In this document: positions 1 to 64,000 of the stretch, piece by piece
How positions within the stretch are numbered: position 1 is the first letter of the stretch
Layout of the letters: every line of letters begins with the position of its first letter
NCBI GenBank assembly: GCA_030549815.1
Contig: JAUQQQ010000009.1
Location: forward strand, 13,452 to 77,451
Length of the DNA stretch: 64,000 nt
Direction: 5' to 3'
Origin: a bacterium
GTDB lineage: Bacteria > DRYD01
Made by a program: the position numbers and the translations under genes
Notes under the pieces: generated by a model
What the model was told of the DNA's origin: nothing
Databases searched by the model: none
Seen by the model: the letters and a program-made list of their open reading frames with translations, nothing else

Positions 1-455
1 ACTTAGAAAAAAGCCTCGTCTTAGCTTTCCAAGTTTTTGAAGTAACTAACAAAGTAATCTTAGCACTTAATTTGGTAGACGAAGCAAAAAGAAAAGGAAT
101 AATAATAGATGTAGAAAAACTACAAGAAAAACTTAAAGTCCCCATAATACCCATTATAGCACAAACAGGATACAATGTAGATAACCTTATATACAAAGCA
201 CTCTCAATAATAAAAGGGGAAATAAAAGTTAATCCAAACAAATATACTCCACCACCAGAATTGGAAAAAATTATCCAAGATATACAAAAAGAAATAACCG
301 AATATTACCCCGAAATAAAAAACCATCCATTCTTACGATGGATAATCCTAAGAATATTGGAAGGAGACAAAATTATAATCGAAATGATTAAAAATAAAAA
401 CCTAAAAACAGTAGAAGAAAAAATAAAAAATAAACCTATACTACCCATCCTATGA
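1..455 (+). CDS. feoB: FeoB GTPase domain, C-terminal part (5' end outside window)
   Basis: Ferrous iron transporter, cytosolic G-protein part. The frame is open from base 3, so the gene starts upstream. Around bases 60-90 it reads LNLVDEAKRKG, the G4 guanine-specificity motif (NxxD) in its FeoB form, followed by IIPIIAQTG, which fits the G5 (SAxTG-like) element. A charged helical stretch follows, matching the helical spacer of NFeoB. The protein stops at 455 just where a normal FeoB would enter its membrane domain. That domain is the next gene, overlapping by four bases (ATGA), so the two are almost certainly co-translated. G1-G3 lie before the window. Confidence 0.85.
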   Translation, partial: LEKSLVLAFQVFEVTNKVILALNLVDEAKRKGIIIDVEKLQEKLKVPIIPIIAQTGYNVDNLIYKALSIIKGEIKVNPNKYTPPPELEKIIQDIQKEITEYYPEIKNHPFLRWIILRILEGDKIIIEMIKNKNLKTVEEKIKNKPILPIL

Positions 456-1831
456 ATTTCCAAGAAATACTTGAAAAAGTAGAAAAATACAGAATACAAT
501 ACAACAATACATTAAAAGATAAAATAATAGAAGGTATGCATCAACAAATTGATGAAATTCTGCAAGATACTATTGAATATAAGCAAAGTAACGACATATT
601 AACCAAAATAGAAAATTACATAGATTACTTTATCACATCAAGAATAGGTGGGATATTTGTTTTGATTTCATTACTAAGCCTAATCTTATGGATAACAATA
701 ACAGGAGCAAATTATATATCAGAATTTTTGTCAAACATCTTTGCCTCCATTGAGGTATTCCTGAGAAATTCCTCAAATTTGTTAAGAATTCCTCCAACCA
801 TTAGTAGTTTCCTAATTGATGGAATTTATAAATCATTATCGATGGTAGTATCTGTCATGCTACCTCCTATGGCTATATTCTTTCCACTATTCACCTTTTT
901 AGAAGACTTAGGCTTATTACCAAGGATAGCTTTAAACATGGACAAATTGTTTAAAATGGTAGGAGCACATGGGAACCAAGCTCTGACAATGATGGTAGGA
1001 TTTGGTTGCAATGCAGCAGGAGTTATATCAACAAGAATAATAAAATCACCAAAAGAAAGATTAATAGCGATAATAACAAACAATTTCATGCCTTGTAACG
1101 GTAGGTGGCCTTTACTAATAATGATTTCGACCCTTTTTTTAGCACCGTTAATTTCAGAATCATTAAACCCTTTCCTTGGCTCATTAATCGCAGCCTTAGC
1201 ATTAGTAGCATCAGTAATAATAGGGCTTTTCTTTACACTAATCGTATCCTTAGGAATATCAAAATCCCTAAAATCAATCCCCAGCTTCTACATCCTTGAA
1301 ATCCCACCATACAGAAAACCAAATTTACTCAGAATTATCTACACTTCAATAATAGATAGAACAGTTTTTGTTTTGATGAGAGCAATATACATGGCAATCC
1401 CTGCAGGAGCTTTTGTCTGGTTTCTTAATTACTTTAATTTATCTACACCAATCATAAATTTCCTAACCCCATTTGGAAAAATGTTTGGATTAGACGGAGT
1501 TATAATCCTTTCCTACATAATCGCTTTACCAGCAAATGAATTGGTAATACCATCCTTACTAATGTTATATACAAACGCTAAAAACTTCATAGATATCGAA
1601 GAATTTAAGAGTATATACCAAATCCTTTCAACATATGGAAATTGGGATTGGAAAATAGCATTAAGCGTAATGTTATTCTCTATCCTACATAATCCTTGCA
1701 CCACAACAATCCTTACAATATACAAAGAAACCAAAAGTATAAAATGGACAGCAATAGCAACACTACTACCCTTATCGATAGCATTTACCGTCCTTTTTAT
1801 ACTAAATAACCTTATCCTAAAACACCTATGA
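452..1831 (+). CDS. feoB: FeoB membrane (gate) domain, separate gene
   Basis: 459-residue membrane part of a ferrous iron transporter. After a roughly 60-residue charged helical N-terminus come about eight hydrophobic segments. The FeoB gate signature GFGCNAAGVISTRIIKSP sits near residue 183, with the conserved Cys, and a second Cys motif (HNPCTTTI) lies near the C-terminus. In most bacteria this is fused to the GTPase; here it starts at an ATG overlapping the stop of the GTPase gene (ATGA at 452-455). The next gene also overlaps by ATGA. Fe(II) uptake by the two chains together is inferred. The family call is strong. Confidence 0.88.
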   Translation: MNFQEILEKVEKYRIQYNNTLKDKIIEGMHQQIDEILQDTIEYKQSNDILTKIENYIDYFITSRIGGIFVLISLLSLILWITITGANYISEFLSNIFASIEVFLRNSSNLLRIPPTISSFLIDGIYKSLSMVVSVMLPPMAIFFPLFTFLEDLGLLPRIALNMDKLFKMVGAHGNQALTMMVGFGCNAAGVISTRIIKSPKERLIAIITNNFMPCNGRWPLLIMISTLFLAPLISESLNPFLGSLIAALALVASVIIGLFFTLIVSLGISKSLKSIPSFYILEIPPYRKPNLLRIIYTSIIDRTVFVLMRAIYMAIPAGAFVWFLNYFNLSTPIINFLTPFGKMFGLDGVIILSYIIALPANELVIPSLLMLYTNAKNFIDIEEFKSIYQILSTYGNWDWKIALSVMLFSILHNPCTTTILTIYKETKSIKWTAIATLLPLSIAFTVLFILNNLILKHL

Positions 1832-2616
1832 ACATCTTTGTAATAATTTTCAGTGCAGGTTTGGGAAGTAGACTAAAAACCAACTTTCCTAAGCCACTTT
1901 CGCCCATTCTTAATTCAACAACAATAGACATAAATATCAACTCCGTGATAAAACTCTTAAGCAAAACTAATATAAGAAATTTTTCAATCTATATAAACTT
2001 ACATAAAGATGCAGACAAAATCTATAAATATATCTCACAAAATTATTACTGGTTAATCAGAAGAGAAAAACTCAAATTTCTATTTGAACACAAACCGTTA
2101 GGACATATCGGAACAATAAATAAACTAAAATATAATATCCTTAGGTTTGATAAAATCTTATTAATTAACGCAGACACAATAATTCCACAACTCGATAATA
2201 TAGTTGAAAACATTATAAAAATAAACACAAATTTCATAATACTATACAAAATGAAAAATAAACAAACCCCAAAAACAATAACACATTTTAATACAAGCAA
2301 TTATTACATTCCAAACATATTCAAAGTAGAGTCAATAACTAAAGAAACCCAAAATCTCAATTACATAAATTTATACACGGGAGTTAGCTTAATAAAAATA
2401 GACAAAATCTTTTCACAATTCCTGCTTTCAGAATTAAAAAACCAAGAAAACCAATTGAATTTTATCGACTTATTAAAATTTTTAATAAACAACGAACTAT
2501 TGGCAGTATTTACTGAAAAATTTTATGAAATTACCTCAATTAAAGATTTACTTGAAATAAATGTTTCATTAATAGAAAATAAAATCTTTCCGTTAATTTT
2601 TAAAACCCAACATTAA
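1828..2616 (+). CDS. Sugar-phosphate nucleotidyltransferase-like protein
   Basis: 262-residue protein of the NTP-transferase (GT-A like) fold. Residues 8-26 carry AGLGSRL followed by PKPLSPI, the usual nucleotide-binding loop GxGxRL...PKxLxP of sugar-1-phosphate nucleotidyltransferases. A later LINADTI segment resembles the metal-binding Asp motif (xGD), with NAD in place of GD. Such enzymes form NDP-sugars from sugar-1-phosphate and NTP. The start overlaps the feoB membrane gene by ATGA. The substrate cannot be read from the sequence, and the link to iron transport may be only transcriptional. Its Lys/Asn-rich composition is typical of this window. Confidence 0.7.
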   Translation: MNIFVIIFSAGLGSRLKTNFPKPLSPILNSTTIDININSVIKLLSKTNIRNFSIYINLHKDADKIYKYISQNYYWLIRREKLKFLFEHKPLGHIGTINKLKYNILRFDKILLINADTIIPQLDNIVENIIKINTNFIILYKMKNKQTPKTITHFNTSNYYIPNIFKVESITKETQNLNYINLYTGVSLIKIDKIFSQFLLSELKNQENQLNFIDLLKFLINNELLAVFTEKFYEITSIKDLLEINVSLIENKIFPLIFKTQH

Positions 2617-2817
2617 ACAGCACTTTAATAATCCTTTCAAAAATTATCTTTGCTTATTTTCTCTACGACCTCTTTAACAGTACTTCATGGTAATTGAAGT
2701 AAAACCATTTGCCGCTGTACCCTTCGTGGGAAATATTTACCATTATATAGTTTAAGTATTCAAAAGACATCCTTATTAGTAATGTATAGTGAAAAAACAT
2801 TTGTATTATCCTCCATA

Positions 2818-3456
2818 CTAATATTCTTGAATATTTTTTATCTTCTCCTTTGGAACATTAACAAATGAGTAGTTAAGAATGGATAATCTGAGTAATTCTA
2901 TTAATTCATTTTCCTCGATTTTTTCTGGCAATACAATTCCTGGGCTATCCAATATTTTTATGTTGTATTCTAAAGAAATCCACTTGAGGTTCCGAGTACT
3001 TCCTGGAATATCAGCTACCTCTGCTTTCTTTTTTCTACATAAGCAATTTATAATGCTTGATTTACCGACATTAGGTAACCCCAAAACTATGCAATTCAAG
3101 AATAACTCTTTTTTTACCAAATTTTTTAATAACCTCTCAAGATTCTTACAATTCCTTATACTCCCATATTCTATGTGAAAACTACTACCACTTTTGCCAG
3201 ATTCATAAATCCTCTGAAAAATAAAATTCTCAAAATCTTTTTTATTAAAATTATCAACACAGTCCATTTTATTGACAAAAATTATTATATTCTTTTGGAA
3301 ATAAATCTTATTCAAAAAAGAGAAAAGGTATTTAGAAGTTATAAAAGGAGATCTTGCATCAGCAATCCAAATCATTAAATTTATCTTGTCTTTTATTTTT
3401 TGAAATATATCTATTGCTTTTTTTACGTGCCGTGGAAAAGATAATTTATAATCCAT
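2818..3456 (-). CDS. RbgA/YlqF-type circularly permuted GTPase, short form
   Basis: 212-residue GTPase with permuted motif order: DARSP, then G4 NKMD near residue 63, then G1 GLPNVGKSS, the G2-region PGSTR and G3 DSPG. This order is the mark of the YlqF/RbgA/YjeQ group, and the N-terminal PRHVKKA resembles the FPGHMxKA start of RbgA, which matures the 50S subunit. Known RbgA proteins are about 280 residues with a C-terminal RNA-binding helical domain. Here the chain ends soon after G3, so that domain seems missing or reduced. It overlaps the upstream pseudouridine synthase gene by 11 bases and is probably co-translated with it. Confidence 0.75.
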   Translation of the reverse strand: MDYKLSFPRHVKKAIDIFQKIKDKINLMIWIADARSPFITSKYLFSFLNKIYFQKNIIIFVNKMDCVDNFNKKDFENFIFQRIYESGKSGSSFHIEYGSIRNCKNLERLLKNLVKKELFLNCIVLGLPNVGKSSIINCLCRKKKAEVADIPGSTRNLKWISLEYNIKILDSPGIVLPEKIEENELIELLRLSILNYSFVNVPKEKIKNIQEY

Positions 3457-4225
3457 ACTTTTTAATTATTTTCTTCATATCATCGGGTAATTGTGCTACA
3501 GCAAATATTTTTTTTCCTTCAAAATTAAACTCAATTTTATAAGCGTGTAGCATTTGCCTTGGCACTTTTATATTATTAATTTTTCTCCCATAAACATAAT
3601 CCCCCAAAATAGGATATCCCATTTTACTTAAATGAATTCTTATTTGGTGTTTTCTACCAGTAAAAGTCCTTACCTTGAAAAGAGAAAGTCCATTATTTTT
3701 AGAAACCAAAACAACAGTAGAAAGAGCAGTTTTATTGAAAACAGGGTAATCAATTTCTTTAAACCCAAAATTTGCTTCCCCTATCGATATACAGTAATAT
3801 GTTTTCTCCACTTTATCCCATTGTTTTTTCATTTTTTCAAATACTTGCATATTTTTAGCGAAAACGACCACACCTGTAGTATCCTTATCTATCCTATGCA
3901 AAGCCATTACATCATTACCATAATTTTTTTTTATTTTGTTTTCTAAACTATCAAAACTTTCATTAACAACCAAATTACAGCCTTTGTTAACTATTATAAA
4001 ATTTTGATCTTCAAATATTATCTCAAAAGTTTTATTTTGGTCATTTTCAGGAAGGACAAAAATTTTGTCATTAGGTTTCAGAGTATAAGATGCTATCCAA
4101 ACTATTTTGTCGTTAACAAAAACTTTTTTTCTGTCAATAATGCTCTTTACTTTGTTTTTAGATAGAGAGAGTCTGGAGGCGAGAAAATCGATGAGTTTAC
4201 AGTTTTGGTCGGCAAAAAATTGCAT
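3446..4225 (-). CDS. RluA-family pseudouridine synthase
   Basis: 259 residues. The N-terminus (about 10-55) is an S4-like RNA-binding domain (KLIDFLASRLSLSKNKV). The catalytic motif ALHRIDKDTTGVV near residue 112 has the family's HRLDxxTSG form with the catalytic Asp. The C-terminal TGRKHQIRIHLSKMGYPILG is the conserved RluA block. It would isomerise uridine to pseudouridine in rRNA or tRNA; the site cannot be decided. The ribosome-maturation GTPase follows with an 11-base overlap, and tRNA-Leu lies just upstream on the same strand. Confidence 0.87.
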   Translation of the reverse strand: MQFFADQNCKLIDFLASRLSLSKNKVKSIIDRKKVFVNDKIVWIASYTLKPNDKIFVLPENDQNKTFEIIFEDQNFIIVNKGCNLVVNESFDSLENKIKKNYGNDVMALHRIDKDTTGVVVFAKNMQVFEKMKKQWDKVEKTYYCISIGEANFGFKEIDYPVFNKTALSTVVLVSKNNGLSLFKVRTFTGRKHQIRIHLSKMGYPILGDYVYGRKINNIKVPRQMLHAYKIEFNFEGKKIFAVAQLPDDMKKIIKKYGL

Positions 4226-4235
4226 AGATTAATTA

Positions 4236-4320
4236 TGGGGAAGGTGGGATTTGAACCCACACGAGCTTGAGGCTCATTGGCTCCTGAGGCCAACGCGTCT
4301 ACCTGTTCCGCCACTTCCCC
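4236..4320 (-). tRNA. tRNA-Leu (anticodon CAG)
   Basis: Read on the minus strand this folds into a full cloverleaf with acceptor stem GGGGAAG/CTTCCCC, T-arm GTGGGTTCAAATCCCAC, anticodon stem TTGGC/GCCAA with loop CTCAGGA (anticodon CAG) and the long variable arm of class II tRNAs. The discriminator base is A. CCA is not encoded. A 14-base element that recurs inverted at 4765-4778 abuts its 5' end. Confidence 0.95.
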
Positions 4321-4334
4321 AAGGGGGCATGGAA
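4321..4334. repeat. Inverted repeat arm, 3' side of the RRM gene
   Basis: AAGGGGGCATGGAA, an exact reverse complement of 4765-4778. The two arms bracket the RRM gene and lie in its 3' and 5' untranslated regions. It is unusually G-rich for this genome and touches the 5' end of tRNA-Leu. Confidence 0.85.
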
Positions 4335-4346
4335 TTTAATGATTAA

Positions 4347-4691
4347 TTAGTCGTCTCTTCTTCTGGAAAAACCAGGTCTTTGTGGTCTTCCAGATCTTTG
4401 CATTCTTGGATTTCTGGAGCCGTTTGAACTTCTGAATCTACCATGTTCTCTGGGCTCTCTGGGTTCTCTTGGTCTTGCCATTTCAACTCTCATTTTTCTA
4501 CCCTTTAGCTCTTTTCCATTCAATTCTTCAAGAGCTTTTTGGGCAGATTCCTCGGATTCGAACTCAACAAACCCAAAACCCTTGCTTTGTAGCAATCTAA
4601 CTTCCTTGATGTTTCCATAACCTTGGAAGGTTTGCTTGAGTTCATCCTCGGTTAACTGATAACTTAAATTCCCGACGAACAATTTGCTCAC
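4347..4691 (-). CDS. Small RRM RNA-binding protein (Rbp-like)
   Basis: 114 residues. One RNA recognition motif fills residues 1-75: RNP2 is KLFVGNLSY at the N-terminus and RNP1 is KGFGFVEF near residue 39, with the aromatic residues that stack on RNA. The tail (about 76-114) is Arg/Gly/Pro-rich with REPREP and RRDD, like glycine/arginine-rich RNA chaperones. The start is GTG at 4689-4691, chosen because AAGGAGG lies just upstream. Such single-RRM proteins in bacteria bind single-stranded RNA and are often stress or temperature controlled. The 5' untranslated region can form a hairpin (4718-4743), and flanking inverted repeats could pair the mRNA ends. Confidence 0.9.
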   Translation of the reverse strand: MSKLFVGNLSYQLTEDELKQTFQGYGNIKEVRLLQSKGFGFVEFESEESAQKALEELNGKELKGRKMRVEMARPREPREPREHGRFRSSNGSRNPRMQRSGRPQRPGFSRRRDD

Positions 4692-4717
4692 TTAATCCTC
4701 CTTAGCACTTTTCGCGC

Positions 4718-4743
4718 AACAGGTATTCTTTTAGGCCCCTGTT
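4718..4743 (-). promoter_or_regulatory. Hairpin in the 5' leader of the RRM gene
   Basis: A 6-bp stem (AACAGG/CCTGTT) with a 14-base loop lies about 25 bases upstream of the GTG start. It may be a leader structure controlling translation or transcript stability. It is not U-tract-linked, so it is not a standard terminator. Confidence 0.35.
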
Positions 4744-4764
4744 AGGCACTTTACTTTAATTCCT

Positions 4765-4778
4765 TTCCATGCCCCCTT
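4765..4778. repeat. Inverted repeat arm, 5' side of the RRM gene
   Basis: TTCCATGCCCCCTT, exact partner of 4321-4334. It lies between the stop of the DUF5693-like gene and the RRM start, inside the likely RRM 5' leader. Confidence 0.85.
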
Positions 4779-4782
4779 TATT

Positions 4783-6561
4783 CTATTTATCCTTTTTATC
4801 TAATTCTACCTTCCATAACTTCGCTATTAATATAAATACTAAAATTCCCAATAAAGCACCCCAAAAAGTTCTTAACAAACTGTAAAAAATAGGAGTATGT
4901 ATATGCAAAAAGCTATCAACAATACCAGCCATGCTTATAAAAGATAAAGGTATAAAATATTTGGAATAATTAGAAAACAAAATTGAAGGATTACCAATTA
5001 TAAATTCCTTAAACCTTGGTCTTGCTACCAAAATTTTATCAAGTAATACCCTAATCTTATCTTCCAAAGGTAAAACAAAACCACTATTACCACTTCTAAG
5101 TAAATAAAAACCAATACTACCTAAAATGAATAAAAACAATGCTAAATCCATAACCCTAATCCTCCTATAGAAAAACAAAACAATTTGATTATAACTAAAA
5201 ACACAAAAAACAGATAAAACAATAGGCAGTAAAAGAAGTAATTTTATAAACCTCACTTTCTCAACAGCTAAAACATAACTATTTTCAAAAAACAACAAAT
5301 TCAAAATAGCACCAAGAGATACAGAATAAAGAATTATCTCAAAATACTTCACATACATATTTTTTGAACTATCAAAAACTTTAAAAAATATAGAAACTAA
5401 AACAAAAGAAGAACCAATAACAACCGCTAAATTAAAAACTAAATCAATACCTACAAACTTTCCTAATAAAATAGAAAAACTATTAACTAACCCTAACAAA
5501 GCAAACCAAAAACCATTAACGCTATAACCATTGTTTGAAATTAAATCATAATAATAACTGTAAGAAAGAAAAACAAAAACGGATAAAAACAAGACAAAAA
5601 TAACATCCAATATATTCAAAATAACTAAATTCCTTGACACATTACCTTTATTAAAATTCGAATTCTTATTCATATACACATCATAAATATCTTTTATCGC
5701 CTCTATATTTTCTTTTAATGAATACCTGTCAAAAAATCTAAACATAACCGCCCTACAATTTCTTTCATTTATTGCCAAATCAATAGAGTTAATAACCTGC
5801 TTTATATCCTTATTCCTTAAAACTGCTGTACTAAAAATTTTTACAGAATTAAAATCAACCAACTTTGAACTTCCTAATTGAACATTTTTAGCATCATAAA
5901 ACTCCGGAAAAGCAAAATATAGATTATTATCCTTAAGGAATTTTTTGATTTCATCTAAATAATCAGGATAACCAGCAACAAAAGGCCCCACAAAAAATAC
6001 AAAATCCCCTTCCTTACAATAAACCTTCAAATAATCAAGGTCATAAACATAAGAACTAACACGCCAAAAAATCTTTTTGTCCTTAAAATTAACATTCTCA
6101 ACAAAAAATACTTGCAAATTAAAAAAATAATTACTATCAGCATATACAACAAGAACATTACCAATTCTTTGATACTTTAACTTTAAAGCTTTTACAACCT
6201 CTTCTATTTTATTTAAATAAATTTCATTAGGACAATAAACAAAGCTAACATTATCAGAAAAATCCTGATTAATCAAAGGTAAAGCCCAAAACTTAGGGTT
6301 AGTCTCTAAACTTTTTAAATCTCCTACATCTACCTTACCTTCACTTTTTAACTCGTTTAAGCTTTTTAATTTTATAGCAACTGAATTAAAATAAGGGAGA
6401 ATATTTTTCTGAACAAAAGATGAAGGATTATAATTGAAAGAAGAAACAAAATCTACAGCCTCAAAATAATCAATTATAAAATATCTCCCCTCATATCGAT
6501 CAACGAAGATTATCCTAATGAAAATATAGATCAATGCTAAAAAAACAAGAGCTATCCTCAT
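4783..6561 (-). CDS. DUF5693-like polytopic membrane protein
   Basis: 592 residues. One N-terminal membrane segment (about 3-18) is followed by a large extracytoplasmic alpha/beta domain (to about residue 310) and roughly eight membrane segments. The segment AINERNCRAVMFRFF near residues 265-280 and the preceding FAFPEF...LGSSKLV stretch match, from memory, the pattern of DUF5693. In many Firmicutes such proteins are encoded beside csaB and are thought to act in surface polymer or S-layer anchoring. A csaB homologue is in this window (22189-23187) but not adjacent. It overlaps the upstream OPT transporter by 4 bases. The function is unknown. Confidence 0.65.
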   Translation of the reverse strand: MRIALVFLALIYIFIRIIFVDRYEGRYFIIDYFEAVDFVSSFNYNPSSFVQKNILPYFNSVAIKLKSLNELKSEGKVDVGDLKSLETNPKFWALPLINQDFSDNVSFVYCPNEIYLNKIEEVVKALKLKYQRIGNVLVVYADSNYFFNLQVFFVENVNFKDKKIFWRVSSYVYDLDYLKVYCKEGDFVFFVGPFVAGYPDYLDEIKKFLKDNNLYFAFPEFYDAKNVQLGSSKLVDFNSVKIFSTAVLRNKDIKQVINSIDLAINERNCRAVMFRFFDRYSLKENIEAIKDIYDVYMNKNSNFNKGNVSRNLVILNILDVIFVLFLSVFVFLSYSYYYDLISNNGYSVNGFWFALLGLVNSFSILLGKFVGIDLVFNLAVVIGSSFVLVSIFFKVFDSSKNMYVKYFEIILYSVSLGAILNLLFFENSYVLAVEKVRFIKLLLLLPIVLSVFCVFSYNQIVLFFYRRIRVMDLALFLFILGSIGFYLLRSGNSGFVLPLEDKIRVLLDKILVARPRFKEFIIGNPSILFSNYSKYFIPLSFISMAGIVDSFLHIHTPIFYSLLRTFWGALLGILVFILIAKLWKVELDKKDK

Positions 6562-8426
6562 TTACTATTCCCTTTTATCAGCTTATGAACCAAAATAATT
6601 AAAACAATAAATAAAATCAATGATAGATAAGGAGAAAAACTACCCAAAATAGGAACATCAGTATCCGAAGGAGCAGGTAATAAATTGGAAGCAATCAAGA
6701 AAACAAAAATTATACCCAAAATAGTATCTCCCGCAATCAAGCCTGAACCTATTAGAACCTTTTTCTCTTCATCATTTTTTAATAAATTAGCAAACCAACC
6801 ACCCAATAAAATCGGAATTGATAAACTAAGAGGAAGATAAACCCCAACCCCAAAAGCCAAAACAGAAAACCCTAACATTCTTGCTATCAAACCCAAAAAC
6901 ATACCAACTATTATTTCATTCCACTTTATATCACCTTGAAATATACTTTGAGACAATGTAGCGATTAAATTAGCCTGAGGAGCAGGTAATGGATTACTCG
7001 AAAAACCAGGAACAAAACCATAAACATTATTCAAAACAAAAATCAAATAACTCAAAAAGAAGCTTGAAACAACAGCAGAAATTATACCAACAATTTGCTG
7101 ATTTGCAGGAGTAGCTTTTACTAAAAAACCCGTTTTCAAATCCTGAGACATATCCCCTGCTATCGCTAAAGAAATACAAGCAATAACAGAAAGTATTAAA
7201 ACTGCGACAATTCCATTTTCTCCAGACAACCCTATAAATTTCAAAGTAAGCGCCACGGCAATTAGTGTAGATATAGTCATTGCACTAACAGGTTGATTAC
7301 TCGAACCAACCATCCCCACAATATAAGAAGAAACAGCAGTAAAAAGAATAGCAAAAATTATCAAAACCAAAAACGATAAAAATTTACCCAAAACCGTAGA
7401 TACAGGATTAACAAAAAAGAAAACAATCCCACCTATAAGGATTAATATCAAACCAACAGGTAAAGGTAAATCCTTAGAATAATTAGGATTATCATACCAT
7501 AAACCCTTATGTGGATCCTTAACAAAAGAAACTTTAGACTCTTCTTTACCAAAATTAAGAACAACCTTTAGAATAATAGGAAAAAACTGGATAAAAGAAA
7601 ATATAGCACCCGTAATAATAACTCCAATCCCAATATACCTTACATAACTTTTGTAAATTTGAAAAGAAGATAAGTCAGGTTGAAACATACCTATTATAGG
7701 AATAATAACCCACCAAGCTATAAGAGCACCAGTTGCCATCATTACCCCAATCCTCAAACCAACAATCATACCAACGCCAAAAAGAGCAGGCAACAAATCA
7801 ATCGAAATAGTAAATTTTTTCAATGAAATCGGCAAATTGAAATTACCCAAACTGAAAGTAAAATTTTCTTCAACAATCTTATAAATTTTATCAGAAAATT
7901 TTAATTTTAAATTTTGAAGGATTTTAAAGATAGCAGAGATAATAAATCCCCAGAGTAAAAATTTTGCGTTTTCAGTGGCTTTTTGGCCAGTTTTTAAAAC
8001 TTCAGCACAAGCAGTCCCCTCAGGATAAGGCAATACATCATGTTCATCGACAATATGAGGCTTCCTAAAGAATATCATAAAAACAACTCCCCATAAACTT
8101 CCAATAAAAGTAAGGAGAACAATCATCCAATAGGAAGGGACATAATTAATAACTCCTGTTTGATTAAGAATAAAAAAAGAAGGAACAGTAAATATAACCC
8201 CAGCAGCAACAGCCTGAGCAACAGAAGCCATTGTCTGGACCATGTTATTTTCCAAAATAGTCCCATTCTTAAGCAATTTTGTCAAAACAAGCATTGAAAT
8301 AACAGCAGCAGGGATAGATGCAGCTACTGTCATACCTGCTTTCAAACCCAAATAAGCATTTGCCCCACTTAAAACAATACCAAGAATTATCCCCAAAAAT
8401 ACAGCCCTTAAAGTTAATTCCCTCAT
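6558..8426 (-). CDS. OPT-family oligopeptide transporter
   Basis: 622 residues, with about 15 hydrophobic segments. The N-terminal ANAYLGLKAGMTVAASIPAA and the LPYPEGTACAEVLKTGQ block are signatures of the OPT family, which imports oligopeptides or metal chelates by proton symport. The length fits the prokaryotic branch. Both ends overlap their neighbours by four bases (with secD at 8423-8426 and the DUF5693-like gene at 6558-6561), so all three form one operon. The substrate is not predictable. Confidence 0.9.
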   Translation of the reverse strand: MRELTLRAVFLGIILGIVLSGANAYLGLKAGMTVAASIPAAVISMLVLTKLLKNGTILENNMVQTMASVAQAVAAGVIFTVPSFFILNQTGVINYVPSYWMIVLLTFIGSLWGVVFMIFFRKPHIVDEHDVLPYPEGTACAEVLKTGQKATENAKFLLWGFIISAIFKILQNLKLKFSDKIYKIVEENFTFSLGNFNLPISLKKFTISIDLLPALFGVGMIVGLRIGVMMATGALIAWWVIIPIIGMFQPDLSSFQIYKSYVRYIGIGVIITGAIFSFIQFFPIILKVVLNFGKEESKVSFVKDPHKGLWYDNPNYSKDLPLPVGLILILIGGIVFFFVNPVSTVLGKFLSFLVLIIFAILFTAVSSYIVGMVGSSNQPVSAMTISTLIAVALTLKFIGLSGENGIVAVLILSVIACISLAIAGDMSQDLKTGFLVKATPANQQIVGIISAVVSSFFLSYLIFVLNNVYGFVPGFSSNPLPAPQANLIATLSQSIFQGDIKWNEIIVGMFLGLIARMLGFSVLAFGVGVYLPLSLSIPILLGGWFANLLKNDEEKKVLIGSGLIAGDTILGIIFVFLIASNLLPAPSDTDVPILGSFSPYLSLILFIVLIILVHKLIKGNSK

Positions 8427-9679
8427 TCTATACTTACCAATCTTGGATTACTATAAAAAATTAAATACATTACAGTCTTTGTAACATAGATTGCAGTGAA
8501 GAAACTGACAACATTACCCCATAATAAAGCAAAACCAAATCCTTGTATGGTAGATGTCCCAAAAATCATCAAGATGATAGCAGCAATGATAGTAGTTAAA
8601 TGGCTATCTAAGATAGTATCAAAAGATCTCGCAAAAGCTAAATCTAAGGAAGTATTTATCGGCTTACCAGCCCTTATTTCTTCCTTCAATCTTTCAAAGA
8701 TCAAGATATTAGCATCAACGGCCATACCTATCGACAAAATAATACCTGCGATAGAACCTAAAGTCAAAACAGTATTACTAACAGAAATTATCCATAAGAA
8801 AAGCAATCCATAAAAAACGAGAGCAAAAACAGCAACCAAACCAGGAACCCTATAGAAAGTTATCATAAATAAAGCAACAATGGAAAGAGCGATAATTCCT
8901 GCCTCTAAACTCTTTTTCAAATGTTTTTCCCCCAAAGTAGGACCTATGGCATAAGCTTCCAAAACAACAGGTGGATAATCCAATTTACCAGCGTTTAAAT
9001 ATATAGCCAACTCTCTTGCTTCTTTAAGAGCACTATCTTTATCTTTTTGACCTAACGTTATTATTCCACTTCCACCAGTAATAACAGACTGAACGATAGG
9101 AGCAGAAATTTCTTTTCCGTCAAAGTAAATATATATGGGTTTTTGTAAGTATTCTCTCGTTATTTGTTCAAATATTTTTGCACCTTCAGAATCGAGAGTA
9201 AAAGCGACATGTGGATAGTGGGTTGTAGGGTCATATTCTACAGTTGCTCTTATTATCCTATCCCCTGTAAGGACAGTTTTTTTTGTCATAATGCCAGTAT
9301 TTGGATCATATTCATCAACCTTAAACTCAAGTTTTCCGACTTTTGTAACTCTTTCTAATGCTTCATTAGTATCAGTAATTTCAGGTATTTCTATTATTAC
9401 TCTATTTTTACCGGCTTGTTGAATTACAACCTCGTAAGTCCCTGTTGGGTTTAACCGCTTTTCTAATATTCCCATTATTTGCCTCATTTCACTATCACTT
9501 AGAATCCTTTTAGATGGGTCATAAATTTCCAACATAATGTGTATCCCATATCTCAAATCAAGCCCCAACTTTATAGGAACAGATTGATTCTTAGTTAATG
9601 GAAAAAATAGGTAATAAATAAAATATAATGTCAAAACTAATATACCTATGGTCAAAGCAAATGATATTTGTCTATTCAT
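8423..9679 (-). CDS. secD: Protein translocase subunit SecD
   Basis: 418 residues. An N-terminal membrane helix is followed by PIKLGLDLRYGIHIMLEI (family form LGLDLxGGxxLxLE), periplasmic P1 domain segments, and five C-terminal membrane helices of the RND type with GMAVDANILIFERLKEEI, the motif carrying the conserved Asp of the proton path. SecD and SecF use the proton gradient to pull secreted proteins across the membrane. Normally secF follows directly or is fused; here the next gene, overlapping by four bases, encodes an OPT transporter and no secF lies in the window. The length is that of a single SecD. Confidence 0.93.
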   Translation of the reverse strand: MNRQISFALTIGILVLTLYFIYYLFFPLTKNQSVPIKLGLDLRYGIHIMLEIYDPSKRILSDSEMRQIMGILEKRLNPTGTYEVVIQQAGKNRVIIEIPEITDTNEALERVTKVGKLEFKVDEYDPNTGIMTKKTVLTGDRIIRATVEYDPTTHYPHVAFTLDSEGAKIFEQITREYLQKPIYIYFDGKEISAPIVQSVITGGSGIITLGQKDKDSALKEARELAIYLNAGKLDYPPVVLEAYAIGPTLGEKHLKKSLEAGIIALSIVALFMITFYRVPGLVAVFALVFYGLLFLWIISVSNTVLTLGSIAGIILSIGMAVDANILIFERLKEEIRAGKPINTSLDLAFARSFDTILDSHLTTIIAAIILMIFGTSTIQGFGFALLWGNVVSFFTAIYVTKTVMYLIFYSNPRLVSIE

Positions 9680-9738
9680 AAATTTAGAATTTATCCATTA
9701 CTAACTTTTATCCTCCTCAAAAAACATAGAAAAACTAA

Positions 9739-10407
9739 AAGTATTCCTACAAAAGGGTTTTTACACAAATCATTAAAAAGTATTCTGAGACAATAAATGA
9801 TTTATCTCAGTATACTTTTAAATCAATACAATCATTACTAATATCATTAATTGAATTAGTTCTCAATACCATATACACTTTAATGTATGAAATTCTTCTT
9901 ATAGGTATATTTTTTCTTGTCTATAGATAATCAATAAAAGAAATTTTTTCAAATGATATAAAAGAAGCAATAATTAAAGAAGTTATCAAAACATTAGTGG
10001 CAGAAAAAAAGATAATGATAGAAAAATTTGATAAAAAAGTTGATAGAAATATCTTTAACAAAGGTTATTTTCCTTTTAGTCCAACAAAAATTAATAAAAT
10101 GAATTTTTATTTTGAAATAGTACATCCACCTTTTTATATACAAGCGACAGAAATTAAATTTTTTAAAGTATCACACTCATACAAAAGTTATTCATATAAC
10201 TTAGTGTCAAGTGGTATATTACTAAAAATAAAATCAACAGATGAATTTAAAGTAGAAGACATTAATATAAAAGATATTTTCCATGCAACGTCAAAAACCT
10301 ACTATAAAGGTGATTTTTTATACATATACATTCCTTATTCTTCAAAAAGTGAGTTTTATATTCTTTTAGTAAAATTGAATATTTACCCTTGCTTAATGAG
10401 ATATTAG
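9739..10407 (+). pseudogene. DUF3137-like membrane-anchored protein, interrupted by an in-frame stop
   Basis: One frame is open from 9739 to 10407 except for a single TAA at 9928-9930. The first part encodes two hydrophobic stretches (SLLISLIELVLNTIY and YEILLIGIFFLVYR). After the stop it continues SIKEIFSNDIKEAIIKEV and a roughly 130-residue soluble part with FYFEIVHPPFYIQATEIKFF. This layout, membrane anchor plus a beta-rich domain, resembles the two DUF3137-like genes at 37139-37720 and 37723-38366. Without the stop it would be about 220 residues. The 3' part could be translated from GTG at 9997, but no Shine-Dalgarno sequence is visible. The best reading is a nonsense-mutated gene. Confidence 0.55.
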
Positions 10408-10435
10408 ATATATTTTGGGCTATAATAAAATTAAG

Positions 10436-10509
10436 TGGGCGAGACAGGAGTTGAACCTGTGACCTCTTGCATGTCACGCAAGCGCTCTAACCACCTGAGC
10501 TACCCGCCC
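10436..10509 (-). tRNA. tRNA-Val (anticodon GAC)
   Basis: Cloverleaf on the minus strand: acceptor GGGCGGG/CTCGCCC (one G-U), D-arm TAGCTCAGGTGGTTAGAGC, anticodon stem CTTGC/GCAAG with loop GTGACAT (anticodon GAC), T-arm CACAGGTTCAACTCCTGTC. The discriminator is A and CCA is not encoded. Base 32 is an unusual G. Confidence 0.94.
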
Positions 10510-10560
10510 TTACTCTTTATATAATTCTTCTTTTTTGTCAAAAATCCTTTTAAATTTTTT

Positions 10561-10632
10561 AGCTGGGGATGGGAATCGAACCCACGACCTGCTCATTACG
10601 AGTGAGCTGCTCTACCCCTGAGCTACCCCAGC
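10561..10632 (-). tRNA. tRNA-Thr (anticodon CGT)
   Basis: Cloverleaf on the minus strand: acceptor GCTGGGG/CCCCAGC, D-arm TAGCTCAGGGGTAGAGC, anticodon stem GCTCA/TGAGC with loop CTCGTAA (anticodon CGT), T-arm CGTGGGTTCGATTCCCATC. The discriminator is T and CCA is not encoded. It lies about 50 bases upstream of tRNA-Val, probably in one transcript. Confidence 0.95.
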
Positions 10633-10720
10633 AAAGATACCTTTTCATATTATTCTACAACTATCTTTTCCCTTCCTACTATCAAAACAAAAAGCATAAG
10701 TTTGGAATATTCCAATGAAT

Positions 10721-12046
10721 CTACTTCTGATAATAAACTAACCTTGCTACTGGAACTACGGTAAAATAATCCCTATAAACCCGGAACCAATACAAATTTT
10801 CATTAAAAACAACTAAATATCCATTTATTGGAAAATTTGAATGACTAAAATTGTAAATATACCTTGTTTTTGCAAATTCAAAAATTTGATTACTAAATGC
10901 CCAATTGTCTGTGTCAACTATTAAAAACTCTCCTATCCTTGTGTAAAAAGTCCTGGAAAAACTCCGACCTTTCTTCTTTCTATAATCATAAACTCTATAA
11001 TCAACATTAAACATCTGCCTTCGCGAATTAATAAAATACAACTTATCACCAAATAAACAAAAATCAAAATATAGTATATCAAAATTATTTTCGGAAGTAA
11101 AAGTATCTACAGTAAAATAACTTAAATTTTTATCATAATCATAAAAAGCGTAGTCTTCTGAATCATACCAATAATCATTGGTTATTTTTGAATACTTAAA
11201 AGCCACAAACACATCTGTTAAATAGTTATAAACATAAATTTTTTCAATAGTTGGGACAACGATATAAGGATAATAAAAATACAAGCCCCTTGGTGTTTTA
11301 GGAAAATCCCTTTTCCTTTGAATTTTGAAATCATTTTTACTTATAATATAAAGTCCTTTTACAGATGCTACTGCAAAATGATTTTCATCAATAAAAACAA
11401 TACCACTAACATTAGCTCCAAGATTATACTTACCAATTAGATTTCCATCATTTTTACTAAAAACATTTAATTTGTCGTAATGATCAACCACGAATACAAA
11501 TTTATCATCTGCCGTAACATACCTTACACCATTTACTTGCAAATTTATTACTTTTGAATTTTTTACATCATATATTCCTCCATTATAAAATACCAAATCA
11601 CTACGGATAAAAAATCCATCTTTAAAATCTGGTATTTTTCTGATATTCTTAATACTCTGTTCATAAAGTTCAGAATCTATTCTACAAAAACTAATACTTC
11701 CATCTTTTTCAAGAGAATATATTTCTAAATTCTGTTGATTAATCAAATAATAATTTTTATAACCAACTTCAACAGTTTTAACTATAGAGAAATCTTTATT
11801 GAAAAAGAAAATCTTATTATTTTTTTCAGGAATTATTAAATATTGATTAAAAACAAAAGGTTTTGAAGAGAGGGAAATATTAAAAGATAACCCATCTTGA
11901 GCATTAACACCAAAAATTATGAAAATAAATAGAAAAACAATGAAAATAAAAGGGCTTCTTTCGAGGTATCCTAAGGACATTCTTGATTTGGAAGTAATTC
12001 CCAAATCACTTTTAGTTGGGGATGCCTCCAACTTTACTCCTCCCAA
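10721..12046 (-). CDS. Secreted or membrane-anchored protein, possible beta-propeller
   Basis: About 440 residues, no family recognised. A hydrophobic segment (FIFIVFLFIFIIFGVNA) is followed by AQDG, a credible signal peptide with cleavage at VNA-QD. The exported part is rich in Tyr, Phe and Asp with short repeated strand patterns of the type FVFVVDHYDKLNVFSKNDG and LIGKYNLG, like the blades of a PQQ/WD-type propeller; this is inference. The start is uncertain: the frame opens at TTG 12046, a second TTG 15 bases downstream follows GGGAGGAG, and an ATG at 11980 would begin the signal peptide directly but has no Shine-Dalgarno. It lies downstream of the acidic orphan gene. Confidence 0.6.
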   Translation of the reverse strand: MGGVKLEASPTKSDLGITSKSRMSLGYLERSPFIFIVFLFIFIIFGVNAQDGLSFNISLSSKPFVFNQYLIIPEKNNKIFFFNKDFSIVKTVEVGYKNYYLINQQNLEIYSLEKDGSISFCRIDSELYEQSIKNIRKIPDFKDGFFIRSDLVFYNGGIYDVKNSKVINLQVNGVRYVTADDKFVFVVDHYDKLNVFSKNDGNLIGKYNLGANVSGIVFIDENHFAVASVKGLYIISKNDFKIQRKRDFPKTPRGLYFYYPYIVVPTIEKIYVYNYLTDVFVAFKYSKITNDYWYDSEDYAFYDYDKNLSYFTVDTFTSENNFDILYFDFCLFGDKLYFINSRRQMFNVDYRVYDYRKKKGRSFSRTFYTRIGEFLIVDTDNWAFSNQIFEFAKTRYIYNFSHSNFPINGYLVVFNENLYWFRVYRDYFTVVPVARLVYYQK

Positions 12047-12098
12047 TAATCACAATACATCATAAATCGATAGAAAAATCAAATAATTCAATTATTCT

Positions 12099-12764
12099 TC
12101 AATATTCTTTTTCAGCAGTTTCAATGTCTAAAGGATTATTATCCATAATAATAAGCTTTCCTTCTTTTATTTCAGAGGATGCTGGTTTAGAATCTTGGTA
12201 TATTTCTGTTTCTATGAAAGATGTCTCAGTAGGGAATTTTAATTGAGACATTTCTGCTTTATTTGTAGCTAACTGATTTTCAACTTCTTGTTTAGCGGCA
12301 AACTCTATTTCTTCAGGTGTAGCTCCAACTTTTTTTGCTAATTCACTAAATATTCTTTTTTCTCTATCTACTGTTTTTGTTTCAAATCCTACTTCTTCCA
12401 CACCTTCTTCTTCTTGGACAGTTACATTTTCGTGCTGCTCAAGTAATCCTGCTTCTTTGGCTCCTTCTTCAATAAGTAATTCTTCATCAATCATCACTGC
12501 ATCTTCATCCAATTCTTTATTAGTTAAGCTTTGGTTTATTAATCCCGTATTTTTTGCATTTTGCTCCAATTCTTTAGTTTGGTTATGTTTGTCTAAAATC
12601 TGGTGTTGGAGATTAGTATCATAAGCTTGTTTTTCCACCTTTTGCTGATCTGTAGTTTTCTTTGACATTGCACCATAAGTTGATGCTACATTTTTAGCTC
12701 CTTTCTCAATAAGCTTATTAATCAAATCATTTGGGTTCATTCCTGACGGATTTATGCCTGACAT
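12099..12764 (-). CDS. Hydrophilic acidic protein of unknown function
   Basis: 221 residues, no family recognised. It is strongly hydrophilic with no membrane segment. Residues 1-65 are Asn/Gln/Lys-rich and probably helical (NDLINKLIEKGAKNVAS). The middle (about 85-135) is Glu-rich (EELLIEEGAKEAGLLEQHE; VQEEEGVEEVG), followed by a helical stretch AKKVGATPEEIEFAAKQEV. A clear AAAGGAGG precedes the ATG. The gene is divergent from nuoL and upstream of the secreted protein at 10721-12046. It may be an adaptor or partly disordered scaffold, but there is no evidence for a specific job. Confidence 0.65.
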   Translation of the reverse strand: MSGINPSGMNPNDLINKLIEKGAKNVASTYGAMSKKTTDQQKVEKQAYDTNLQHQILDKHNQTKELEQNAKNTGLINQSLTNKELDEDAVMIDEELLIEEGAKEAGLLEQHENVTVQEEEGVEEVGFETKTVDREKRIFSELAKKVGATPEEIEFAAKQEVENQLATNKAEMSQLKFPTETSFIETEIYQDSKPASSEIKEGKLIIMDNNPLDIETAEKEY

Positions 12765-12899
12765 CTCTTTATCCTCCTTTCTATATTTTGATTTGCCAAA
12801 ATCTTCGCACTTTCCTTCCTTATGATAATATTAAAAAATCAAACATAAATTACCCTTAAAATTTTGTAAAAAAAATGTTAAAAATAAAATAAGTTTATT

Positions 12900-12930
12900 T
12901 TGACAAGGGAAGAATACAAAAAAATATAAT
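12900..12930 (+). promoter_or_regulatory. Candidate sigma-70 type promoter for nuoL
   Basis: TTGACA at 12900-12905 and TATAAT at 12925-12930 match both consensus hexamers, but the spacer is 19 bases, a little long. It sits about 45 bases upstream of nuoL in the divergent intergenic region. Confidence 0.45.
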
Positions 12931-12976
12931 TTTTAATTTAAGTAGGTAAAAAGGAAAAATTAGGGAGGGTTTATTA

Positions 12977-14980
12977 ATGTTAGAAATCATTGCCACACTT
13001 ACTCCTCTGCTTCCACTAATTGCTTTCTTTGTAGTAGCACTTCTTGTCTTTATATTTGAGAAGCCCCAACAAAAACTAAAATTAAATAAATTAATTTACT
13101 CTTCAATAACAATAAGTGCCATCTTCTTTTCTATGATTTTTAGCTTTATCATTTTCTTCAACCAATTAGGTAAAGAGCATTTGATCATTAATCTATACTC
13201 CTGGATCTCTTTCATACCGATAAATATTGGTTTTCTATATGATAGTTTAAGTTTATTTGTTTTGCTTATGGTAACTGTTGTTGTTCTAATGATTCAGATT
13301 TACTCAACGGGATACATGGAAGAAGATCGAGATTATCCTCGTTTTTTTGCTTACCTCAGTTTATTTACATCAGGAATGCTAATAACAGTTCTTGCATCAT
13401 CTTTAGTTACTTTTATAATAGGCTGGGAAATAATGGGGCTGTGTTCCTATTTATTAATAGGTTATTGGTATCACAAAGATAGCGCAGCAAGGGCTGCAAA
13501 AAAAGCATTCTTCATTACAAGATTAGGAGACCTGGGATTACTGCTTGCAATGTTTATCTTAATATCCAATGGTATTAGTTTAGATATTGTTGAATTAAAC
13601 AAATATTTTTCAAATGTAGAATTGATAAAAGGGTTAATTGTATTAGTACCAATAGGGATAATGATATCTGCATTTGGTAAATCCGCCCAATTTCCTTTGC
13701 ACGTATGGTTACCAGATGCGATGGAAGGTCCAACTCCCGTGTCAGCATTAATCCATGCAGCTACGATGGTAGCAGCAGGAGTCTATTTTATAGCCAGACT
13801 CTACCCAATGTTCTATAATACTGAAATATTTGGGATCAAATTAGTTGCAATAATAGGATTAATAGGAGCAACATCCGCATTCTTGGCCGCAACAATGGGA
13901 TTAGTAAACAGAGATATAAAAAGAATTTTGGCTTATTCAACAATGAGTCAATTGGGATATATGTTTATGGCGTTATCAAGTGCAGGTGCAGGAATAATAG
14001 CAGCAATATTCCACTTAATAACACACGGATTTTTTAAAGCACTCCTCTTCATGAGTGCAGGAAATGTTATAACAGCGATAGAAAGAGCTCATCATAAATT
14101 AGAACATGAACATCATCATACAAAACATATAGACCCTAATGACATATGGTTGCATAATAATTTAAAGAAAACGTTAAAACAAACATTTTGGTTATTTCTA
14201 GTAGGAACATTAGCTCTTGCAGGATTATTCCCATTTAGTGGATTCTTCAGTAAAGATGAAATATTATTAGCCGTATATAAAGAATACCCAATATTCTTCT
14301 TAATAGGTTTTATCACAGTTCTTTTAACTTCCTTCTATATGGGAAGAATAATATGGGTTTCATTCATTAAAGAAAAATCAGAAAAAGAAATAAAAGAAAC
14401 AGGCATAGATTACGAAACAGCTTCAAAAATAAACTCAAATCTAAAAGAAGTGCCACCAAATATGACCATTCCCTTATGGATACTTGCATTCTTATCGTTA
14501 GCGGGAGGAATTATAAACCTTCCTTTTGACACTGGAATTATTCCAAAACACTTCATGGGACATTACTTTGAAGAACTTTATCCAATAAAATTTGAGCATG
14601 GAGAATTTAACATTTTAATGGCATCACTTTCAACAATTCTTATATTAATAGGTTTTGCTTTAGGATATATTATTTATGTTATAAATTCAAACAGAAAAAT
14701 ACCAATGTTTTTGGAATCCATTTATAAAATATTAGTAAATCGATACTATATTGATGATATATATGATTCATTTTACAGGAACATAATGAAACCAATATCA
14801 ACATTCTTTTCTTTTATCGATAATAAAATTATCGTAAAAATGATAACAAAATTAGCTTCGGAAACATCCATGATTTCCTTAACATTAAGAAAAATACTAA
14901 ATGGATTATTTTACAATTACTACATTTGGGTAATATTAGGATTAATAATTGGGATACTTGGGGTGTTTTTTAACAAATAA
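12977..14980 (+). CDS. nuoL: NADH-quinone oxidoreductase subunit L-like protein
   Basis: 667 residues with about 15-16 membrane segments. The proton-antiporter core motifs are clear: EIMGLCSYLLIGYW near residue 155, GKSAQFPLHVWLPDAMEGPTP near 234-254 and HAATMVAAGVY. The C-terminal amphipathic region typical of NuoL is present. This is the distal antiporter-like subunit of complex I or a related ion pump. No other nuo genes are nearby. The loop before LALAGLFPFSGFFSKDE holds a His-rich insertion (HHKLEHEHHHTKH, about residues 372-384). AGGGAGGG precedes the ATG. DabB-type carbon-uptake partners (DUF2309) are not adjacent, so a complex I or Mrp-like role is more likely. Confidence 0.88.
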   Translation: MLEIIATLTPLLPLIAFFVVALLVFIFEKPQQKLKLNKLIYSSITISAIFFSMIFSFIIFFNQLGKEHLIINLYSWISFIPINIGFLYDSLSLFVLLMVTVVVLMIQIYSTGYMEEDRDYPRFFAYLSLFTSGMLITVLASSLVTFIIGWEIMGLCSYLLIGYWYHKDSAARAAKKAFFITRLGDLGLLLAMFILISNGISLDIVELNKYFSNVELIKGLIVLVPIGIMISAFGKSAQFPLHVWLPDAMEGPTPVSALIHAATMVAAGVYFIARLYPMFYNTEIFGIKLVAIIGLIGATSAFLAATMGLVNRDIKRILAYSTMSQLGYMFMALSSAGAGIIAAIFHLITHGFFKALLFMSAGNVITAIERAHHKLEHEHHHTKHIDPNDIWLHNNLKKTLKQTFWLFLVGTLALAGLFPFSGFFSKDEILLAVYKEYPIFFLIGFITVLLTSFYMGRIIWVSFIKEKSEKEIKETGIDYETASKINSNLKEVPPNMTIPLWILAFLSLAGGIINLPFDTGIIPKHFMGHYFEELYPIKFEHGEFNILMASLSTILILIGFALGYIIYVINSNRKIPMFLESIYKILVNRYYIDDIYDSFYRNIMKPISTFFSFIDNKIIVKMITKLASETSMISLTLRKILNGLFYNYYIWVILGLIIGILGVFFNK

Positions 14981-15032
14981 TTTAAGGAGTATTGAATAAT
15001 TTTGTGGAATATATATAAATAGAGAACTAATT

Positions 15033-17888
15033 ATGTTTAATAGCAGAGAAGAAATAATTAATAAACTAAACGAATACAAAGATTTATTAAAAAATGAATC
15101 AATAGATTATAATACTGTCAATGAAATAACAATTTTTTGTGCCAAGTATAGCTTTTTAGCAGATCTAAGAGAATCTTTATTTTTATTGATTGAAAAATTT
15201 CTAACTAATAAGCCTGATATACTATCTATTGAATACCAAAAGACTCTTTCCATTTTTCCAGAAGATGATGAAATATTTGAAAAATTTATTAACTTTATAA
15301 ATAACATAAAAATATCAGCAGAGGAAAAAAATATATATATAAAAACTTACATAAAAGTATTATCATCAATCGGTAAATTTGGGAAGGCAATAAATATTCT
15401 AAACGAGTTAATAAAGACAGATCCTAATAATGTTGAAAACCTCATATTAGCAGCAAATGTTTATGAAACGGAAGGACATATAGATAAAGCAGTAAATCTA
15501 TACCTGCAAGCCATAGATAAAATACAAAACATAGATGAAAAAATAAAGATAAGAGAACAAATAAGCACTATAGATCCTGCAAACAAAGAAAATATAATGG
15601 AATTAGTAGAACTATACATAGAGAAAAAGGAATTTGAACAAGCGTCAAAAATTTTAAGATTAATATTAAGGTATAATCAAAATGATCCTGAAGTTCTGTA
15701 CAAAATAGCTGAAATAGATCTACTAAAAGGTAATTACAGAGGGGCAACAATAGCAATAAAAAAAGCAATAGAATTAGATCCATTAAGTCCCAAATACAGA
15801 TACCTATTAGGCATGGTTTATTTCCACAGCGGAACAAAAGTTGAAGCTGAAAAAATATTAGATCAAGTAATTAATGAATTGTATCAAAATAACAATATAA
15901 AAGAACTAAAACAAGCTTTACAAGTATTAAATAGCATAAATTCAAGTTATAGTGAAAAATATAAAGACATTATTGAAATTGTAAAAGAACAAGAAGAAAG
16001 ACTGGAAAGAATAGAAAGAGTAGAAAAAGTGGAAGAAGAAAAACAAATTGAGCAAATTTCACAAAATTACGAAAAAGAACAAATAATAGAATCTCAAATA
16101 GCTTCCCAAGAAAGTAAAATAGAAGAAACAATAAACCAAAAAATTCAAGAAAAAAATATTGAAGAGAAAAAAGAAGAAAGAGAAACCTTATCAAAAACTC
16201 AAAGAAAAAGTACAGGAGTATTCATAAGAAAAGATATCCAAACCGAAGGACAACAAAAATCATTTTTATCTAAAAAAGAAAACTTACTTATAAAAGAAAG
16301 CACAGTTGGTATAAAACAAACATCCCCATTCATAAAAAAAGACTTTTCTAAATCAGAAGAAAAACCCACATTAGATAAATCAACATTAGATAAACCTACT
16401 TTAGTAAAACCTACGTTAGAAAAACCTACATTAGGAAAATCTGCGTTAGAAAAAAATATCTCCGATAAACCACTTCTTAACACATCTACAGAAAATCCTT
16501 CCTCAACAGTTATACTTCAAAAAGAACAACTACTAATAGAACAAGATATAAAAGAACAATCAAAAGCAAAAGAAATACAAGAAAAAGAAGAAACGATAGA
16601 AATTACAGTAAAAGCTGATCAGCAAGTAAAACAAGAAAATATAAAAAACATAGAAATTGAAATGTATGAAAATTTACTAAACGAAATTCTACAAAGCTCA
16701 AGTAAACCTGAAAATATAATAACAAATTCATTAAGATTGATAGATAATATATATCAACTTAAACCAAATAAATACAGATTATTTTTGTGGGTTTATAGGG
16801 TTCTTTTATTATCACAAATATACGGATTAGCAAAAATAAGACAAAAATTAGTTGATTTTATTAAGGAAATCGGTTTCGAAAAAGCATTAGAATATATAAA
16901 AATTCAACAATCTTCAGAAAACCCAATTTTTTCAATTTTCGAAAATTTATACTTATCACAACAATATGAAGAAATAAAAGATTCAATAAAGGAATTCATT
17001 AGGCAAATAATCATTAAAAATTCCATAAATAATTTTATAAAAATTTATAAAAAATTACAAGAAAAATTTCCGGATAAAACAAAAGAAATCGACAATATTT
17101 TCATAGATGTATTGAATGAAGAAAAAAACATCGATTTTATATATATATTCCTAAATATATCTTCCCCAGAAAACATTGAATACTTAAGTGCAGAAAACAT
17201 TGAATTACTATCAGAAAGTTTAGACTACAGTTCAATAATTGAAAATACTAAAATTCAAACAAAATCATCCATAATAGTAAAGTGCTTAGAAAACGAAAAA
17301 TTAAAAACTGTTGAAAAAATAATAAAAAAGACAATATCAGCTATCGATCTTTTAATAGAACTATATTCACATGAAAGAAAAATTAATATTCAAAAAGAAA
17401 TTGAGGATATAAATGTTAAATTAATTCTCATGCCTTTATTAAACAAAAACGGATATTATGAATTTTATTCAGAACTCTTAAATTATTCTAAATTAAACAA
17501 AATAAATTGGCTTTTATCATATCTGATAACCTCCAAATATCCAACACTGATTTTCATGAACATAGAAAATTTCAAAGATACAATATTAAAAATAAAAGAT
17601 AAAATTAAATCGATAAGAACAAACAATGAATTTAAAAAAGAAATTATTAACATTATAATAATGATTACGGAAGACGTTGAATTAGATGTATTCAACAATT
17701 ATATTAATAATCTTTTAGAAAAATATGAAGGTGAAAATGAACAATTCATGCTTAGCTTAATACAATGCTGGTACAATAAAAAGGAAAATCCCCAACTCTC
17801 AAACACAATATTAGAAAAATTAGAGTTAATCATTGATGAAATAAAGGAAAAAGAATTAATAGATTTTTATAAAATGTTAAAACAATAA
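15033..17888 (+). CDS. Large TPR protein with coiled-coil linker
   Basis: 951 residues. Residues about 100-290 hold several tetratricopeptide repeats (GKFGKAINILNELIKTDPNN; EGHIDKAVNLYLQAIDK; GNYRGATIAIKKAIELDP). Residues about 310-400 are a Glu/Lys/Gln-rich coiled coil, then a low-complexity linker with a pentapeptide repeat around KPTLE (16362-16451). The last roughly 400 residues are helical and of unknown type. There is no signal peptide, so it is probably a cytoplasmic scaffold. It is followed after four bases by a second helical repeat protein and lies between nuoL and a secreted nuclease. The pair looks like interacting partners, but the function is unknown. Confidence 0.75.
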   Translation: MFNSREEIINKLNEYKDLLKNESIDYNTVNEITIFCAKYSFLADLRESLFLLIEKFLTNKPDILSIEYQKTLSIFPEDDEIFEKFINFINNIKISAEEKNIYIKTYIKVLSSIGKFGKAINILNELIKTDPNNVENLILAANVYETEGHIDKAVNLYLQAIDKIQNIDEKIKIREQISTIDPANKENIMELVELYIEKKEFEQASKILRLILRYNQNDPEVLYKIAEIDLLKGNYRGATIAIKKAIELDPLSPKYRYLLGMVYFHSGTKVEAEKILDQVINELYQNNNIKELKQALQVLNSINSSYSEKYKDIIEIVKEQEERLERIERVEKVEEEKQIEQISQNYEKEQIIESQIASQESKIEETINQKIQEKNIEEKKEERETLSKTQRKSTGVFIRKDIQTEGQQKSFLSKKENLLIKESTVGIKQTSPFIKKDFSKSEEKPTLDKSTLDKPTLVKPTLEKPTLGKSALEKNISDKPLLNTSTENPSSTVILQKEQLLIEQDIKEQSKAKEIQEKEETIEITVKADQQVKQENIKNIEIEMYENLLNEILQSSSKPENIITNSLRLIDNIYQLKPNKYRLFLWVYRVLLLSQIYGLAKIRQKLVDFIKEIGFEKALEYIKIQQSSENPIFSIFENLYLSQQYEEIKDSIKEFIRQIIIKNSINNFIKIYKKLQEKFPDKTKEIDNIFIDVLNEEKNIDFIYIFLNISSPENIEYLSAENIELLSESLDYSSIIENTKIQTKSSIIVKCLENEKLKTVEKIIKKTISAIDLLIELYSHERKINIQKEIEDINVKLILMPLLNKNGYYEFYSELLNYSKLNKINWLLSYLITSKYPTLIFMNIENFKDTILKIKDKIKSIRTNNEFKKEIINIIIMITEDVELDVFNNYINNLLEKYEGENEQFMLSLIQCWYNKKENPQLSNTILEKLELIIDEIKEKELIDFYKMLKQ
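16362..16451 (+). repeat. Six 15-bp units encoding a KPTLx pentapeptide repeat
   Basis: Six in-frame 15-base units encode KPTLD, KSTLD, KPTLV, KPTLE, KPTLG and KSALE. They form a flexible Pro/Lys linker between the coiled coil and C-terminal helical part of the TPR protein. The units differ by a few bases, so expansion is not very recent. Confidence 0.8.
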
Positions 17889-17892
17889 AAAT

Positions 17893-19494
17893 ATGGATGA
17901 GTTTTGGAAAGAAAAAATTGATACCTTAAAAACCAAAATAGAAGACAAAGATATTGGATATATATATGAAATAGGTGTAAGAGATTTAGCATATTTCTAT
18001 AGAACATACTTTGATGATAATATTTTTAAAAATATAGTCGAAGATTTAGTAAATCTTCTAATCCAAACAAATAGTAGTTTACTGCAGTTAGCATTAGTAT
18101 ACCTAATAAGTGAAATTAATTTCATACAAATAACGGAATACGAAGAATATTATAAAAGCAAAATAAATACCATAATAAGTGAAATAATTTCCAAAATAAA
18201 TAAAATAAAGACAACGTTAGATAAGGATTATCCTCAAGAATACAGGTTATATTCAACAATAACTCGTTCAGTAAGTCTTTATATAGCAGGAAATATGAAA
18301 ACAATGGAATCAACTTTGATAGAATTACAAAAATCTTTTCCAGATAATCCTAAAATAAATCTACTATTAGCTTTGTCCAAAACCAAAACATCATCCACAA
18401 TATATAAGGTAAACCTAATAGAAGTTATAAAAACATCAGTAAATACATTAGAAAAAGCGATAGCTCAGGAATTAGTAGGTGACATAAGTGAACTATTACA
18501 AAGTATAAGTTGGTACGATGATAGCGAAAACATATACTCAGAATTAGGACTTTACAGAGACCTACTGAGATTATATTATAAAAAAACAGAAAAACTAAAA
18601 AGTGACCAAACCAAAAAATTACAATTAGCCCAAGAGTATATAAAGTTATCAAATATTTTGTTAAAACTTGGCGATAAAGAAGGTGCAAAAAAATACTTAT
18701 TCGAAGCATTCAATATTCTACTACAATTGAATAGTTTCATAGAAATAATAGATATCATAAACAAAAGCGATCCATTAAACACTTTCCCTGAAAACAAAGA
18801 CGATTTCTTAGATATAATCATAAAAACATTCCAAAAAAGAATAACAATCGATCCTTTCAATATAAACCTATACTTAGAATATTCCAACTGGTTAGAAAAA
18901 TTTAATCAAAAATCAAAACAAGAAATAGTTCTAAAAGACGCATATAGAATAGCAATAGAAAAAAGATTAACAGAAAAATTATTAATAATTTCACAAAACC
19001 TATTAAATATAGATCCATACAATATAGAATACATCTCAAATTACATAGAAGCTTGCTCAATTTCAAACAAATCAAAGGAATACATAGAAAACTTCTTATT
19101 GGAAAAAGTTAAAGAATTACAAAAAGAAGGTAAAACAGAAGAATACAATATATTAATCCAAAAATTCTCGTCCTTCATATCAACAGAAAAAATAAAAAAT
19201 ATGGAGAAACAAAAATTAATAGAAAAAATAAATAATACATCAAATATAAACCAAAAATTAGAAATCATAAAAGAATATTTAACAAAATACCCCGATGATC
19301 ATGAAATAGCACACATATACATTATAAACAAAGCACAAAACAACGGAAATGATCAAGAATCATATAAATTAATAAAAAGCGCAATAGAATGGTATAGAAA
19401 CAATTTATCCAACATACCTTCAAACGAATTAGAAGCAATTTTCAACATACTATTAGAAAACCAAGATTACGAAACTCTACAACAATTGCTATAG
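17893..19494 (+). CDS. Helical-repeat (TPR-like) protein
   Basis: 533 residues, no membrane segment. Helix pairs of TPR spacing occur throughout, e.g. KLQLAQEYIKLSNILLKLGD followed by KEGAKKYLFEAFNILLQLNS near residues 240-280. It starts four bases after the stop of the 951-residue TPR protein and is almost certainly co-expressed with it. The C-terminal segment resembles degenerate TPRs (EIIKEYLTKYPDDHEIAH). Function is unknown; a cytoplasmic scaffold or partner of the preceding protein is a reasonable inference. Confidence 0.7.
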   Translation: MDEFWKEKIDTLKTKIEDKDIGYIYEIGVRDLAYFYRTYFDDNIFKNIVEDLVNLLIQTNSSLLQLALVYLISEINFIQITEYEEYYKSKINTIISEIISKINKIKTTLDKDYPQEYRLYSTITRSVSLYIAGNMKTMESTLIELQKSFPDNPKINLLLALSKTKTSSTIYKVNLIEVIKTSVNTLEKAIAQELVGDISELLQSISWYDDSENIYSELGLYRDLLRLYYKKTEKLKSDQTKKLQLAQEYIKLSNILLKLGDKEGAKKYLFEAFNILLQLNSFIEIIDIINKSDPLNTFPENKDDFLDIIIKTFQKRITIDPFNINLYLEYSNWLEKFNQKSKQEIVLKDAYRIAIEKRLTEKLLIISQNLLNIDPYNIEYISNYIEACSISNKSKEYIENFLLEKVKELQKEGKTEEYNILIQKFSSFISTEKIKNMEKQKLIEKINNTSNINQKLEIIKEYLTKYPDDHEIAHIYIINKAQNNGNDQESYKLIKSAIEWYRNNLSNIPSNELEAIFNILLENQDYETLQQLL

Positions 19495-19503
19495 TATATA
19501 AAT

Positions 19504-20112
19504 ATGAAAAAATTGAATACTGTTAGCAGAATATTTAATATAATTCTTTTTTTAATCCTTATTTTGTTGGTTTTTTATTTTCACAATAATTCTGAAAAGT
19601 CAAATAATACTTCTTTAACAAACAAATCGTTAAATCAACTAACAAATTTAACAGACAAAGATAAGGTAAAATTAATAAAAGTTATCGATGGAGATACCAT
19701 AGAAGTTGAAAAATTAGAAAATAATTACAAAATTTTTAAGGTTAGATTAATAGGAATAGATACACCTGAAAGCTACAAAAACAGAAAACTTCAAAGAGAT
19801 ATAAAAAAAGAACATAAAACAGAAGAAGAAATAATAAACATGGGTCTAAAAAGCAAAGAATTTACTAAAAAAATACTAAGTCAATCCAAATATCTTTATT
19901 TAGAATACGATGTGCAAAAATACGATAAATACGGCAGAACCTTAGCCTATGTCTATTTAGATAATGGACAAATGTTAAACTATATACTTGTCAGAGAAGG
20001 TTACGCAAAAGTTTATACAATACCACCTAATGTTAAATATCAGGAAATATTATTAGAAGCCCAAAAATTAGCAAGACAAGAAAAAAAAGGATTATGGAAA
20101 GGGAGTGATTAA
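19504..20112 (+). CDS. Membrane-anchored staphylococcal nuclease-like protein
   Basis: 202 residues. A membrane segment at about 9-26 anchors or exports it, then a Ser/Asn-rich linker, then an SNase (OB-fold) domain from about residue 52. VIDGDTIEVE and VRLIGIDTPES contain the calcium-binding Asp and catalytic Arg/Glu equivalents of micrococcal nuclease, and DKYGRTLAYVYL contains the second catalytic Arg. It would cut DNA or RNA outside the membrane using Ca2+. It is two bases upstream of pnp and downstream of the TPR pair, so it may be co-transcribed with pnp. Confidence 0.88.
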   Translation: MKKLNTVSRIFNIILFLILILLVFYFHNNSEKSNNTSLTNKSLNQLTNLTDKDKVKLIKVIDGDTIEVEKLENNYKIFKVRLIGIDTPESYKNRKLQRDIKKEHKTEEEIINMGLKSKEFTKKILSQSKYLYLEYDVQKYDKYGRTLAYVYLDNGQMLNYILVREGYAKVYTIPPNVKYQEILLEAQKLARQEKKGLWKGSD

Positions 20113-20114
20113 AT

Positions 20115-22178
20115 ATGAAATACTCTTTCGTCTTGCCTACTCAAAAAAATATCTTCTCTAATGAGAAAACAATAGAGTTTGAGGTAAATACGATAGCAAA
20201 ACAAGCAGCCAGTAGCGTAGTGGTAAAAAGCGGTACTTGCTGGGTATTAGTAGCAGTAACATTCTCCGAAAACCCCCGTCAAGACATAGATTTTACCCCC
20301 CTTACAGTAGATTATTTAGAAAGAATGTATGCAATAGGAAAAATCCCAGGAGGATTCTTTAAAAAAGAAGGGAAACCTACTGATCAAGAAATATTAAAAG
20401 CCCGTATGATCGATAGAACAATAAGGCCATTAATATCAAACTTCTTTCATGATGTAAATGTATACGTGCAAGTTTTTTCAGCAGATGTAAATGAAAGCCC
20501 TGAAATACTTGGGTTAATAGGAGTTTCATTAGCTCTAAACATCAGTCCTATCCCAATTCTATGCCCAGTTAGCGCAACCCTCTATAAAAATGATTCTCTC
20601 GAATTAGTCTTAGCTTCAACAAAAGATAAAATAACAATGATAGAATTCAAAGGAAAGCAAGTAAATGAAGAAACACTTTTCCAAGCAATAAAAGAATCCT
20701 TCGAAATAAACAAAAAAATAATAGAATTCCAAGAAAAAATAATTGAGGATATAAAACCTGAAAAACTCTCTTCTTCAATCATACAACTTCCAGAAACATT
20801 AGAAAAACTGTATTTAGAACATTTTTCAGAAATAACTAAACAAGCACTGAATGAAGGAGATAAAAAGAAAAGAAATGAGTTACTTAATCAACTAAGCCTT
20901 GATAATTTGAAACAAAAAGTAGCTGAAAACCAAGAATTACTAAATGAACTAAACCAATATAACGATTTCCAATTTTCTTTGGTTAAGAAAAAATATTTAA
21001 AAGAATTTTTGAAATCACAAGTCTTCAATGAGAAGAGAAGAATAGATAATCGAAGCTTTAATGAAATAAGACCTATAACGATAGAAACAGGAGTTCTACC
21101 TTATCCACATGGCAGTGCAATCTTTACTCGAGGACAAACACAAGTTTTATCAGTCGTAACTTTAGGAACTAAAGCAGATCAACAAATGGTTGAAGGTTTA
21201 ACACTGGAAGAAGAATTTAAAAGATTTATGCATCATTATTATTTTCCACCATTTTCAGTGGGAGAAGCCAAAAGAATAGGACCACCTTCAAGAAGAGAAA
21301 TAGGGCATGGAAATTTAGCAGAGAAAGCTTTAGAACCATTAATACCAGATGAATTCTCATTCCCTTACACAATAAGAGTAGTCTCAGAAGTCTTAGAATC
21401 AAACGGCTCAACTTCAATGGCCTCAGTTTGCGGAAGTAGCTTGGCTCTTATGGATGCAGGAGTACCAATAGAACAACATGTAGCAGGTATATCGATCGGA
21501 TTACTTACTCACAATAATGAATACATTCTTTTAACCGATATCCAAGGGTTTGAAGATTTCTTTGGAGAAATGGATTTTAAAGTAGCAGGCACAAAAAATG
21601 GAATCACTGCAATACAAATGGACACTAAATTAGATGGCCTAACTTTCGATATAGTATACAACACTCTGATAAGAGCAAAAGAAGCAAGAGAGAAAATCAT
21701 TGATATAATGAATTCTAAAATATCAAAACCTAATCAACTTTCTCCAAGAGCACCAAGAGTATTAGTAATTCAAATAGAACCATCTAAAATCCCAGAAATC
21801 ATAGGTCCACAAGGAAAAATTATAAAGAAAATAATTGAAGAAACTAACACAAAAATAGATATAGAAGAAGATGGAAGAGTAATAATATACTCAACTAATG
21901 AACAAGACGGAGAAAAAGCCAAAGAACTAATAGAAAATATAACAAACTTCCAAGAAGGGAAAATTTATTTAGGCAAAATCGTTAGAGTAGAACCATACGG
22001 TGTATTCGTCAAAATAGCAGAAGGAAAAATAGGATTATTACACGTTTCCGAAGCAGATATGGGATATGTTAGAGATGCACGAGAAGTATTTAAAATAAAT
22101 GATGAAATTGTAGTTAAAATCCTAAAAATAGATGAAATGGGTAGGTTTACCCTAACAAGAAAAGGATTAAATCAATAA
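20115..22178 (+). CDS. pnp: Polyribonucleotide nucleotidyltransferase (PNPase)
   Basis: 687 residues, normal length. Two RNase PH domains (about 10-230 and 300-545) flank a helical domain. The active core includes LPYPHGSAIFTRGQTQ, the FPPFSVGEAKRIGPPSRRE region, and GIAIGL/TDIQGFED-type motifs with catalytic Asp residues (LTDIQGFEDFFGEMDFK). KH (about 550-610; EIIGPQGKIIKKI) and S1 (about 615-685; GKIVRVEPYGVFVKI) domains close the chain. It degrades RNA 3' to 5' phosphorolytically and can add tails. It starts two bases after the nuclease gene and converges with csaB. Confidence 0.96.
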   Translation: MKYSFVLPTQKNIFSNEKTIEFEVNTIAKQAASSVVVKSGTCWVLVAVTFSENPRQDIDFTPLTVDYLERMYAIGKIPGGFFKKEGKPTDQEILKARMIDRTIRPLISNFFHDVNVYVQVFSADVNESPEILGLIGVSLALNISPIPILCPVSATLYKNDSLELVLASTKDKITMIEFKGKQVNEETLFQAIKESFEINKKIIEFQEKIIEDIKPEKLSSSIIQLPETLEKLYLEHFSEITKQALNEGDKKKRNELLNQLSLDNLKQKVAENQELLNELNQYNDFQFSLVKKKYLKEFLKSQVFNEKRRIDNRSFNEIRPITIETGVLPYPHGSAIFTRGQTQVLSVVTLGTKADQQMVEGLTLEEEFKRFMHHYYFPPFSVGEAKRIGPPSRREIGHGNLAEKALEPLIPDEFSFPYTIRVVSEVLESNGSTSMASVCGSSLALMDAGVPIEQHVAGISIGLLTHNNEYILLTDIQGFEDFFGEMDFKVAGTKNGITAIQMDTKLDGLTFDIVYNTLIRAKEAREKIIDIMNSKISKPNQLSPRAPRVLVIQIEPSKIPEIIGPQGKIIKKIIEETNTKIDIEEDGRVIIYSTNEQDGEKAKELIENITNFQEGKIYLGKIVRVEPYGVFVKIAEGKIGLLHVSEADMGYVRDAREVFKINDEIVVKILKIDEMGRFTLTRKGLNQ

Positions 22179-22188
22179 ATTATCCTTC

Positions 22189-23187
22189 TTAATAAACTAT
22201 TCCTTCCAATTTATTGTTTATCTTCTCTTTTATTATATTTATTAATTCCGGATTCTTTTCATCCAAAAACTCAATATTATAATCTTTGCAAAACCCCTCT
22301 ATCTTAGGGTCAACAGATATACCAATACATTCAACATTTCTCAAATAAGAAAATATCAACCCATGAAGTCGATTAGAAATAACTAAACTCGAACTTTGAA
22401 TAATTGCTAAAGTCTTATAGATCTCCCCTTTACCAGGATATTCAATATCAGAAAAATATACTTTTAAATCATCTACATCATTTTCCTGGAAAACAATCAC
22501 CTTAACCTTGTATTTTTCATTTAACTCCTTAATTAAATTTGCGAATTCTTGAATCCTACTAAAATTTCTTAGTATAAACAAAACATCGTATTTACCAACC
22601 TCTATTTTTTCGGTTAATAATGAACGTTTAAAAATATCTGAAGATATATCAGAAAGAACAAAATCTTGCTTTAAAGAATATTTACTTGAAAATTTAGGAT
22701 AAAATTGATTAAGGAAATTTAAAGAATCATTATCTCTTACACTAACCTTTTCAGCCCATTGAAGAACAAAATTGAAAAGAAATTTACTAATTTTTGAATT
22801 CAAAGGCCCTATGCTATTACGTTCAATGATTATCGGCTTTTTATACATCTTTGCCAATAAAGCAAGATAAAAATAATATAAAAAACTTTTCAGAGATGTC
22901 TTATCTTGAAAAATCCCTCCTCCTCCAAAAACAAGTGCATCTGAATAATATATAGCATCATTTATATCTCTTGATTTCCATCTATCATAAATTACCACCT
23001 TACTATCAAGCTCAAAATTCTTTAGCATTCTTTCTAAATAAGGATCTTTATTAGCTAAAACCCTTACATATATATCATAAGCTTTAGTGTATTCGTTTAG
23101 AGCGGAAATAAGAATAGCGTCATCCCCTATATTCCCAAAACCATAGTAACCAACTAAACAAATCTCTTTAAAACCTTTTTCAAACAT
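22189..23187 (-). CDS. csaB: CsaB-like polysaccharide pyruvyl transferase
   Basis: About 332 residues from the ATG at 23187 (the frame opens at 23205; the later start leaves only a short overlap with the kinase gene, but neither start has a clear Shine-Dalgarno). The N-terminal LVGYYGFGNIGDDAIL and VFGGGGIFQDKTS are the signature of the CsaB/WcaK family. CsaB ketal-pyruvylates cell-wall polysaccharide so SLH-domain S-layer proteins can bind. SNRLHGLIFSYL near residue 278 is the second conserved block. It is in an operon with a kinase and response regulators. A DUF5693-like protein, often beside csaB, is at 4783-6561. Confidence 0.85.
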   Translation of the reverse strand: MFEKGFKEICLVGYYGFGNIGDDAILISALNEYTKAYDIYVRVLANKDPYLERMLKNFELDSKVVIYDRWKSRDINDAIYYSDALVFGGGGIFQDKTSLKSFLYYFYLALLAKMYKKPIIIERNSIGPLNSKISKFLFNFVLQWAEKVSVRDNDSLNFLNQFYPKFSSKYSLKQDFVLSDISSDIFKRSLLTEKIEVGKYDVLFILRNFSRIQEFANLIKELNEKYKVKVIVFQENDVDDLKVYFSDIEYPGKGEIYKTLAIIQSSSLVISNRLHGLIFSYLRNVECIGISVDPKIEGFCKDYNIEFLDEKNPELINIIKEKINNKLEGIVY

Positions 23188-24346
23188 ATGTTGTAGGTAT
23201 TGCAATAGTTACTTTTGTATATTCATTTTTTTTACTTTCCACTTTTATTTCCCATCCCATTTGCTTAGCTATTTTAAATACGATGTAAAACCCCAATCCT
23301 ATACCAGATCTTGAATCAAATGTTTTAAAAATCTGTCCCAATTGTTTAACCTCATCTTCAGTCATTCCTATGCCGTTATCTTCTATAATAATAATTACAC
23401 GATTAATAGAGGATTCAAAAAAAGCCGAAAATTTAACATAATTTTTTTCCTTCTTTTCATCCCTAAATTTTATAGCATTATCCAATAAATTATACAAACA
23501 TAACTCCAATTTCGAAGGATCAACCATAACATTAGGAATATTAGGTTGAATATAAAAATCAAATATAAAGTTAGGATAGCTAAAATTAGCATGGCTTTCA
23601 TTAACAAGTTTTTCAACGTATTTATTAATAACATTGTTCAAAAAATTATATAAATCAACTTTTTGAACATTAATATAATCCACATTATCAGATAAGTTAA
23701 AGCTTAGCAATATTTTAATCCCCTGAGAAACTTCACTATCAATAATCCTAATAAAATTGTTTATAATCTCGATATCCTTATAGTTTCCCAAAATGATTGT
23801 TTCAGTAAATCCTTTAACAACAGAAAAAACTCTATTAGCAACTTGAAGAAGGACTGTATATTTCTTTTTTATTTCCTCTATCTCTAAACTATATTCTCTT
23901 TTATCAACATTGAAAACCATTTTTAAAATATCAAAATCGAAAACAATAACATACATCTCATTAACTTTACTCTTTGAATCACCAAAAATTCTAAATATAA
24001 AAACATCAGACAAAGTGTTTTCCAATAAGCTAATACTGATGAACGTTAAATGTGTTGTTTTATACCCCATATTATTAAATACATTTATAAGCATATTTAT
24101 TCTTTGATTTGGAATTAACTCTTTTAAATTTTGTGTTTTTTGACCTATTAAACTAATAAACTTTTCAGGTTTTGAAATAAAATCATTGATTCTTTGTTTC
24201 AGTTCAACTTTCTTAGAAATATCAAAATGTTTTAGGAGTAAAAGAAAATATCCATTCTCTGCAATTATATTTTGTTTTTTATCTACAATAACTATCGGTA
24301 AATTGATTAATTCTACTAAATCCTTTACTTCATAATTATTCTTCAT
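23180..24346 (-). CDS. Sensor histidine kinase lacking the phospho-accepting His
   Basis: 388 residues, no membrane helix. Residues 1-150 look like one or two PAS-like sensor modules (LPIVIVDKKQNIIAENGYFL). Residues 155-215 are the dimerisation helices, aligned by KGFTETI; the place of the H-box reads VLLQVANRVFSVVKGF with Gln168 where His is expected. The only His residues are 40, 99 and 252, all outside the helices. The ATPase domain is complete: N-box NLLDNAIKF (287-295), G1 EDNGIGM (322-328) and G2 RSGIGLGFYIV (346-356). The start overlaps the stop of the PhoB-type regulator by one base, so they are partners by position. Autophosphorylation by the usual route is doubtful. Confidence 0.8.
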   Translation of the reverse strand: MKNNYEVKDLVELINLPIVIVDKKQNIIAENGYFLLLLKHFDISKKVELKQRINDFISKPEKFISLIGQKTQNLKELIPNQRINMLINVFNNMGYKTTHLTFISISLLENTLSDVFIFRIFGDSKSKVNEMYVIVFDFDILKMVFNVDKREYSLEIEEIKKKYTVLLQVANRVFSVVKGFTETIILGNYKDIEIINNFIRIIDSEVSQGIKILLSFNLSDNVDYINVQKVDLYNFLNNVINKYVEKLVNESHANFSYPNFIFDFYIQPNIPNVMVDPSKLELCLYNLLDNAIKFRDEKKEKNYVKFSAFFESSINRVIIIIEDNGIGMTEDEVKQLGQIFKTFDSRSGIGLGFYIVFKIAKQMGWEIKVESKKNEYTKVTIAIPTTYV

Positions 24347-25035
24347 TATTCTTCAATAATAAATTTATAACCAACTCCATGAACAGTCCTGATATAGATA
24401 GGATTATCAGGATTATCTTCTATTTTTTGTCTTAACCTTCTAATATGCACATCAACAGTTCGAGTATCTCCTAAATAATCATATCCCCATATCTGTTCTA
24501 ACAAGTATTGACGAGAAAAAACTCTACCCGGATTAGTTAAGAAAAGTTTTAACAAATCAAATTCCTTAGGTTTTAATTCAAGTAATTTATCTTCTTTATA
24601 TATCTCTCGAGTACTAACGTTTATTTTAAATGGACCAATGGATACTTCGTTTATTTCATTAGGATTGATACGCGATCTTTTAAGTATTGCTTTTATACGA
24701 GCCAATAATTCACGTGGACTAAAAGGTTTAGTTAAATAATCATCTGCACCTAATTCAAAACCTAAAATCTTATCAACCTCTTCTCCTTTTGCAGTAAGCA
24801 TTATTATAGGAACCTTACTTTCTTTTCTTATAGCTTTACATACTTCAAACCCACCCATATCAGGAAGCATTAAATCAAGGATTATCAAGTCTGGTTTTTC
24901 TTTTCTAAACAACTCAATAGCATCTTTTCCTTTATAAGCCTCAACTATCCTATAGCTTTCTTTTTTTAAATGGAATTTTATAAGTTCAACAATGTTCTTT
25001 TCATCGTCAACAATCAAAATTTTTGCTTCAGACAC
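24346..25035 (-). CDS. OmpR/PhoB-family response regulator
   Basis: 229 residues. The receiver domain (1-118) has the acid pair VDDE at 9-12, the phospho-accepting Asp54 in LIILDLMLPD, MLTAK and the KPF Lys. The winged-helix domain (135-227) has the OmpR signature LEQIWGYDYLGDTRTVDVHI and TVHGVGYKF. It therefore looks fully functional as a DNA-binding transcription factor even though the coupled kinase lacks its His. GGGAGGTG precedes the ATG. It overlaps the kinase gene by one base. Confidence 0.95.
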   Translation of the reverse strand: MSEAKILIVDDEKNIVELIKFHLKKESYRIVEAYKGKDAIELFRKEKPDLIILDLMLPDMGGFEVCKAIRKESKVPIIMLTAKGEEVDKILGFELGADDYLTKPFSPRELLARIKAILKRSRINPNEINEVSIGPFKINVSTREIYKEDKLLELKPKEFDLLKLFLTNPGRVFSRQYLLEQIWGYDYLGDTRTVDVHIRRLRQKIEDNPDNPIYIRTVHGVGYKFIIEE

Positions 25036-25054
25036 CTAAAAACACCTCCCTTAA

Positions 25055-25714
25055 CTATTTACCCAACTTTTTCTTATAGAATTCCACCATCTCTTTAACA
25101 TTGTACTTATCCTTTACTCTATTATCCAATGTTTTATAAAAAATCTGAAGTTCATTGAAATACTCCTTAGCCTTTTGAATATTATTTAAACTCAGCATAA
25201 CATCAATAGCTTTAGCAAAGTTCTTTGCAACAAATAAAATTATACTATCATCAGAATTTTTTGGTTCTTTTATTAATTCTTCATATTTTTTAGTAGCAAC
25301 TTTATAATCAACACCATACATTTTTTCCAAAACAGAAGCAAAATTAGAATAATTGGAAGCTTTTATATTCATAATATTAATTTTTTTGTTTTGATCATTA
25401 GTTTTTTCGTAAGCTTTATCAGCTACCTCATCACTTTCGAGAGAAATTATCAATAACTTTTCACCTACTCTAAAAAAATTTTTTTTGTCCTTTAGCTTGT
25501 CAATATAAAGATGAAAAGCAAGAGTATAATAAGTAATTGAATTTACATAACTTACAAGAGATTTAAGATAATCTTGTTGAAGTCTATATATTTTAGCATA
25601 CTTATATGAATTCTCTGCCTTTTCTTCATAATTTTTAACAATATCAATATTAGCCCAAACTAAAAAAAGCAAAAATATAAATAAAAAAAATACAAACTTA
25701 TTTTTTAATTTCAT
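25055..25714 (-). CDS. Membrane-anchored helical (TPR-like) protein
   Basis: 219 residues. A membrane segment at residues 7-21 (FVFFLFIFLLFLVWANI) is followed by an all-helical extracytoplasmic domain rich in Lys, Tyr and Asn, with helix pairs of TPR-like spacing (AENSYKYAKIYRLQQDYLKS; NIQKAKEYFNELQIF). No family recognised. Its start overlaps the CheY-like receiver gene by 17 bases and it precedes the PhoB-type regulator, so it may be a sensory or accessory part of this signalling cluster. This is inferred from position only. Confidence 0.65.
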   Translation of the reverse strand: MKLKNKFVFFLFIFLLFLVWANIDIVKNYEEKAENSYKYAKIYRLQQDYLKSLVSYVNSITYYTLAFHLYIDKLKDKKNFFRVGEKLLIISLESDEVADKAYEKTNDQNKKINIMNIKASNYSNFASVLEKMYGVDYKVATKKYEELIKEPKNSDDSIILFVAKNFAKAIDVMLSLNNIQKAKEYFNELQIFYKTLDNRVKDKYNVKEMVEFYKKKLGK

Positions 25715-26081
25715 CTTCCTTTATCCTTTCTAAAGCACTAATTATTTCTTGCGGATCAAAAGGTTTAATGATATAGTCTTTAACTCCCAAAACCATACTT
25801 TTCTTAATGATGTCAAATGTATCAATAGCTGTTAGCATAATAATTTTAATATCATTAAAAAGCGGATTTTTCCTCACATTTTTAACGAATTCCAACCCAT
25901 CCATTTCTGGCATCATATAATCGCAAATAACGACATCTATTTCTTTCCAACTTTTATCCAATATTTCCATTGCTTCTTTTGCACTAATAGCACCAATACC
26001 TTCATATCCTTCCAAATCAAGTATTTTTTTGACAAGTTCAACGATATTTGGATCATCATCAACAACCATTATTTTCTTCAT
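25698..26081 (-). CDS. Single-domain CheY-like receiver
   Basis: 127 residues, receiver domain only. VVDDD (6-10) is the acidic pocket, Asp54 in VVICDYMMPEMDG is the phosphorylation site, MLTAI carries the conserved Thr, and IKPFD the conserved Lys. With no output domain it probably acts through protein contact or as a phosphate carrier. It lies between trpS (three-base gap) and the anchored helical protein (17-base overlap), in the same operon as the PhoB-type regulator and the His-less kinase. Confidence 0.93.
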   Translation of the reverse strand: MKKIMVVDDDPNIVELVKKILDLEGYEGIGAISAKEAMEILDKSWKEIDVVICDYMMPEMDGLEFVKNVRKNPLFNDIKIIMLTAIDTFDIIKKSMVLGVKDYIIKPFDPQEIISALERIKEDEIKK

Positions 26082-26084
26082 CTC

Positions 26085-27071
26085 TTAAACACCTCTCCCA
26101 ATACCTATTTTATAATTAACTTCATCCAACTTTTTTCGAGCCTCCCTTTGAGCCTTTCTTGATCCCTCCTCAATTATCTCAATTAATTTTTTTCTATCTT
26201 TAGAAATTTCTTTTCTCTTTTCCCTAATTGGTCTAAGAGTAGAATTTATAAGATTAGCTAGTTTTTTCTTACATTCCACACATCCTAATTTTCCTACCCT
26301 ACAATCTTTTTCTATATCACCCAATTCTTCGTTCCTAAAAGCTCTATGCAAAGTAAAGACATTACATATTTCTGGTCTACCTGGAGAATTCTTGTATATT
26401 TTTTGTGGGTCCGTTATATATTTTCTAACTTTTTCCTCAGTTTCTTTCTCAGATTCATCTATAAATATTGCGTTGTTATAACTTTTGCTCATTTTCCTAC
26501 CATCAAAACCAGGTATATACGGAGTTTCTGTAAGTAAAGGCTGGGGTTCTACAAAAGTTTCTCCATACAAACTATTAAACCTTCTAACTATTTCTCTGGC
26601 CAACTCAAGATGCGGTATCTGATCCTGCCCAACAGGAACTACTTTACCATTAAAAGCCAAAATATCAGCAGTCATCAAAACAGGATACCCTAAAAATCCG
26701 TATGTAGCAATCTCCTTTCCTAACTGAGATATCTGATCTTTGAAAGAAGGAACCCTTTCTAACCAGCTTATAGGAGTTATCATTGAAAGGATTAAATGCA
26801 AAACAGCAACCTCCTCAACCAAAGATTGCAAATAGATTACACTTTTAGAAGGATCTATCCCAAAAGCCAAATAATCAATCAAAACTTCGATAATATTATC
26901 TTTTATTTCTTGAGTTTTTTCGTAGCTTGTTGTAAGGGCATGCCAATCAACAATAATAAAGTAACATTTGTATTCGTTTTGATATTTAACCCAATTATTA
27001 AGTGTTCCAAAAATGTGTCCAATATGTAGCTTTCCAGTTGGTCTCATTCCACTAACTAATATATTCTCCAT
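26085..27071 (-). CDS. trpS: Tryptophanyl-tRNA synthetase
   Basis: 328 residues, normal for bacterial TrpRS. The class I signature HIGH appears as PTGKLHIGHIFG at about 11-22, and KMSKS as GRKMSKSYNNAI near residue 192. PVGQDQIPHLELAREI is the tryptophan/ATP pocket helix. The conserved bacterial insert CRVGKLGCVECKK near 255-270 contains Cys residues. It charges tRNA-Trp. It overlaps rimO by 20 bases at its start and precedes the receiver gene by three bases. Confidence 0.95.
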   Translation of the reverse strand: MENILVSGMRPTGKLHIGHIFGTLNNWVKYQNEYKCYFIIVDWHALTTSYEKTQEIKDNIIEVLIDYLAFGIDPSKSVIYLQSLVEEVAVLHLILSMITPISWLERVPSFKDQISQLGKEIATYGFLGYPVLMTADILAFNGKVVPVGQDQIPHLELAREIVRRFNSLYGETFVEPQPLLTETPYIPGFDGRKMSKSYNNAIFIDESEKETEEKVRKYITDPQKIYKNSPGRPEICNVFTLHRAFRNEELGDIEKDCRVGKLGCVECKKKLANLINSTLRPIREKRKEISKDRKKLIEIIEEGSRKAQREARKKLDEVNYKIGIGRGV

Positions 27072-28404
27072 AAAAATCGTACTCCTTGAACTCCTTTATT
27101 TTTATGTTATAAAAATTCCCAAGTTTTATTTTTCTTCTGCTTTTTTGATCTTTAATTACTTTTATCGTCGAGTCAACTTCCGGAGCGTCAAAGTAAGCTC
27201 TACCAATAAAATAATTCTCATCTTCTTCATATATTAGCGTTTTAAATACTTTTCCAATCTGTTTTTCAGACCATTCTTTTAATATCTTGTCTTGAATTGA
27301 TGTAATGATCTTGTATCTTCTTTGCTTCGTTTTAAAATTAACCTGTTTCAAATTATAAGAAAAAGTGTTTTTTTCACGGTAGTATTTAAAGAAACCTGCT
27401 CTTTCTATCTTTACTTCATTAAGAAAATCAACTAATTCTAAAAAATCTTCCTCTTCTTCCATAGGATGCCCTACTATAAAAGTGGATCTTATAACAACAT
27501 CGTTTATAGTATTTCTTATTTTTTCTAACAAGTTCTTGTAAAAATCTTTGTTTCCAGGTCTTCTCATTGCTTTTAAAACTCTTGCACTTACATGCTGAAG
27601 AGGTATATCAACATATTTAACTATTTTAGTATTTTCCTTTATCACCTCCAAAGTTTGCTTAGTAAGAGTAGTAGGGTATAAATAAAGCATCCTAATCCAA
27701 AAATCTCCATCAATACTACAAATAGAATTTAACAATTTATCTAAACAAAGCTTACCATATAGATCATACCCATAAAAAGAAGTATCCTGAGAAACAAGAA
27801 TAATCTCTTTTATACCAATACTTACTAACTTTTTTACTTCCTGAACTATATCCTCAATAGGCCTCGATTTATATTTTCCTCTTATTAAAGGTATAGCACA
27901 GAAAGAACATGTATGATTACATCCTTCTCCTATTTTTACATAAGAAAAATAACCTGTAGAAACAAATTTTGACAATTTTGCAGAGTAATCTGGAGTATAG
28001 CCAGACATCTTGACTATTCTTTTACCATTCTCAATATTTTCTATATCATTAGGAATACTAAGGAACGAATTAGTATCATAAAAGGCATCCACTTCTTTTA
28101 ATTGATTAATCAATTTATTCTTGTATCTACTAACTAAACAACCAGAGACGATCACTTTACTATCTTTACCGTTATCTTTCAAAGTTTGAATAACATCTTT
28201 TATAGTTTGCAAAGATTGATTAATAGCTGGTTTTATAAAGCCACATGTATTAACGATAACATAATTACTTTCCAGAATGTTTTCAACATGTTCATAACCT
28301 CTATCCATTAAAGATGCAATTAATAATTCACTATCTACAGTGTTTTTGGAGCATCCAAGAGTTATAACGCTAAACTTTTTCTCATTATCTTTTATCTTTT
28401 TCAT
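27052..28404 (-). CDS. rimO: Ribosomal protein S12 methylthiotransferase RimO
   Basis: 450 residues. The N-terminal UPF0004 domain begins TLGCSKNTVDSE (first Cys of the auxiliary cluster), with NTCGF and SGC giving the other two. The radical-SAM CxxxCxxC motif is GCNHTCSFCAIP near residue 160. The TRAM domain ends in AYFDAPEVDSTIKV, the form that separates RimO (DAPEVDG) from MiaB. RimO adds a methylthio group to an Asp of ribosomal protein S12. Its 3' end overlaps trpS by 20 bases. Confidence 0.94.
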   Translation of the reverse strand: MKKIKDNEKKFSVITLGCSKNTVDSELLIASLMDRGYEHVENILESNYVIVNTCGFIKPAINQSLQTIKDVIQTLKDNGKDSKVIVSGCLVSRYKNKLINQLKEVDAFYDTNSFLSIPNDIENIENGKRIVKMSGYTPDYSAKLSKFVSTGYFSYVKIGEGCNHTCSFCAIPLIRGKYKSRPIEDIVQEVKKLVSIGIKEIILVSQDTSFYGYDLYGKLCLDKLLNSICSIDGDFWIRMLYLYPTTLTKQTLEVIKENTKIVKYVDIPLQHVSARVLKAMRRPGNKDFYKNLLEKIRNTINDVVIRSTFIVGHPMEEEEDFLELVDFLNEVKIERAGFFKYYREKNTFSYNLKQVNFKTKQRRYKIITSIQDKILKEWSEKQIGKVFKTLIYEEDENYFIGRAYFDAPEVDSTIKVIKDQKSRRKIKLGNFYNIKIKEFKEYDFYGEYIS

Positions 28405-28452
28405 TATATATTTTATTCTACCTATTTTTCACAATACCTTTATTTTTTTTAT

Positions 28453-28674
28453 TTATTGTATTTTGTAATGATATCCACATTCTTGACAAATAAAAGTTTC
28501 TTCATCTTCAAGCAGCATTTCTCCACCACATATATCACATATTTTTATGATATTTTTAAACTCTTTTATCATAAGCTTCTCTATACTTTCATCTGCCATA
28601 AAACCATCATTTTCTTCATCTTCGATAATATCGATTCTGTCGTGTTCTTGCAATTTGCATCCCCCCTTTTTCAT
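28453..28674 (-). CDS. Small zinc-ribbon protein
   Basis: 73 residues. An acidic N-terminus (IDIIEDEENDGF) is followed by a helix and a C-terminal zinc ribbon with two CxxC knuckles: ICDICGGEM and FICQECGYHY. The ATG overlaps the stop of the solute-binding protein gene (ATGA at 28671-28674); a TTG 21 bases later with AAGGGGGG upstream is an alternative start. It could be a small nucleic-acid or protein-binding factor. Family not identified. Confidence 0.75.
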   Translation of the reverse strand: MKKGGCKLQEHDRIDIIEDEENDGFMADESIEKLMIKEFKNIIKICDICGGEMLLEDEETFICQECGYHYKIQ

Positions 28675-29927
28675 CGATAAAATTTCATATTTTGATTAAG
28701 CATTATCTGATTAACTTTTTGTTCAAGCTCTTTTTTAGAATTACTAACATCTTCTTTATTTACAAAAGTTGATACAACATAGTCGTTAATGAAATATCTT
28801 ATATTTTCCCAAGCCCATATAGGTTGTTGAACATATAATCTATCTTTACTATATTCTATTACTCTCTTATAGTCAGGATGAGAATTTAGAAATTCTTTAT
28901 AACTTTCACTTTCTCCTTCAGTAGGAACAACATATCCTGTATTAATACAAAAATATTCTATGTTTTCAGGTTTAATTAAATACTCAATAAACTTAAGAGA
29001 GGCTTCCTCTTGCTCATTTGAAGATTTAAAAAGGACTAAATTAGTTCCGGCAGCATAAATTTTACCATTATCAGCAGGTAAAGGAGAAATCACATATTCC
29101 TGGCTTTTAGATTTAAGATCCGTGTATTTACTTGTTGTAGCCAAGATTACAGGGGCTCTGTTTTCAATAAAATCTTTATAGGAATTACTCGTCCATTGGA
29201 TTAATCCCTCATTTTCAAGATTAGTCAACAAGTTAGTAACTTTATCCAAATTACTACCTAAAAAAGAAGGATAAATTTTTGAATTTATTTCAAAAAATTT
29301 GTTTGAAGTTGTAAGTAAGTAAAATATTATAAAAGAATCTTCATTATATTCTAAGTAAAGTGGAGGCTTACCTATATTTTGTTTTATTTCTCTTAATTTC
29401 ACTACAAATTTATCAAAATCTGTTGGCAAATTATCAACCATTTTTGAATTGTAATAGAAAACAAAAATACTTTTATTAAAACTTAAAGAATATATTTTCC
29501 CATCTATAACACAAGAATTCTTAAACTCGGGATAAAGATTATTATAATATCTTTCGATTTCCTTACTTTGGAAAGAATTAAAATCTCTTAAAACTTGTGC
29601 TTCCACAAATTGAGAAACCCAGTTCTCGTAAGCTATTGAAACATTAGGCAAGTTCTTTTCATAAGTAGCTTTCAACAATTCACTAAACAAAGTATTATAG
29701 GGATTGCTATATTTTCCTTGACCACCTTTATAAACACTTTCAACAACTATATCCTTACCATTAATTTTATATTGCTTTTTATTAAAACTATCGATCAGAT
29801 AATTAATAGCTTCTCCTCTTTTAGAAGAAGGAGAAAACACATGCCAAAATTTTATTTTTATACTTTCAGCAAAGGAAACCACACTTATGCATATTAGGGT
29901 TATAATCAGGCTTACTATTATCTTCAT
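28671..29927 (-). CDS. ABC-type extracellular solute-binding protein
   Basis: About 418 residues from the ATG at 29927, chosen because GGAGG lies seven bases upstream and the signal peptide (MKIIVSLIITLICISVVSFA) then starts properly; the frame opens at 29951. The mature part begins KIKFWHVFSPSSKRGEAI, typical of cluster-1 sugar-binding proteins (UgpB/MalE type), with NVSIAYENWVSQFVEAQ and GTNLVLF...EEASLKFIEYL blocks. It would capture a sugar or glycerol-phosphate ester for import. No permease or ATPase gene is adjacent, so its transporter is elsewhere or it is an orphan. Confidence 0.87.
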   Translation of the reverse strand: MKIIVSLIITLICISVVSFAESIKIKFWHVFSPSSKRGEAINYLIDSFNKKQYKINGKDIVVESVYKGGQGKYSNPYNTLFSELLKATYEKNLPNVSIAYENWVSQFVEAQVLRDFNSFQSKEIERYYNNLYPEFKNSCVIDGKIYSLSFNKSIFVFYYNSKMVDNLPTDFDKFVVKLREIKQNIGKPPLYLEYNEDSFIIFYLLTTSNKFFEINSKIYPSFLGSNLDKVTNLLTNLENEGLIQWTSNSYKDFIENRAPVILATTSKYTDLKSKSQEYVISPLPADNGKIYAAGTNLVLFKSSNEQEEASLKFIEYLIKPENIEYFCINTGYVVPTEGESESYKEFLNSHPDYKRVIEYSKDRLYVQQPIWAWENIRYFINDYVVSTFVNKEDVSNSKKELEQKVNQIMLNQNMKFYR

Positions 29928-30080
29928 CCATCTTCCTCCTTTCTTTACCACCCTACATTTTATATTTAAAAAATTTTTCCAAAATTCCTTAACAAAAAAT
30001 TACCAAAAACTAAAAATTATTAACAAAAGGTAGAATGACTAAATATGTAGAATTAAGAAAAAGAACAAGGGGGTGGTAAT

Positions 30081-30767
30081 ATGAAAATACAATACATCGG
30101 ACATTCCTGCTTTATACTAATGGGATCCCAAAATATAATATTAGACCCATGGATAACAAATAATCCTACAAACACAAGTTTTTCTATCGATAACCTTCCA
30201 CATATCGACTACGTCTTAGTTAGCCATGGACACTTCGACCATATAGCAGACGTCGAAAACATCTACAAAAAATTCAAAAGCGAAGTATGGTGTAATTTTG
30301 AATTATCAAACTACTTTGCAAAGCGAGGAGTTCAAGCAAACGGAGCATACATGGGTGGAAAAATCAAATTCCCATGGGGATACATAAAATTCTTACCAGC
30401 TTTTCACGGTAGCTCAACACCAGATGGAAACTACGCAGGTGTAGCAACCTCAATACTTATTAATTTCGATAAAACCGTAATCTATTTCGCAGGAGATACA
30501 TGCTTAAATGCAGAAATGCAATTACTACCCCGATATAACGTTGAAATAGCTTTTCTACCAATAGGAGGATTATTTACGATGGACATCGAAGAAGCAGTAG
30601 AAGCAGTCAAAATAATTCAACCAACCTACGTCATACCAATGCACTATAACACATTCGATCCCATTAAAGTTAATCCCGAAGAATTTAAAGAATTAGTAGA
30701 AAAAGAAACAAAAACAAAATGTATAATTTTAAAACCAGGAGAAATATTTGAAAAACAAAAAGTTTAA
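30081..30767 (+). CDS. UPF0173-type metallo-beta-lactamase-fold hydrolase
   Basis: 228 residues. The N-terminal IQYIGHSCFIL and DPWITNNP are typical of the UPF0173 family. The metal-binding HxHxDH is VSHGHFDHIAD near residues 53-63; further ligands are in FAGDTCL near 138 and the His of YVIPMHYNTF near 185. It is a two-metal hydrolase of unknown substrate. A good GGGGGTGG precedes the ATG, and it is divergent from the solute-binding protein. The nucleotidyltransferase follows four bases later. Confidence 0.92.
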   Translation: MKIQYIGHSCFILMGSQNIILDPWITNNPTNTSFSIDNLPHIDYVLVSHGHFDHIADVENIYKKFKSEVWCNFELSNYFAKRGVQANGAYMGGKIKFPWGYIKFLPAFHGSSTPDGNYAGVATSILINFDKTVIYFAGDTCLNAEMQLLPRYNVEIAFLPIGGLFTMDIEEAVEAVKIIQPTYVIPMHYNTFDPIKVNPEEFKELVEKETKTKCIILKPGEIFEKQKV

Positions 30768-30770
30768 AAA

Positions 30771-31100
30771 TTGAAATTAGAACATTATAACAAAGACAAA
30801 TTAAAACAAGAATTATTAAATATATTTTCAAAATATTTGGATAAAAGCAGTTACTTGGTTTTCTTTTTCGGGTCAAGAGTTGAAAATAAAAATAATGAAA
30901 GATCAGATATAGATATAGGAATAATAGGACCACCGATAAAACCCTCTATCTTCCAAAAGATAGAAGAAGAAATCGAAAATCTAAACATATTATACAAAAT
31001 AGACTTAGTAGATTTTAATTATGTATCAGAAGAATTCAAAAAAATAGCCCTTAAAAATATAGAACCAATATATGGAGAAATTAAAAATATTATTGAATAA
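30771..31100 (+). CDS. MNT-type nucleotidyltransferase (antitoxin partner)
   Basis: 109 residues. The motif FFGSRVENKNNERSDIDIGI near residues 26-45 is the GSRARG...SDIDL core of minimal nucleotidyltransferases, with both metal-binding Asp residues. The only start available is TTG at 30771, four bases after the hydrolase. It overlaps the following HEPN gene by 29 bases. In known HEPN-MNT pairs the MNT protein AMPylates the HEPN toxin and silences it. Confidence 0.85.
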   Translation: MKLEHYNKDKLKQELLNIFSKYLDKSSYLVFFFGSRVENKNNERSDIDIGIIGPPIKPSIFQKIEEEIENLNILYKIDLVDFNYVSEEFKKIALKNIEPIYGEIKNIIE

Positions 31101-31476
31101 ATATAAGAAAGTAATAACAAAATTAGAAAGAGTAATGACAATAGAAGAAAGTGATGAAGAATTTTTAGAAATAAAAAGAGACAGTGCAATAAAGCGATTT
31201 GAATTTTGCTTCGACTTATTCTGGAAAACCCTAAAACATTTTTTAGAGTACTATCATGGAGTTATATGCAATTCCCTCAAAAGCTGTATAAGAGAAGCGT
31301 TCACAAACAAACTAATAGAATACGATGAATATTACCTTAAAATTTGCGATTACAGAAATCTAACATCCCATACTTATGACGAAGACATTGCTATCATCGT
31401 TTTTCAAGAAATACCCAAAATAATAAAATGCTTTAAATCTTTTTTATTAAAAGTAGAAAAAATTATTGAAAACTAA
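31072..31476 (+). CDS. HEPN-domain protein, HI0074 type (toxin partner)
   Basis: 134 residues, all helical. RNLTSHTYDE near residues 96-105 contains the Rx4H motif of HEPN RNases, and the RFEFCFDLFWKTLKHFLE helix is typical of the HI0074 nucleotidyltransferase-substrate-binding family. It overlaps the MNT gene by 29 bases, the normal arrangement of HI0073/HI0074 pairs. Toxin activity is inferred from the family; some members of this subgroup may be non-toxic. Confidence 0.87.
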   Translation: MEKLKILLNKYKKVITKLERVMTIEESDEEFLEIKRDSAIKRFEFCFDLFWKTLKHFLEYYHGVICNSLKSCIREAFTNKLIEYDEYYLKICDYRNLTSHTYDEDIAIIVFQEIPKIIKCFKSFLLKVEKIIEN

Positions 31477-31531
31477 GCTTTATGATATTAAGAGGGAAAA
31501 TCACTATTGTAAATAATAAAATTATAGGTAT

Positions 31532-32056
31532 ATGAGTTTCATCGATATTTTTGAGGCCACTCACGAAAATAATCTAAAATTAATTAAAGAAATAATCGAA
31601 AAGGGGATCATCGATATAAATAAACAAAATGATTTCGGTAATACGGCTCTTCATATTGCCTCCTTTAGAGGACATAAAAAAATAGTTGAATTTTTATTGG
31701 AGAAAGGAGCAAATCCAAATATTCAAAACAACGTGGGATATACTCCACTTCATGATGCAGCATATTACGGACATTTTGCTATCGTTAAGATTTTAGTAGC
31801 AAATAAAGCTCAGATTAACATAAAAGATAACTACGGAAATACACCACTACACTATGCAACAATCAAAAACAACAAAGAAATCGTAGAATTCCTTATTAAA
31901 TTAGGAGCAGATATTGATGCTAAAAATAATGAAGGAGAAACACCTCTCGATATTGCTCTAAAATTTAATTATAAAGAAATAATAAAATTAATAGAATTTT
32001 ACAAAATAAATCCGCCTCGTGGGGAAGTCAGGCGGAATAAAAATCCCCACAAATAA
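31532..32056 (+). CDS. Ankyrin-repeat protein
   Basis: 174 residues with four to five ankyrin repeats: FGNTALHIASFRGHKKIVEF, VGYTPLHDAAYYGHFAIVKI, YGNTPLHYATIKNNKEIVEF and EGETPLDIALKFNYKEII. No signal peptide. It is a protein-binding module of unknown partner. The last 15 codons (after FYKIN) are encoded by a GC-rich segment predicted to form a pseudoknot (32011-32050), so the C-terminal PPRGEVRR tail may be a by-product of an RNA element. It follows the HEPN gene by about 55 bases. Confidence 0.88.
   Translation: MSFIDIFEATHENNLKLIKEIIEKGIIDINKQNDFGNTALHIASFRGHKKIVEFLLEKGANPNIQNNVGYTPLHDAAYYGHFAIVKILVANKAQINIKDNYGNTPLHYATIKNNKEIVEFLIKLGADIDAKNNEGETPLDIALKFNYKEIIKLIEFYKINPPRGEVRRNKNPHK
32011..32050 (+). 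promoter_or_regulatory. Predicted H-type RNA pseudoknot before the nitroreductase gene
   Basis: Stem 1 TCCGCCT (32011-32017) pairs with AGGCGGA (32030-32036). Its loop holds GTGGGGA (32019-32025), which pairs with TCCCCAC (32044-32050). The stems cross, with a one-base first loop and an A-rich loop 3 (ATAAAAA). It overlaps the ankyrin stop region and ends 12 bases before the nitroreductase ATG. The same layout recurs at 46298-46335. Confidence 0.55.
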
Positions 32057-32062
32057 AAAACT

Positions 32063-32698
32063 ATGCACAAGACCGTAAACCAAGAAATGATAAATATTAT
32101 AAAAGAAAGAAGATCAATAACTTTCTTTGACCCTTCAAAAGAAATTCCTGATCAAACATTAAAAGAATTAATAGAATTAGCTTCTACCGCACCCTCAGGA
32201 TACAACCTACAACCATGGAAATTAATAATCGTTAAAAGTAAAGATAAAAAATCCAAACTTAAAGAAATTTGCTTCAATCAACAAAAAGTGGAAGACGCCT
32301 CAGCAAATATAGTAGTCTTAGCAAACACAAAAGGCGGCATTGAAAATGTAGATAGAGTTTTAGATAGTTGGGTAGAACTCGGATATATAACAAAAGATCA
32401 AAAAGAAGGATTAAAACAAAGTATAATTAACTCATGGAGTAATGAAGAAAACGCAAAAAGAAAAGCAATAAGAGATGCAGCAATGCTCGCAATGAACATT
32501 ATGATCTGTGCAAGACTCTTTGGTTTAGAAACTCATCCAATGGAAGGATTCGACCACCAAAAATTAAGAGAATTCCTTAATATACCAGAATATTTAATAC
32601 CAATAATGATAATAGCAATAGGTTACAAAGACGAAACTAAACAACTACTACCAAGAGCTTACAGATTTAAATTTGAAGAAATAGCAAATGCAATATAA
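32063..32698 (+). CDS. Nitroreductase-family oxidoreductase
   Basis: 211 residues. IKERRSITFFDPS (FMN-phosphate contact), the LASTAPSGYNLQPWKLIIV block and AAMLAMNIMICARLFGLET are typical of the FMN-dependent nitroreductase family. The C-terminal IPIMIIAIGYKDE fits the dimer-swap region. It probably reduces nitro compounds, quinones or another acceptor with NAD(P)H. No Shine-Dalgarno is visible before the ATG; instead a predicted pseudoknot lies immediately upstream, which may control translation. Confidence 0.9.
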   Translation: MHKTVNQEMINIIKERRSITFFDPSKEIPDQTLKELIELASTAPSGYNLQPWKLIIVKSKDKKSKLKEICFNQQKVEDASANIVVLANTKGGIENVDRVLDSWVELGYITKDQKEGLKQSIINSWSNEENAKRKAIRDAAMLAMNIMICARLFGLETHPMEGFDHQKLREFLNIPEYLIPIMIIAIGYKDETKQLLPRAYRFKFEEIANAI

Positions 32699-32728
32699 AT
32701 AAATTATTCAGGATTGGAGGAAAGTTCT

Positions 32729-34150
32729 ATGAAAATAGCAATGCTATCAATGGAGATGGTTCCTTTTTCAAAAGTTGGTGGATTGGCAGATGTAATGGGA
32801 TCACTACCAATTGCACTATCAGCTTTCTCAAAAATATCCGTTATAACACCATACTACGGACAAATAACTGAAAACCTTTATTCAAAATTCTCAGACCAAA
32901 AACTTAATACAGTAACATTTAAAGAATTAGAAATTTTAAATCATAAAGTAAAAATCTTAAAAACAGAATATAAAGGAATAGAAGTTTTTTTAGTATCCAA
33001 TAAAGAATTATTTGAAAGGGAAGGAATATACTTGGACAAAGAAGGGAAACCATTTGAAGACGAAGTATTAAGGTATTATGTTTTTTCATTAGCAGCAGAA
33101 AGTTTATTACAGGATTTTGATGTAATCCACTGCCATGACTGGCATACAACATTTACGATAATACTTGCTAAACTTAAAAACTTAAAAAACACTATCTTTA
33201 CCATCCATAACATTGCTTACCAAGGAATATTTGAAACAGAAAAATTAAATTTTCTTAACGAAGAAGTGAAAAATTTATTATTCCAATATGGAGAATACTA
33301 CGGAAAAATAAACCTAATGAAAGCAGCTATACTTTTATCCGATTTTGTCACAACAGTCAGTCCCAACTATGCTAATGAAATTCAAAATTCATCAGAATTT
33401 GGAATGGGATTGGAAAATATCCTAAAACAAAACTCTCATAAAATCGTGGGAATACTTAACGGAATAGATCAAGAATTGTGGAATCCCAAAAAAGATAAAC
33501 ACATATACTTTAATTATTCCATAGAAAATGTTGAAGAAGGTAAAAAAGAAAACAAGAGAAGACTTTTAAATGATTTAAATCTTAAAGAAGCAGGATATCT
33601 TTTCGGAATAGTTGCAAGATTAGATCACCAAAAAGGATTTGACATTTTAGCTAATGCTGTAGAAAATTTAGAAATCGGAAAATTTAATTTAGTAGTATTA
33701 GGTACAGGAAATGTTGAAATACAAAATAGCATCAAAAAATTGTCAGAAAAATACCCAGAATTCATTAGTGTTAATATTGGATTTGATGAAGCATTAGCAA
33801 GAAAAATTTATGCTGCTTCTGATTTCTTCATAATACCCTCAAGGTTTGAACCTTGCGGATTATCACAAATGATATCATATAAGTATGGAACTATACCAAT
33901 AGCAACAAGAGTAGGTGGATTAAAAGATACCATAATCGATATATTCGAAAATAAAGAAAATGGTACAGGAATACTAATTGATAAAGCAGATCCTAATTTG
34001 CTATACCAAGCAATGAATAAAGCAATAAACTTATCTACCCAAGATCTACAAAATTTAAGAAAAAGAGTAATGCAATTAGATTTCTCTTGGAGTAAAAGCG
34101 CTCAGAAATACATAGAACTATATCAAAAATTATTATCATTAAAAACATAA
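32729..34150 (+). CDS. glgA: Glycogen synthase (ADP-glucose type)
   Basis: 473 residues from the ATG at 32729, preceded by TTGGAGGAAAG; the frame opens 15 bases earlier at a TTG. The GT5 N-terminal motif is SKVGGLADVMGSLP, with K of KVGG contacting ADP-glucose. HCHDWHT and FTIHNIAYQG follow, and the C-terminal half has RLDHQKGFD and the FEPCGLSQMISYKYG nucleotide-sugar site. It elongates alpha-1,4-glucan. Only two genes of the surrounding region concern sugars, so a full glycogen operon is elsewhere. Confidence 0.94.
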   Translation: MKIAMLSMEMVPFSKVGGLADVMGSLPIALSAFSKISVITPYYGQITENLYSKFSDQKLNTVTFKELEILNHKVKILKTEYKGIEVFLVSNKELFEREGIYLDKEGKPFEDEVLRYYVFSLAAESLLQDFDVIHCHDWHTTFTIILAKLKNLKNTIFTIHNIAYQGIFETEKLNFLNEEVKNLLFQYGEYYGKINLMKAAILLSDFVTTVSPNYANEIQNSSEFGMGLENILKQNSHKIVGILNGIDQELWNPKKDKHIYFNYSIENVEEGKKENKRRLLNDLNLKEAGYLFGIVARLDHQKGFDILANAVENLEIGKFNLVVLGTGNVEIQNSIKKLSEKYPEFISVNIGFDEALARKIYAASDFFIIPSRFEPCGLSQMISYKYGTIPIATRVGGLKDTIIDIFENKENGTGILIDKADPNLLYQAMNKAINLSTQDLQNLRKRVMQLDFSWSKSAQKYIELYQKLLSLKT

Positions 34151-34172
34151 AAGAATTAAATAAAATATTTTA

Positions 34173-35528
34173 ATGAACAAGTATAAGTTAAGTTTATTGG
34201 ATTCTATATTTTTGGTTGTCGGTTCAATGATAGGGTCTGGCATATTTATTGTGCCATCCATTATCTCCTCAAAACTACCTGATGGTTTGTCAGTATTGAT
34301 CATTTGGATAATAGCAGGGATTATAACAGTTTTAGGAGCGATAAATTACGCAGAATTGGCTTCAATGTTCCCTAAACACGGAGGACAATATACTTATTTA
34401 AAAGAAACATATGGGAAAATTATTGGTTTTCTTTTTGTATGGGCCAGTTTCTTTGTAATCCAGGCAGGGACAATCGCAGCTGTAGCAATAGCAATGGCTA
34501 AATATGTCGGTACATTCTTCCCCTTCATCTCTGAACAAAACTTTATTTTTAATCTATGGTTAATAAAAATAAATACTGCGCAGTTAGTCGGAGTTCTGTC
34601 AATAGTAATTTTAACTATCATAAATATCATTGGCTTAAAGTTAGGTGCCATCGTTCAGAATATATTCACTATTTCCAAAGTTTTAGTCATAATAGTTTTA
34701 GTTTTATTTGCTTTTTGGTACCCAGGAGGAAGTATAGAAAAAGTTTTTTCAAGCCATAATGTAGACAGTTTTTCAAATTTAAATTTAGCCTTAATGGTAG
34801 CAGCCTGGAGCTTATCCAAAGTCTTTTTTGCCTATGATGCATGGTATTATCTAACATATGTTTCTCACGAAGTAAAAGATTCAAACAAAAATGTTCCCTT
34901 AGCAATGGTTATAGGTACAATACTAACAACAATAATATATTGTATAACCACAGCAAGCTATCTTTATGTGTTAGGTATAGACGAAGTTAGCAAAGCCTTT
35001 GATAATAAAGTAGCAGAAGAAGTAGCAAAAATAATATTCCCTATAGCAGGGGTTTATTTCATCGCTTTAGGAATAATAATATCGACATTTGGTTGCAATA
35101 ATGGTCTGATCTTGACAAGTTCAAGGTTGATATATTCCCTTTCAATTGACAAATTATTTTTTGAGTCATTTTCAAAAGAACATCCAAAATATCAAACACC
35201 TTATATTTCATTAATTTTCCAAGCAGTATGGGTTAGTTTATTGATAATACTTGGAAACTACAGCTCACTTTTAACTTATGTTACCTTTGCATCAATAGGG
35301 TTCAATTTTTTAACAGTTTTAGCAGTAATAGTATTAAGGAAAAGAAATCCCGAATTAGATAGGCCATTTAAAGCATGGTTTTATCCAGTAAGTACAATTA
35401 TATACCTTTTAGCAACATCGATATTCCTCGTTTACACTTTCATAAGCAGCCCTGTTGAAACAATAACAGGAATAGCACTTATACTATCAGGAATAATTTT
35501 CTTCTTCTTTATAAACAAAAAACAATAA
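34173..35528 (+). CDS. APC-family amino acid permease
   Basis: 451 residues with 12 hydrophobic segments. The N-terminal VGSMIGSGIFIVPS and GAINYAELASMFPKHGGQY are classic APC superfamily motifs (helix 1 and helix 2-3). KVFFAYDAWYYLTYVSHEVKDS near 215 is the conserved helix 6-loop of LAT-like transporters. It imports or exchanges amino acids. It converges with the glycerate kinase gene, one base apart. Confidence 0.9.
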   Translation: MNKYKLSLLDSIFLVVGSMIGSGIFIVPSIISSKLPDGLSVLIIWIIAGIITVLGAINYAELASMFPKHGGQYTYLKETYGKIIGFLFVWASFFVIQAGTIAAVAIAMAKYVGTFFPFISEQNFIFNLWLIKINTAQLVGVLSIVILTIINIIGLKLGAIVQNIFTISKVLVIIVLVLFAFWYPGGSIEKVFSSHNVDSFSNLNLALMVAAWSLSKVFFAYDAWYYLTYVSHEVKDSNKNVPLAMVIGTILTTIIYCITTASYLYVLGIDEVSKAFDNKVAEEVAKIIFPIAGVYFIALGIIISTFGCNNGLILTSSRLIYSLSIDKLFFESFSKEHPKYQTPYISLIFQAVWVSLLIILGNYSSLLTYVTFASIGFNFLTVLAVIVLRKRNPELDRPFKAWFYPVSTIIYLLATSIFLVYTFISSPVETITGIALILSGIIFFFFINKKQ

Positions 35529-35529
35529 T

Positions 35530-36843
35530 TTATAAAATTGAAATATCCGAAATAAAAATTCCGTATAACTCGTTGAGGTTATTAACACCAGCAGGAAAAG
35601 ATATAGAGTATTTTTGATTTTTTGGATTTTCGAAAAATAATCCACTATTAAAGTTATCAAGATATTTTTTAATTTTTTCAACTTCCACATTAATTTGATT
35701 GGAAATTACGGATCCGGCTCTATTTGTATTTCCATCAACACCATCAGTTGCAAAAGCAAAGAAAATAACCTCTTTTTGTATTTTCATCTCTTTCAATTCC
35801 TTTAGAACAGACAAACAGAGATGTTGTAAGCGTCCTCCAAATCCTTCTTTTATAACTTTTAAATTCGTCTCTCCTCCTAATAAAAACAAAGTATTAGAAA
35901 AATCTATATTAGTTATTATTATTGATTTTATTAGATTTAAAAGATCATTCAAAGAAAGATTAATATGAGAAGAAATTAAACGAGCATTCATTTCATTAGC
36001 TACAAATAATTCATACAATTTTCTTAAAGCAAAGTTATTATCTGCTAAAACAAAATGAAAAACTTGATCTAAATTGGCATTGTTTTTTTCTATATCCTCA
36101 TAAATTTCAAAATTTTTTCTTAATGTTTGATGAATATTATAATGATCGATCAAAGGTTTTAGGATTTCAGAAACAAAGAAAATATCATCACTGGTAATCT
36201 TTTTCAAAAAAGTTATTCCTGAGGAAATTGAGGAAAGGTCATTGAAAGGCACATCAGAAAAAATTAGGGATATTACCTGTGATTTTTTTATGTATTGAAA
36301 AATTTTTCCGCTTTTTACAGAAGAGAAAAACCTCCTTATAGTATTAATTTGATGTATATTAAGGTTTTGAAGAAGAATATACTTATATATTTCAATGGCT
36401 AAATTTGGATTGATTAGGGGATACTCAAAGAGGCTACTTCCTCCCCCACTTATTAGAAAAATAAAAGTGGTATCTTCAGAATCATTTTCAATAAAAAAAT
36501 CAATCATCTTCTTTGTATTTTCTATAGACTGATAAGAAAGATAAGGATGAGTTGAATAAAAAATATCAAAACCATATTCATTATCTACTAAATATTTTAT
36601 GTCTGTAATAATTTTAACTTTTTTAGGATTTTCCAAATTTAGACTATTAAAAATTTCCTCTGCAAAAAGATACGCAACCTTTCCAATAGAAACAACGAAG
36701 ATATTTTTCCTCAATTTTATGTTATTACCAAACAATTTTATCTCATCCTTATCAAAAAATAACGAATTAGAAATTATGTAATTAGGTGTAATAAATTTTG
36801 GAAACTCTTTCTCTATAATTTCTTTGAATTTTTTAATCATCAT
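35530..36843 (-). CDS. Glycerate 2-kinase, MOFRL family
   Basis: 437 residues. VSIGKVAYLFAEE, LISGGGSSLFEYP, TIRRFFSSVKSGK and GGETNLKVIKEGFGGRLQH identify the GckA/TtuD glycerate kinase family. FAFATDGVDGNTNRAG is the C-terminal MOFRL domain motif. It makes 2-phosphoglycerate from glycerate. It looks complete, though shorter than some homologues. It converges with the permease gene. Confidence 0.9.
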   Translation of the reverse strand: MMIKKFKEIIEKEFPKFITPNYIISNSLFFDKDEIKLFGNNIKLRKNIFVVSIGKVAYLFAEEIFNSLNLENPKKVKIITDIKYLVDNEYGFDIFYSTHPYLSYQSIENTKKMIDFFIENDSEDTTFIFLISGGGSSLFEYPLINPNLAIEIYKYILLQNLNIHQINTIRRFFSSVKSGKIFQYIKKSQVISLIFSDVPFNDLSSISSGITFLKKITSDDIFFVSEILKPLIDHYNIHQTLRKNFEIYEDIEKNNANLDQVFHFVLADNNFALRKLYELFVANEMNARLISSHINLSLNDLLNLIKSIIITNIDFSNTLFLLGGETNLKVIKEGFGGRLQHLCLSVLKELKEMKIQKEVIFFAFATDGVDGNTNRAGSVISNQINVEVEKIKKYLDNFNSGLFFENPKNQKYSISFPAGVNNLNELYGIFISDISIL

Positions 36844-37138
36844 TAATATATTTTAACATCATTTGAAACTTTTCTTTCAAATCTAAAAAAATGTATTCAA
36901 AGTGTAGAAAAATTGGTCTAACTTTACTTTGAGATCTTTTTTATCTAATCTTCTGATCAATTCAAAATACATCAATGTTTTCAGCTCTTCTATAACTTTG
37001 TATATGTAAACATAGTATTTTAAAACTTTATATTTTTTGAAATTTCATAATACTTATCAAATTTCTATTGTAATTAAATATTATTATAAAGTAAATTAAC
37101 CTCATTTAATAAAGTTCTTAACAAAACTAAGGTTAGAT
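36844..37138. other. AT-rich intergenic stretch, 295 bases
   Basis: No credible coding frame or tRNA seen. It holds the likely promoter of the glycerate kinase gene and, at its right end, a hairpin (37097-37135) just after the stop of the DUF3137-like gene. Confidence 0.6.
37097..37135 (-). terminator. Possible terminator hairpin after the DUF3137-like genes
   Basis: TAACCT/AGGTTA outer stem with an inner AGTT/AACT stem, three bases past the stop codon on the minus strand, followed by a T-rich but interrupted run (ATTTACTTTATAATA). The stem is AT-rich, so it is weak as a terminator. Confidence 0.35.
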
Positions 37139-37720
37139 TTAACATCTTCTACAAATTTTTTCAAATCTGTTTCCTCTATTTTTTTTAAATAGTTCAAATT
37201 CAAAAAGGTCCTGATTGGAAGACTTAAAAATATAAACAAAATCTTGTTCCTCAAAGTAATTTGAAGTATCCCCTAAATTAGATTCTAATTTAAAATTAGA
37301 TTTAGGAATTTTAAATACCATTCCTCTAAATACAGTATAAGAACGCTTTCCACTTTGATTTCTTAACTCAACCTCAGAAGCCAAAACATCTACACCATTT
37401 ATCCTAAACAGAAAAACATCTTCCTCTATGTATCCACTAAAATCAAAAACTTTTTTCATAATGTCAATGAAATTTTTTCCTTCTGGAAAATAATTGATTA
37501 ATTTAATATCCGCCAAATCAGAAATAGCCAAGTTAAATATCTTTTGCTTAATGAAAAAAGAAAACTTCTTCTTAAAACTTGATCTCAAAATCAAAAATAT
37601 GATAACTATAGAAAAGATTGAAATAATAAAACCAAATATAAAACTACCAAAAATTTCCGTGAATAAGTATTCTTTCCTTAGCTGTTGTAATTGTTGTGCA
37701 ACTACTTGCAATACATCCAT
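37139..37720 (-). CDS. DUF3137-like membrane-anchored protein
   Basis: 193 residues. A short amphipathic N-terminus (VVAQQLQQLRKEYLFTEIFG), then a membrane helix (FIISIFSIVIIFLILR, about 30-46), a basic stop-transfer region, and a beta-rich soluble domain. DVLASEVELRNQSGKRSYTV followed by FRGMVFKIPKSNF resembles, from memory, the core of DUF3137 (EVxL...GK..TVFRGLFF...NK). The protein is shorter than usual for that family. It lies two bases after a paralogue (37723-38366) that needs a frameshift. A third, broken, paralogue is at 9739-10407. The function is unknown. Confidence 0.6.
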   Translation of the reverse strand: MDVLQVVAQQLQQLRKEYLFTEIFGSFIFGFIISIFSIVIIFLILRSSFKKKFSFFIKQKIFNLAISDLADIKLINYFPEGKNFIDIMKKVFDFSGYIEEDVFLFRINGVDVLASEVELRNQSGKRSYTVFRGMVFKIPKSNFKLESNLGDTSNYFEEQDFVYIFKSSNQDLFEFELFKKNRGNRFEKICRRC

Positions 37721-37722
37721 AA

Positions 37723-38366
37723 CTAATATATTATACTGACCAAAAGGTCAAGAAAATTACCTACATTTTCTCTTACATATTCTCTTGTTGGATTTTTAAT
37801 CAAATCAAAGAAAAGGAGTCTATCATCAGTTATTATATACATAACTTTTCTATTTCCTTCCGAAGATATTCGTGTACTATATCCTTTCAGAGGCAATTTT
37901 TTGGATTGTATATTATTAAAGTTAATCGATTTGCTTTCATATATTTTGATTATGGTGCCATTAAAGATTATGTTTTCTTTACGTCTTCCTTTATAATCGC
38001 GCCAAATTTTTTTCAATTCAATTTCAGCAACTACAATGGGAACATCGTCAATAAATAACTCCATTTTTTGTTGATAATATTCATCAAATTCCCAAATTGA
38101 AGAGCAAAAACTATAAAAATCTTTTTCATTACTATCAAATCTGATAAATCTTGCCGAGTGATAAGGTGATCTCATGAATTTTACATTATTAAAAAAAATT
38201 CTTTTTGCTTCCCTATCGTATTGATATTTTTGAGAAAAGAAAAAAAAACAAAAAATTATGGAAAATTCAATAATTATAGCAAGGAATGAAAAAATAATAA
38301 AAAAATAAAAAACCTACGTACATATTTTTTTCTATAACTTTCAAATTCCTTAGCCCATACTAACAT
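37723..38366 (-). CDS. DUF3137-like paralogue requiring a -1 frameshift
   Basis: The ATG at 38366 opens MLVWAKEFESYRKKYVRRFF and would stop after 31 codons. In the -1 frame the reading continues without stop from 38313 to 37726 with a membrane helix (IIFSFLAIIIEFSIIF) and a soluble domain (MELFIDDVPIVVAEIELKK) that looks like its neighbour at 37139-37720. The zero frame contains AT T_TTT_TTA at 38304-38298, a slippery heptamer; slipping there gives a 214-residue protein, close to the paralogue's size. Without slippage only a fragment from ATG 38175 (150 residues, no membrane anchor) is made. Programmed frameshift, transcript slippage, a real indel or a homopolymer error all remain possible. 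Confidence 0.55.
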
Positions 38367-38438
38367 AATATCTAAATTGTCTCTAAAATATAATTCTCTT
38401 ATCAAATTTATAAACCTTTAAAAAAATTGAACATCTTT

Positions 38439-39578
38439 TCACTTTTTCTCAATTTCTTCTGGATATCCAATTAATAGAGTCTCTTCAAAAAAACCATAAG
38501 GATTAATTCTTCTTATCATAAATCTGTAATTTTCAACCTCTTTCTGTAAAAGGGGCTTAATATAAAAAAAATCTTGTGGTACGTGATATATTGAAATTAA
38601 CAATATTGGTCTATGTTCTTTTATTACTTTCAATGCCCCCAGTATCGCATTGTATTCATTACCCTCTATATCAAGCTTTATGCAACCTATCTTCTTGCTT
38701 TCAAAATTTTCTTTGTTATTATGGTAAAAATCATCCAGTGATACCAATTCTATGTTTTCTTCTCCTTTATAATCAATTTTACTACCAGCAATAATAGTAG
38801 AAGCACTACCAGCTTTAAACAATTTTGATCTTCTGTTTTCCTTATCAAGTCCTATTTTAAATACAAGCACCTTATCCAACGAAATATTATTTTTTACAAG
38901 AGTTTGCTGTAAGGATTTGATATTTTCTTCAAGTGGCTCAAAAACCAACACTTTGTAAGGATTAAATTCCATAAACAATACTAAAGAATCCCCTATATAC
39001 CCCCCACCATCAATTATCAATTTATCAAGTAAGAATCCTTTTAAATCAACCTTATCTTCAATGAAATATAAACCCTCTGCAGTCCCAAAAAAATTCCACG
39101 TAGGTACATACGGCAAAACATATTTAGTTTTAATTTTCTCAATCCTTTGATCAAATTTCTTTTGTTCTTCTCTATCCTTTTGATCAAAAATAAAATCCAA
39201 AGCACTTTCCTCAAGAAGGAAATTTTTAGAACCGTATGGTATAAAAAAAAGTATATTTTTTATAATTTTCTTCGCATCTTCCTTACTTCGTTCATCAAGG
39301 TCATCAATCAAATCCTTTAATAATTTTGGAATTAATTCAAAGTTTTGCCATATAAAATCCTTCCACTTATTCACATAAACCCCACCATTATCAAAAAATT
39401 TATACTTTAATTTTTTCTTACCAAACACAGATCTTATAGCTAAACCAATAAATTTCTTATCAATCATCCCAAAAAACAAAAAATAACCCAATTCCATCAA
39501 TAAATTATAAATTATCTTTTTAAATAAATAGTAAAAATCCCTTATTACTCTCATACAAAATATAATTCTAATTTGCAA
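38439..39578 (-). CDS. FkbM-family methyltransferase
   Basis: 379 residues. The N-terminal 150 residues are Lys-rich and of unknown type. From about residue 185 a SAM-binding Rossmann fold begins: LIIDGGGYIGDSLVLF (motif I), VLVFEPLEENI (acidic loop), VSLDDFY and GCIKLDIEGNEYNAILGA, the FkbM pattern. Such enzymes O-methylate sugars on glycans or antibiotics. It lies next to, and divergent from, the galactofuranose/glycosyltransferase genes, so a glycan substrate is likely. Confidence 0.87.
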   Translation of the reverse strand: MQIRIIFCMRVIRDFYYLFKKIIYNLLMELGYFLFFGMIDKKFIGLAIRSVFGKKKLKYKFFDNGGVYVNKWKDFIWQNFELIPKLLKDLIDDLDERSKEDAKKIIKNILFFIPYGSKNFLLEESALDFIFDQKDREEQKKFDQRIEKIKTKYVLPYVPTWNFFGTAEGLYFIEDKVDLKGFLLDKLIIDGGGYIGDSLVLFMEFNPYKVLVFEPLEENIKSLQQTLVKNNISLDKVLVFKIGLDKENRRSKLFKAGSASTIIAGSKIDYKGEENIELVSLDDFYHNNKENFESKKIGCIKLDIEGNEYNAILGALKVIKEHRPILLISIYHVPQDFFYIKPLLQKEVENYRFMIRRINPYGFFEETLLIGYPEEIEKK

Positions 39579-39643
39579 TTCCTTATTCCTTTAATTTCCC
39601 TCAAAAGAGGAAAGAAAATAGAGGAAATAGAAATTAAATCATT

Positions 39644-41056
39644 GTGAGAGTATTACACATAGGGTGGGGATTCTATCCCTGGCGCGCTGGTGGATTAATA
39701 GAATACACAGAAAGTCTAATGAAAAAACAAGTACAACAAGGATACAAAGTAGCATACTTTTGCTCAGGAAGAATTTACCCTTTCATCAAAAAAACATCTA
39801 TAAAAAAATGGAAAAAAAATAACTATGAAATTTTTGAAATCATTAACCCTACCATCTACCATGGAGGAGACGAAGGAACACTATTTGACATAGAATCAGA
39901 AACAATCGAAAAACTCTTTCAAAAAGTACTATTTCAATTCAAACCTAACGTAATCCACATCCAAGAATTGGCAGGGCTACCATCCTCCCTAATCGACATT
40001 ATTTACAATAACAATATACCATGCGTAATGACACTACACGATTACTTCCTACTATGCCCTACCCTAAAATTACTTGACTACAATTACCAAAATTGCCTTG
40101 AATACCACATAGAAAACAAATGTCCAAATTGCATAAAATCAACCCCAAACAACAATAAAAAATTACTGATGATTAAAACACTACATCACGACTTCAAACC
40201 ATTAATAAACATTTTACCAAACTCTATTAAAAATTTTTTTAGAGAAATATTCCTAACTCTAAGAAAAAATTTTTTATATAAAAACCAAAATACACCAAAA
40301 AAAACAGTTATTGAAAACAATGAAAATTACTTTCAAAAACGCAGAGAAATAAATATTGAAAGACTAAAAAAAATAGATCTATTAATTGCACAATCAAAAA
40401 GACTAGAAGAAATATACAAACACTTTGTCCCCAATTTATCAATAAAAACAGTAAATTCTCCCGCAGAACATATAGAGAAAATAAAACCAAAACACATAAA
40501 CTGTAAAATTCCAGTAAAATTTGGAACTCTAAACGGTATGGCAAGCATCCAAAAAGGAGCTTACTTACTACTTGATACAATAAACATACTTCAAAAATTA
40601 CAAGATAAATTCGAACTGCATATATTTGGGGCTATATTGCCTACCGCTTATGAGAAAATTAAAAATTACAAAAACATATTCTACCATGGCAAATACAAAA
40701 TAGAAGAATTAAACAATATTCTTGAAAATATAAATGTTGGTATAATTCCATCAATATGGGAAGAAGCTTATGGATACGTAGGATTGGAGTTTTTATCTAA
40801 AGGAATACCCATTATAAGTAACAACAAAGGAGGAATAACAGAATATACAATTGAAAACCTAACAGGATGGGTAAACAAAAGCTCATCCGCCCAAGAATTA
40901 GCTCAAATAATGGAAAACATAATCAACAATCCTGAAATCGTAAACGAACTAAACCAAAAAATTATTAAAAACCGAGACAAAATTATAAAAACCATGGATC
41001 AACATCTTCAAGAAATTCATCAAGTCTACACAGAACTTATAAATAACAAAAAATAA
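39644..41056 (+). CDS. GT4-like glycosyltransferase
   Basis: 470 residues from a GTG start at 39644. The N-terminal HIGWGFYPWRAGGLIEYTES is a GT-B acceptor-domain start, and the C-terminal EEAYGYVGLEFLSKGIPIIS with NNKGGITEYT is the GT4 E-x7-E donor site. CPTLKLLDYNYQNCLEY plus NKCPNCI near residues 143-165 form a Cys-rich insert found in some GT4 enzymes. It heads a three-gene plus-strand operon with UDP-galactopyranose mutase and a GT2 enzyme. Confidence 0.87.
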   Translation: MRVLHIGWGFYPWRAGGLIEYTESLMKKQVQQGYKVAYFCSGRIYPFIKKTSIKKWKKNNYEIFEIINPTIYHGGDEGTLFDIESETIEKLFQKVLFQFKPNVIHIQELAGLPSSLIDIIYNNNIPCVMTLHDYFLLCPTLKLLDYNYQNCLEYHIENKCPNCIKSTPNNNKKLLMIKTLHHDFKPLINILPNSIKNFFREIFLTLRKNFLYKNQNTPKKTVIENNENYFQKRREINIERLKKIDLLIAQSKRLEEIYKHFVPNLSIKTVNSPAEHIEKIKPKHINCKIPVKFGTLNGMASIQKGAYLLLDTINILQKLQDKFELHIFGAILPTAYEKIKNYKNIFYHGKYKIEELNNILENINVGIIPSIWEEAYGYVGLEFLSKGIPIISNNKGGITEYTIENLTGWVNKSSSAQELAQIMENIINNPEIVNELNQKIIKNRDKIIKTMDQHLQEIHQVYTELINNKK

Positions 41057-41059
41057 AAT

Positions 41060-42205
41060 ATGTTTGATTATATCGTTGTAGGTGCAGGTTTCGCAGGATC
41101 CACAGTAGCAGAAAGAATAGCTAATAAACTGAAAAAACAAGTACTAATTATCGATAAAAGAAACCATATAGGAGGAAATTGTTTTGATTACCGAAACGAA
41201 ACAGGTATAATAATCCATAAATACGGACCCCACCTATTTCATACAGACGATAAAAATGTCGTAGAATACCTCTCAAATTTCACAGATTGGCACATATACA
41301 AACACAAAGTATTAGCCTTAGTAGAAGGAAAAAAAATACATATCCCATTCAATTTTGAAAGCTTAGAAAAACTATTCCCTCACCACCTCTCAATAAAACT
41401 TCAAGAAAAACTATTACAATATTTCAAATACGGTTCAAGAATATCAGTATTGGACCTAAAAAAACATAACGATCCAGATATAAATTTCTTAGGCAATTTC
41501 CTATATGAAAAAATCTACCTAAATTACACGGCTAAACAATGGGGTAAAAAACCGGATGAAATAAGTGAAGAAGTAATATCAAGAGTTAAAGTAATAATAG
41601 GCAAAAATGAAGGATATTTCGATGATAAATACCAAATGGTACCCCTTAACGGATATTCCCAAATCTTCCAAAATATGCTTCAAAATAAATACATAAAAAT
41701 ATTACTTAACACAGACTTTAAAGAAATCATCAAAATAGATATAGAAAATACAAAAATATACTTCCTTAATCAAGAATTCAAAGGAAAATTAATATTTACG
41801 GGAATGATAGATGAACTCTTCGAATACCGTTTCGGTAAATTACCCTATCGAAGCCTCAAATTCCATTTCAAAACCTTAGATCAAGAATACTTCCAAGAAG
41901 TCGCAACCATCAATTATCCAAATAATTATGATTTCACAAGAATAACTGAATTCAAACACATTCATCCTCTACAAACACCAAAAACAACCATAGTTTTCGA
42001 ATATCCAGAAGACTATGAAATTGGTAAAATACCGTACTATCCCGTATTTACCCAAGAAAGCACTAATATCTACCAAAAATATCTGTATTTATCACAAAAA
42101 TTTAATAACTTAATATTAGTAGGAAGATTGGCAGAATTTAAATACTACGACATGGATGACATCGTAAAAAGAGCATTAGAAATATTTGAAGAAAAAATAA
42201 AATGA
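41060..42205 (+). CDS. glf: UDP-galactopyranose mutase
   Basis: 381 residues, normal length. The FAD-binding GxGxxG is DYIVVGAGFAGSTVAERI at the N-terminus; DKRNHIGGNCFDY and HKYGPHLFHTDD are UGM signatures, and the C-terminal LVGRLAEFKYYDMDDIVKRA closes the FAD site. It converts UDP-galactopyranose to UDP-galactofuranose. It begins three bases after the GT4 gene and overlaps the following GT2 gene by four bases. Confidence 0.95.
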   Translation: MFDYIVVGAGFAGSTVAERIANKLKKQVLIIDKRNHIGGNCFDYRNETGIIIHKYGPHLFHTDDKNVVEYLSNFTDWHIYKHKVLALVEGKKIHIPFNFESLEKLFPHHLSIKLQEKLLQYFKYGSRISVLDLKKHNDPDINFLGNFLYEKIYLNYTAKQWGKKPDEISEEVISRVKVIIGKNEGYFDDKYQMVPLNGYSQIFQNMLQNKYIKILLNTDFKEIIKIDIENTKIYFLNQEFKGKLIFTGMIDELFEYRFGKLPYRSLKFHFKTLDQEYFQEVATINYPNNYDFTRITEFKHIHPLQTPKTTIVFEYPEDYEIGKIPYYPVFTQESTNIYQKYLYLSQKFNNLILVGRLAEFKYYDMDDIVKRALEIFEEKIK

Positions 42206-43161
42206 ATAAAAACTCAATTTGCGCTATCATCACAACATTTAATAGAAAAAACAAATTAATTGAATGCATACAATCAATAATTAATCAAACATATAAACCT
42301 GATTGTTTACTGATCATCGATAATTTCTCAACTGATGGAACAGAAAAACTAATAAGTGAAATAGAAAATGAAATAAGAAAAAGCATAAAATTAATATACA
42401 AGAGATTATCTGAGAATACAGGGGGAGCAGGAGGATTCCACTACGGAATAAAAGAAGCATACGAACAAGGCTTCGAATTCTTCTGGGTAATGGACGATGA
42501 TGGGAAACCCGACAAAAACTGCTTAGAAAAATTAATACAATACAAAGATAAAGCTGATATAATCGGACCCCTTGTATTAAATCCAGATAACGTAGAAGAA
42601 TTAACATTCGGCATAGGAAAAAATTTCTCATTCCAAAACCTAAAAAGAATACTAAAACAACCTAAACAATCTTACAAAACAGTTAAAGAAATAAAACAAG
42701 ATAATCCAGAAGGAATAGTATACAATTCAGCAAACCTATTTAATGGAATTTTAATATCAAGAAAAGTAGTAGAAAAAATCAGCTTGCCAATGAAAGAATT
42801 ATTCATATGGGGAGATGAAACTGAATACCTATTCAGAGCACTAAAAAACAACATAAAAGTTATAACAGTTATTGACGCCCTCTTTTATCACCCAAAAAGA
42901 AAAGAAGAAGAAATAACTAAATTATTCGGCAAATATGTAATATTTGAAAAAGTAAGCAAACTACAAAAATACTGCTATTTCAGAAATATGGCTTACATAG
43001 GTAAAAAATATTCACTACCCTTTTTTATTAGACATTTTTTTAAATACACCCTATTTTATATTTTTAATATAAGGTTTTCAGATTTTCTTTTTTTTCTTTC
43101 ATCTACAATCGATGGATTCTTAGAAAGATGGGGTAAGGAAAAAAGATACTTAAAGAGTTAG
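42202..43161 (+). CDS. GT2 glycosyltransferase, galactofuranosyltransferase-like
   Basis: 319 residues. GT-A fold: AIITTFNRKNKLIECIQSI and IIDNFSTDGTE at the N-terminus, NTGGAGGFHYGIKEA, and WVMDDDGKPD as the metal-binding DDD motif. GGAGGF followed by DDD resembles GlfT-type enzymes. The C-terminus ends DGFLERWGKEKRY, a tail shared with the two minus-strand paralogues. It overlaps glf by ATGA, which makes UDP-galactofuranose the natural donor. Its stop overlaps the stop of the convergent GT2 gene in the four bases TTAG. Confidence 0.87.
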   Translation: MNKNSICAIITTFNRKNKLIECIQSIINQTYKPDCLLIIDNFSTDGTEKLISEIENEIRKSIKLIYKRLSENTGGAGGFHYGIKEAYEQGFEFFWVMDDDGKPDKNCLEKLIQYKDKADIIGPLVLNPDNVEELTFGIGKNFSFQNLKRILKQPKQSYKTVKEIKQDNPEGIVYNSANLFNGILISRKVVEKISLPMKELFIWGDETEYLFRALKNNIKVITVIDALFYHPKRKEEEITKLFGKYVIFEKVSKLQKYCYFRNMAYIGKKYSLPFFIRHFFKYTLFYIFNIRFSDFLFFLSSTIDGFLERWGKEKRYLKS

Positions 43162-44150
43162 ACAGCTTCAATAAACTTTTTTTCTTTTCCCCACCGCCCT
43201 AAAATACCATCCAAAACTGCTTCTATATACAAACCTAAATACGTTGGTTTATAAAACAAGTAAAAAAATGTGTACTTTATTAAACTATTTATAAATGAAA
43301 ACGGATTATAACGCAAGAAAACATAACTTTCATTCCTATGCAAACAATATCTTCGGATTAAACTTTGTGGGTCAGCAATTGTTAAAAATCCCAAAATTTT
43401 CCTCACATCTTCTTGACGCGTTAAAGGATGATAAACTACAGCATCCACAACAGTTAATATAGTAAATCCATTGAGAAAAGCTCTGGCTCGGTACTCAAAT
43501 TCCTCAAGATAGAAAAAAAATTCACTCCTTGGAAACCCAATTTTCTCTACAAGTTTCCTTGATAACAACGTCCCATTCCAGGGAGTAGAGGCATCAAAAA
43601 AAACCCCACCCTTACTAACCTCCCTTAATTCACTTAAATAATAATACCTTTTCTTATCAACAGCAACAAACTTTCCAAAAACTCTTTTTATTTTTCGTAC
43701 ATAAAAAACCAGCCTATCAGGATCATCTATACTAACAACAACAGAATCCAGATAATCCCCCTTATCAACGTGCTTGATTAAATTTTCAAGACAAGTTGGA
43801 GAAGGGTATCCATCGTCATCGAGTGTCCAAAACCAATCAAAACCCATTTCAAAAAGCCTCCTCATTCCATAACCATATCCCCCTCCAACACCAGTATTAT
43901 AAGGCATCCTAATATAGATAAAGTCGATAGAACCAACCTTTTTAGAAAACTCTAAAACATCTTCACTATTTTCATTAACAAAAGCATCAATATATCCTTT
44001 CTCACTTAACAACACAGGTGTCCCATCTGACGAAGCATTATCAACAACGCATAAACAATCAACAGGATAACTCTGCTTGAAAACATATTCAATACACCTA
44101 ACCAATAAATCTTTTCTGTTGTAAGTATTTATAATCGCACCTATTTTCAT
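43158..44150 (-). CDS. GT2 glycosyltransferase paralogue
   Basis: 330 residues. AIINTYNRKDLLVRCIEYVF, VVDNASSDGTPVLL, NTGVGGGYGYGMRRLFEMG and FWTLDDDGYPSP give the same GT-A layout as 42202-43161. The loop has GVGGGY where its paralogues have GGAGGF, which may change acceptor choice. The tail DGILGRWGKEKKF matches 44147-45178 nearly base for base, so the two arose by a fairly recent tandem duplication. It overlaps the upstream paralogue by four bases. Confidence 0.88.
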   Translation of the reverse strand: MKIGAIINTYNRKDLLVRCIEYVFKQSYPVDCLCVVDNASSDGTPVLLSEKGYIDAFVNENSEDVLEFSKKVGSIDFIYIRMPYNTGVGGGYGYGMRRLFEMGFDWFWTLDDDGYPSPTCLENLIKHVDKGDYLDSVVVSIDDPDRLVFYVRKIKRVFGKFVAVDKKRYYYLSELREVSKGGVFFDASTPWNGTLLSRKLVEKIGFPRSEFFFYLEEFEYRARAFLNGFTILTVVDAVVYHPLTRQEDVRKILGFLTIADPQSLIRRYCLHRNESYVFLRYNPFSFINSLIKYTFFYLFYKPTYLGLYIEAVLDGILGRWGKEKKFIEAV

Positions 44151-45178
44151 TTTTTATCGTTTAATAAACTTTGTTTAATAAACTTTTTTTCTTTTCCCCA
44201 ACGTCCTAAAATACCATCCAAAACGGCTTCCATATACAAACCCAAATACCTCGGCTTATAAAACAAATAAAAAAACGCGTACTTTATTAAATTTTTAACT
44301 AAAGCTCGCCTATTGTACTTAAGTAGCATATGAGTCTCATTCCTATGAATACAGTATCTCCTTAAATCTGTAGCATCATCTATTACGGGATATCTATTAA
44401 ATAACCTTCTTATAACCTTTTTTTCGGGAGGATGATAGAAAACAGCATCAAGTATAACCAATAATTTAAAACCAGCTAAAATAGCTCTATACATATATTC
44501 AACTTCATCATACCATGTAAAAAATTCCTTAATAGGAAACCCTATACGAGAAACCAATTTTCTGGAAATTAAAGTTCCGTTGAATGGAATAGCTGCATCA
44601 TAGAAAATGCCATTTTTACTTTCCCTTTTCAAATCTTCTAAAGTATCTATAATTCTATTTTCACTTCTTATATACCTTTTATTCCAAATAAAGAGTTCTC
44701 TACAAGAAAAAGCTAATCTTTTACTATCTTCGGTACTAACAACAACAGCATTCAAAAAATCACCTTTATCCTTATGTTTCATCAAATTTTCGAGACAGTT
44801 AGGAGAGGGAAAACCGTCATCATCCATCAGCCATATCCAATCACACCCTGCCTCGTATGACCTTTTTATTCCTTCGTAAAATCCACCCGCTCCCCCAGTA
44901 TTCTCATTCATCCTAACATATCTTATTTCTAATTCCCTATCCTGGATTTTTATTTTTTTAACAACTTCAACTGGTTGATTATCAACAACTGGTATATCAT
45001 CTATATAACCTTTTTCTTTTAGTAATTCCGGGCTACCATCGGTAGAAAAGTTATCTATAACATAAACAACATCAGGCAAATAAGTTTGATTAATAACTTT
45101 TTCTAAACAATTAATCAAAGAAAATTTACGATTATAAGTGACTATAACAGTTCCGACTTTATCATTCACAGATCTCAT
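44147..45178 (-). CDS. GT2 glycosyltransferase paralogue
   Basis: 343 residues. TVIVTYNRKFSLINCLEKVI, VIDNFSTDGSPELL, NTGGAGGFYEGIKRS and WIWLMDDDGFPSP identify it as a third GlfT-like GT2 enzyme. The catalytic-base region HPPEKKVIRR follows. The C-terminus (DGILGRWGKEKKF) is shared with the other two. It starts inside the last 17 bases of the ymdB-like gene and overlaps the next GT2 gene by four bases. Confidence 0.88.
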   Translation of the reverse strand: MRSVNDKVGTVIVTYNRKFSLINCLEKVINQTYLPDVVYVIDNFSTDGSPELLKEKGYIDDIPVVDNQPVEVVKKIKIQDRELEIRYVRMNENTGGAGGFYEGIKRSYEAGCDWIWLMDDDGFPSPNCLENLMKHKDKGDFLNAVVVSTEDSKRLAFSCRELFIWNKRYIRSENRIIDTLEDLKRESKNGIFYDAAIPFNGTLISRKLVSRIGFPIKEFFTWYDEVEYMYRAILAGFKLLVILDAVFYHPPEKKVIRRLFNRYPVIDDATDLRRYCIHRNETHMLLKYNRRALVKNLIKYAFFYLFYKPRYLGLYMEAVLDGILGRWGKEKKFIKQSLLNDKK

Positions 45179-45935
45179 TAAACACGATAAAATTTTTCGT
45201 TCTTCCGTTTTCTAATTCCAAAAGGACAGCATTGAAAATATAAGGTTTTTCTCTTTCTGGTTCAAATTTATTCGATAAGCCTGTTTCAAATTTCTCCAAT
45301 ATTTTATTGATTTTAAAACCAATGATTGAATAATATGATCCACACATACCCACATCAGTTATAAAAAACGTTCCATTTGGTAAAATTTTAGCATCATTTG
45401 TTTGCACATGGGTATGTGTTCCTATAACAGCAGATACTTTACCATCCAAAAGATAAGCTATAAATGCTTTTTCAGCTGTAGTCTCCGCATGTAGATCAAC
45501 GATAATATTCTCATACCTTTCGAAAAAACCTTCATTCAATAAGTTCTTTATTGAAACCAAGGGACTAACGGGAGTATCCATAAAAGTTTTGCCTTGCAAA
45601 TTTAATACAGCCAAATTATATTCCTCATTGATGCATAACTTGCGACCAGGCACCCAAGGAAATAAATTATAAGGCACAACAATATTATCATATTCATTTA
45701 TTAACTCCAATATTTCTCGATTATCCCATACATGATTACCAGTTGTTATTATATCCGCTCCACTATCAATCAATTCTGTATAGGTTTTTTTACTTACTCC
45801 AAATCCTCCAGCACTATTTTCTCCATTAACTATAACAACATCTACTTTGTAATTTTCTTTGATTTTAGGAATGAAAAATTGACAAGCTTTTCTACCTGAT
45901 GTAGAAACAACATCCCCCACAAATAATACTTTCAT
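45162..45935 (-). CDS. YmdB-family metallophosphoesterase
   Basis: 257 residues. VLFVGDVVSTSGRKA, VNGENSAGGFG, TTGNHVWDN and the C-terminal IGTHTHVQTNDAKILPNGT are the metal-ligand blocks of the YmdB/TIGR00282 family, which hydrolyse 2',3'-cyclic nucleotides in studied members. Its end overlaps the GT2 gene by 17 bases and it follows the ACT gene by about 20 bases. Confidence 0.93.
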   Translation of the reverse strand: MKVLFVGDVVSTSGRKACQFFIPKIKENYKVDVVIVNGENSAGGFGVSKKTYTELIDSGADIITTGNHVWDNREILELINEYDNIVVPYNLFPWVPGRKLCINEEYNLAVLNLQGKTFMDTPVSPLVSIKNLLNEGFFERYENIIVDLHAETTAEKAFIAYLLDGKVSAVIGTHTHVQTNDAKILPNGTFFITDVGMCGSYYSIIGFKINKILEKFETGLSNKFEPEREKPYIFNAVLLELENGRTKNFIVFNEICE

Positions 45936-45956
45936 AAGCCGTCTGATTCGAATTTC

Positions 45957-46280
45957 TTATATTTCAGCTTCAGAGGCTATAACACTTTCAAGACCGTATT
46001 TAAGATTAACAACATCTATAGAAGTTGGTTTCCTAATGTTGGTAATGGATATTTCCTTTATTTTTTTAAGTTCATCATTTATAGTTTGGATAATATTTTC
46101 CTTATCTTCAACACTAATGAGCATTCTAATAGTTTTAGGTTTGACTTCAGACGGTATAATCCCCTCAATTCCGGTTGTAAAAGCTGCAATATTTGCATTC
46201 ATTTTAGCCAATATTGTTGTAATTTGTGCCAATATTCCAGGTTTATCTTCCAAAACCTTGGCTTCTATATACAATATCAT
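45957..46280 (-). CDS. ACT-domain protein
   Basis: 107 residues, a single ACT domain: LYIEAKVLEDKPGILAQITT is the ligand-binding start (DxPG), with the beta-alpha-beta fold following. Lone ACT proteins usually bind amino acids and regulate partners. The C-terminal 25 residues (SIDVVNLKYGLESVIAS) are an extra tail. AAGGAGAG lies at good distance before the ATG, and a predicted pseudoknot (46298-46335) fills the space up to the preceding stop codon. Confidence 0.82.
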   Translation of the reverse strand: MILYIEAKVLEDKPGILAQITTILAKMNANIAAFTTGIEGIIPSEVKPKTIRMLISVEDKENIIQTINDELKKIKEISITNIRKPTSIDVVNLKYGLESVIASEAEI

Positions 46281-46297
46281 AATTTCTCTCCTTATAA

Positions 46298-46335
46298 GGG
46301 TAAAGTTTTTATATACCGCCCTTTACCCAAGCGGT
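46298..46335 (-). promoter_or_regulatory. Predicted H-type RNA pseudoknot before the ACT gene
   Basis: On the minus strand: ACCGC (46335-46331) pairs with GCGGT (46319-46315). The loop carries GGGTAAAG (46328-46321), which pairs with CTTTACCC (46305-46298). Loop 1 is two bases, loop 3 is ATATAAAAA. The ACT gene's Shine-Dalgarno begins four to five bases after the second stem. It starts four bases after the stop of the SPOR gene. Confidence 0.6.
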
Positions 46336-46339
46336 TTTC

Positions 46340-46984
46340 TTAATAACTACGAATAACATTGTCATATCCTAATCTTTTTAATTTATTGCTCTCTAATTGA
46401 ACTTCTTCTTGAGTTTTGTATGGTCCTAATATAACCCTATATATGGTATTACCTCCTGTTATTATTTTTTCTATTTTTGGCTGCAATCCTATCGAAACTA
46501 ACTGTTCTTTAATACTTTCAGCGTTTTCAAGTGATGTAAAAGAACCAACCTGAATATAATATGATTCCTGGACATTTTCTTGGAAAGTATTTTGGTTTTC
46601 ATCTTTCGAATTATTATCCTCTTTTTCTTTATTAATTTCCTGTGAATTAACCTCTGTTGAATTACTCTGCGTATCATCTTCTTTACTTTCAGTAGTATTA
46701 GTAGTATTTTTTTCAGTAATGGTGTTTTTAGTTTGATTTATAGTAGTTTGATTTACTTTTTCTGTTTCACTTTGCTTTTCCTTATCTACTTGAGGAACCA
46801 AAACAAATGGTTTTTGACTATCACTATTTGTGGTAAAAGTTTTCTCTTCAATAAGAGGAGCTATCAGAGGCTTTGAGTTGGTATCATTCGTTGTATTTAT
46901 TTTTTCTTTATAAAAATATTTTCCTGCATAGTATCCTAATACGGATGCTAAAACTACAGCAAGTATGATTAGTATATATCTCAT
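46340..46984 (-). CDS. SPOR-domain membrane protein
   Basis: 214 residues from the ATG at 46984, which overlaps the galT stop (ATGA); the frame is open farther upstream but inside galT. A membrane helix (YILIILAVVLASVLGYYAG) is followed by a Thr/Asn/Glu-rich disordered linker and a C-terminal SPOR domain (YYIQVGSFTSLENAESIKEQ; YRVILGPYKTQEEVQ). SPOR domains bind denuded glycan strands of peptidoglycan at division sites, so the protein is likely a cell-wall or division factor. This implies a peptidoglycan wall. Confidence 0.9.
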   Translation of the reverse strand: MRYILIILAVVLASVLGYYAGKYFYKEKINTTNDTNSKPLIAPLIEEKTFTTNSDSQKPFVLVPQVDKEKQSETEKVNQTTINQTKNTITEKNTTNTTESKEDDTQSNSTEVNSQEINKEKEDNNSKDENQNTFQENVQESYYIQVGSFTSLENAESIKEQLVSIGLQPKIEKIITGGNTIYRVILGPYKTQEEVQLESNKLKRLGYDNVIRSY

Positions 46985-47988
46985 TGTATTTGTTGCTTTC
47001 TTAGTTCTGCTGCTGCCATTTCCGGTGTCATTGGATTTATATATGTACCTGTTCCCCATTCAAACCCCGCAACCTTTGTCAACCTTGGAATTATCTCTAT
47101 GTGCCAATGGAAATACTCTTTACTATTGGAATTTGGAGGAGCAGTATGAAGCATCATATTATAAGGAGGATTATCAAGTAATAAGTATATTTTTGATAAT
47201 ACTGTTTTCATCGTTTCAGCCAAATCAACAACATGATTCTTATCTATATCCTCAAATCTGTGATAATGCTTTTTAGGTATAATCCATGTTTCAAAAGGAA
47301 AAGCAGATGCAAACGGGCAAAAAGCAATAAATGAGTTATTCTCAAAGACTATTCTATCTTGGTGCCCCCTTTCTTGAGTAACTATATCACAAAATATACA
47401 CCTATCCCTTAAATCATAGTATTCTTTTGCATTGTCTATTTCATTCTTTATAACTGATGGTATTATTGGAGTTGCAATGATTTGAGAATGGGGATGAAAA
47501 AGGGAAGCACCAGCATCTTTACCATGATTCTTAAAAATTATAACATACTTTATTCTCTGATCTTTAGACAGTTCTATTATTCTATCTCTGTAAGCCCAGA
47601 TAATCTCCATATACAGTTCTTTAGTAACAGTTAGAGGAGTTGCAAAATGATCTTCTCCCTCAATCAATACCTCATGATAACCTACACCATTCATAAAATC
47701 ATATATTCCTATACCTTTCTTATCCAAATCACCTTCAGGTTTAAGAGCAGGAAATTTATTATTAATTACTCTTATCCACCATCCAGGTCCATTCGCTATT
47801 GTCCCAGGGTTTCTGTAAGCCAAAACCTCAGGAGGAGTCATGTATTCGTTACCTGGACAAAACGGACATTTTGAAACATCACCAGGTTGATCCTGAACTT
47901 TCTGCTTGAAATCATTAGGCCTTGATGCTCTTTCAGTTGCTATTATAACCCATCTCTTCAGTATCGGATCTTTCCTAAGCTCAGGCAT
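46981..47988 (-). CDS. galT: Galactose-1-phosphate uridylyltransferase
   Basis: 335 residues. The N-terminal LRKDPILKRWVIIATERASR and CPFCPGNE (zinc ligands) are followed by the active-site HPHSQIIATP (HPH with the nucleophilic His) and the C-terminal HWHIEIIPRLTKVAGFEWGT, all typical of the HIT-superfamily GalT. It interconverts UDP-glucose and UDP-galactose with the sugar-1-phosphates. UDP-galactose is the substrate of the mutase at 41060-42205. A GGGGAA segment lies near the ATG. Confidence 0.94.
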   Translation of the reverse strand: MPELRKDPILKRWVIIATERASRPNDFKQKVQDQPGDVSKCPFCPGNEYMTPPEVLAYRNPGTIANGPGWWIRVINNKFPALKPEGDLDKKGIGIYDFMNGVGYHEVLIEGEDHFATPLTVTKELYMEIIWAYRDRIIELSKDQRIKYVIIFKNHGKDAGASLFHPHSQIIATPIIPSVIKNEIDNAKEYYDLRDRCIFCDIVTQERGHQDRIVFENNSFIAFCPFASAFPFETWIIPKKHYHRFEDIDKNHVVDLAETMKTVLSKIYLLLDNPPYNMMLHTAPPNSNSKEYFHWHIEIIPRLTKVAGFEWGTGTYINPMTPEMAAAELRKQQIQ

Positions 47989-48175
47989 AAACTATTCCCC
48001 TTTCCTCTTCAAAAACATCTTGTATATAATTATACTTATCAACCCATTTCCCTTTTTACAAATCAAATTGTTCTTCAAAAAAACTTACTAACCTATTGTT
48101 TTTTATAAATTTTTCTTGAAAATTTGACAAAGATCCAAAACTTTCAAAATCTTTATCATTTCTAATAGGTAATCT

Positions 48176-49546
48176 TTAAACAACTTCTCTTAAATCCGTT
48201 TTAAAGAATTTTTCAAATGTTTTGTCCCAATTAAAATCTTGAATATTATTCAATTTTATTCTTTGTAAAGCAAGCATAAATTCAATTGATAGGATAATAG
48301 AAGACAAATAAGCACATTTCAATAACTTCTTGGAATTGTTTTCACTGAAACTAACAAGATCTTCCTGATTTAAACTAACTGGAAAATTTTCCATACTAAT
48401 CGGTAAACAGTTATTTTTTAGCTCTACTAACAAATGAGAAGCAAGGTAATGACTTATCATAAAACCACTATTCAATCCTTCATCCACAATAATAAAATCA
48501 GGATTTAGTAAATGATTCATCCTTTGAAAAGACATATTAGCAACCTGAAAAATATGTATTTTTAAGTGATCAGATAAAGTAGATATTGTATTACCATGAA
48601 AATTACCAGCAGAAATAAATTCCTCATCTACTACTAAAGGATTATCTGTATTACTGTTTAACTCACTTTGAGCAAAATAACAAGACAAATCTAAAAGACC
48701 GTACATACTCTCCATTATCTGGGGATAACATCTGTATGAGTAAGGTGCTTGAAGCAAAGTATTCCGATCTTTAAAAAAACTATTCAAGTTTATGTAATTA
48801 TTTATATCCTCAATCACTTGTCTAAAATACTTGCTAAATTTTGTTTTTTTTAGTTTTTCACTAAAATGAGAAAAATCTATATTTCCAGCAATTGAACTTA
48901 CGACTATAACAAAATTAGAAAAATCAATTAGTTTCTCTATAAAAAATAGTCCGATTATAAAATTAGCCAATGAATATGAAGTTCCATTGATGAAAGCAAT
49001 TGACTCTTTAGGTTTCGGATTATAATTTTCGATTATCTTTAAAAATATGTGCGAAAGGGGGATTAAATCTCCACTGGCACCAACAGAGGTATAAAAAGGA
49101 ATTTCTGGTAATTCCTGATTTTCAACTAAATCTATGATTTTTTCTATCATTTCCCAACTAATCCCACTGTATCCTATAAGTAACTGTCTCAATCTAATCA
49201 ATAGAGTAAGAAAAACAACAAAATCATTAATTTTCTTTCCATATCCTGCAGTATGCGAGTAAATTAGATTACACTGCAATTCCTGTAGTTTATTATCAGA
49301 AATTATTTTATTAAAAAGTTTTCCAAAGCCAGTATTTATCCCATAAACCGGTTTATCTATCCTTTCAACTTTTCGGCGTACAGAATTAATTTTTTCTTTT
49401 ATATTATTGGGAACAAAAATTTTTACTCTTTCAAAACTACCCTTTTCAAAGTAATTAGAAATTATATTTAATATAGTTTCCAAATTTAGGTTGGCAACAT
49501 CAATAAGGATAGATTTTCTACTATTTTGAAAGGCTTTTTTATCCAT
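48176..49546 (-). CDS. Aromatic amino acid lyase (histidine ammonia-lyase-like)
   Basis: 456 residues, slightly short for the family (about 500). VYGINTGFGKLF (67-78) contains the catalytic Tyr, and SVGASGDLIPLSH has the Ala-Ser-Gly triad (157-159) that cyclises to the MIO electrophile. FINGTSYSLA and QAPYSYRCYPQIMESMYG are further conserved blocks. It would eliminate ammonia from His or an aromatic amino acid. No other histidine-degradation genes are nearby. The ATG lies 61 bases inside the upstream HAD gene; no later start preserves the N-terminal domain. Confidence 0.88.
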   Translation of the reverse strand: MDKKAFQNSRKSILIDVANLNLETILNIISNYFEKGSFERVKIFVPNNIKEKINSVRRKVERIDKPVYGINTGFGKLFNKIISDNKLQELQCNLIYSHTAGYGKKINDFVVFLTLLIRLRQLLIGYSGISWEMIEKIIDLVENQELPEIPFYTSVGASGDLIPLSHIFLKIIENYNPKPKESIAFINGTSYSLANFIIGLFFIEKLIDFSNFVIVVSSIAGNIDFSHFSEKLKKTKFSKYFRQVIEDINNYINLNSFFKDRNTLLQAPYSYRCYPQIMESMYGLLDLSCYFAQSELNSNTDNPLVVDEEFISAGNFHGNTISTLSDHLKIHIFQVANMSFQRMNHLLNPDFIIVDEGLNSGFMISHYLASHLLVELKNNCLPISMENFPVSLNQEDLVSFSENNSKKLLKCAYLSSIILSIEFMLALQRIKLNNIQDFNWDKTFEKFFKTDLREVV

Positions 49547-50028
49547 TTTTCCACGTCTTCCTTCTTTGTTTTTCCAGTTAAAGTGAGTATAAACTTAATT
49601 TTCATACTGTCAGCACAGAGAAAATCCACCAAACTATCTCCTATAAAATAACTATTCTCCACGTCCACCGAAAATCTTTCTATTGCTTTCTTAAGCATCC
49701 AATTTTTAGGTTTTCTACACCTGCAATTCTCCTCTTCTTTATGAGGACAAAAATATAAAGCACTAAGATTAAAACGATTTACTAAATACATAGATAAATC
49801 AACAAAAAATCTGTAATTCACAATTCCTTTGTTAATACCAGATTGATTAGTTATTACGATAAATTTGTAGTATTTTTTATGTTTTTCCCAAAAATCTACA
49901 AAACTTTCTAATACTTCGAATTCGTGTATATTTTTTACGTAATCATTTTCTAAGTATTTATTTATAACTCCGTCTCTATCTAAGAATACGCATCTATATA
50001 TAGTTTCTACCACCACCAATAATTCCAA
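49486..50028 (-). CDS. HAD phosphatase, GmhB/HisB-N type
   Basis: About 175 residues. FLDRDGVINKYLENDYVK is HAD motif I with both Asp residues, VITNQSGINKG is motif II, and YFIGDSLVDFLCA motif IV. CPHKEEENCRCRKPKN supplies the zinc loop (C-x-H-...-C-x-C) of GmhB and HisB-N. It is either a heptose-1,7-bisphosphate phosphatase or a histidinol-phosphatase. The start is TTG at 50028 or a nearby GTG, both inside the 3' end of the Tyr/Trp-rich gene; its 3' end overlaps the lyase gene. Confidence 0.87.
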   Translation of the reverse strand: MELLVVVETIYRCVFLDRDGVINKYLENDYVKNIHEFEVLESFVDFWEKHKKYYKFIVITNQSGINKGIVNYRFFVDLSMYLVNRFNLSALYFCPHKEEENCRCRKPKNWMLKKAIERFSVDVENSYFIGDSLVDFLCADSMKIKFILTLTGKTKKEDVEKWIKKPFKIVENLSLLMLPT

Positions 50029-50474
50029 CCAAAGTTATACCAACATGGGCTATAAAAGTATGAGTAATACATTGGATAATAAAAAGGATAACTATAAGGC
50101 ATCAAACCACCCAAAGCTAATCCCGTTAATAAGCCCAATCCACCAACAGCCAAATATTTCCACAAATTACTTCCAGTTCCCTGAGTATAAGAAGCTTGAT
50201 TTATATAAGTTGGATTATAAGTTGCAGAAGGACCATAAAATGGGTTTATTCCTTGTTGCATTTGATAAAACGGATTTTGGACAAAAGGATTCTCATTTCC
50301 AACAGGAGGAACTATTTTTGAATTATCAATACCTTGGTTAACAATTACAAAATCATTTGGATTTTTAACATCAGCATTATTAACATCTTGAGTTTGATTA
50401 GTTTGAAATTGGTTATTGGTTTGGACTTGATTTGTGTTTATTTGATTAGTTCCCAGCTTTTTTATTTCTGTCAT
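50007..50474 (-). CDS. Asn/Gln-rich protein with Gly-rich membrane helix and Tyr/Trp-rich tail
   Basis: 155 residues from ATG 50474, which overlaps the upstream stop (ATGA). No family recognised. Residues 1-100 are Asn/Gln/Thr-rich with short repeats (TNQINTNQVQTNNQFQTNQT), like prion-type linkers, then NPFYQMQQGINPFYG. A glycine-zipper membrane helix (YLAVGGLGLLTGLALGGL) follows, and the chain ends in about 35 residues dominated by Tyr, Phe, Trp and Pro, finishing WWW. It is the third member of an operon with the repeat protein at 50834-51385. A surface or membrane-bound assembly is a guess. Confidence 0.6.
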   Translation of the reverse strand: MTEIKKLGTNQINTNQVQTNNQFQTNQTQDVNNADVKNPNDFVIVNQGIDNSKIVPPVGNENPFVQNPFYQMQQGINPFYGPSATYNPTYINQASYTQGTGSNLWKYLAVGGLGLLTGLALGGLMPYSYPFYYPMYYSYFYSPCWYNFGWNYWWW

Positions 50475-50779
50475 AACATCACCCCCCAGGGTATTACAAA
50501 TGGTATGTAAGGAACAAAAGGTATAGGGAAACACCAAAAATAAGGACTAAATAAAAACGGAAAATAAAAATTATAAAAATTATAATAATAAGGGAAAGAA
50601 AAATTCCCCTCAAACTTGTTATTGTATGTTACAGGCTCATTGTAATTATTATTTATTATATAAACATTATTGGCGTTTATCTCTACGTTTTCACCTTTTA
50701 TTCCTATTTGTTCTACTTTAGGTTTATAAAAAGTAGGTGGCGTTTGATTTTTAAATTGATTTACTGGATTTATACTCAT
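50471..50779 (-). CDS. Small protein with one GIKGENV repeat and an aromatic-rich tail
   Basis: 102 residues. The N-terminal 22 residues are Asn/Gln/Pro-rich; residues 23-48 read VEQIGIKGENVEINANNVYI, one copy of the repeat that builds the neighbouring protein at 50834-51385. The last 50 residues are almost only Phe, Tyr, Pro, Ile and Val (PFLFSPYFWCFPIPFVPYIP), very hydrophobic but Pro-broken, so not a standard membrane helix. Upstream AGTAGGTGGAG suits translation. No family recognised. The shared repeat and the operon suggest the proteins assemble together. Confidence 0.65.
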   Translation of the reverse strand: MSINPVNQFKNQTPPTFYKPKVEQIGIKGENVEINANNVYIINNNYNEPVTYNNKFEGNFSFPYYYNFYNFYFPFLFSPYFWCFPIPFVPYIPFVIPWGVML

Positions 50780-50833
50780 TTTTACTCCACCTACTTTTTA
50801 TTTATTCTTTCTTATCTTTTTCTCCTTTATTAG

Positions 50834-51385
50834 TTATTTTTTCTTTATTTTTGCTTGTTTAATACCTACGACATTATCAAACATTTGAAAATCATTAACT
50901 TTAGCATCCATATTATTAGCTTTTACTCCAACTGTATTTTCATTAATAACCACTTTATCTCCTTTAACAAATACATTCTCACCAACAATACCTTTTTGAT
51001 TAGAAGATATAACAACTGTTTGTCCTTTTACAGAGGCAACATTTTCTCCCTTAACACCGGTTTCATTTCCTGTTATGTTAATGACTCCATCACTTTTCAA
51101 ACCAAGATTTTTAGAATCTACACCAGTGGTATTATTAGAAATCGTAGTAGATGTAGTACTTTTAAGACCCACATTTGACGCCTTTATTCCAACTTTGTTA
51201 GAAGAAATATTCAATTCAGCAGTATTTGTTGATAAATTAACAGTATCAATACCCTTATCATTTAAAGTAATATCAAGCTTTCCACCTTCTATCTTTACAG
51301 TTTTACCTTTTATTCCAACATCATTATTTTTTATAAGGACGTTTCCAGCTTGTATGTTTATTTTTCCTCCAACTATTCCTGCCAT
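50834..51385 (-). CDS. Repeat protein of eight to nine 21-22-residue GIKGxNV units
   Basis: 183 residues from ATG 51385, chosen because GGAGGTG lies nine bases upstream; the frame opens at 51403. The whole protein is a tandem repeat of the form G-[IV]-x-x-x-N-[VL]-x-x-K-x(5)-I-x-x-N-x-x, e.g. GIKGKTVKIEGGKLDITLND, GVKGENVASVKGQTVVISSN and GIVGENVFVKGDKVVINENT. Regular alternation of Val/Ile with Asn and Gly suggests a beta-solenoid or beta-helix. There is no signal peptide or Cys. No family recognised. It is first in a five-gene minus-strand run that includes a HAD phosphatase and an amino-acid lyase. Confidence 0.75.
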   Translation of the reverse strand: MAGIVGGKINIQAGNVLIKNNDVGIKGKTVKIEGGKLDITLNDKGIDTVNLSTNTAELNISSNKVGIKASNVGLKSTTSTTISNNTTGVDSKNLGLKSDGVINITGNETGVKGENVASVKGQTVVISSNQKGIVGENVFVKGDKVVINENTVGVKANNMDAKVNDFQMFDNVVGIKQAKIKKK

Positions 51386-51598
51386 AACTTTTAACACCTC
51401 CATTATGAATATATCACAATTTTTAAATGAATAAAAATCCCAAAAATTGAAAGCCAGTTTTGTTAAAATTTTGTAAAAAATATTTTTTGCAAAAATAAAA
51501 AAATGTTTAAAAAAACACGTTTAAAAAAGGAAAGAAAAATGTTTTGATTAAAAATATAAATAGTTATAAGAAAAAAGAGAAAGCAAAGGAGAAAAAAT

Positions 51599-52888
51599 AT
51601 GCATGATTTGAACTTAATAACTCAAAATGCAGAAAAATATAAATATTATTTACAAATAAGAAATGAAAATCCCAAAATAATTGATCAAATCCTTGAAATT
51701 AACCGCAAAAGGAAAGAATTAATTTCCACTATAAACAATTTGAGAAGTCAAAAAAATTCTATATCCGAAAAAATAGGAAGAAAACAATATTCAAATGAGC
51801 AAGAAAAACAGGAATTGATAAATGAATCAAACAAAATAGATCAAGAGATAAAAAATTTGGAGCCGGTTCTTAATGAAATAGAAGAAAACTTAAAAAATAT
51901 CTTACTAAATGTCCCAAATATTGTTAGTCCTGATGTACCAGTAGGAAAGTCATCCGATGAAAATGTAGTAGTTTATGAAGAAGGAGAAAAACCAGCATTT
52001 GATTTCGAGCCTTTACCTCACTGGGAAATAGCCGAAAACATAAGTATTATCGATTTTGAAAGAGGGGTAAAACTTTCAGGTTCCCGATTTTACATAATGA
52101 AAGGTAAATTAGCTAAACTTCAAAGAGCTTTAATAAATTTTTTCCTTGATTTTCACATAGAAAAACATAACTACAAGGAACTTTATGTTCCGTTCATAGT
52201 AAAAAGACACTGTTTAGAAGGAGCAGGACAACTACCAAAATTTGAAGACAATCTTTACAAAGATAGTGAAGATGATATGTGGTTAGTCCCGACAGCAGAA
52301 GTTCCCCTTACTAACATATATAGAGACGAAATATTACCAGCAGATGTTCTACCCCTTTATTACGTTGCATATACACCATGTTTTAGAAAAGAAAAAATAG
52401 CAGCAGGTAGAGATGTAAGAGGAATAAAAAGAGGTCATCAATTTGATAAAGTAGAGCTATATAAATTCGTCCTACCTGAAAATAGCGATTATGAATTAGA
52501 AAAATTAGTCCAAGATGCATGTGATATTTTAAGAGCATTAGAATTAAATTATAGAGTCGTTAAACTATGTAGTGGGGATTTGGGATTTGCTGCTGCAAAA
52601 ACATACGACATAGAAGTATGGGCAGCAGGATGCAAAGAATGGTTAGAAGTAAGTTCTTGTAGCAATGTGCTCGATTTCCAAGCAAGAAGAGCAAATATAA
52701 GATTCAAAAGGACACCTACATCAAAACCTGAATTCATACATACTCTCAACGGCTCAGGATTGGCACTACCACGAGTAGTAATAGCAATATTAGAAAATTA
52801 TCAACAAAAAGACGGAACAATAAAAATCCCCAAAGTCCTTCAACCATATACAAAATTTGATAAAATAGAAATGCATTGGAAATACTAA
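51599..52888 (+). CDS. serS: Seryl-tRNA synthetase
   Basis: 429 residues, normal length. Residues 1-110 are the long antiparallel coiled-coil arm that grips the tRNA-Ser variable arm. The class II core follows: motif 2 in [29 protein letters not shown], and motif 3 in [26 protein letters not shown] precedes the ATG. Reverse gyrase starts two bases after the stop, so the two are co-transcribed. Confidence 0.97.
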
Positions 52889-52890
52889 TA

Positions 52891-55800
52891 ATGAATATAG
52901 AAGTTTTATATTTAGAAAAACCACAATCGGTTATAGATATTGAAAAAATTGAAAAAGAAGTTATAGATTTCGAAAAGTTTTTTGAATACTGTTTTGGATA
53001 TAGATTAAAATCAATTCAAAGAAATTATGCAAAGAGATTTTTTGCAAACTTTTCATTTTCCGTAGTAGCACCAACAGGAACAGGTAAAACAATACTTGGT
53101 TTATTTCTCGCTTTCTATAACTCCTTTGTAAAACAAAATAAAAGCCTGCTTATTTTTCCAACCCAATTATTAGTTAAACAATCATACGACATCTTTAACA
53201 AATACTTACCAAGAATAGAAGAATATATTAAAAGAAAAATCGGGGAAGAAGAGTATTTGTTTTTTCTTAGTTTCGAAAATAAAAATAAAAAAGAAGAAAA
53301 AATAAGCAGAATAAGTAATTGTAAATTACTTTCCATAACGAACCAATTTTTGTCAAGAAGGTTTGATTTAATAGAAAATAAATATGATTACATTTTCGTA
53401 GATGATTTAGATAGTATTTCAAAGGGATCAAAAAATACTATAAGAATCCTTAAATTGTTAGGTTTTAACCAAAAAATCATCGATTTAGCGAAACAATCCT
53501 CCTTCGAAGTATCACCAGAATTAGCAAGTGAAATAGAGCAAGTGAAAGATAAAATAGGAGTTTTAGTCATATCTTCTGCAACACTGAGAAAAGGAATAAA
53601 CAGCATATTATTCAGGAAATTACTAAATTTTGACATAGGTAGCTCAATAAATTTCGTAAGAAATATAGACGATGTTTTTATCGGCAAAAAAGATATTGAA
53701 AAATTAAAGAGTATTTTAGAACAGATGGGCCCAGGAGCTATAATATTCACAACATCTCAAGAAGAAGCACAGATGTTAGAAAAAATTATACCAAACAGTA
53801 AGTTCATTACTTCCAAAAACATAAAAAAAATAGATGACTTAATCGATATATACGAAGAATTTATTGATGAAGACATTTTTACAGAAAATGAAAACGAAAA
53901 TAACGAAGAACAATCAAATAATGAAGATACCGAAACAGAAGAATTTATTGAATCTATCAATGAGAACATAAACTATCTTATAGGTATTGCATCTCCTTAT
54001 AGTATTTTAGTGAGAGGATTAGACTTACCATATAAAATAAGGTACGTAGTATTTTGGGGAATACCAAAAAGGAAAATCGACTTAAAAAATTTAGACAACT
54101 ATAGAAATCTATACCCTATTCAAAAATTACTATCAAACATTTTTTTCAAAAGAAAAATGGTTTCATTGGAAAAAATAAAAGAATTCATCAATAACATAGA
54201 ACAACCCAAAATTATTTCTTCCTTTGTTATCAAAGATAACTTTTTGTATTCAATAGATATAAAAACATACTTACAAGCATCAGGAAGATGTTCACGCATA
54301 ACCCCAAATGGTATAACAAAAGGTGTTAGTTTTATTTTTGATGATGAAATATTTCTCGAGCCATTCTCTAAAAACGCTTACTTCAACAATTTTGAAGTAA
54401 AACAAGAAATAGATATACAAAAAACAAAAGAAGAAATAGATGCAACGAGGAAAAAAGACATTTCAAACAATGGTTTTGAATTAGATTTTAAAACCTATTT
54501 AATGATAGTAGAAAGCCCTACGAAAGCAAAGCAAATTGCACAAATGTTTGGGACTCCTGGGATAACAAAAATAGGAAATGTCCAAGCTTTTGAAGTTCTA
54601 AGCCCCATTGGAGTATTAATTATTATTCCCTCTTTAGGACATGTCACAGAACTTGCTGTAGATAAAGATATTAATATAGAAGGGAACAACATATACAACG
54701 TTATTATAAATAAAAACGGAGAAATAAAAGAAGTAAAAACTTTATACTGCTCGATAAAAAAATGTAAAAATTGCAATAAAACCTTTGCATCTATATCTTC
54801 AAAATGTATATATTGTTCATCGTCGGAAATAGTAAGTAGTTTAAACAACGTTATAAGCTTAAAAACTCTAAGTTATTTTGTTGATGGAGTCTTGGTTGCC
54901 ACAGATCCTGATAGTGAAGGAGAAAAAATATCTTTCGACCTTATAAATCTAATTAATCCACAAAATCATAGCAGAATAGTTTTTAATGAAATAACAAAAA
55001 AAGCAATTATAAAAGCTTTAAGTAATCCTATAAAAATAAGGAGAGAGTTAGTTAATGCTCAACTCATAAGAAGGATAGAAGACAGATGGATAGGGTTCGC
55101 ACTAAGTAAAATTCTACAAGAAGAGATGGAAGATTATAATATTTCTGCAGGTAGGGTCCAAAGCCCAGTCCTACACTGGATCACTGAAAAATACAAAGAA
55201 TATAACGATAAGAAAAAATTTGCTATAGTAGAAGATTTTAACATACAGTTCATTAATTCAGAAATCAAAGGAGTAGCAGAATTAGAAATAAAAATTATAG
55301 ATGAATACTGGCAAAAAATCAATATACTTCCTTTTAATACTTCAGACATACTAATATTTGCTAATAATGTCCTAAAACTTAACTCCCAAGAGACTATGAA
55401 AATTTTACAAAAATTATTTGAAAATGGACTTATAACTTACCACAGAACGGATAGCTACTACATATCTGATCAAGGAATAAACATAGCTAAAGAAATATAT
55501 AATAAAAAAGGATTTTCTTTCAATTATAGGACATTTGGAGAACCACATGCACATGAAGCAATAAGAATAACAAAACCATTAGAACCAGAAGACATAAAGA
55601 TATTCTACCAAGATAAACTTTCTCCTCAAGATTTCAGAGTATATGAAATGATATTCAGGAGATTTTTAGCTTGCTTTTCCGGAGAAAATAAAGTAAAAAT
55701 AGCAAAATACAAATTTATATTAAGACAAGAAGAAAAGATAAGTGAATTAGAACAAGAAAGAATTGTAGAAGTAGATGGCTTAGGATTTGAAATATTTCCA

Positions 55801-56193
55801 TATCTTTCCTATAAAGGACAAAAATTAGAAGAAGGAAAACATAAAGTAAAGGTAAGGAATATAAAAAAACCAACAACCATGCTTTACTCACAAGCAGATA
55901 TAATTAAAATGATGAAAGAAAAAGAAATAGGAAGGCCATCAACCTACGCTTTTACAATACAAAAACTACTATCCAGAGCATATGTAATCGAAAAATTTAA
56001 CAGATTAATCCCAACCAAAAAAGGAATTAAAGTAGATCAAATACTAACAGAAAAATATTACTCTTTTGTTAATGAACAAAGAACAAAGGAATTATTAAAA
56101 AAGATAGACGAAGTAGAACAAAATATTAAAGAACCCATTAATGTAATAAAGGAATTGTTAGAAGAAACCCAACTATTCATACATACCCCATAA
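52891..56193 (+). CDS. rgy: Reverse gyrase
   Basis: 1100 residues from the ATG at 52891 (an in-frame TTG lies 15 bases upstream, inside serS). An SF2 helicase half has Walker A APTGTGKT near residue 60, VDDLDS near 170 and SSATL near 228. The type IA topoisomerase half begins near 535 with Toprim IVESPTKAKQIAQMFG, a Cys cluster (CKNCNKTF...CIYCS, about 625-645), ATDPDSEGEKI near 670 and the catalytic Tyr of TYHRTDSYYIS near 850. The usual N-terminal zinc finger is absent. It adds positive supercoils and is the hallmark of life at high temperature. Confidence 0.95.
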   Translation: MNIEVLYLEKPQSVIDIEKIEKEVIDFEKFFEYCFGYRLKSIQRNYAKRFFANFSFSVVAPTGTGKTILGLFLAFYNSFVKQNKSLLIFPTQLLVKQSYDIFNKYLPRIEEYIKRKIGEEEYLFFLSFENKNKKEEKISRISNCKLLSITNQFLSRRFDLIENKYDYIFVDDLDSISKGSKNTIRILKLLGFNQKIIDLAKQSSFEVSPELASEIEQVKDKIGVLVISSATLRKGINSILFRKLLNFDIGSSINFVRNIDDVFIGKKDIEKLKSILEQMGPGAIIFTTSQEEAQMLEKIIPNSKFITSKNIKKIDDLIDIYEEFIDEDIFTENENENNEEQSNNEDTETEEFIESINENINYLIGIASPYSILVRGLDLPYKIRYVVFWGIPKRKIDLKNLDNYRNLYPIQKLLSNIFFKRKMVSLEKIKEFINNIEQPKIISSFVIKDNFLYSIDIKTYLQASGRCSRITPNGITKGVSFIFDDEIFLEPFSKNAYFNNFEVKQEIDIQKTKEEIDATRKKDISNNGFELDFKTYLMIVESPTKAKQIAQMFGTPGITKIGNVQAFEVLSPIGVLIIIPSLGHVTELAVDKDINIEGNNIYNVIINKNGEIKEVKTLYCSIKKCKNCNKTFASISSKCIYCSSSEIVSSLNNVISLKTLSYFVDGVLVATDPDSEGEKISFDLINLINPQNHSRIVFNEITKKAIIKALSNPIKIRRELVNAQLIRRIEDRWIGFALSKILQEEMEDYNISAGRVQSPVLHWITEKYKEYNDKKKFAIVEDFNIQFINSEIKGVAELEIKIIDEYWQKINILPFNTSDILIFANNVLKLNSQETMKILQKLFENGLITYHRTDSYYISDQGINIAKEIYNKKGFSFNYRTFGEPHAHEAIRITKPLEPEDIKIFYQDKLSPQDFRVYEMIFRRFLACFSGENKVKIAKYKFILRQEEKISELEQERIVEVDGLGFEIFPYLSYKGQKLEEGKHKVKVRNIKKPTTMLYSQADIIKMMKEKEIGRPSTYAFTIQKLLSRAYVIEKFNRLIPTKKGIKVDQILTEKYYSFVNEQRTKELLKKIDEVEQNIKEPINVIKELLEETQLFIHTP

Positions 56194-56273
56194 TCACACA
56201 AAACATAAAAATACTTTTTTGTTAAACGCTAAGTAAAAAGGAAAGAATAATTGATTGTCAAAGAATTTTATTG

Positions 56274-56885
56274 ATGAATATTATATCAATTGAAGGAGCA
56301 GATGGAAGTGGAAAGTCAACAATATCATCCATTTTATATAACAAACTTAAAAGTTCAGGAAAAAATGTGGAAAAATATCACGAACCCTTATTTTTTACCG
56401 AAGAAATCTATAATACAGACATAAGTAATTCAAAATATCTTTTCCTCCTTTTTCTAACATCTCGAAAAAAACTAATTCAAAACATAAAGTCCGAAAAAAA
56501 TAAAATTTTAATTTTTGATAGATATATTGATAGCACAGTTGTATATCAAGTCCTATTTGAAAAAGTTATAGATTTTAATACATTTATTCATTTACATAAG
56601 GAAATAATCTTTGAAGGTAAAGATCTTTTTCCAGATATAACTTTCATTCTAGAAGCAAATATCGATGATCTAAAACAAAGAATAATACAAAAAAATAGGT
56701 CAAAACTTTTTGATAAATCAAATATTGAATACATACAAGACTTGTATAGGAAATTACCATACTTATTTTCTAACCGTATTTTTTACTTTTTTAACACATC
56801 AGAAAATAGTCCAGAGTATGTAGCAAACCAAATAGTAAAAATTATAAACCAAAAAATATTAATCGGAGGTAAGAATGGTATATAA
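56274..56885 (+). CDS. tmk: Thymidylate kinase
   Basis: 203 residues from ATG 56274. P-loop IEGADGSGKSTISS at the N-terminus, the KYHEP substrate loop (EP), FDRYIDSTVVYQ (DRY motif) and the LID segment LKQRIIQKNR. It phosphorylates dTMP to dTDP. It follows reverse gyrase by about 80 bases and overlaps the next gene by 11 bases. Confidence 0.93.
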   Translation: MNIISIEGADGSGKSTISSILYNKLKSSGKNVEKYHEPLFFTEEIYNTDISNSKYLFLLFLTSRKKLIQNIKSEKNKILIFDRYIDSTVVYQVLFEKVIDFNTFIHLHKEIIFEGKDLFPDITFILEANIDDLKQRIIQKNRSKLFDKSNIEYIQDLYRKLPYLFSNRIFYFFNTSENSPEYVANQIVKIINQKILIGGKNGI

Positions 56886-58179
56886 AAACATAAAAAAATT
56901 ATTTCACTCAAAAATTTTAAAAATATTACTAACAATTCTTTTTTATTTTTCCTTAGTATCATTTACAGACAATTATGGTAATGTGATAGAGATAATTCCG
57001 CAAGCTTCAAAAAACCAGGTTAACTTAGGAGAAACCTTTTACTTAACGATTAATATAAACTTTAAAAGTCCTTCCAAAACTGCTTGGTATGTAGAAGATA
57101 ACTTTAAATTAATGAAGATTGAGGAATTTCTTAATAATTTCACAGTTATATCTCGTTCAGTTGAAAGAAAACTAACCCAAACTAACGATTACGATATAAT
57201 GGATTTAACCTATACTTATGTTTTACAAGCAAGACAAGTTGGAGACTTCACATTAAAAGATATAGGTTTGCTTTACACGATAAACTCTAACAATCAAAAA
57301 ATTAGTAAATTTGCTCCAATGGATAATAGTAGATCCATAACGATAAAGGTTCTTTCTTCAACTCTTCCCCCACAGCCACAGCCACAACCTCAACCACAAC
57401 CTCAACCACAGCCTCAACCACAACCTCAACCACAGCCTCAACCACAGCCGCAGCCGCAGCCTCAACCACAGCCGCAGCCGCAGCCTCAACCACAGCCGCA
57501 GCCGCAGCCTCAGCCATATCCTCAACCTCAACCATATCCTCAACCTCAACCATATACAACAACACCACAAACAACATCTCCAACTATAAATCCACCAACA
57601 ACAGATCAACCAGAAAATAATATCATAAATATCGCATTGATAATACTTGCAGCAATAATAGGATTGGTTATAATAGGTGTATCACTTTATTGGTTATACA
57701 AAATATTAAGCAATAATCCACAAACAATAGAAAAACAAGAAAGTCAAGAAACTGTAATGACAGTAGATAAATTTTCATCACAAGCAGAAAATTTAATAGA
57801 AAAAATAAACCCCATAGATTATTCAAAAATAAATTTTAATACCAAATTAGATGAAATTCAAAAAAGTTTGAAACTAAAAAAATATAATCAATTATCAAAC
57901 GATTTAGTAATAGTAGGACAATACTTGATAAACAAAATTAACAAAATAACAAATCAAACAAATTTCAGGGATTCATTAGAAAAATTGTATTTCATAGGAA
58001 GGAATGATATAGCAGAAGAATTTGTTGATACATATAATAAAATAATTGAACTATCGTATTATGATAATGATGAAACAGGATTATTCAAGATTTCAGAATC
58101 GGATTTAGAAAATAAAGTTAATTTGATCGTAGACAAATTAAGACACCTAAACAGTATGATAAATACTTTGAAAGTTTAA
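56875..58179 (+). CDS. Exported protein with Pro-Gln repeat linker and membrane helix
   Basis: 434 residues, start ATG with GGAGGT upstream. A signal peptide or anchor (ILLTILFYFSLVSF, about 15-30) is followed by an Ig-like domain (QASKNQVNLGETFYLTININ; QARQVGDFTL), reminiscent of BatD oxygen-tolerance proteins. Residues 166-227 are a long Pro-Gln/Pro-Tyr dipeptide tract, then a membrane helix (IALIILAAIIGLVIIGVSLYW) and a helical cytoplasmic tail. The PQ tract could span the periplasm or cell wall as a stiff rod. It lies between tmk and trmD and overlaps tmk by 11 bases. The function is unknown. Confidence 0.7.
   Translation: MVYKNIKKLFHSKILKILLTILFYFSLVSFTDNYGNVIEIIPQASKNQVNLGETFYLTININFKSPSKTAWYVEDNFKLMKIEEFLNNFTVISRSVERKLTQTNDYDIMDLTYTYVLQARQVGDFTLKDIGLLYTINSNNQKISKFAPMDNSRSITIKVLSSTLPPQPQPQPQPQPQPQPQPQPQPQPQPQPQPQPQPQPQPQPQPQPQPQPQPYPQPQPYPQPQPYTTTPQTTSPTINPPTTDQPENNIINIALIILAAIIGLVIIGVSLYWLYKILSNNPQTIEKQESQETVMTVDKFSSQAENLIEKINPIDYSKINFNTKLDEIQKSLKLKKYNQLSNDLVIVGQYLINKINKITNQTNFRDSLEKLYFIGRNDIAEEFVDTYNKIIELSYYDNDETGLFKISESDLENKVNLIVDKLRHLNSMINTLKV
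57370..57555 (+). repeat. GC-rich tandem repeat encoding a (Pro-Gln)n tract
   Basis: 186 bases of CCA/CCG/CCT alternating with CAG/CAA, in nested units such as CCACAGCCTCAA and CCGCAGCCGCAGCCTCAA. It encodes about 28 Pro-Gln pairs and three Pro-Tyr pairs. GC content is far above that of the flanks, and unit order varies, as expected for a slippage- and recombination-prone tract. Confidence 0.95.
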
Positions 58180-58197
58180 TAAATCATTTTTGATCAA

Positions 58198-58974
58198 ATG
58201 ATAATAAAGTTCTTAACCATCTTTCCTCAATTGGTGCATTCTTTAATTGATAATCTTTCATCAATGAAAAGGGCCAAAAAAAGAACAAATATAGAATTCC
58301 AAGTAATAAACATAAGGGATTTTGCACAAGATAAACACAAACAAATCGACGATTACGCTTATGGTATTGGCAAAGGAATGATTTTAAAGTTCGATGTTTT
58401 GTATAGGACACTTGAGGAAGCAAAAAAAAATTTAAAAAATCCTTACATAATATTACCATCTCCAAGAGGAAAAATAATAAATAAAAAAATGGTTAAGGAG
58501 TTAGTTTGTAAAGAAGAATTAATTTTTATATGTCCAAATTACGAAGGAGTAGATGATAGAATTCTTAGATTCATAAATGAAGAGATATCAATAGGAGATT
58601 ATGTTATAAGTTCTGGCGAATTGGCTTCATTCGTAATTTTAGAAGCAATTATAAGATACAAAGACGAAAAAGTAGTAAATAGAGATAATTTGATAGATGA
58701 TAGTTTCAATTATATGGGATTTGATTTTCTTTTAGAAGCAATGCAATACACAAGGCCTCGAGAGTTTACAGTAAATGGTATATCAATAAAAGTCCCATCA
58801 ATATTATTTTCAGGCAACCATCAAAAAATAAAAGAATTCTTATTAGCAGAATCTATAGAGATAACAATACACAAAAAACCAGGATTATTCAAATCTTTTC
58901 TTAATAAATACGAAAAAAAGATAGATAAAAAAATTCTCTTTGAGGCAGTAATGAATAGCGTAATACCTTCATGA
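58198..58974 (+). CDS. trmD: tRNA (guanine-37-N1) methyltransferase
   Basis: 258 residues, normal length. IIKFLTIFPQLV at the N-terminus, YGIGKGMILK (family form YGGGxGM), LPSPRGKIINKKM, CPNYEGVDDRI and IGDYVISSGELASFVILEA form the trefoil-knot SAM site, and YTRPREF follows. It methylates G37 next to the anticodon and prevents frameshifting. It overlaps the PriA-like gene by four bases. Confidence 0.94.
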   Translation: MIIKFLTIFPQLVHSLIDNLSSMKRAKKRTNIEFQVINIRDFAQDKHKQIDDYAYGIGKGMILKFDVLYRTLEEAKKNLKNPYIILPSPRGKIINKKMVKELVCKEELIFICPNYEGVDDRILRFINEEISIGDYVISSGELASFVILEAIIRYKDEKVVNRDNLIDDSFNYMGFDFLLEAMQYTRPREFTVNGISIKVPSILFSGNHQKIKEFLLAESIEITIHKKPGLFKSFLNKYEKKIDKKILFEAVMNSVIPS

Positions 58975-60545
58975 TACTACTTTTGTTTAAATCCAAAATT
59001 GCTCTGGAAATAGAAGACAATAGCTTTGAAGAAAATACACTCTTTGTCGTTAAATTAAAAAATTCCTATTTCTTAGGAATGCCAATAAAATACAATCTAC
59101 AAAACAACATACCAAGAAAGATAATAAAACTCAAAAAAGTAAACATAGTGGATAAATTGAAAATCAATAATCTAAATCTTATAACCAAAACTTTCTTAAG
59201 ATTAATAAAATACTTTAACGATGAAAAAGCAATGATAAGGTATCTTTATTTAGGGTTGGAAAAGATAATCCTTACGTTGGTAAAATTTGAGCAAATTTTA
59301 AAAATCGAAACAAGCGGAATTATCAACGTATCGGAAAACGATAAAATAAAAGATAATAGAAAAAGTAAAATAAAGTTAGTAGAACATAATTACTTAGAAA
59401 ACAAAACTACGATAAAAATATTAGTTAAAAGTATATCAAAACAAAACCTAAAAAAAATAAAAAGAAAGTTAGAAAAGAAGATAAACAAAAAGAGAATAAT
59501 AAAATACCAAATAGATTATTACTTTGAATTGGGAAATCAAATTTTGTTCGATTTAATTAACCTTATGAAGAAAAACCAAAAATTATTAATAGTAAATGAC
59601 TTAGAAAAAATAGAAAGAGAAAAAATAGAAGAGAATTGTTTAGATAAGAGTGGAAAAATTTGGAAAGAAAATGACATAATAGATTTAGGTAACGATTTTT
59701 TTGTTTTTCCAATGTTTGGTATAATACTGTCAGAATTTTTCTCAGAAATTATCATAACAAATTATTCTAAACAAGTGATAAAATTAATAAAAATACCGTT
59801 AAAAAGTAAAATAATTGTTGACCCCAATAATAAACTATTATCCTTGCTTTTCAAAGATAGGATAGAAAAATGTGATAAAGAGTTTCTGATAAATTCTTTC
59901 GAAATTATAAAGTCAAAGTTGATATTTGATAATTTTACATTAAATGAATTAAAAGAATATCTTTACAGTAATAGAAAATCAAAATTAGTTATTTTTTCTT
60001 TTTTTGATAGTTTTCAAAAGTTTTATTGTGATTACTGTGGAAATATTCCTTATTGTGAGATGTGTAATGAAAAGTTGAAAGTTGATAAAAAGTCAAAAGA
60101 GGGAAAAATCAGATTAGTTTGCCACAAATGTAAAGTTAAGTATGATACATTTAACTGTCAATATTGTGGGAAATATAGATGGAGATTATGGGTAAGAAAT
60201 TACAAAGAAGAGTTTAAAGATTTTGAAAAAATATTTATTGGGAATAATGATGCAAAGTTCGTACCAACAAATTTTTCGTGTTTTGTTCCTAAGAATGAAA
60301 AAATAATCTTCATTATCGATTATTTTTCACTTTACAAACCATTTATAATCAAGGAGCTTAATATTTGGTATATTCTTTTAAAAATAGTTAATGAGACAAA
60401 AGTTGAAAACATATTATTTATGAATGCTGAAGAGTTCAATGTATTTGATTACTTTAAGAATTTCATTTACAGCCCCGACGAAGTTTCCAAAAGGATAGAA
60501 GAATTAATAGAATTAGAAAGAAGAATAAGATTAGTAAAAAATTAA
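58971..60545 (+). CDS. PriA-like primosomal protein without a helicase core
   Basis: 524 residues. The N-terminus (FLGMPIKYN region) resembles the PriA 3'-DNA-binding domain. Residues about 352-405 hold the PriA zinc-binding array, CDYCGNIPYCEMC followed by CHKC and CQYCG (CxxC repeats). Between them the chain lacks Walker A (GxGKT), DEAH and the SF2 motifs; the equivalent region is only hydrophobic and Lys-rich. It therefore looks like a degenerate PriA that may load the replisome without unwinding DNA. It starts in the last four bases of trmD and ends in a terminator. Confidence 0.68.
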   Translation: MILLLFKSKIALEIEDNSFEENTLFVVKLKNSYFLGMPIKYNLQNNIPRKIIKLKKVNIVDKLKINNLNLITKTFLRLIKYFNDEKAMIRYLYLGLEKIILTLVKFEQILKIETSGIINVSENDKIKDNRKSKIKLVEHNYLENKTTIKILVKSISKQNLKKIKRKLEKKINKKRIIKYQIDYYFELGNQILFDLINLMKKNQKLLIVNDLEKIEREKIEENCLDKSGKIWKENDIIDLGNDFFVFPMFGIILSEFFSEIIITNYSKQVIKLIKIPLKSKIIVDPNNKLLSLLFKDRIEKCDKEFLINSFEIIKSKLIFDNFTLNELKEYLYSNRKSKLVIFSFFDSFQKFYCDYCGNIPYCEMCNEKLKVDKKSKEGKIRLVCHKCKVKYDTFNCQYCGKYRWRLWVRNYKEEFKDFEKIFIGNNDAKFVPTNFSCFVPKNEKIIFIIDYFSLYKPFIIKELNIWYILLKIVNETKVENILFMNAEEFNVFDYFKNFIYSPDEVSKRIEELIELERRIRLVKN

Positions 60546-60578
60546 GTTTTCGAGCTTAATACTTTTTACTGTTTTTTC
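60541..60578 (+). terminator. Intrinsic terminator after the PriA-like gene
   Basis: ATTAAGTT / AGCTTAAT stem of eight pairs (one G-U) closed by a TTCG tetraloop at 60549-60552, followed by ACTTTTTACTGTTTTTT. The stem includes the stop codon of the gene. Confidence 0.65.
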
Positions 60579-60729
60579 AACTATATACAACATCCAGTAA
60601 AATACCTTTGGTGTTAAATTAAATAATATTCTTTATCAGTATTTTCAATAATAAAAAGGTAAGGTAGACTTGAATTTGTAAATATAAAATGTAGGGAATT
60701 TTGTAAAATTTTGGGGAATGTCAATTATA

Positions 60730-62265
60730 ATGAAAAAGCTACCAATTGGTATAAGCAGTTTTGAAGAAATAAGAACTGAAGGTTACTACTACGTCGATAA
60801 AACACATTTTGTAAAAAAATTAGTTGATGAAGGAAAATATTATTTTTTATCTCGTCCCAGACGCTTTGGTAAAAGCCTTTTTGTTGATACTCTAAAATCT
60901 GCCTTCGAAGCAAAAAAAGAATTATTTACAGGGTTGTATCTCGAAAACAACTGGAATTGGAACCAAAATTATCCAGTTATTAGAATTTCTTTCGCAAAAG
61001 ATACATTAAGTGTTGATGACTTAAAAAATAGGATCAGCTCAATACTAAAGGAAAAAGCAACACAAGAACACATAGAAATAGAAGAAAGCAAAAGCATAGG
61101 AACAATGTTAGAAAATTTAGTCAAAAAACTATATACAAAAAATAATAAAAAAGTAGTACTATTAGTAGATGAATACGATAAAGCTATTTTAGATAACATA
61201 GAACATAGAGAAAAAGCAGAAACTATCAGAAAAGAATTGAAAGAATTCTACTCTGTATTAAAAGACCTTGATCAATATTTAAAGTTTGTCTTTATTACAG
61301 GAATAAGCAAGTTCGCCAAAATCTCTCTTTTTAGGGGTTTTGGGGCCCCGGTTTGTGGGTTAAACCAATTAGAAGATATTAGCCTAAACCAAGAATATGG
61401 CGATATATGCGGATACACTGAAAAAGAATTATTGTTTACATTTGGAGAAAGAATAAAGGAACAAGAGATAGAAGGCATACGAAACTGGTATAACGGCTAC
61501 TGGTGGTTAAGTAGCAAAATTTACAATCCTTTCGATGTCTTGCTTTATTTAAAAAATAAATCTTATAGCAGCTATTGGTACGAAACTGGAAATCCTGAAG
61601 TATTAATAAAACTCATAAAACATAATAAGTACGAAATTCCTAATTTGGAATTGATGTTGTCTGAAGAAGACTTAAACAGAGTTGATGTAGACAAAATAAG
61701 CATAGAAGCTTTAATGTTCCAAACAGGATATTTAACAATACACAAAGTAAAAGAAGAATACAGTAGAAAGTTTTATAAATTAAAATTTCCCAATAAAGAA
61801 GTACAAATTAGCTTTAATGAAAACTTGTTAAGAGAGTTCTTAAAAGATTGGAAAGGTGAAGATAGTGAAATCAATCCTTTACGAAAAGCTTTGGAAAATT
61901 TTGATACACAAGAAATAGAATTTAGAATTAATAAACTCCTTGAAAATATACCCTATGATTTATATGGAAACGATGAAAAAAGTATAAAATCATTCCTGTA
62001 TGTTTATTTGTATTCTACAGGATTTGAATGTAATGCAGAATTGCATACCAAATTGGGAAGAATTGATATTATTCTTAAGACTCCCAACAAAAAAATATAC
62101 ATTTTCGAAATTAAGATAGATAAAGATGAAGAAAAAGCACTAAAACAAATAAAAAATAAAGAATATTATGCTAAGTATACTTTAGAAGAAAATGTAATAA
62201 TATGTGGAATGAATTTTAATACTAAAAAAAGAAAAATGTATTATATGTGGGAAACTATACAATAA
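60730..62265 (+). CDS. AAA-ATPase / PD-(D/E)XK nuclease family protein, copy 1
   Basis: 511 residues from ATG 60730, matched to the starts of copies 2 and 3; the frame opens at 60718. The AAA-ATPase-like domain has the modified P-loop SRPRRFGKSLFVDTLKS near residue 37-53 and Walker B VVLLVDEYDKAIL near 140. The C-terminal nuclease-like domain (DUF1703) has the core LGRIDIILKTPNKKIYIFEI with Asp and Glu-x-Lys. Such proteins are common in multicopy in several anaerobes; their job is unknown. Compared with copy 2 it carries a seven-residue insert (RGFGAPVC for S) from a 21-bp GC-rich insertion at 61335-61355. It lacks the GAAAGGTGG ribosome site of the other copies. Confidence 0.88.
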   Translation: MKKLPIGISSFEEIRTEGYYYVDKTHFVKKLVDEGKYYFLSRPRRFGKSLFVDTLKSAFEAKKELFTGLYLENNWNWNQNYPVIRISFAKDTLSVDDLKNRISSILKEKATQEHIEIEESKSIGTMLENLVKKLYTKNNKKVVLLVDEYDKAILDNIEHREKAETIRKELKEFYSVLKDLDQYLKFVFITGISKFAKISLFRGFGAPVCGLNQLEDISLNQEYGDICGYTEKELLFTFGERIKEQEIEGIRNWYNGYWWLSSKIYNPFDVLLYLKNKSYSSYWYETGNPEVLIKLIKHNKYEIPNLELMLSEEDLNRVDVDKISIEALMFQTGYLTIHKVKEEYSRKFYKLKFPNKEVQISFNENLLREFLKDWKGEDSEINPLRKALENFDTQEIEFRINKLLENIPYDLYGNDEKSIKSFLYVYLYSTGFECNAELHTKLGRIDIILKTPNKKIYIFEIKIDKDEEKALKQIKNKEYYAKYTLEENVIICGMNFNTKKRKMYYMWETIQ

Positions 62266-62272
62266 GTACTCA

Positions 62273-62399
62273 GAAAGGTGGTTTATATGAAAAAGCTACC
62301 AATTGGTATAAGCAGTTTTGAAGAAATAAGAACTGAAGGTTACTACTATGTCGATAAAACACATTTTGTTAAAAAATTAGTTGATGAAGGGAAATACTA
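62273..62399 (+). repeat. 127-bp direct repeat, first copy
   Basis: Identical over its full visible length to 63874-64000. It covers the GAAAGGTGG ribosome site and the first 38 codons of the ATPase genes, and the match may continue beyond the window. Confidence 0.95.
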
Positions 62400-63804
62400 T
62401 TTTTTATCTCGTCCCAGACGCTTTGGTAAAAGTCTTTTCGTTGATACTTTAAAATCTGCTTTCGAAGGAAAAAAAGAATTATTTACAGGGTTGTATCTCG
62501 AAAACAATTGGAACTGGAACCAAAATTATCCAGTTGTAAGGTTTTCTTTTGATGGAGGTAAAGTAGAAAACAAGCAAGAAATGAAAAAGTATATCAATTC
62601 AATAATAAGATTTTGGAGTAGGAATTATGAAGTAGAAATAGAAGAGAAACTATACTATTCTATGTTAACAGAACTAATTTATAAAATATACAAAAAAACA
62701 GGAAAAAAGGTAGTTTTACTGATAGATGAATATGACAAACCAATATTAGACAACATAGAAAAAAAGGAGATTGCAGAAGAAATAAGAGAAGTATTGAAAG
62801 GATTTTATCAAACCATCAAAGGTTTAGATCAATATTTAAAGTTCGTCTTTATTACAGGAATAAGCAAGTTCGCCAAAATCTCCCTTTTTAGTGGATTAAA
62901 CCAATTAGAAGATATAAGTTTAATAAGTGAATATGGAGATATATGTGGATATACAGAGGAAGAATTATTAAAAGTATTTGGAGGTTTGATAAAAGGAGAT
63001 AAAGAGTTAGAGAAGATAAGAGAGTGGTATAATGGATATTGCTGGCTGGCTAGTAAAATATACAACCCTTTCGATATATTGTTGTATCTAAAATCAAAAA
63101 GGTTTGTGCCATACTGGTATAAAACAGGTACTCCTGAATTATTGATAAAACTAATTAAACAAAATAATTACGATATCTCTGGAATAGATAACATTGAAAT
63201 TATCGAAAGTGCCTTAGATAAATTCGACATCGATCAAATCTCTATTGAAGCTCTAATGTTTCAAACTGGATACCTAACTATCCATACTTACAAAGATACC
63301 CTTACAGAAAGAAAGTATAAGCTAAGATTCCCTAATAAGGAAGTTGAGTATAGTTTTGGCATAACCATATTATCTCAGTTAATGAAAGTAGATAAAATTG
63401 ATCTAGAATTATCAAGCAAATCCGAAGAACTTCAAAATGCTTTAATCAATGAGAATTTAGAAAAATTAAAAGATCTATTAGAAAGTTTATTAAGAAGTAT
63501 TTCTTATGAATGGTACGACCGGAGTGAAAAAAGTTTTGGGAGTGCAGTTTATGGATTCCTATACTCCACTGGCTTTGAATGTATCACCGAAAAACATACT
63601 AACAAAGGCAGAATGGACCTACTTGTCATTACACCTAACAAGAAAAAGTATATATTTGAACTTAAAATAGTAAGTCAAGACCAAAAAGGTAAATCTATTC
63701 AACAGGTTATTCAAAAAGAATATCACAAAGGTATTGAAGAAGCTCATATTATAGGCATAGAATTCAACCCTCAAACTCGAAACTTCTTTATCTTTTCACA
63801 ATAA
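62287..63804 (+). CDS. AAA-ATPase / PD-(D/E)XK nuclease family protein, copy 2
   Basis: 505 residues from ATG 62287 with AAGGTGG upstream. RPRRFGKSLFVDTLKSAFEG is the P-loop region and VVLLIDEYDKPIL Walker B; GISKFAKISLFSGLNQLEDI is the conserved middle block. The C-terminal NKGRMDLLVITPNKKKYIFE is the PD-(D/E)XK-like core. The first roughly 85 codons are nearly identical to copy 1; residues between the P-loop region and Walker B, and most of the C-terminus, differ strongly. It begins 20 bases after copy 1. Confidence 0.9.
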   Translation: MKKLPIGISSFEEIRTEGYYYVDKTHFVKKLVDEGKYYFLSRPRRFGKSLFVDTLKSAFEGKKELFTGLYLENNWNWNQNYPVVRFSFDGGKVENKQEMKKYINSIIRFWSRNYEVEIEEKLYYSMLTELIYKIYKKTGKKVVLLIDEYDKPILDNIEKKEIAEEIREVLKGFYQTIKGLDQYLKFVFITGISKFAKISLFSGLNQLEDISLISEYGDICGYTEEELLKVFGGLIKGDKELEKIREWYNGYCWLASKIYNPFDILLYLKSKRFVPYWYKTGTPELLIKLIKQNNYDISGIDNIEIIESALDKFDIDQISIEALMFQTGYLTIHTYKDTLTERKYKLRFPNKEVEYSFGITILSQLMKVDKIDLELSSKSEELQNALINENLEKLKDLLESLLRSISYEWYDRSEKSFGSAVYGFLYSTGFECITEKHTNKGRMDLLVITPNKKKYIFELKIVSQDQKGKSIQQVIQKEYHKGIEEAHIIGIEFNPQTRNFFIFSQ

Positions 63805-63873
63805 ATATTTCATTTACATTTGTAGGATTTGTTTTTTCACATCTTTAAATATAAAATAGATAAGTTAGTATTC

Positions 63874-64000
63874 GAAAGGTGGTTTATATGAAAAAGCTAC
63901 CAATTGGTATAAGCAGTTTTGAAGAAATAAGAACTGAAGGTTACTACTATGTCGATAAAACACATTTTGTTAAAAAATTAGTTGATGAAGGGAAATACTA
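63874..64000 (+). repeat. 127-bp direct repeat, second copy
   Basis: Identical to 62273-62399; truncated by the window end. Confidence 0.95.
63888..64000 (+). CDS. AAA-ATPase / PD-(D/E)XK nuclease family protein, copy 3 (cut by window end)
   Basis: The first 37 codons, starting at ATG 63888 behind the same GAAAGGTGG site, are base-for-base identical to copy 2, from KKLPIGISSFEEIRTEG through the residues before the P-loop. The rest lies outside the window. An 83-base AT-rich gap separates it from copy 2. Confidence 0.88.
   Translation, partial: MKKLPIGISSFEEIRTEGYYYVDKTHFVKKLVDEGKY

What the first reader, a model, noticed from the sequence alone, without database searches (positions are those of the whole stretch)
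50007..51385. Unrecognised three-protein system built on a 21-22-residue GIKGENV repeat
One protein is eight to nine tandem units of a Gly-Ile/Val-Asn repeat that should fold as a beta-solenoid. The next carries one unit fused to a Phe/Tyr/Pro tail. The third has a prion-like Asn/Gln linker, a glycine-zipper helix and a Tyr/Trp tail. The shared unit and tight operon suggest a repeat scaffold capturing or docking with membrane-tethered adaptors, possibly a surface filament or compartment. No family known to me matches.
Basis: partly seen in the sequence, partly recalled or inferred. Interest (0 to 1): 0.72.

Follow-up and report, generated by a model that had tools for sequence, protein, structure and literature searches.

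The report
Lineage-specific beta-solenoid and membrane-adaptor operon
A heat-loving uncultured bacterial lineage (Calescibacteriota) carries a conserved three-gene unit encoding a rod-like repeat protein, a small partner holding one copy of the same repeat on an aromatic membrane-seeking tail, and a second membrane protein; it probably forms a membrane-tethered scaffold, but no experiment has yet tested this.

Summary
Three minus-strand genes (P1 51385-50834, P2 50779-50471, P3 50474-50007; P2 and P3 overlap by ATGA) are real and under purifying selection. The trio is intact and in order in five of the six family genomes held; in the sixth the contig ends inside P2. It was not found in the one order-mate or in ~284 further genomes. 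Flanking genes differ between the two genera, so the trio is its own unit. The host is a Candidatus Calescibacterium relative. P1 has a true 21-residue period (3 x 7; 0 of 1000 shuffles). AlphaFold2 gives a confident, uncapped beta-helix (pLDDT 89.6). "No known family" is wrong for P1: it passes Pfam PF14262 (Cthe_2159), whose crystal structure is its best structural match (Z 18.6). It is a short, unsecreted variant without the DDG motifs of secreted members. P2 is one complete rung plus an aromatic tail. P3 is an N/Q-rich segment, glycine-zipper helix and Tyr/Trp tail. Neither has a known family. Best explanation: a cytoplasmic beta-solenoid rod or filament capped and tethered to the membrane by P2 and P3, working like a bactofilin scaffold without being one. 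Polymerisation, membrane binding and role are inferred.

The parts
50834..51385 (-). P1: 183-aa beta-solenoid protein, eight 21-22-residue rungs (three 7-residue faces each, Asn and Gly ladders), Lys-rich C-terminus, no signal peptide
   Evidence: period; AF2 pLDDT 89.6; Cthe_2159 fold; PF14262
50471..50779 (-). P2: 102-aa protein, one solenoid rung plus aromatic/Pro tail
50642..50704 (-). P2 rung (GIKGENVEINANNVYIINNNY), the conserved core of P2
   Evidence: predicted as strand with pLDDT ~89 in the read-through model
50474..50611 (-). P2 Phe/Tyr/Pro tail, strongly interface-partitioning
   Evidence: second strongest 30-mer of 58 window ORFs
50007..50474 (-). P3: 155-aa protein with N/Q-rich segment, glycine-zipper hydrophobic helix and Tyr/Trp tail
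50100..50156 (-). P3 glycine-zipper hydrophobic segment (YLAVGGLGLLTGLALGGLM), preceded by invariant LWK
50010..50099 (-). P3 Tyr/Trp tail (PYSYPFYYPMYYSYFYSPCWYNFGWNYWWW), with the helix the most conserved part of P3
   Evidence: strongest interface 30-mer of 58 ORFs

Best explanation
P1 folds into a short, rigid, uncapped right-handed beta-helix rod on the cytoplasmic side (fold: predicted with confidence; location: inferred from the lack of signal peptides). Its open ends can stack on further beta-rungs, so P1 either polymerises end to end or serves as a fixed rod (inferred). P2 donates a single matching rung that stacks on an end of the rod, probably the N-terminal one, and its aromatic/Pro tail inserts at the membrane, so P2 caps and tethers the rod (inferred). 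P3 is a second membrane component: its N/Q-rich segment faces the cytoplasm, the glycine-zipper helix spans and may self-associate in the membrane, and its Tyr/Trp tail lies at or beyond the outer face (inferred from the invariant Lys before the helix and the positive-inside rule). Together they form a nucleotide-independent, membrane-tethered scaffold that works like a bactofilin cytoskeleton, although it is not a bactofilin.
For: Trio syntenic and intact in two genera with different flanks; one copy per genome; purifying selection on all three. P1: confident all-beta solenoid with no helical cap; right-handed beta-helices superpose at about 2.5-3 A. P2's rung is a full 21-residue repeat and in genus g2 matches P1's first rung best (76 and 67 against 53 for the next rung). 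The rung motif occurs nowhere else convincing in these genomes. Read-through P1-P2 model: the P2 rung forms strand at pLDDT ~89 between segments that fall below 50, and P1's first rungs become continuous strand. P2 and P3 tails are the two most interface-seeking 30-mers among 58 window ORFs. No Pfam bactofilin in five family members and one order-mate.
Against: No experiment and no coordinates of a complex. AlphaFold2 tends to stack any rung on a solenoid end (own knowledge), and the read-through construct forces proximity and includes two stops read as Gln plus translated intergenic DNA. One structural alignment (tapirin 6n2b, model 1..249) could instead fit C-terminal docking. In genus g1 P2's rung is no closer to P1's first rung than to others. 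P2's tail is only moderately hydrophobic on the Kyte-Doolittle scale, so membrane insertion is not certain. P3's link to P1 rests on gene order alone.
Confidence: 0.38

Rival explanations
1. A cell-surface or secreted adhesive/sheath structure: P1 is exported by a non-classical route and binds glycans like Cthe_2159, with the aromatic tails of P2 and P3 as envelope anchors or glycan binders.
For: P1 shares the Cthe_2159 fold and family match; the protein family binds cellulose and polygalacturonic acid (PMC6712302). Aromatic-rich tails could bind sugars. Pilin-like genes lie near the trio in two genomes.
Against: No signal peptide-like N-terminus in any of the 15 proteins. The DDG motifs of secreted members are absent from P1. 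The pilin neighbours are not conserved in the other genomes.
Confidence: 0.22
2. An organiser of an intracellular inclusion (lipid, glycogen or protein granule): P2 and P3 coat the surface with their aromatic/Pro tails and P1 forms the outer lattice.
For: Pro-rich aromatic tails and low-complexity N/Q segment; P1's fold relatives bind polysaccharide.
Against: No storage-polymer gene is conserved next to the trio across the two genera. P3's conserved LWK plus glycine-zipper helix looks like a bilayer-spanning segment rather than a monolayer hairpin.
Confidence: 0.15
3. A remnant or variant of a phage/type VI spike: P1 is a beta-helix needle.
For: Sub-threshold match to NCBIfam NF041249 Francisella VgrG (24.9 bits, cut-off 100); both are short beta-helical proteins.
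Against: No match in phages by tblastn, none in viral contigs, none in PHROGs below E 0.1, no Foldseek match at E<=0.001 in viral models. The neighbours are housekeeping genes, with no tail or sheath genes recognised. The 21-residue 3 x 7 period differs from the octads of gp5-like trimeric helices (own knowledge).
Confidence: 0.04

Closest known systems
Cthe_2159 family (Pfam PF14262; PDB 4PHB/4PEU)
   Same: Right-handed parallel beta-helix with rungs of about 21 residues; P1 passes the Pfam gathering score and Cthe_2159 is the best structural match (Z 18.6, rmsd 2.9-3.0 A, 178 residues)
   Different: P1 is 183 aa of solenoid only, covers part of the profile (115-202 of 262), has no signal peptide and lacks the DDG motifs seen in secreted members; it sits in an operon with two membrane-seeking partners. 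Only 14% identity over the structural alignment.
Bactofilins (Pfam PF04519)
   Same: Small cytoplasmic triangular beta-helix without nucleotide-binding domain; bactofilins polymerise end to end and attach to the inner membrane (PMC12448750)
   Different: No PF04519 match even at E 10; rung of 21 rather than about 17-18 residues (own knowledge); bactofilins carry their own membrane-targeting peptide or helix, whereas here separate proteins would anchor the rod
Halofilin-type bactofilin systems of archaea
   Same: Bactofilin-related cell-shape proteins with more than one component (own knowledge; papers located, not read)
   Different: No sequence relation was tested directly; P2 and P3 match no family

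Membership tests
Cthe_2159 (PF14262), applied to P1 | Profile match above the curated cut-off | tested here: met
   29.7-30.1 bits against 25.8; three of five homologues match at E<=1; shuffles and reversal give none; partial profile coverage 115-202/262
Cthe_2159 (PF14262), applied to P1 | Right-handed parallel beta-helix like 4PHB/4PEU | tested here: met
   AF2 pLDDT 89.6; Z 18.6, rmsd 3.0/2.9 A, 178 aligned
Cthe_2159 (PF14262), applied to P1 | Secretion signal | tested here: not met
   N-termini MAGIVGGKINIQ / MNTGIKGNNINIQ are the first rung itself; no hydrophobic N-terminal segment
Cthe_2159 (PF14262), applied to P1 | Acidic DDG-type turn motifs of secreted members | tested here: not met
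   Six DG motifs in the relative L031, at most one DG match and no DDG in any P1 homologue; that these bind Ca2+ is own knowledge
Cthe_2159 (PF14262), applied to P1 | Binding of cellulose/polygalacturonic acid | not testable with these tools
   Biochemical property, reported for the family in PMC6712302
Bactofilin (PF04519) | Profile match | tested here: not met
   Not listed for P1 at E<=10; no PF04519 match in G000-G004 or G006
Bactofilin (PF04519) | End-to-end nucleotide-free polymerisation | not testable with these tools
   Needs purified protein; the model shows no helical caps
Bactofilin (PF04519) | Structural similarity to solved bactofilins | tested here: inconclusive
   No bactofilin among the 50 rows shown, which does not exclude it
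VgrG/gp5-type spike | Match to the family model above cut-off | tested here: not met
   NF041249 24.9 bits against cut-off 100
VgrG/gp5-type spike | Genomic association with tail or T6SS genes | tested here: not met
   Flanks are serS, reverse gyrase, HAD phosphatase, aromatic amino acid lyase or other non-phage genes

The most novel reading that the evidence does not exclude
A cytoskeleton-like scaffold unrelated to bactofilins, in which a split-off solenoid rung (P2) acts as an end-cap and membrane adaptor for a beta-helix rod (P1), so that filament length and tethering are set by capture of a single repeat, with a second membrane protein (P3) completing the system in a phylum where no bactofilin was found.
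Probability: 0.27. Interest if true: 0.75.

Novelty: new variant of a known kind. Interest (0 to 1): 0.5.

Why it matters
If right, it is a second, independent origin of a membrane-tethered beta-helix scaffold in bacteria, using a fold otherwise described in secreted carbohydrate-binding proteins, and a clear case in which one detached repeat serves as docking adaptor for a repeat protein. It also gives the sparsely known phylum Calescibacteriota a lineage-specific system with two new protein families that can be tested by ordinary expression in a laboratory host.

Tried and rejected
Phage or T6SS spike: no phage, viral-contig, PHROG or convincing viral-fold match. Compositional artefact of the Pfam match: three shuffles and the reversal give nothing. 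Wider distribution: no trio member outside the family in ~284 other genomes; a genome-contig scan with P3 gave only five relatives from the same family, with names, and one with the single P1 sequence gave nothing. P1 matches outside the family (profile: L030, L031; single sequence: L007) are large secreted-type proteins with Cthe_2159-like repeats; L031 was confirmed as PF14262. The weakest single-sequence matches (L006, L008) are chance. Other rung-like matches in the family genomes (ribosomal protein uL2 and a GlgC-like protein) look like chance. P2-like matches in G026 and G056 are a metallo-hydrolase-like ORF and a frame with stops. No PDB relative of P1 or P3 by sequence (one chance row for P3). 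Bactofilins are absent from the structural rows shown, which excludes nothing. LpxA/GlmU rows superpose only at about 12 A and were discounted as the opposite handedness. Promoter and terminator scans were no better than chance for promoters.

Full report
Observation. The three minus-strand ORFs exist as described. P1 starts at 51385, where the homologues start and where a GGAGGTG precedes it; P2 is 50779-50471; P3 starts at 50474 inside the P2 stop (ATGA). P1 has a strong 21-residue period with a 7-residue sub-period in all five homologues; no shuffle of 1000 reaches it. Read by eye, its rungs are GIVGGKI-NIQAGNV-LIKNNDV, GIKGKTV-KIEGGKL-DITLNDK and so on: eight rungs of three 7-residue faces, a Gly opening each rung and an Asn near the end of each third face.

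Host and distribution. The window belongs to a 1.59-Mb genome whose relatives carry names such as Candidatus Calescibacterium sp. SKYB25. It encodes a reverse gyrase-like protein (helicase, Toprim and topoisomerase domains in one ORF), in keeping with a hot-spring lineage (PMC4791363). Seven genomes of the phylum are held. P3 is in six of seven, P2 in the same six, and P1 in five; in the sixth (G002/L014) the contig ends inside P2. The seventh genome (same order, 73% complete) shows none of the three. About 284 other genomes have none of them. In one genus the trio lies between serS and a HAD phosphatase; in the other it has unrelated neighbours. Order and intactness are kept, so the trio is the unit. 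All three genes are under purifying selection (dN/dS 0.13-0.39 where dS is not saturated).

P1. AlphaFold2 with five homologues gives pLDDT 89.6, pTM 0.84, strands from residue 8 to 182 and no helix. Against solved structures Cthe_2159 leads (Z 18.6, rmsd 3.0/2.9 A over 178 residues), ahead of other right-handed beta-helices such as the HxuA secretion domain. Pfam agrees: PF14262 at 29.7 bits, above its cut-off of 25.8, with three of five homologues matching at E<=1 and none for shuffles or the reversed sequence. The profile of P1 also reaches proteins of this type in unrelated genomes. P1 nonetheless departs from the described family: no signal peptide-like segment, no DDG motifs, only the solenoid, and a match to only part of the profile. 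No other PF14262 match was found in the relatives searched.

P2. Its conserved core is one full rung; the best P1 partner in genus g2 is P1's first rung (76 and 67 against 53 for the next), while in genus g1 no rung stands out. A profile of the rung finds only P1 and P2 convincingly in these genomes. P1 and P2 are in one frame in the window, so they could be folded as a read-through product (two stops read as Gln). In that model the P2 rung is strand with pLDDT about 89, flanked by segments that fall below 50, and the first P1 rungs change from interrupted to continuous strand, while the last rungs do not. This suggests stacking on the N-terminal end, but it is inference from secondary structure only, the construct forces proximity, and one structural alignment (6n2b) could fit the other end.

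Tails and P3. Among 58 ORFs of the window, the P3 and P2 tails are the two 30-residue stretches with the most favourable interfacial free energy (Wimley-White sums -19.5 and -16.5 kcal/mol; next -12.0). P3 has an invariant LWK before a 19-residue glycine-rich hydrophobic stretch and an almost invariant Tyr/Trp tail, and an N/Q-rich, length-variable N-terminus. No library has a family for P2 or P3.

Mechanism. Shown: conserved trio, beta-helix prediction, shared rung, aromatic tails, no export signal. Inferred: cytoplasmic location, rod or filament formation by open ends, capping and tethering by P2, membrane anchoring of P3. This works like a bactofilin scaffold, in which a small triangular beta-helix polymerises and attaches to the inner membrane (PMC12448750). 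No bactofilin was found in five family members and one order-mate, though these genomes are incomplete. Membership in the bactofilins fails on the profile test. Rivals are a surface/adhesive structure, an inclusion organiser, and (unlikely) a phage-like spike.

Verdict. Real, conserved and lineage-specific; P1's fold family is known, P2 and P3 are new, and the arrangement of rod plus single-rung adaptor is unusual. Function remains inference.

Noticed in passing
window 60721-63804: Two adjacent, similar genes for AAA-ATPase_like/PDDEXK_9 proteins (PF09820 + PF08011) in tandem, probably a duplication.
   Followed up: partly
window 52879-56193: Reverse gyrase-like protein (DEAD + Toprim + Topoisom_bac in one ORF) next to serS, an indicator of a hyperthermophilic life style.
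   Followed up: partly
L009:8278-11226 (-): In genome G003 a 982-aa protein with a pilin-like hydrophobic N-terminus and no Pfam match lies directly upstream of P1 in the same orientation; in G004 pilin-like genes, one with an N-methylation motif, lie on the other strand nearby. Not conserved in the other genomes.
   Followed up: partly
window 31532-32056: Short ORF that reads like an ankyrin-repeat protein.
   Followed up: no
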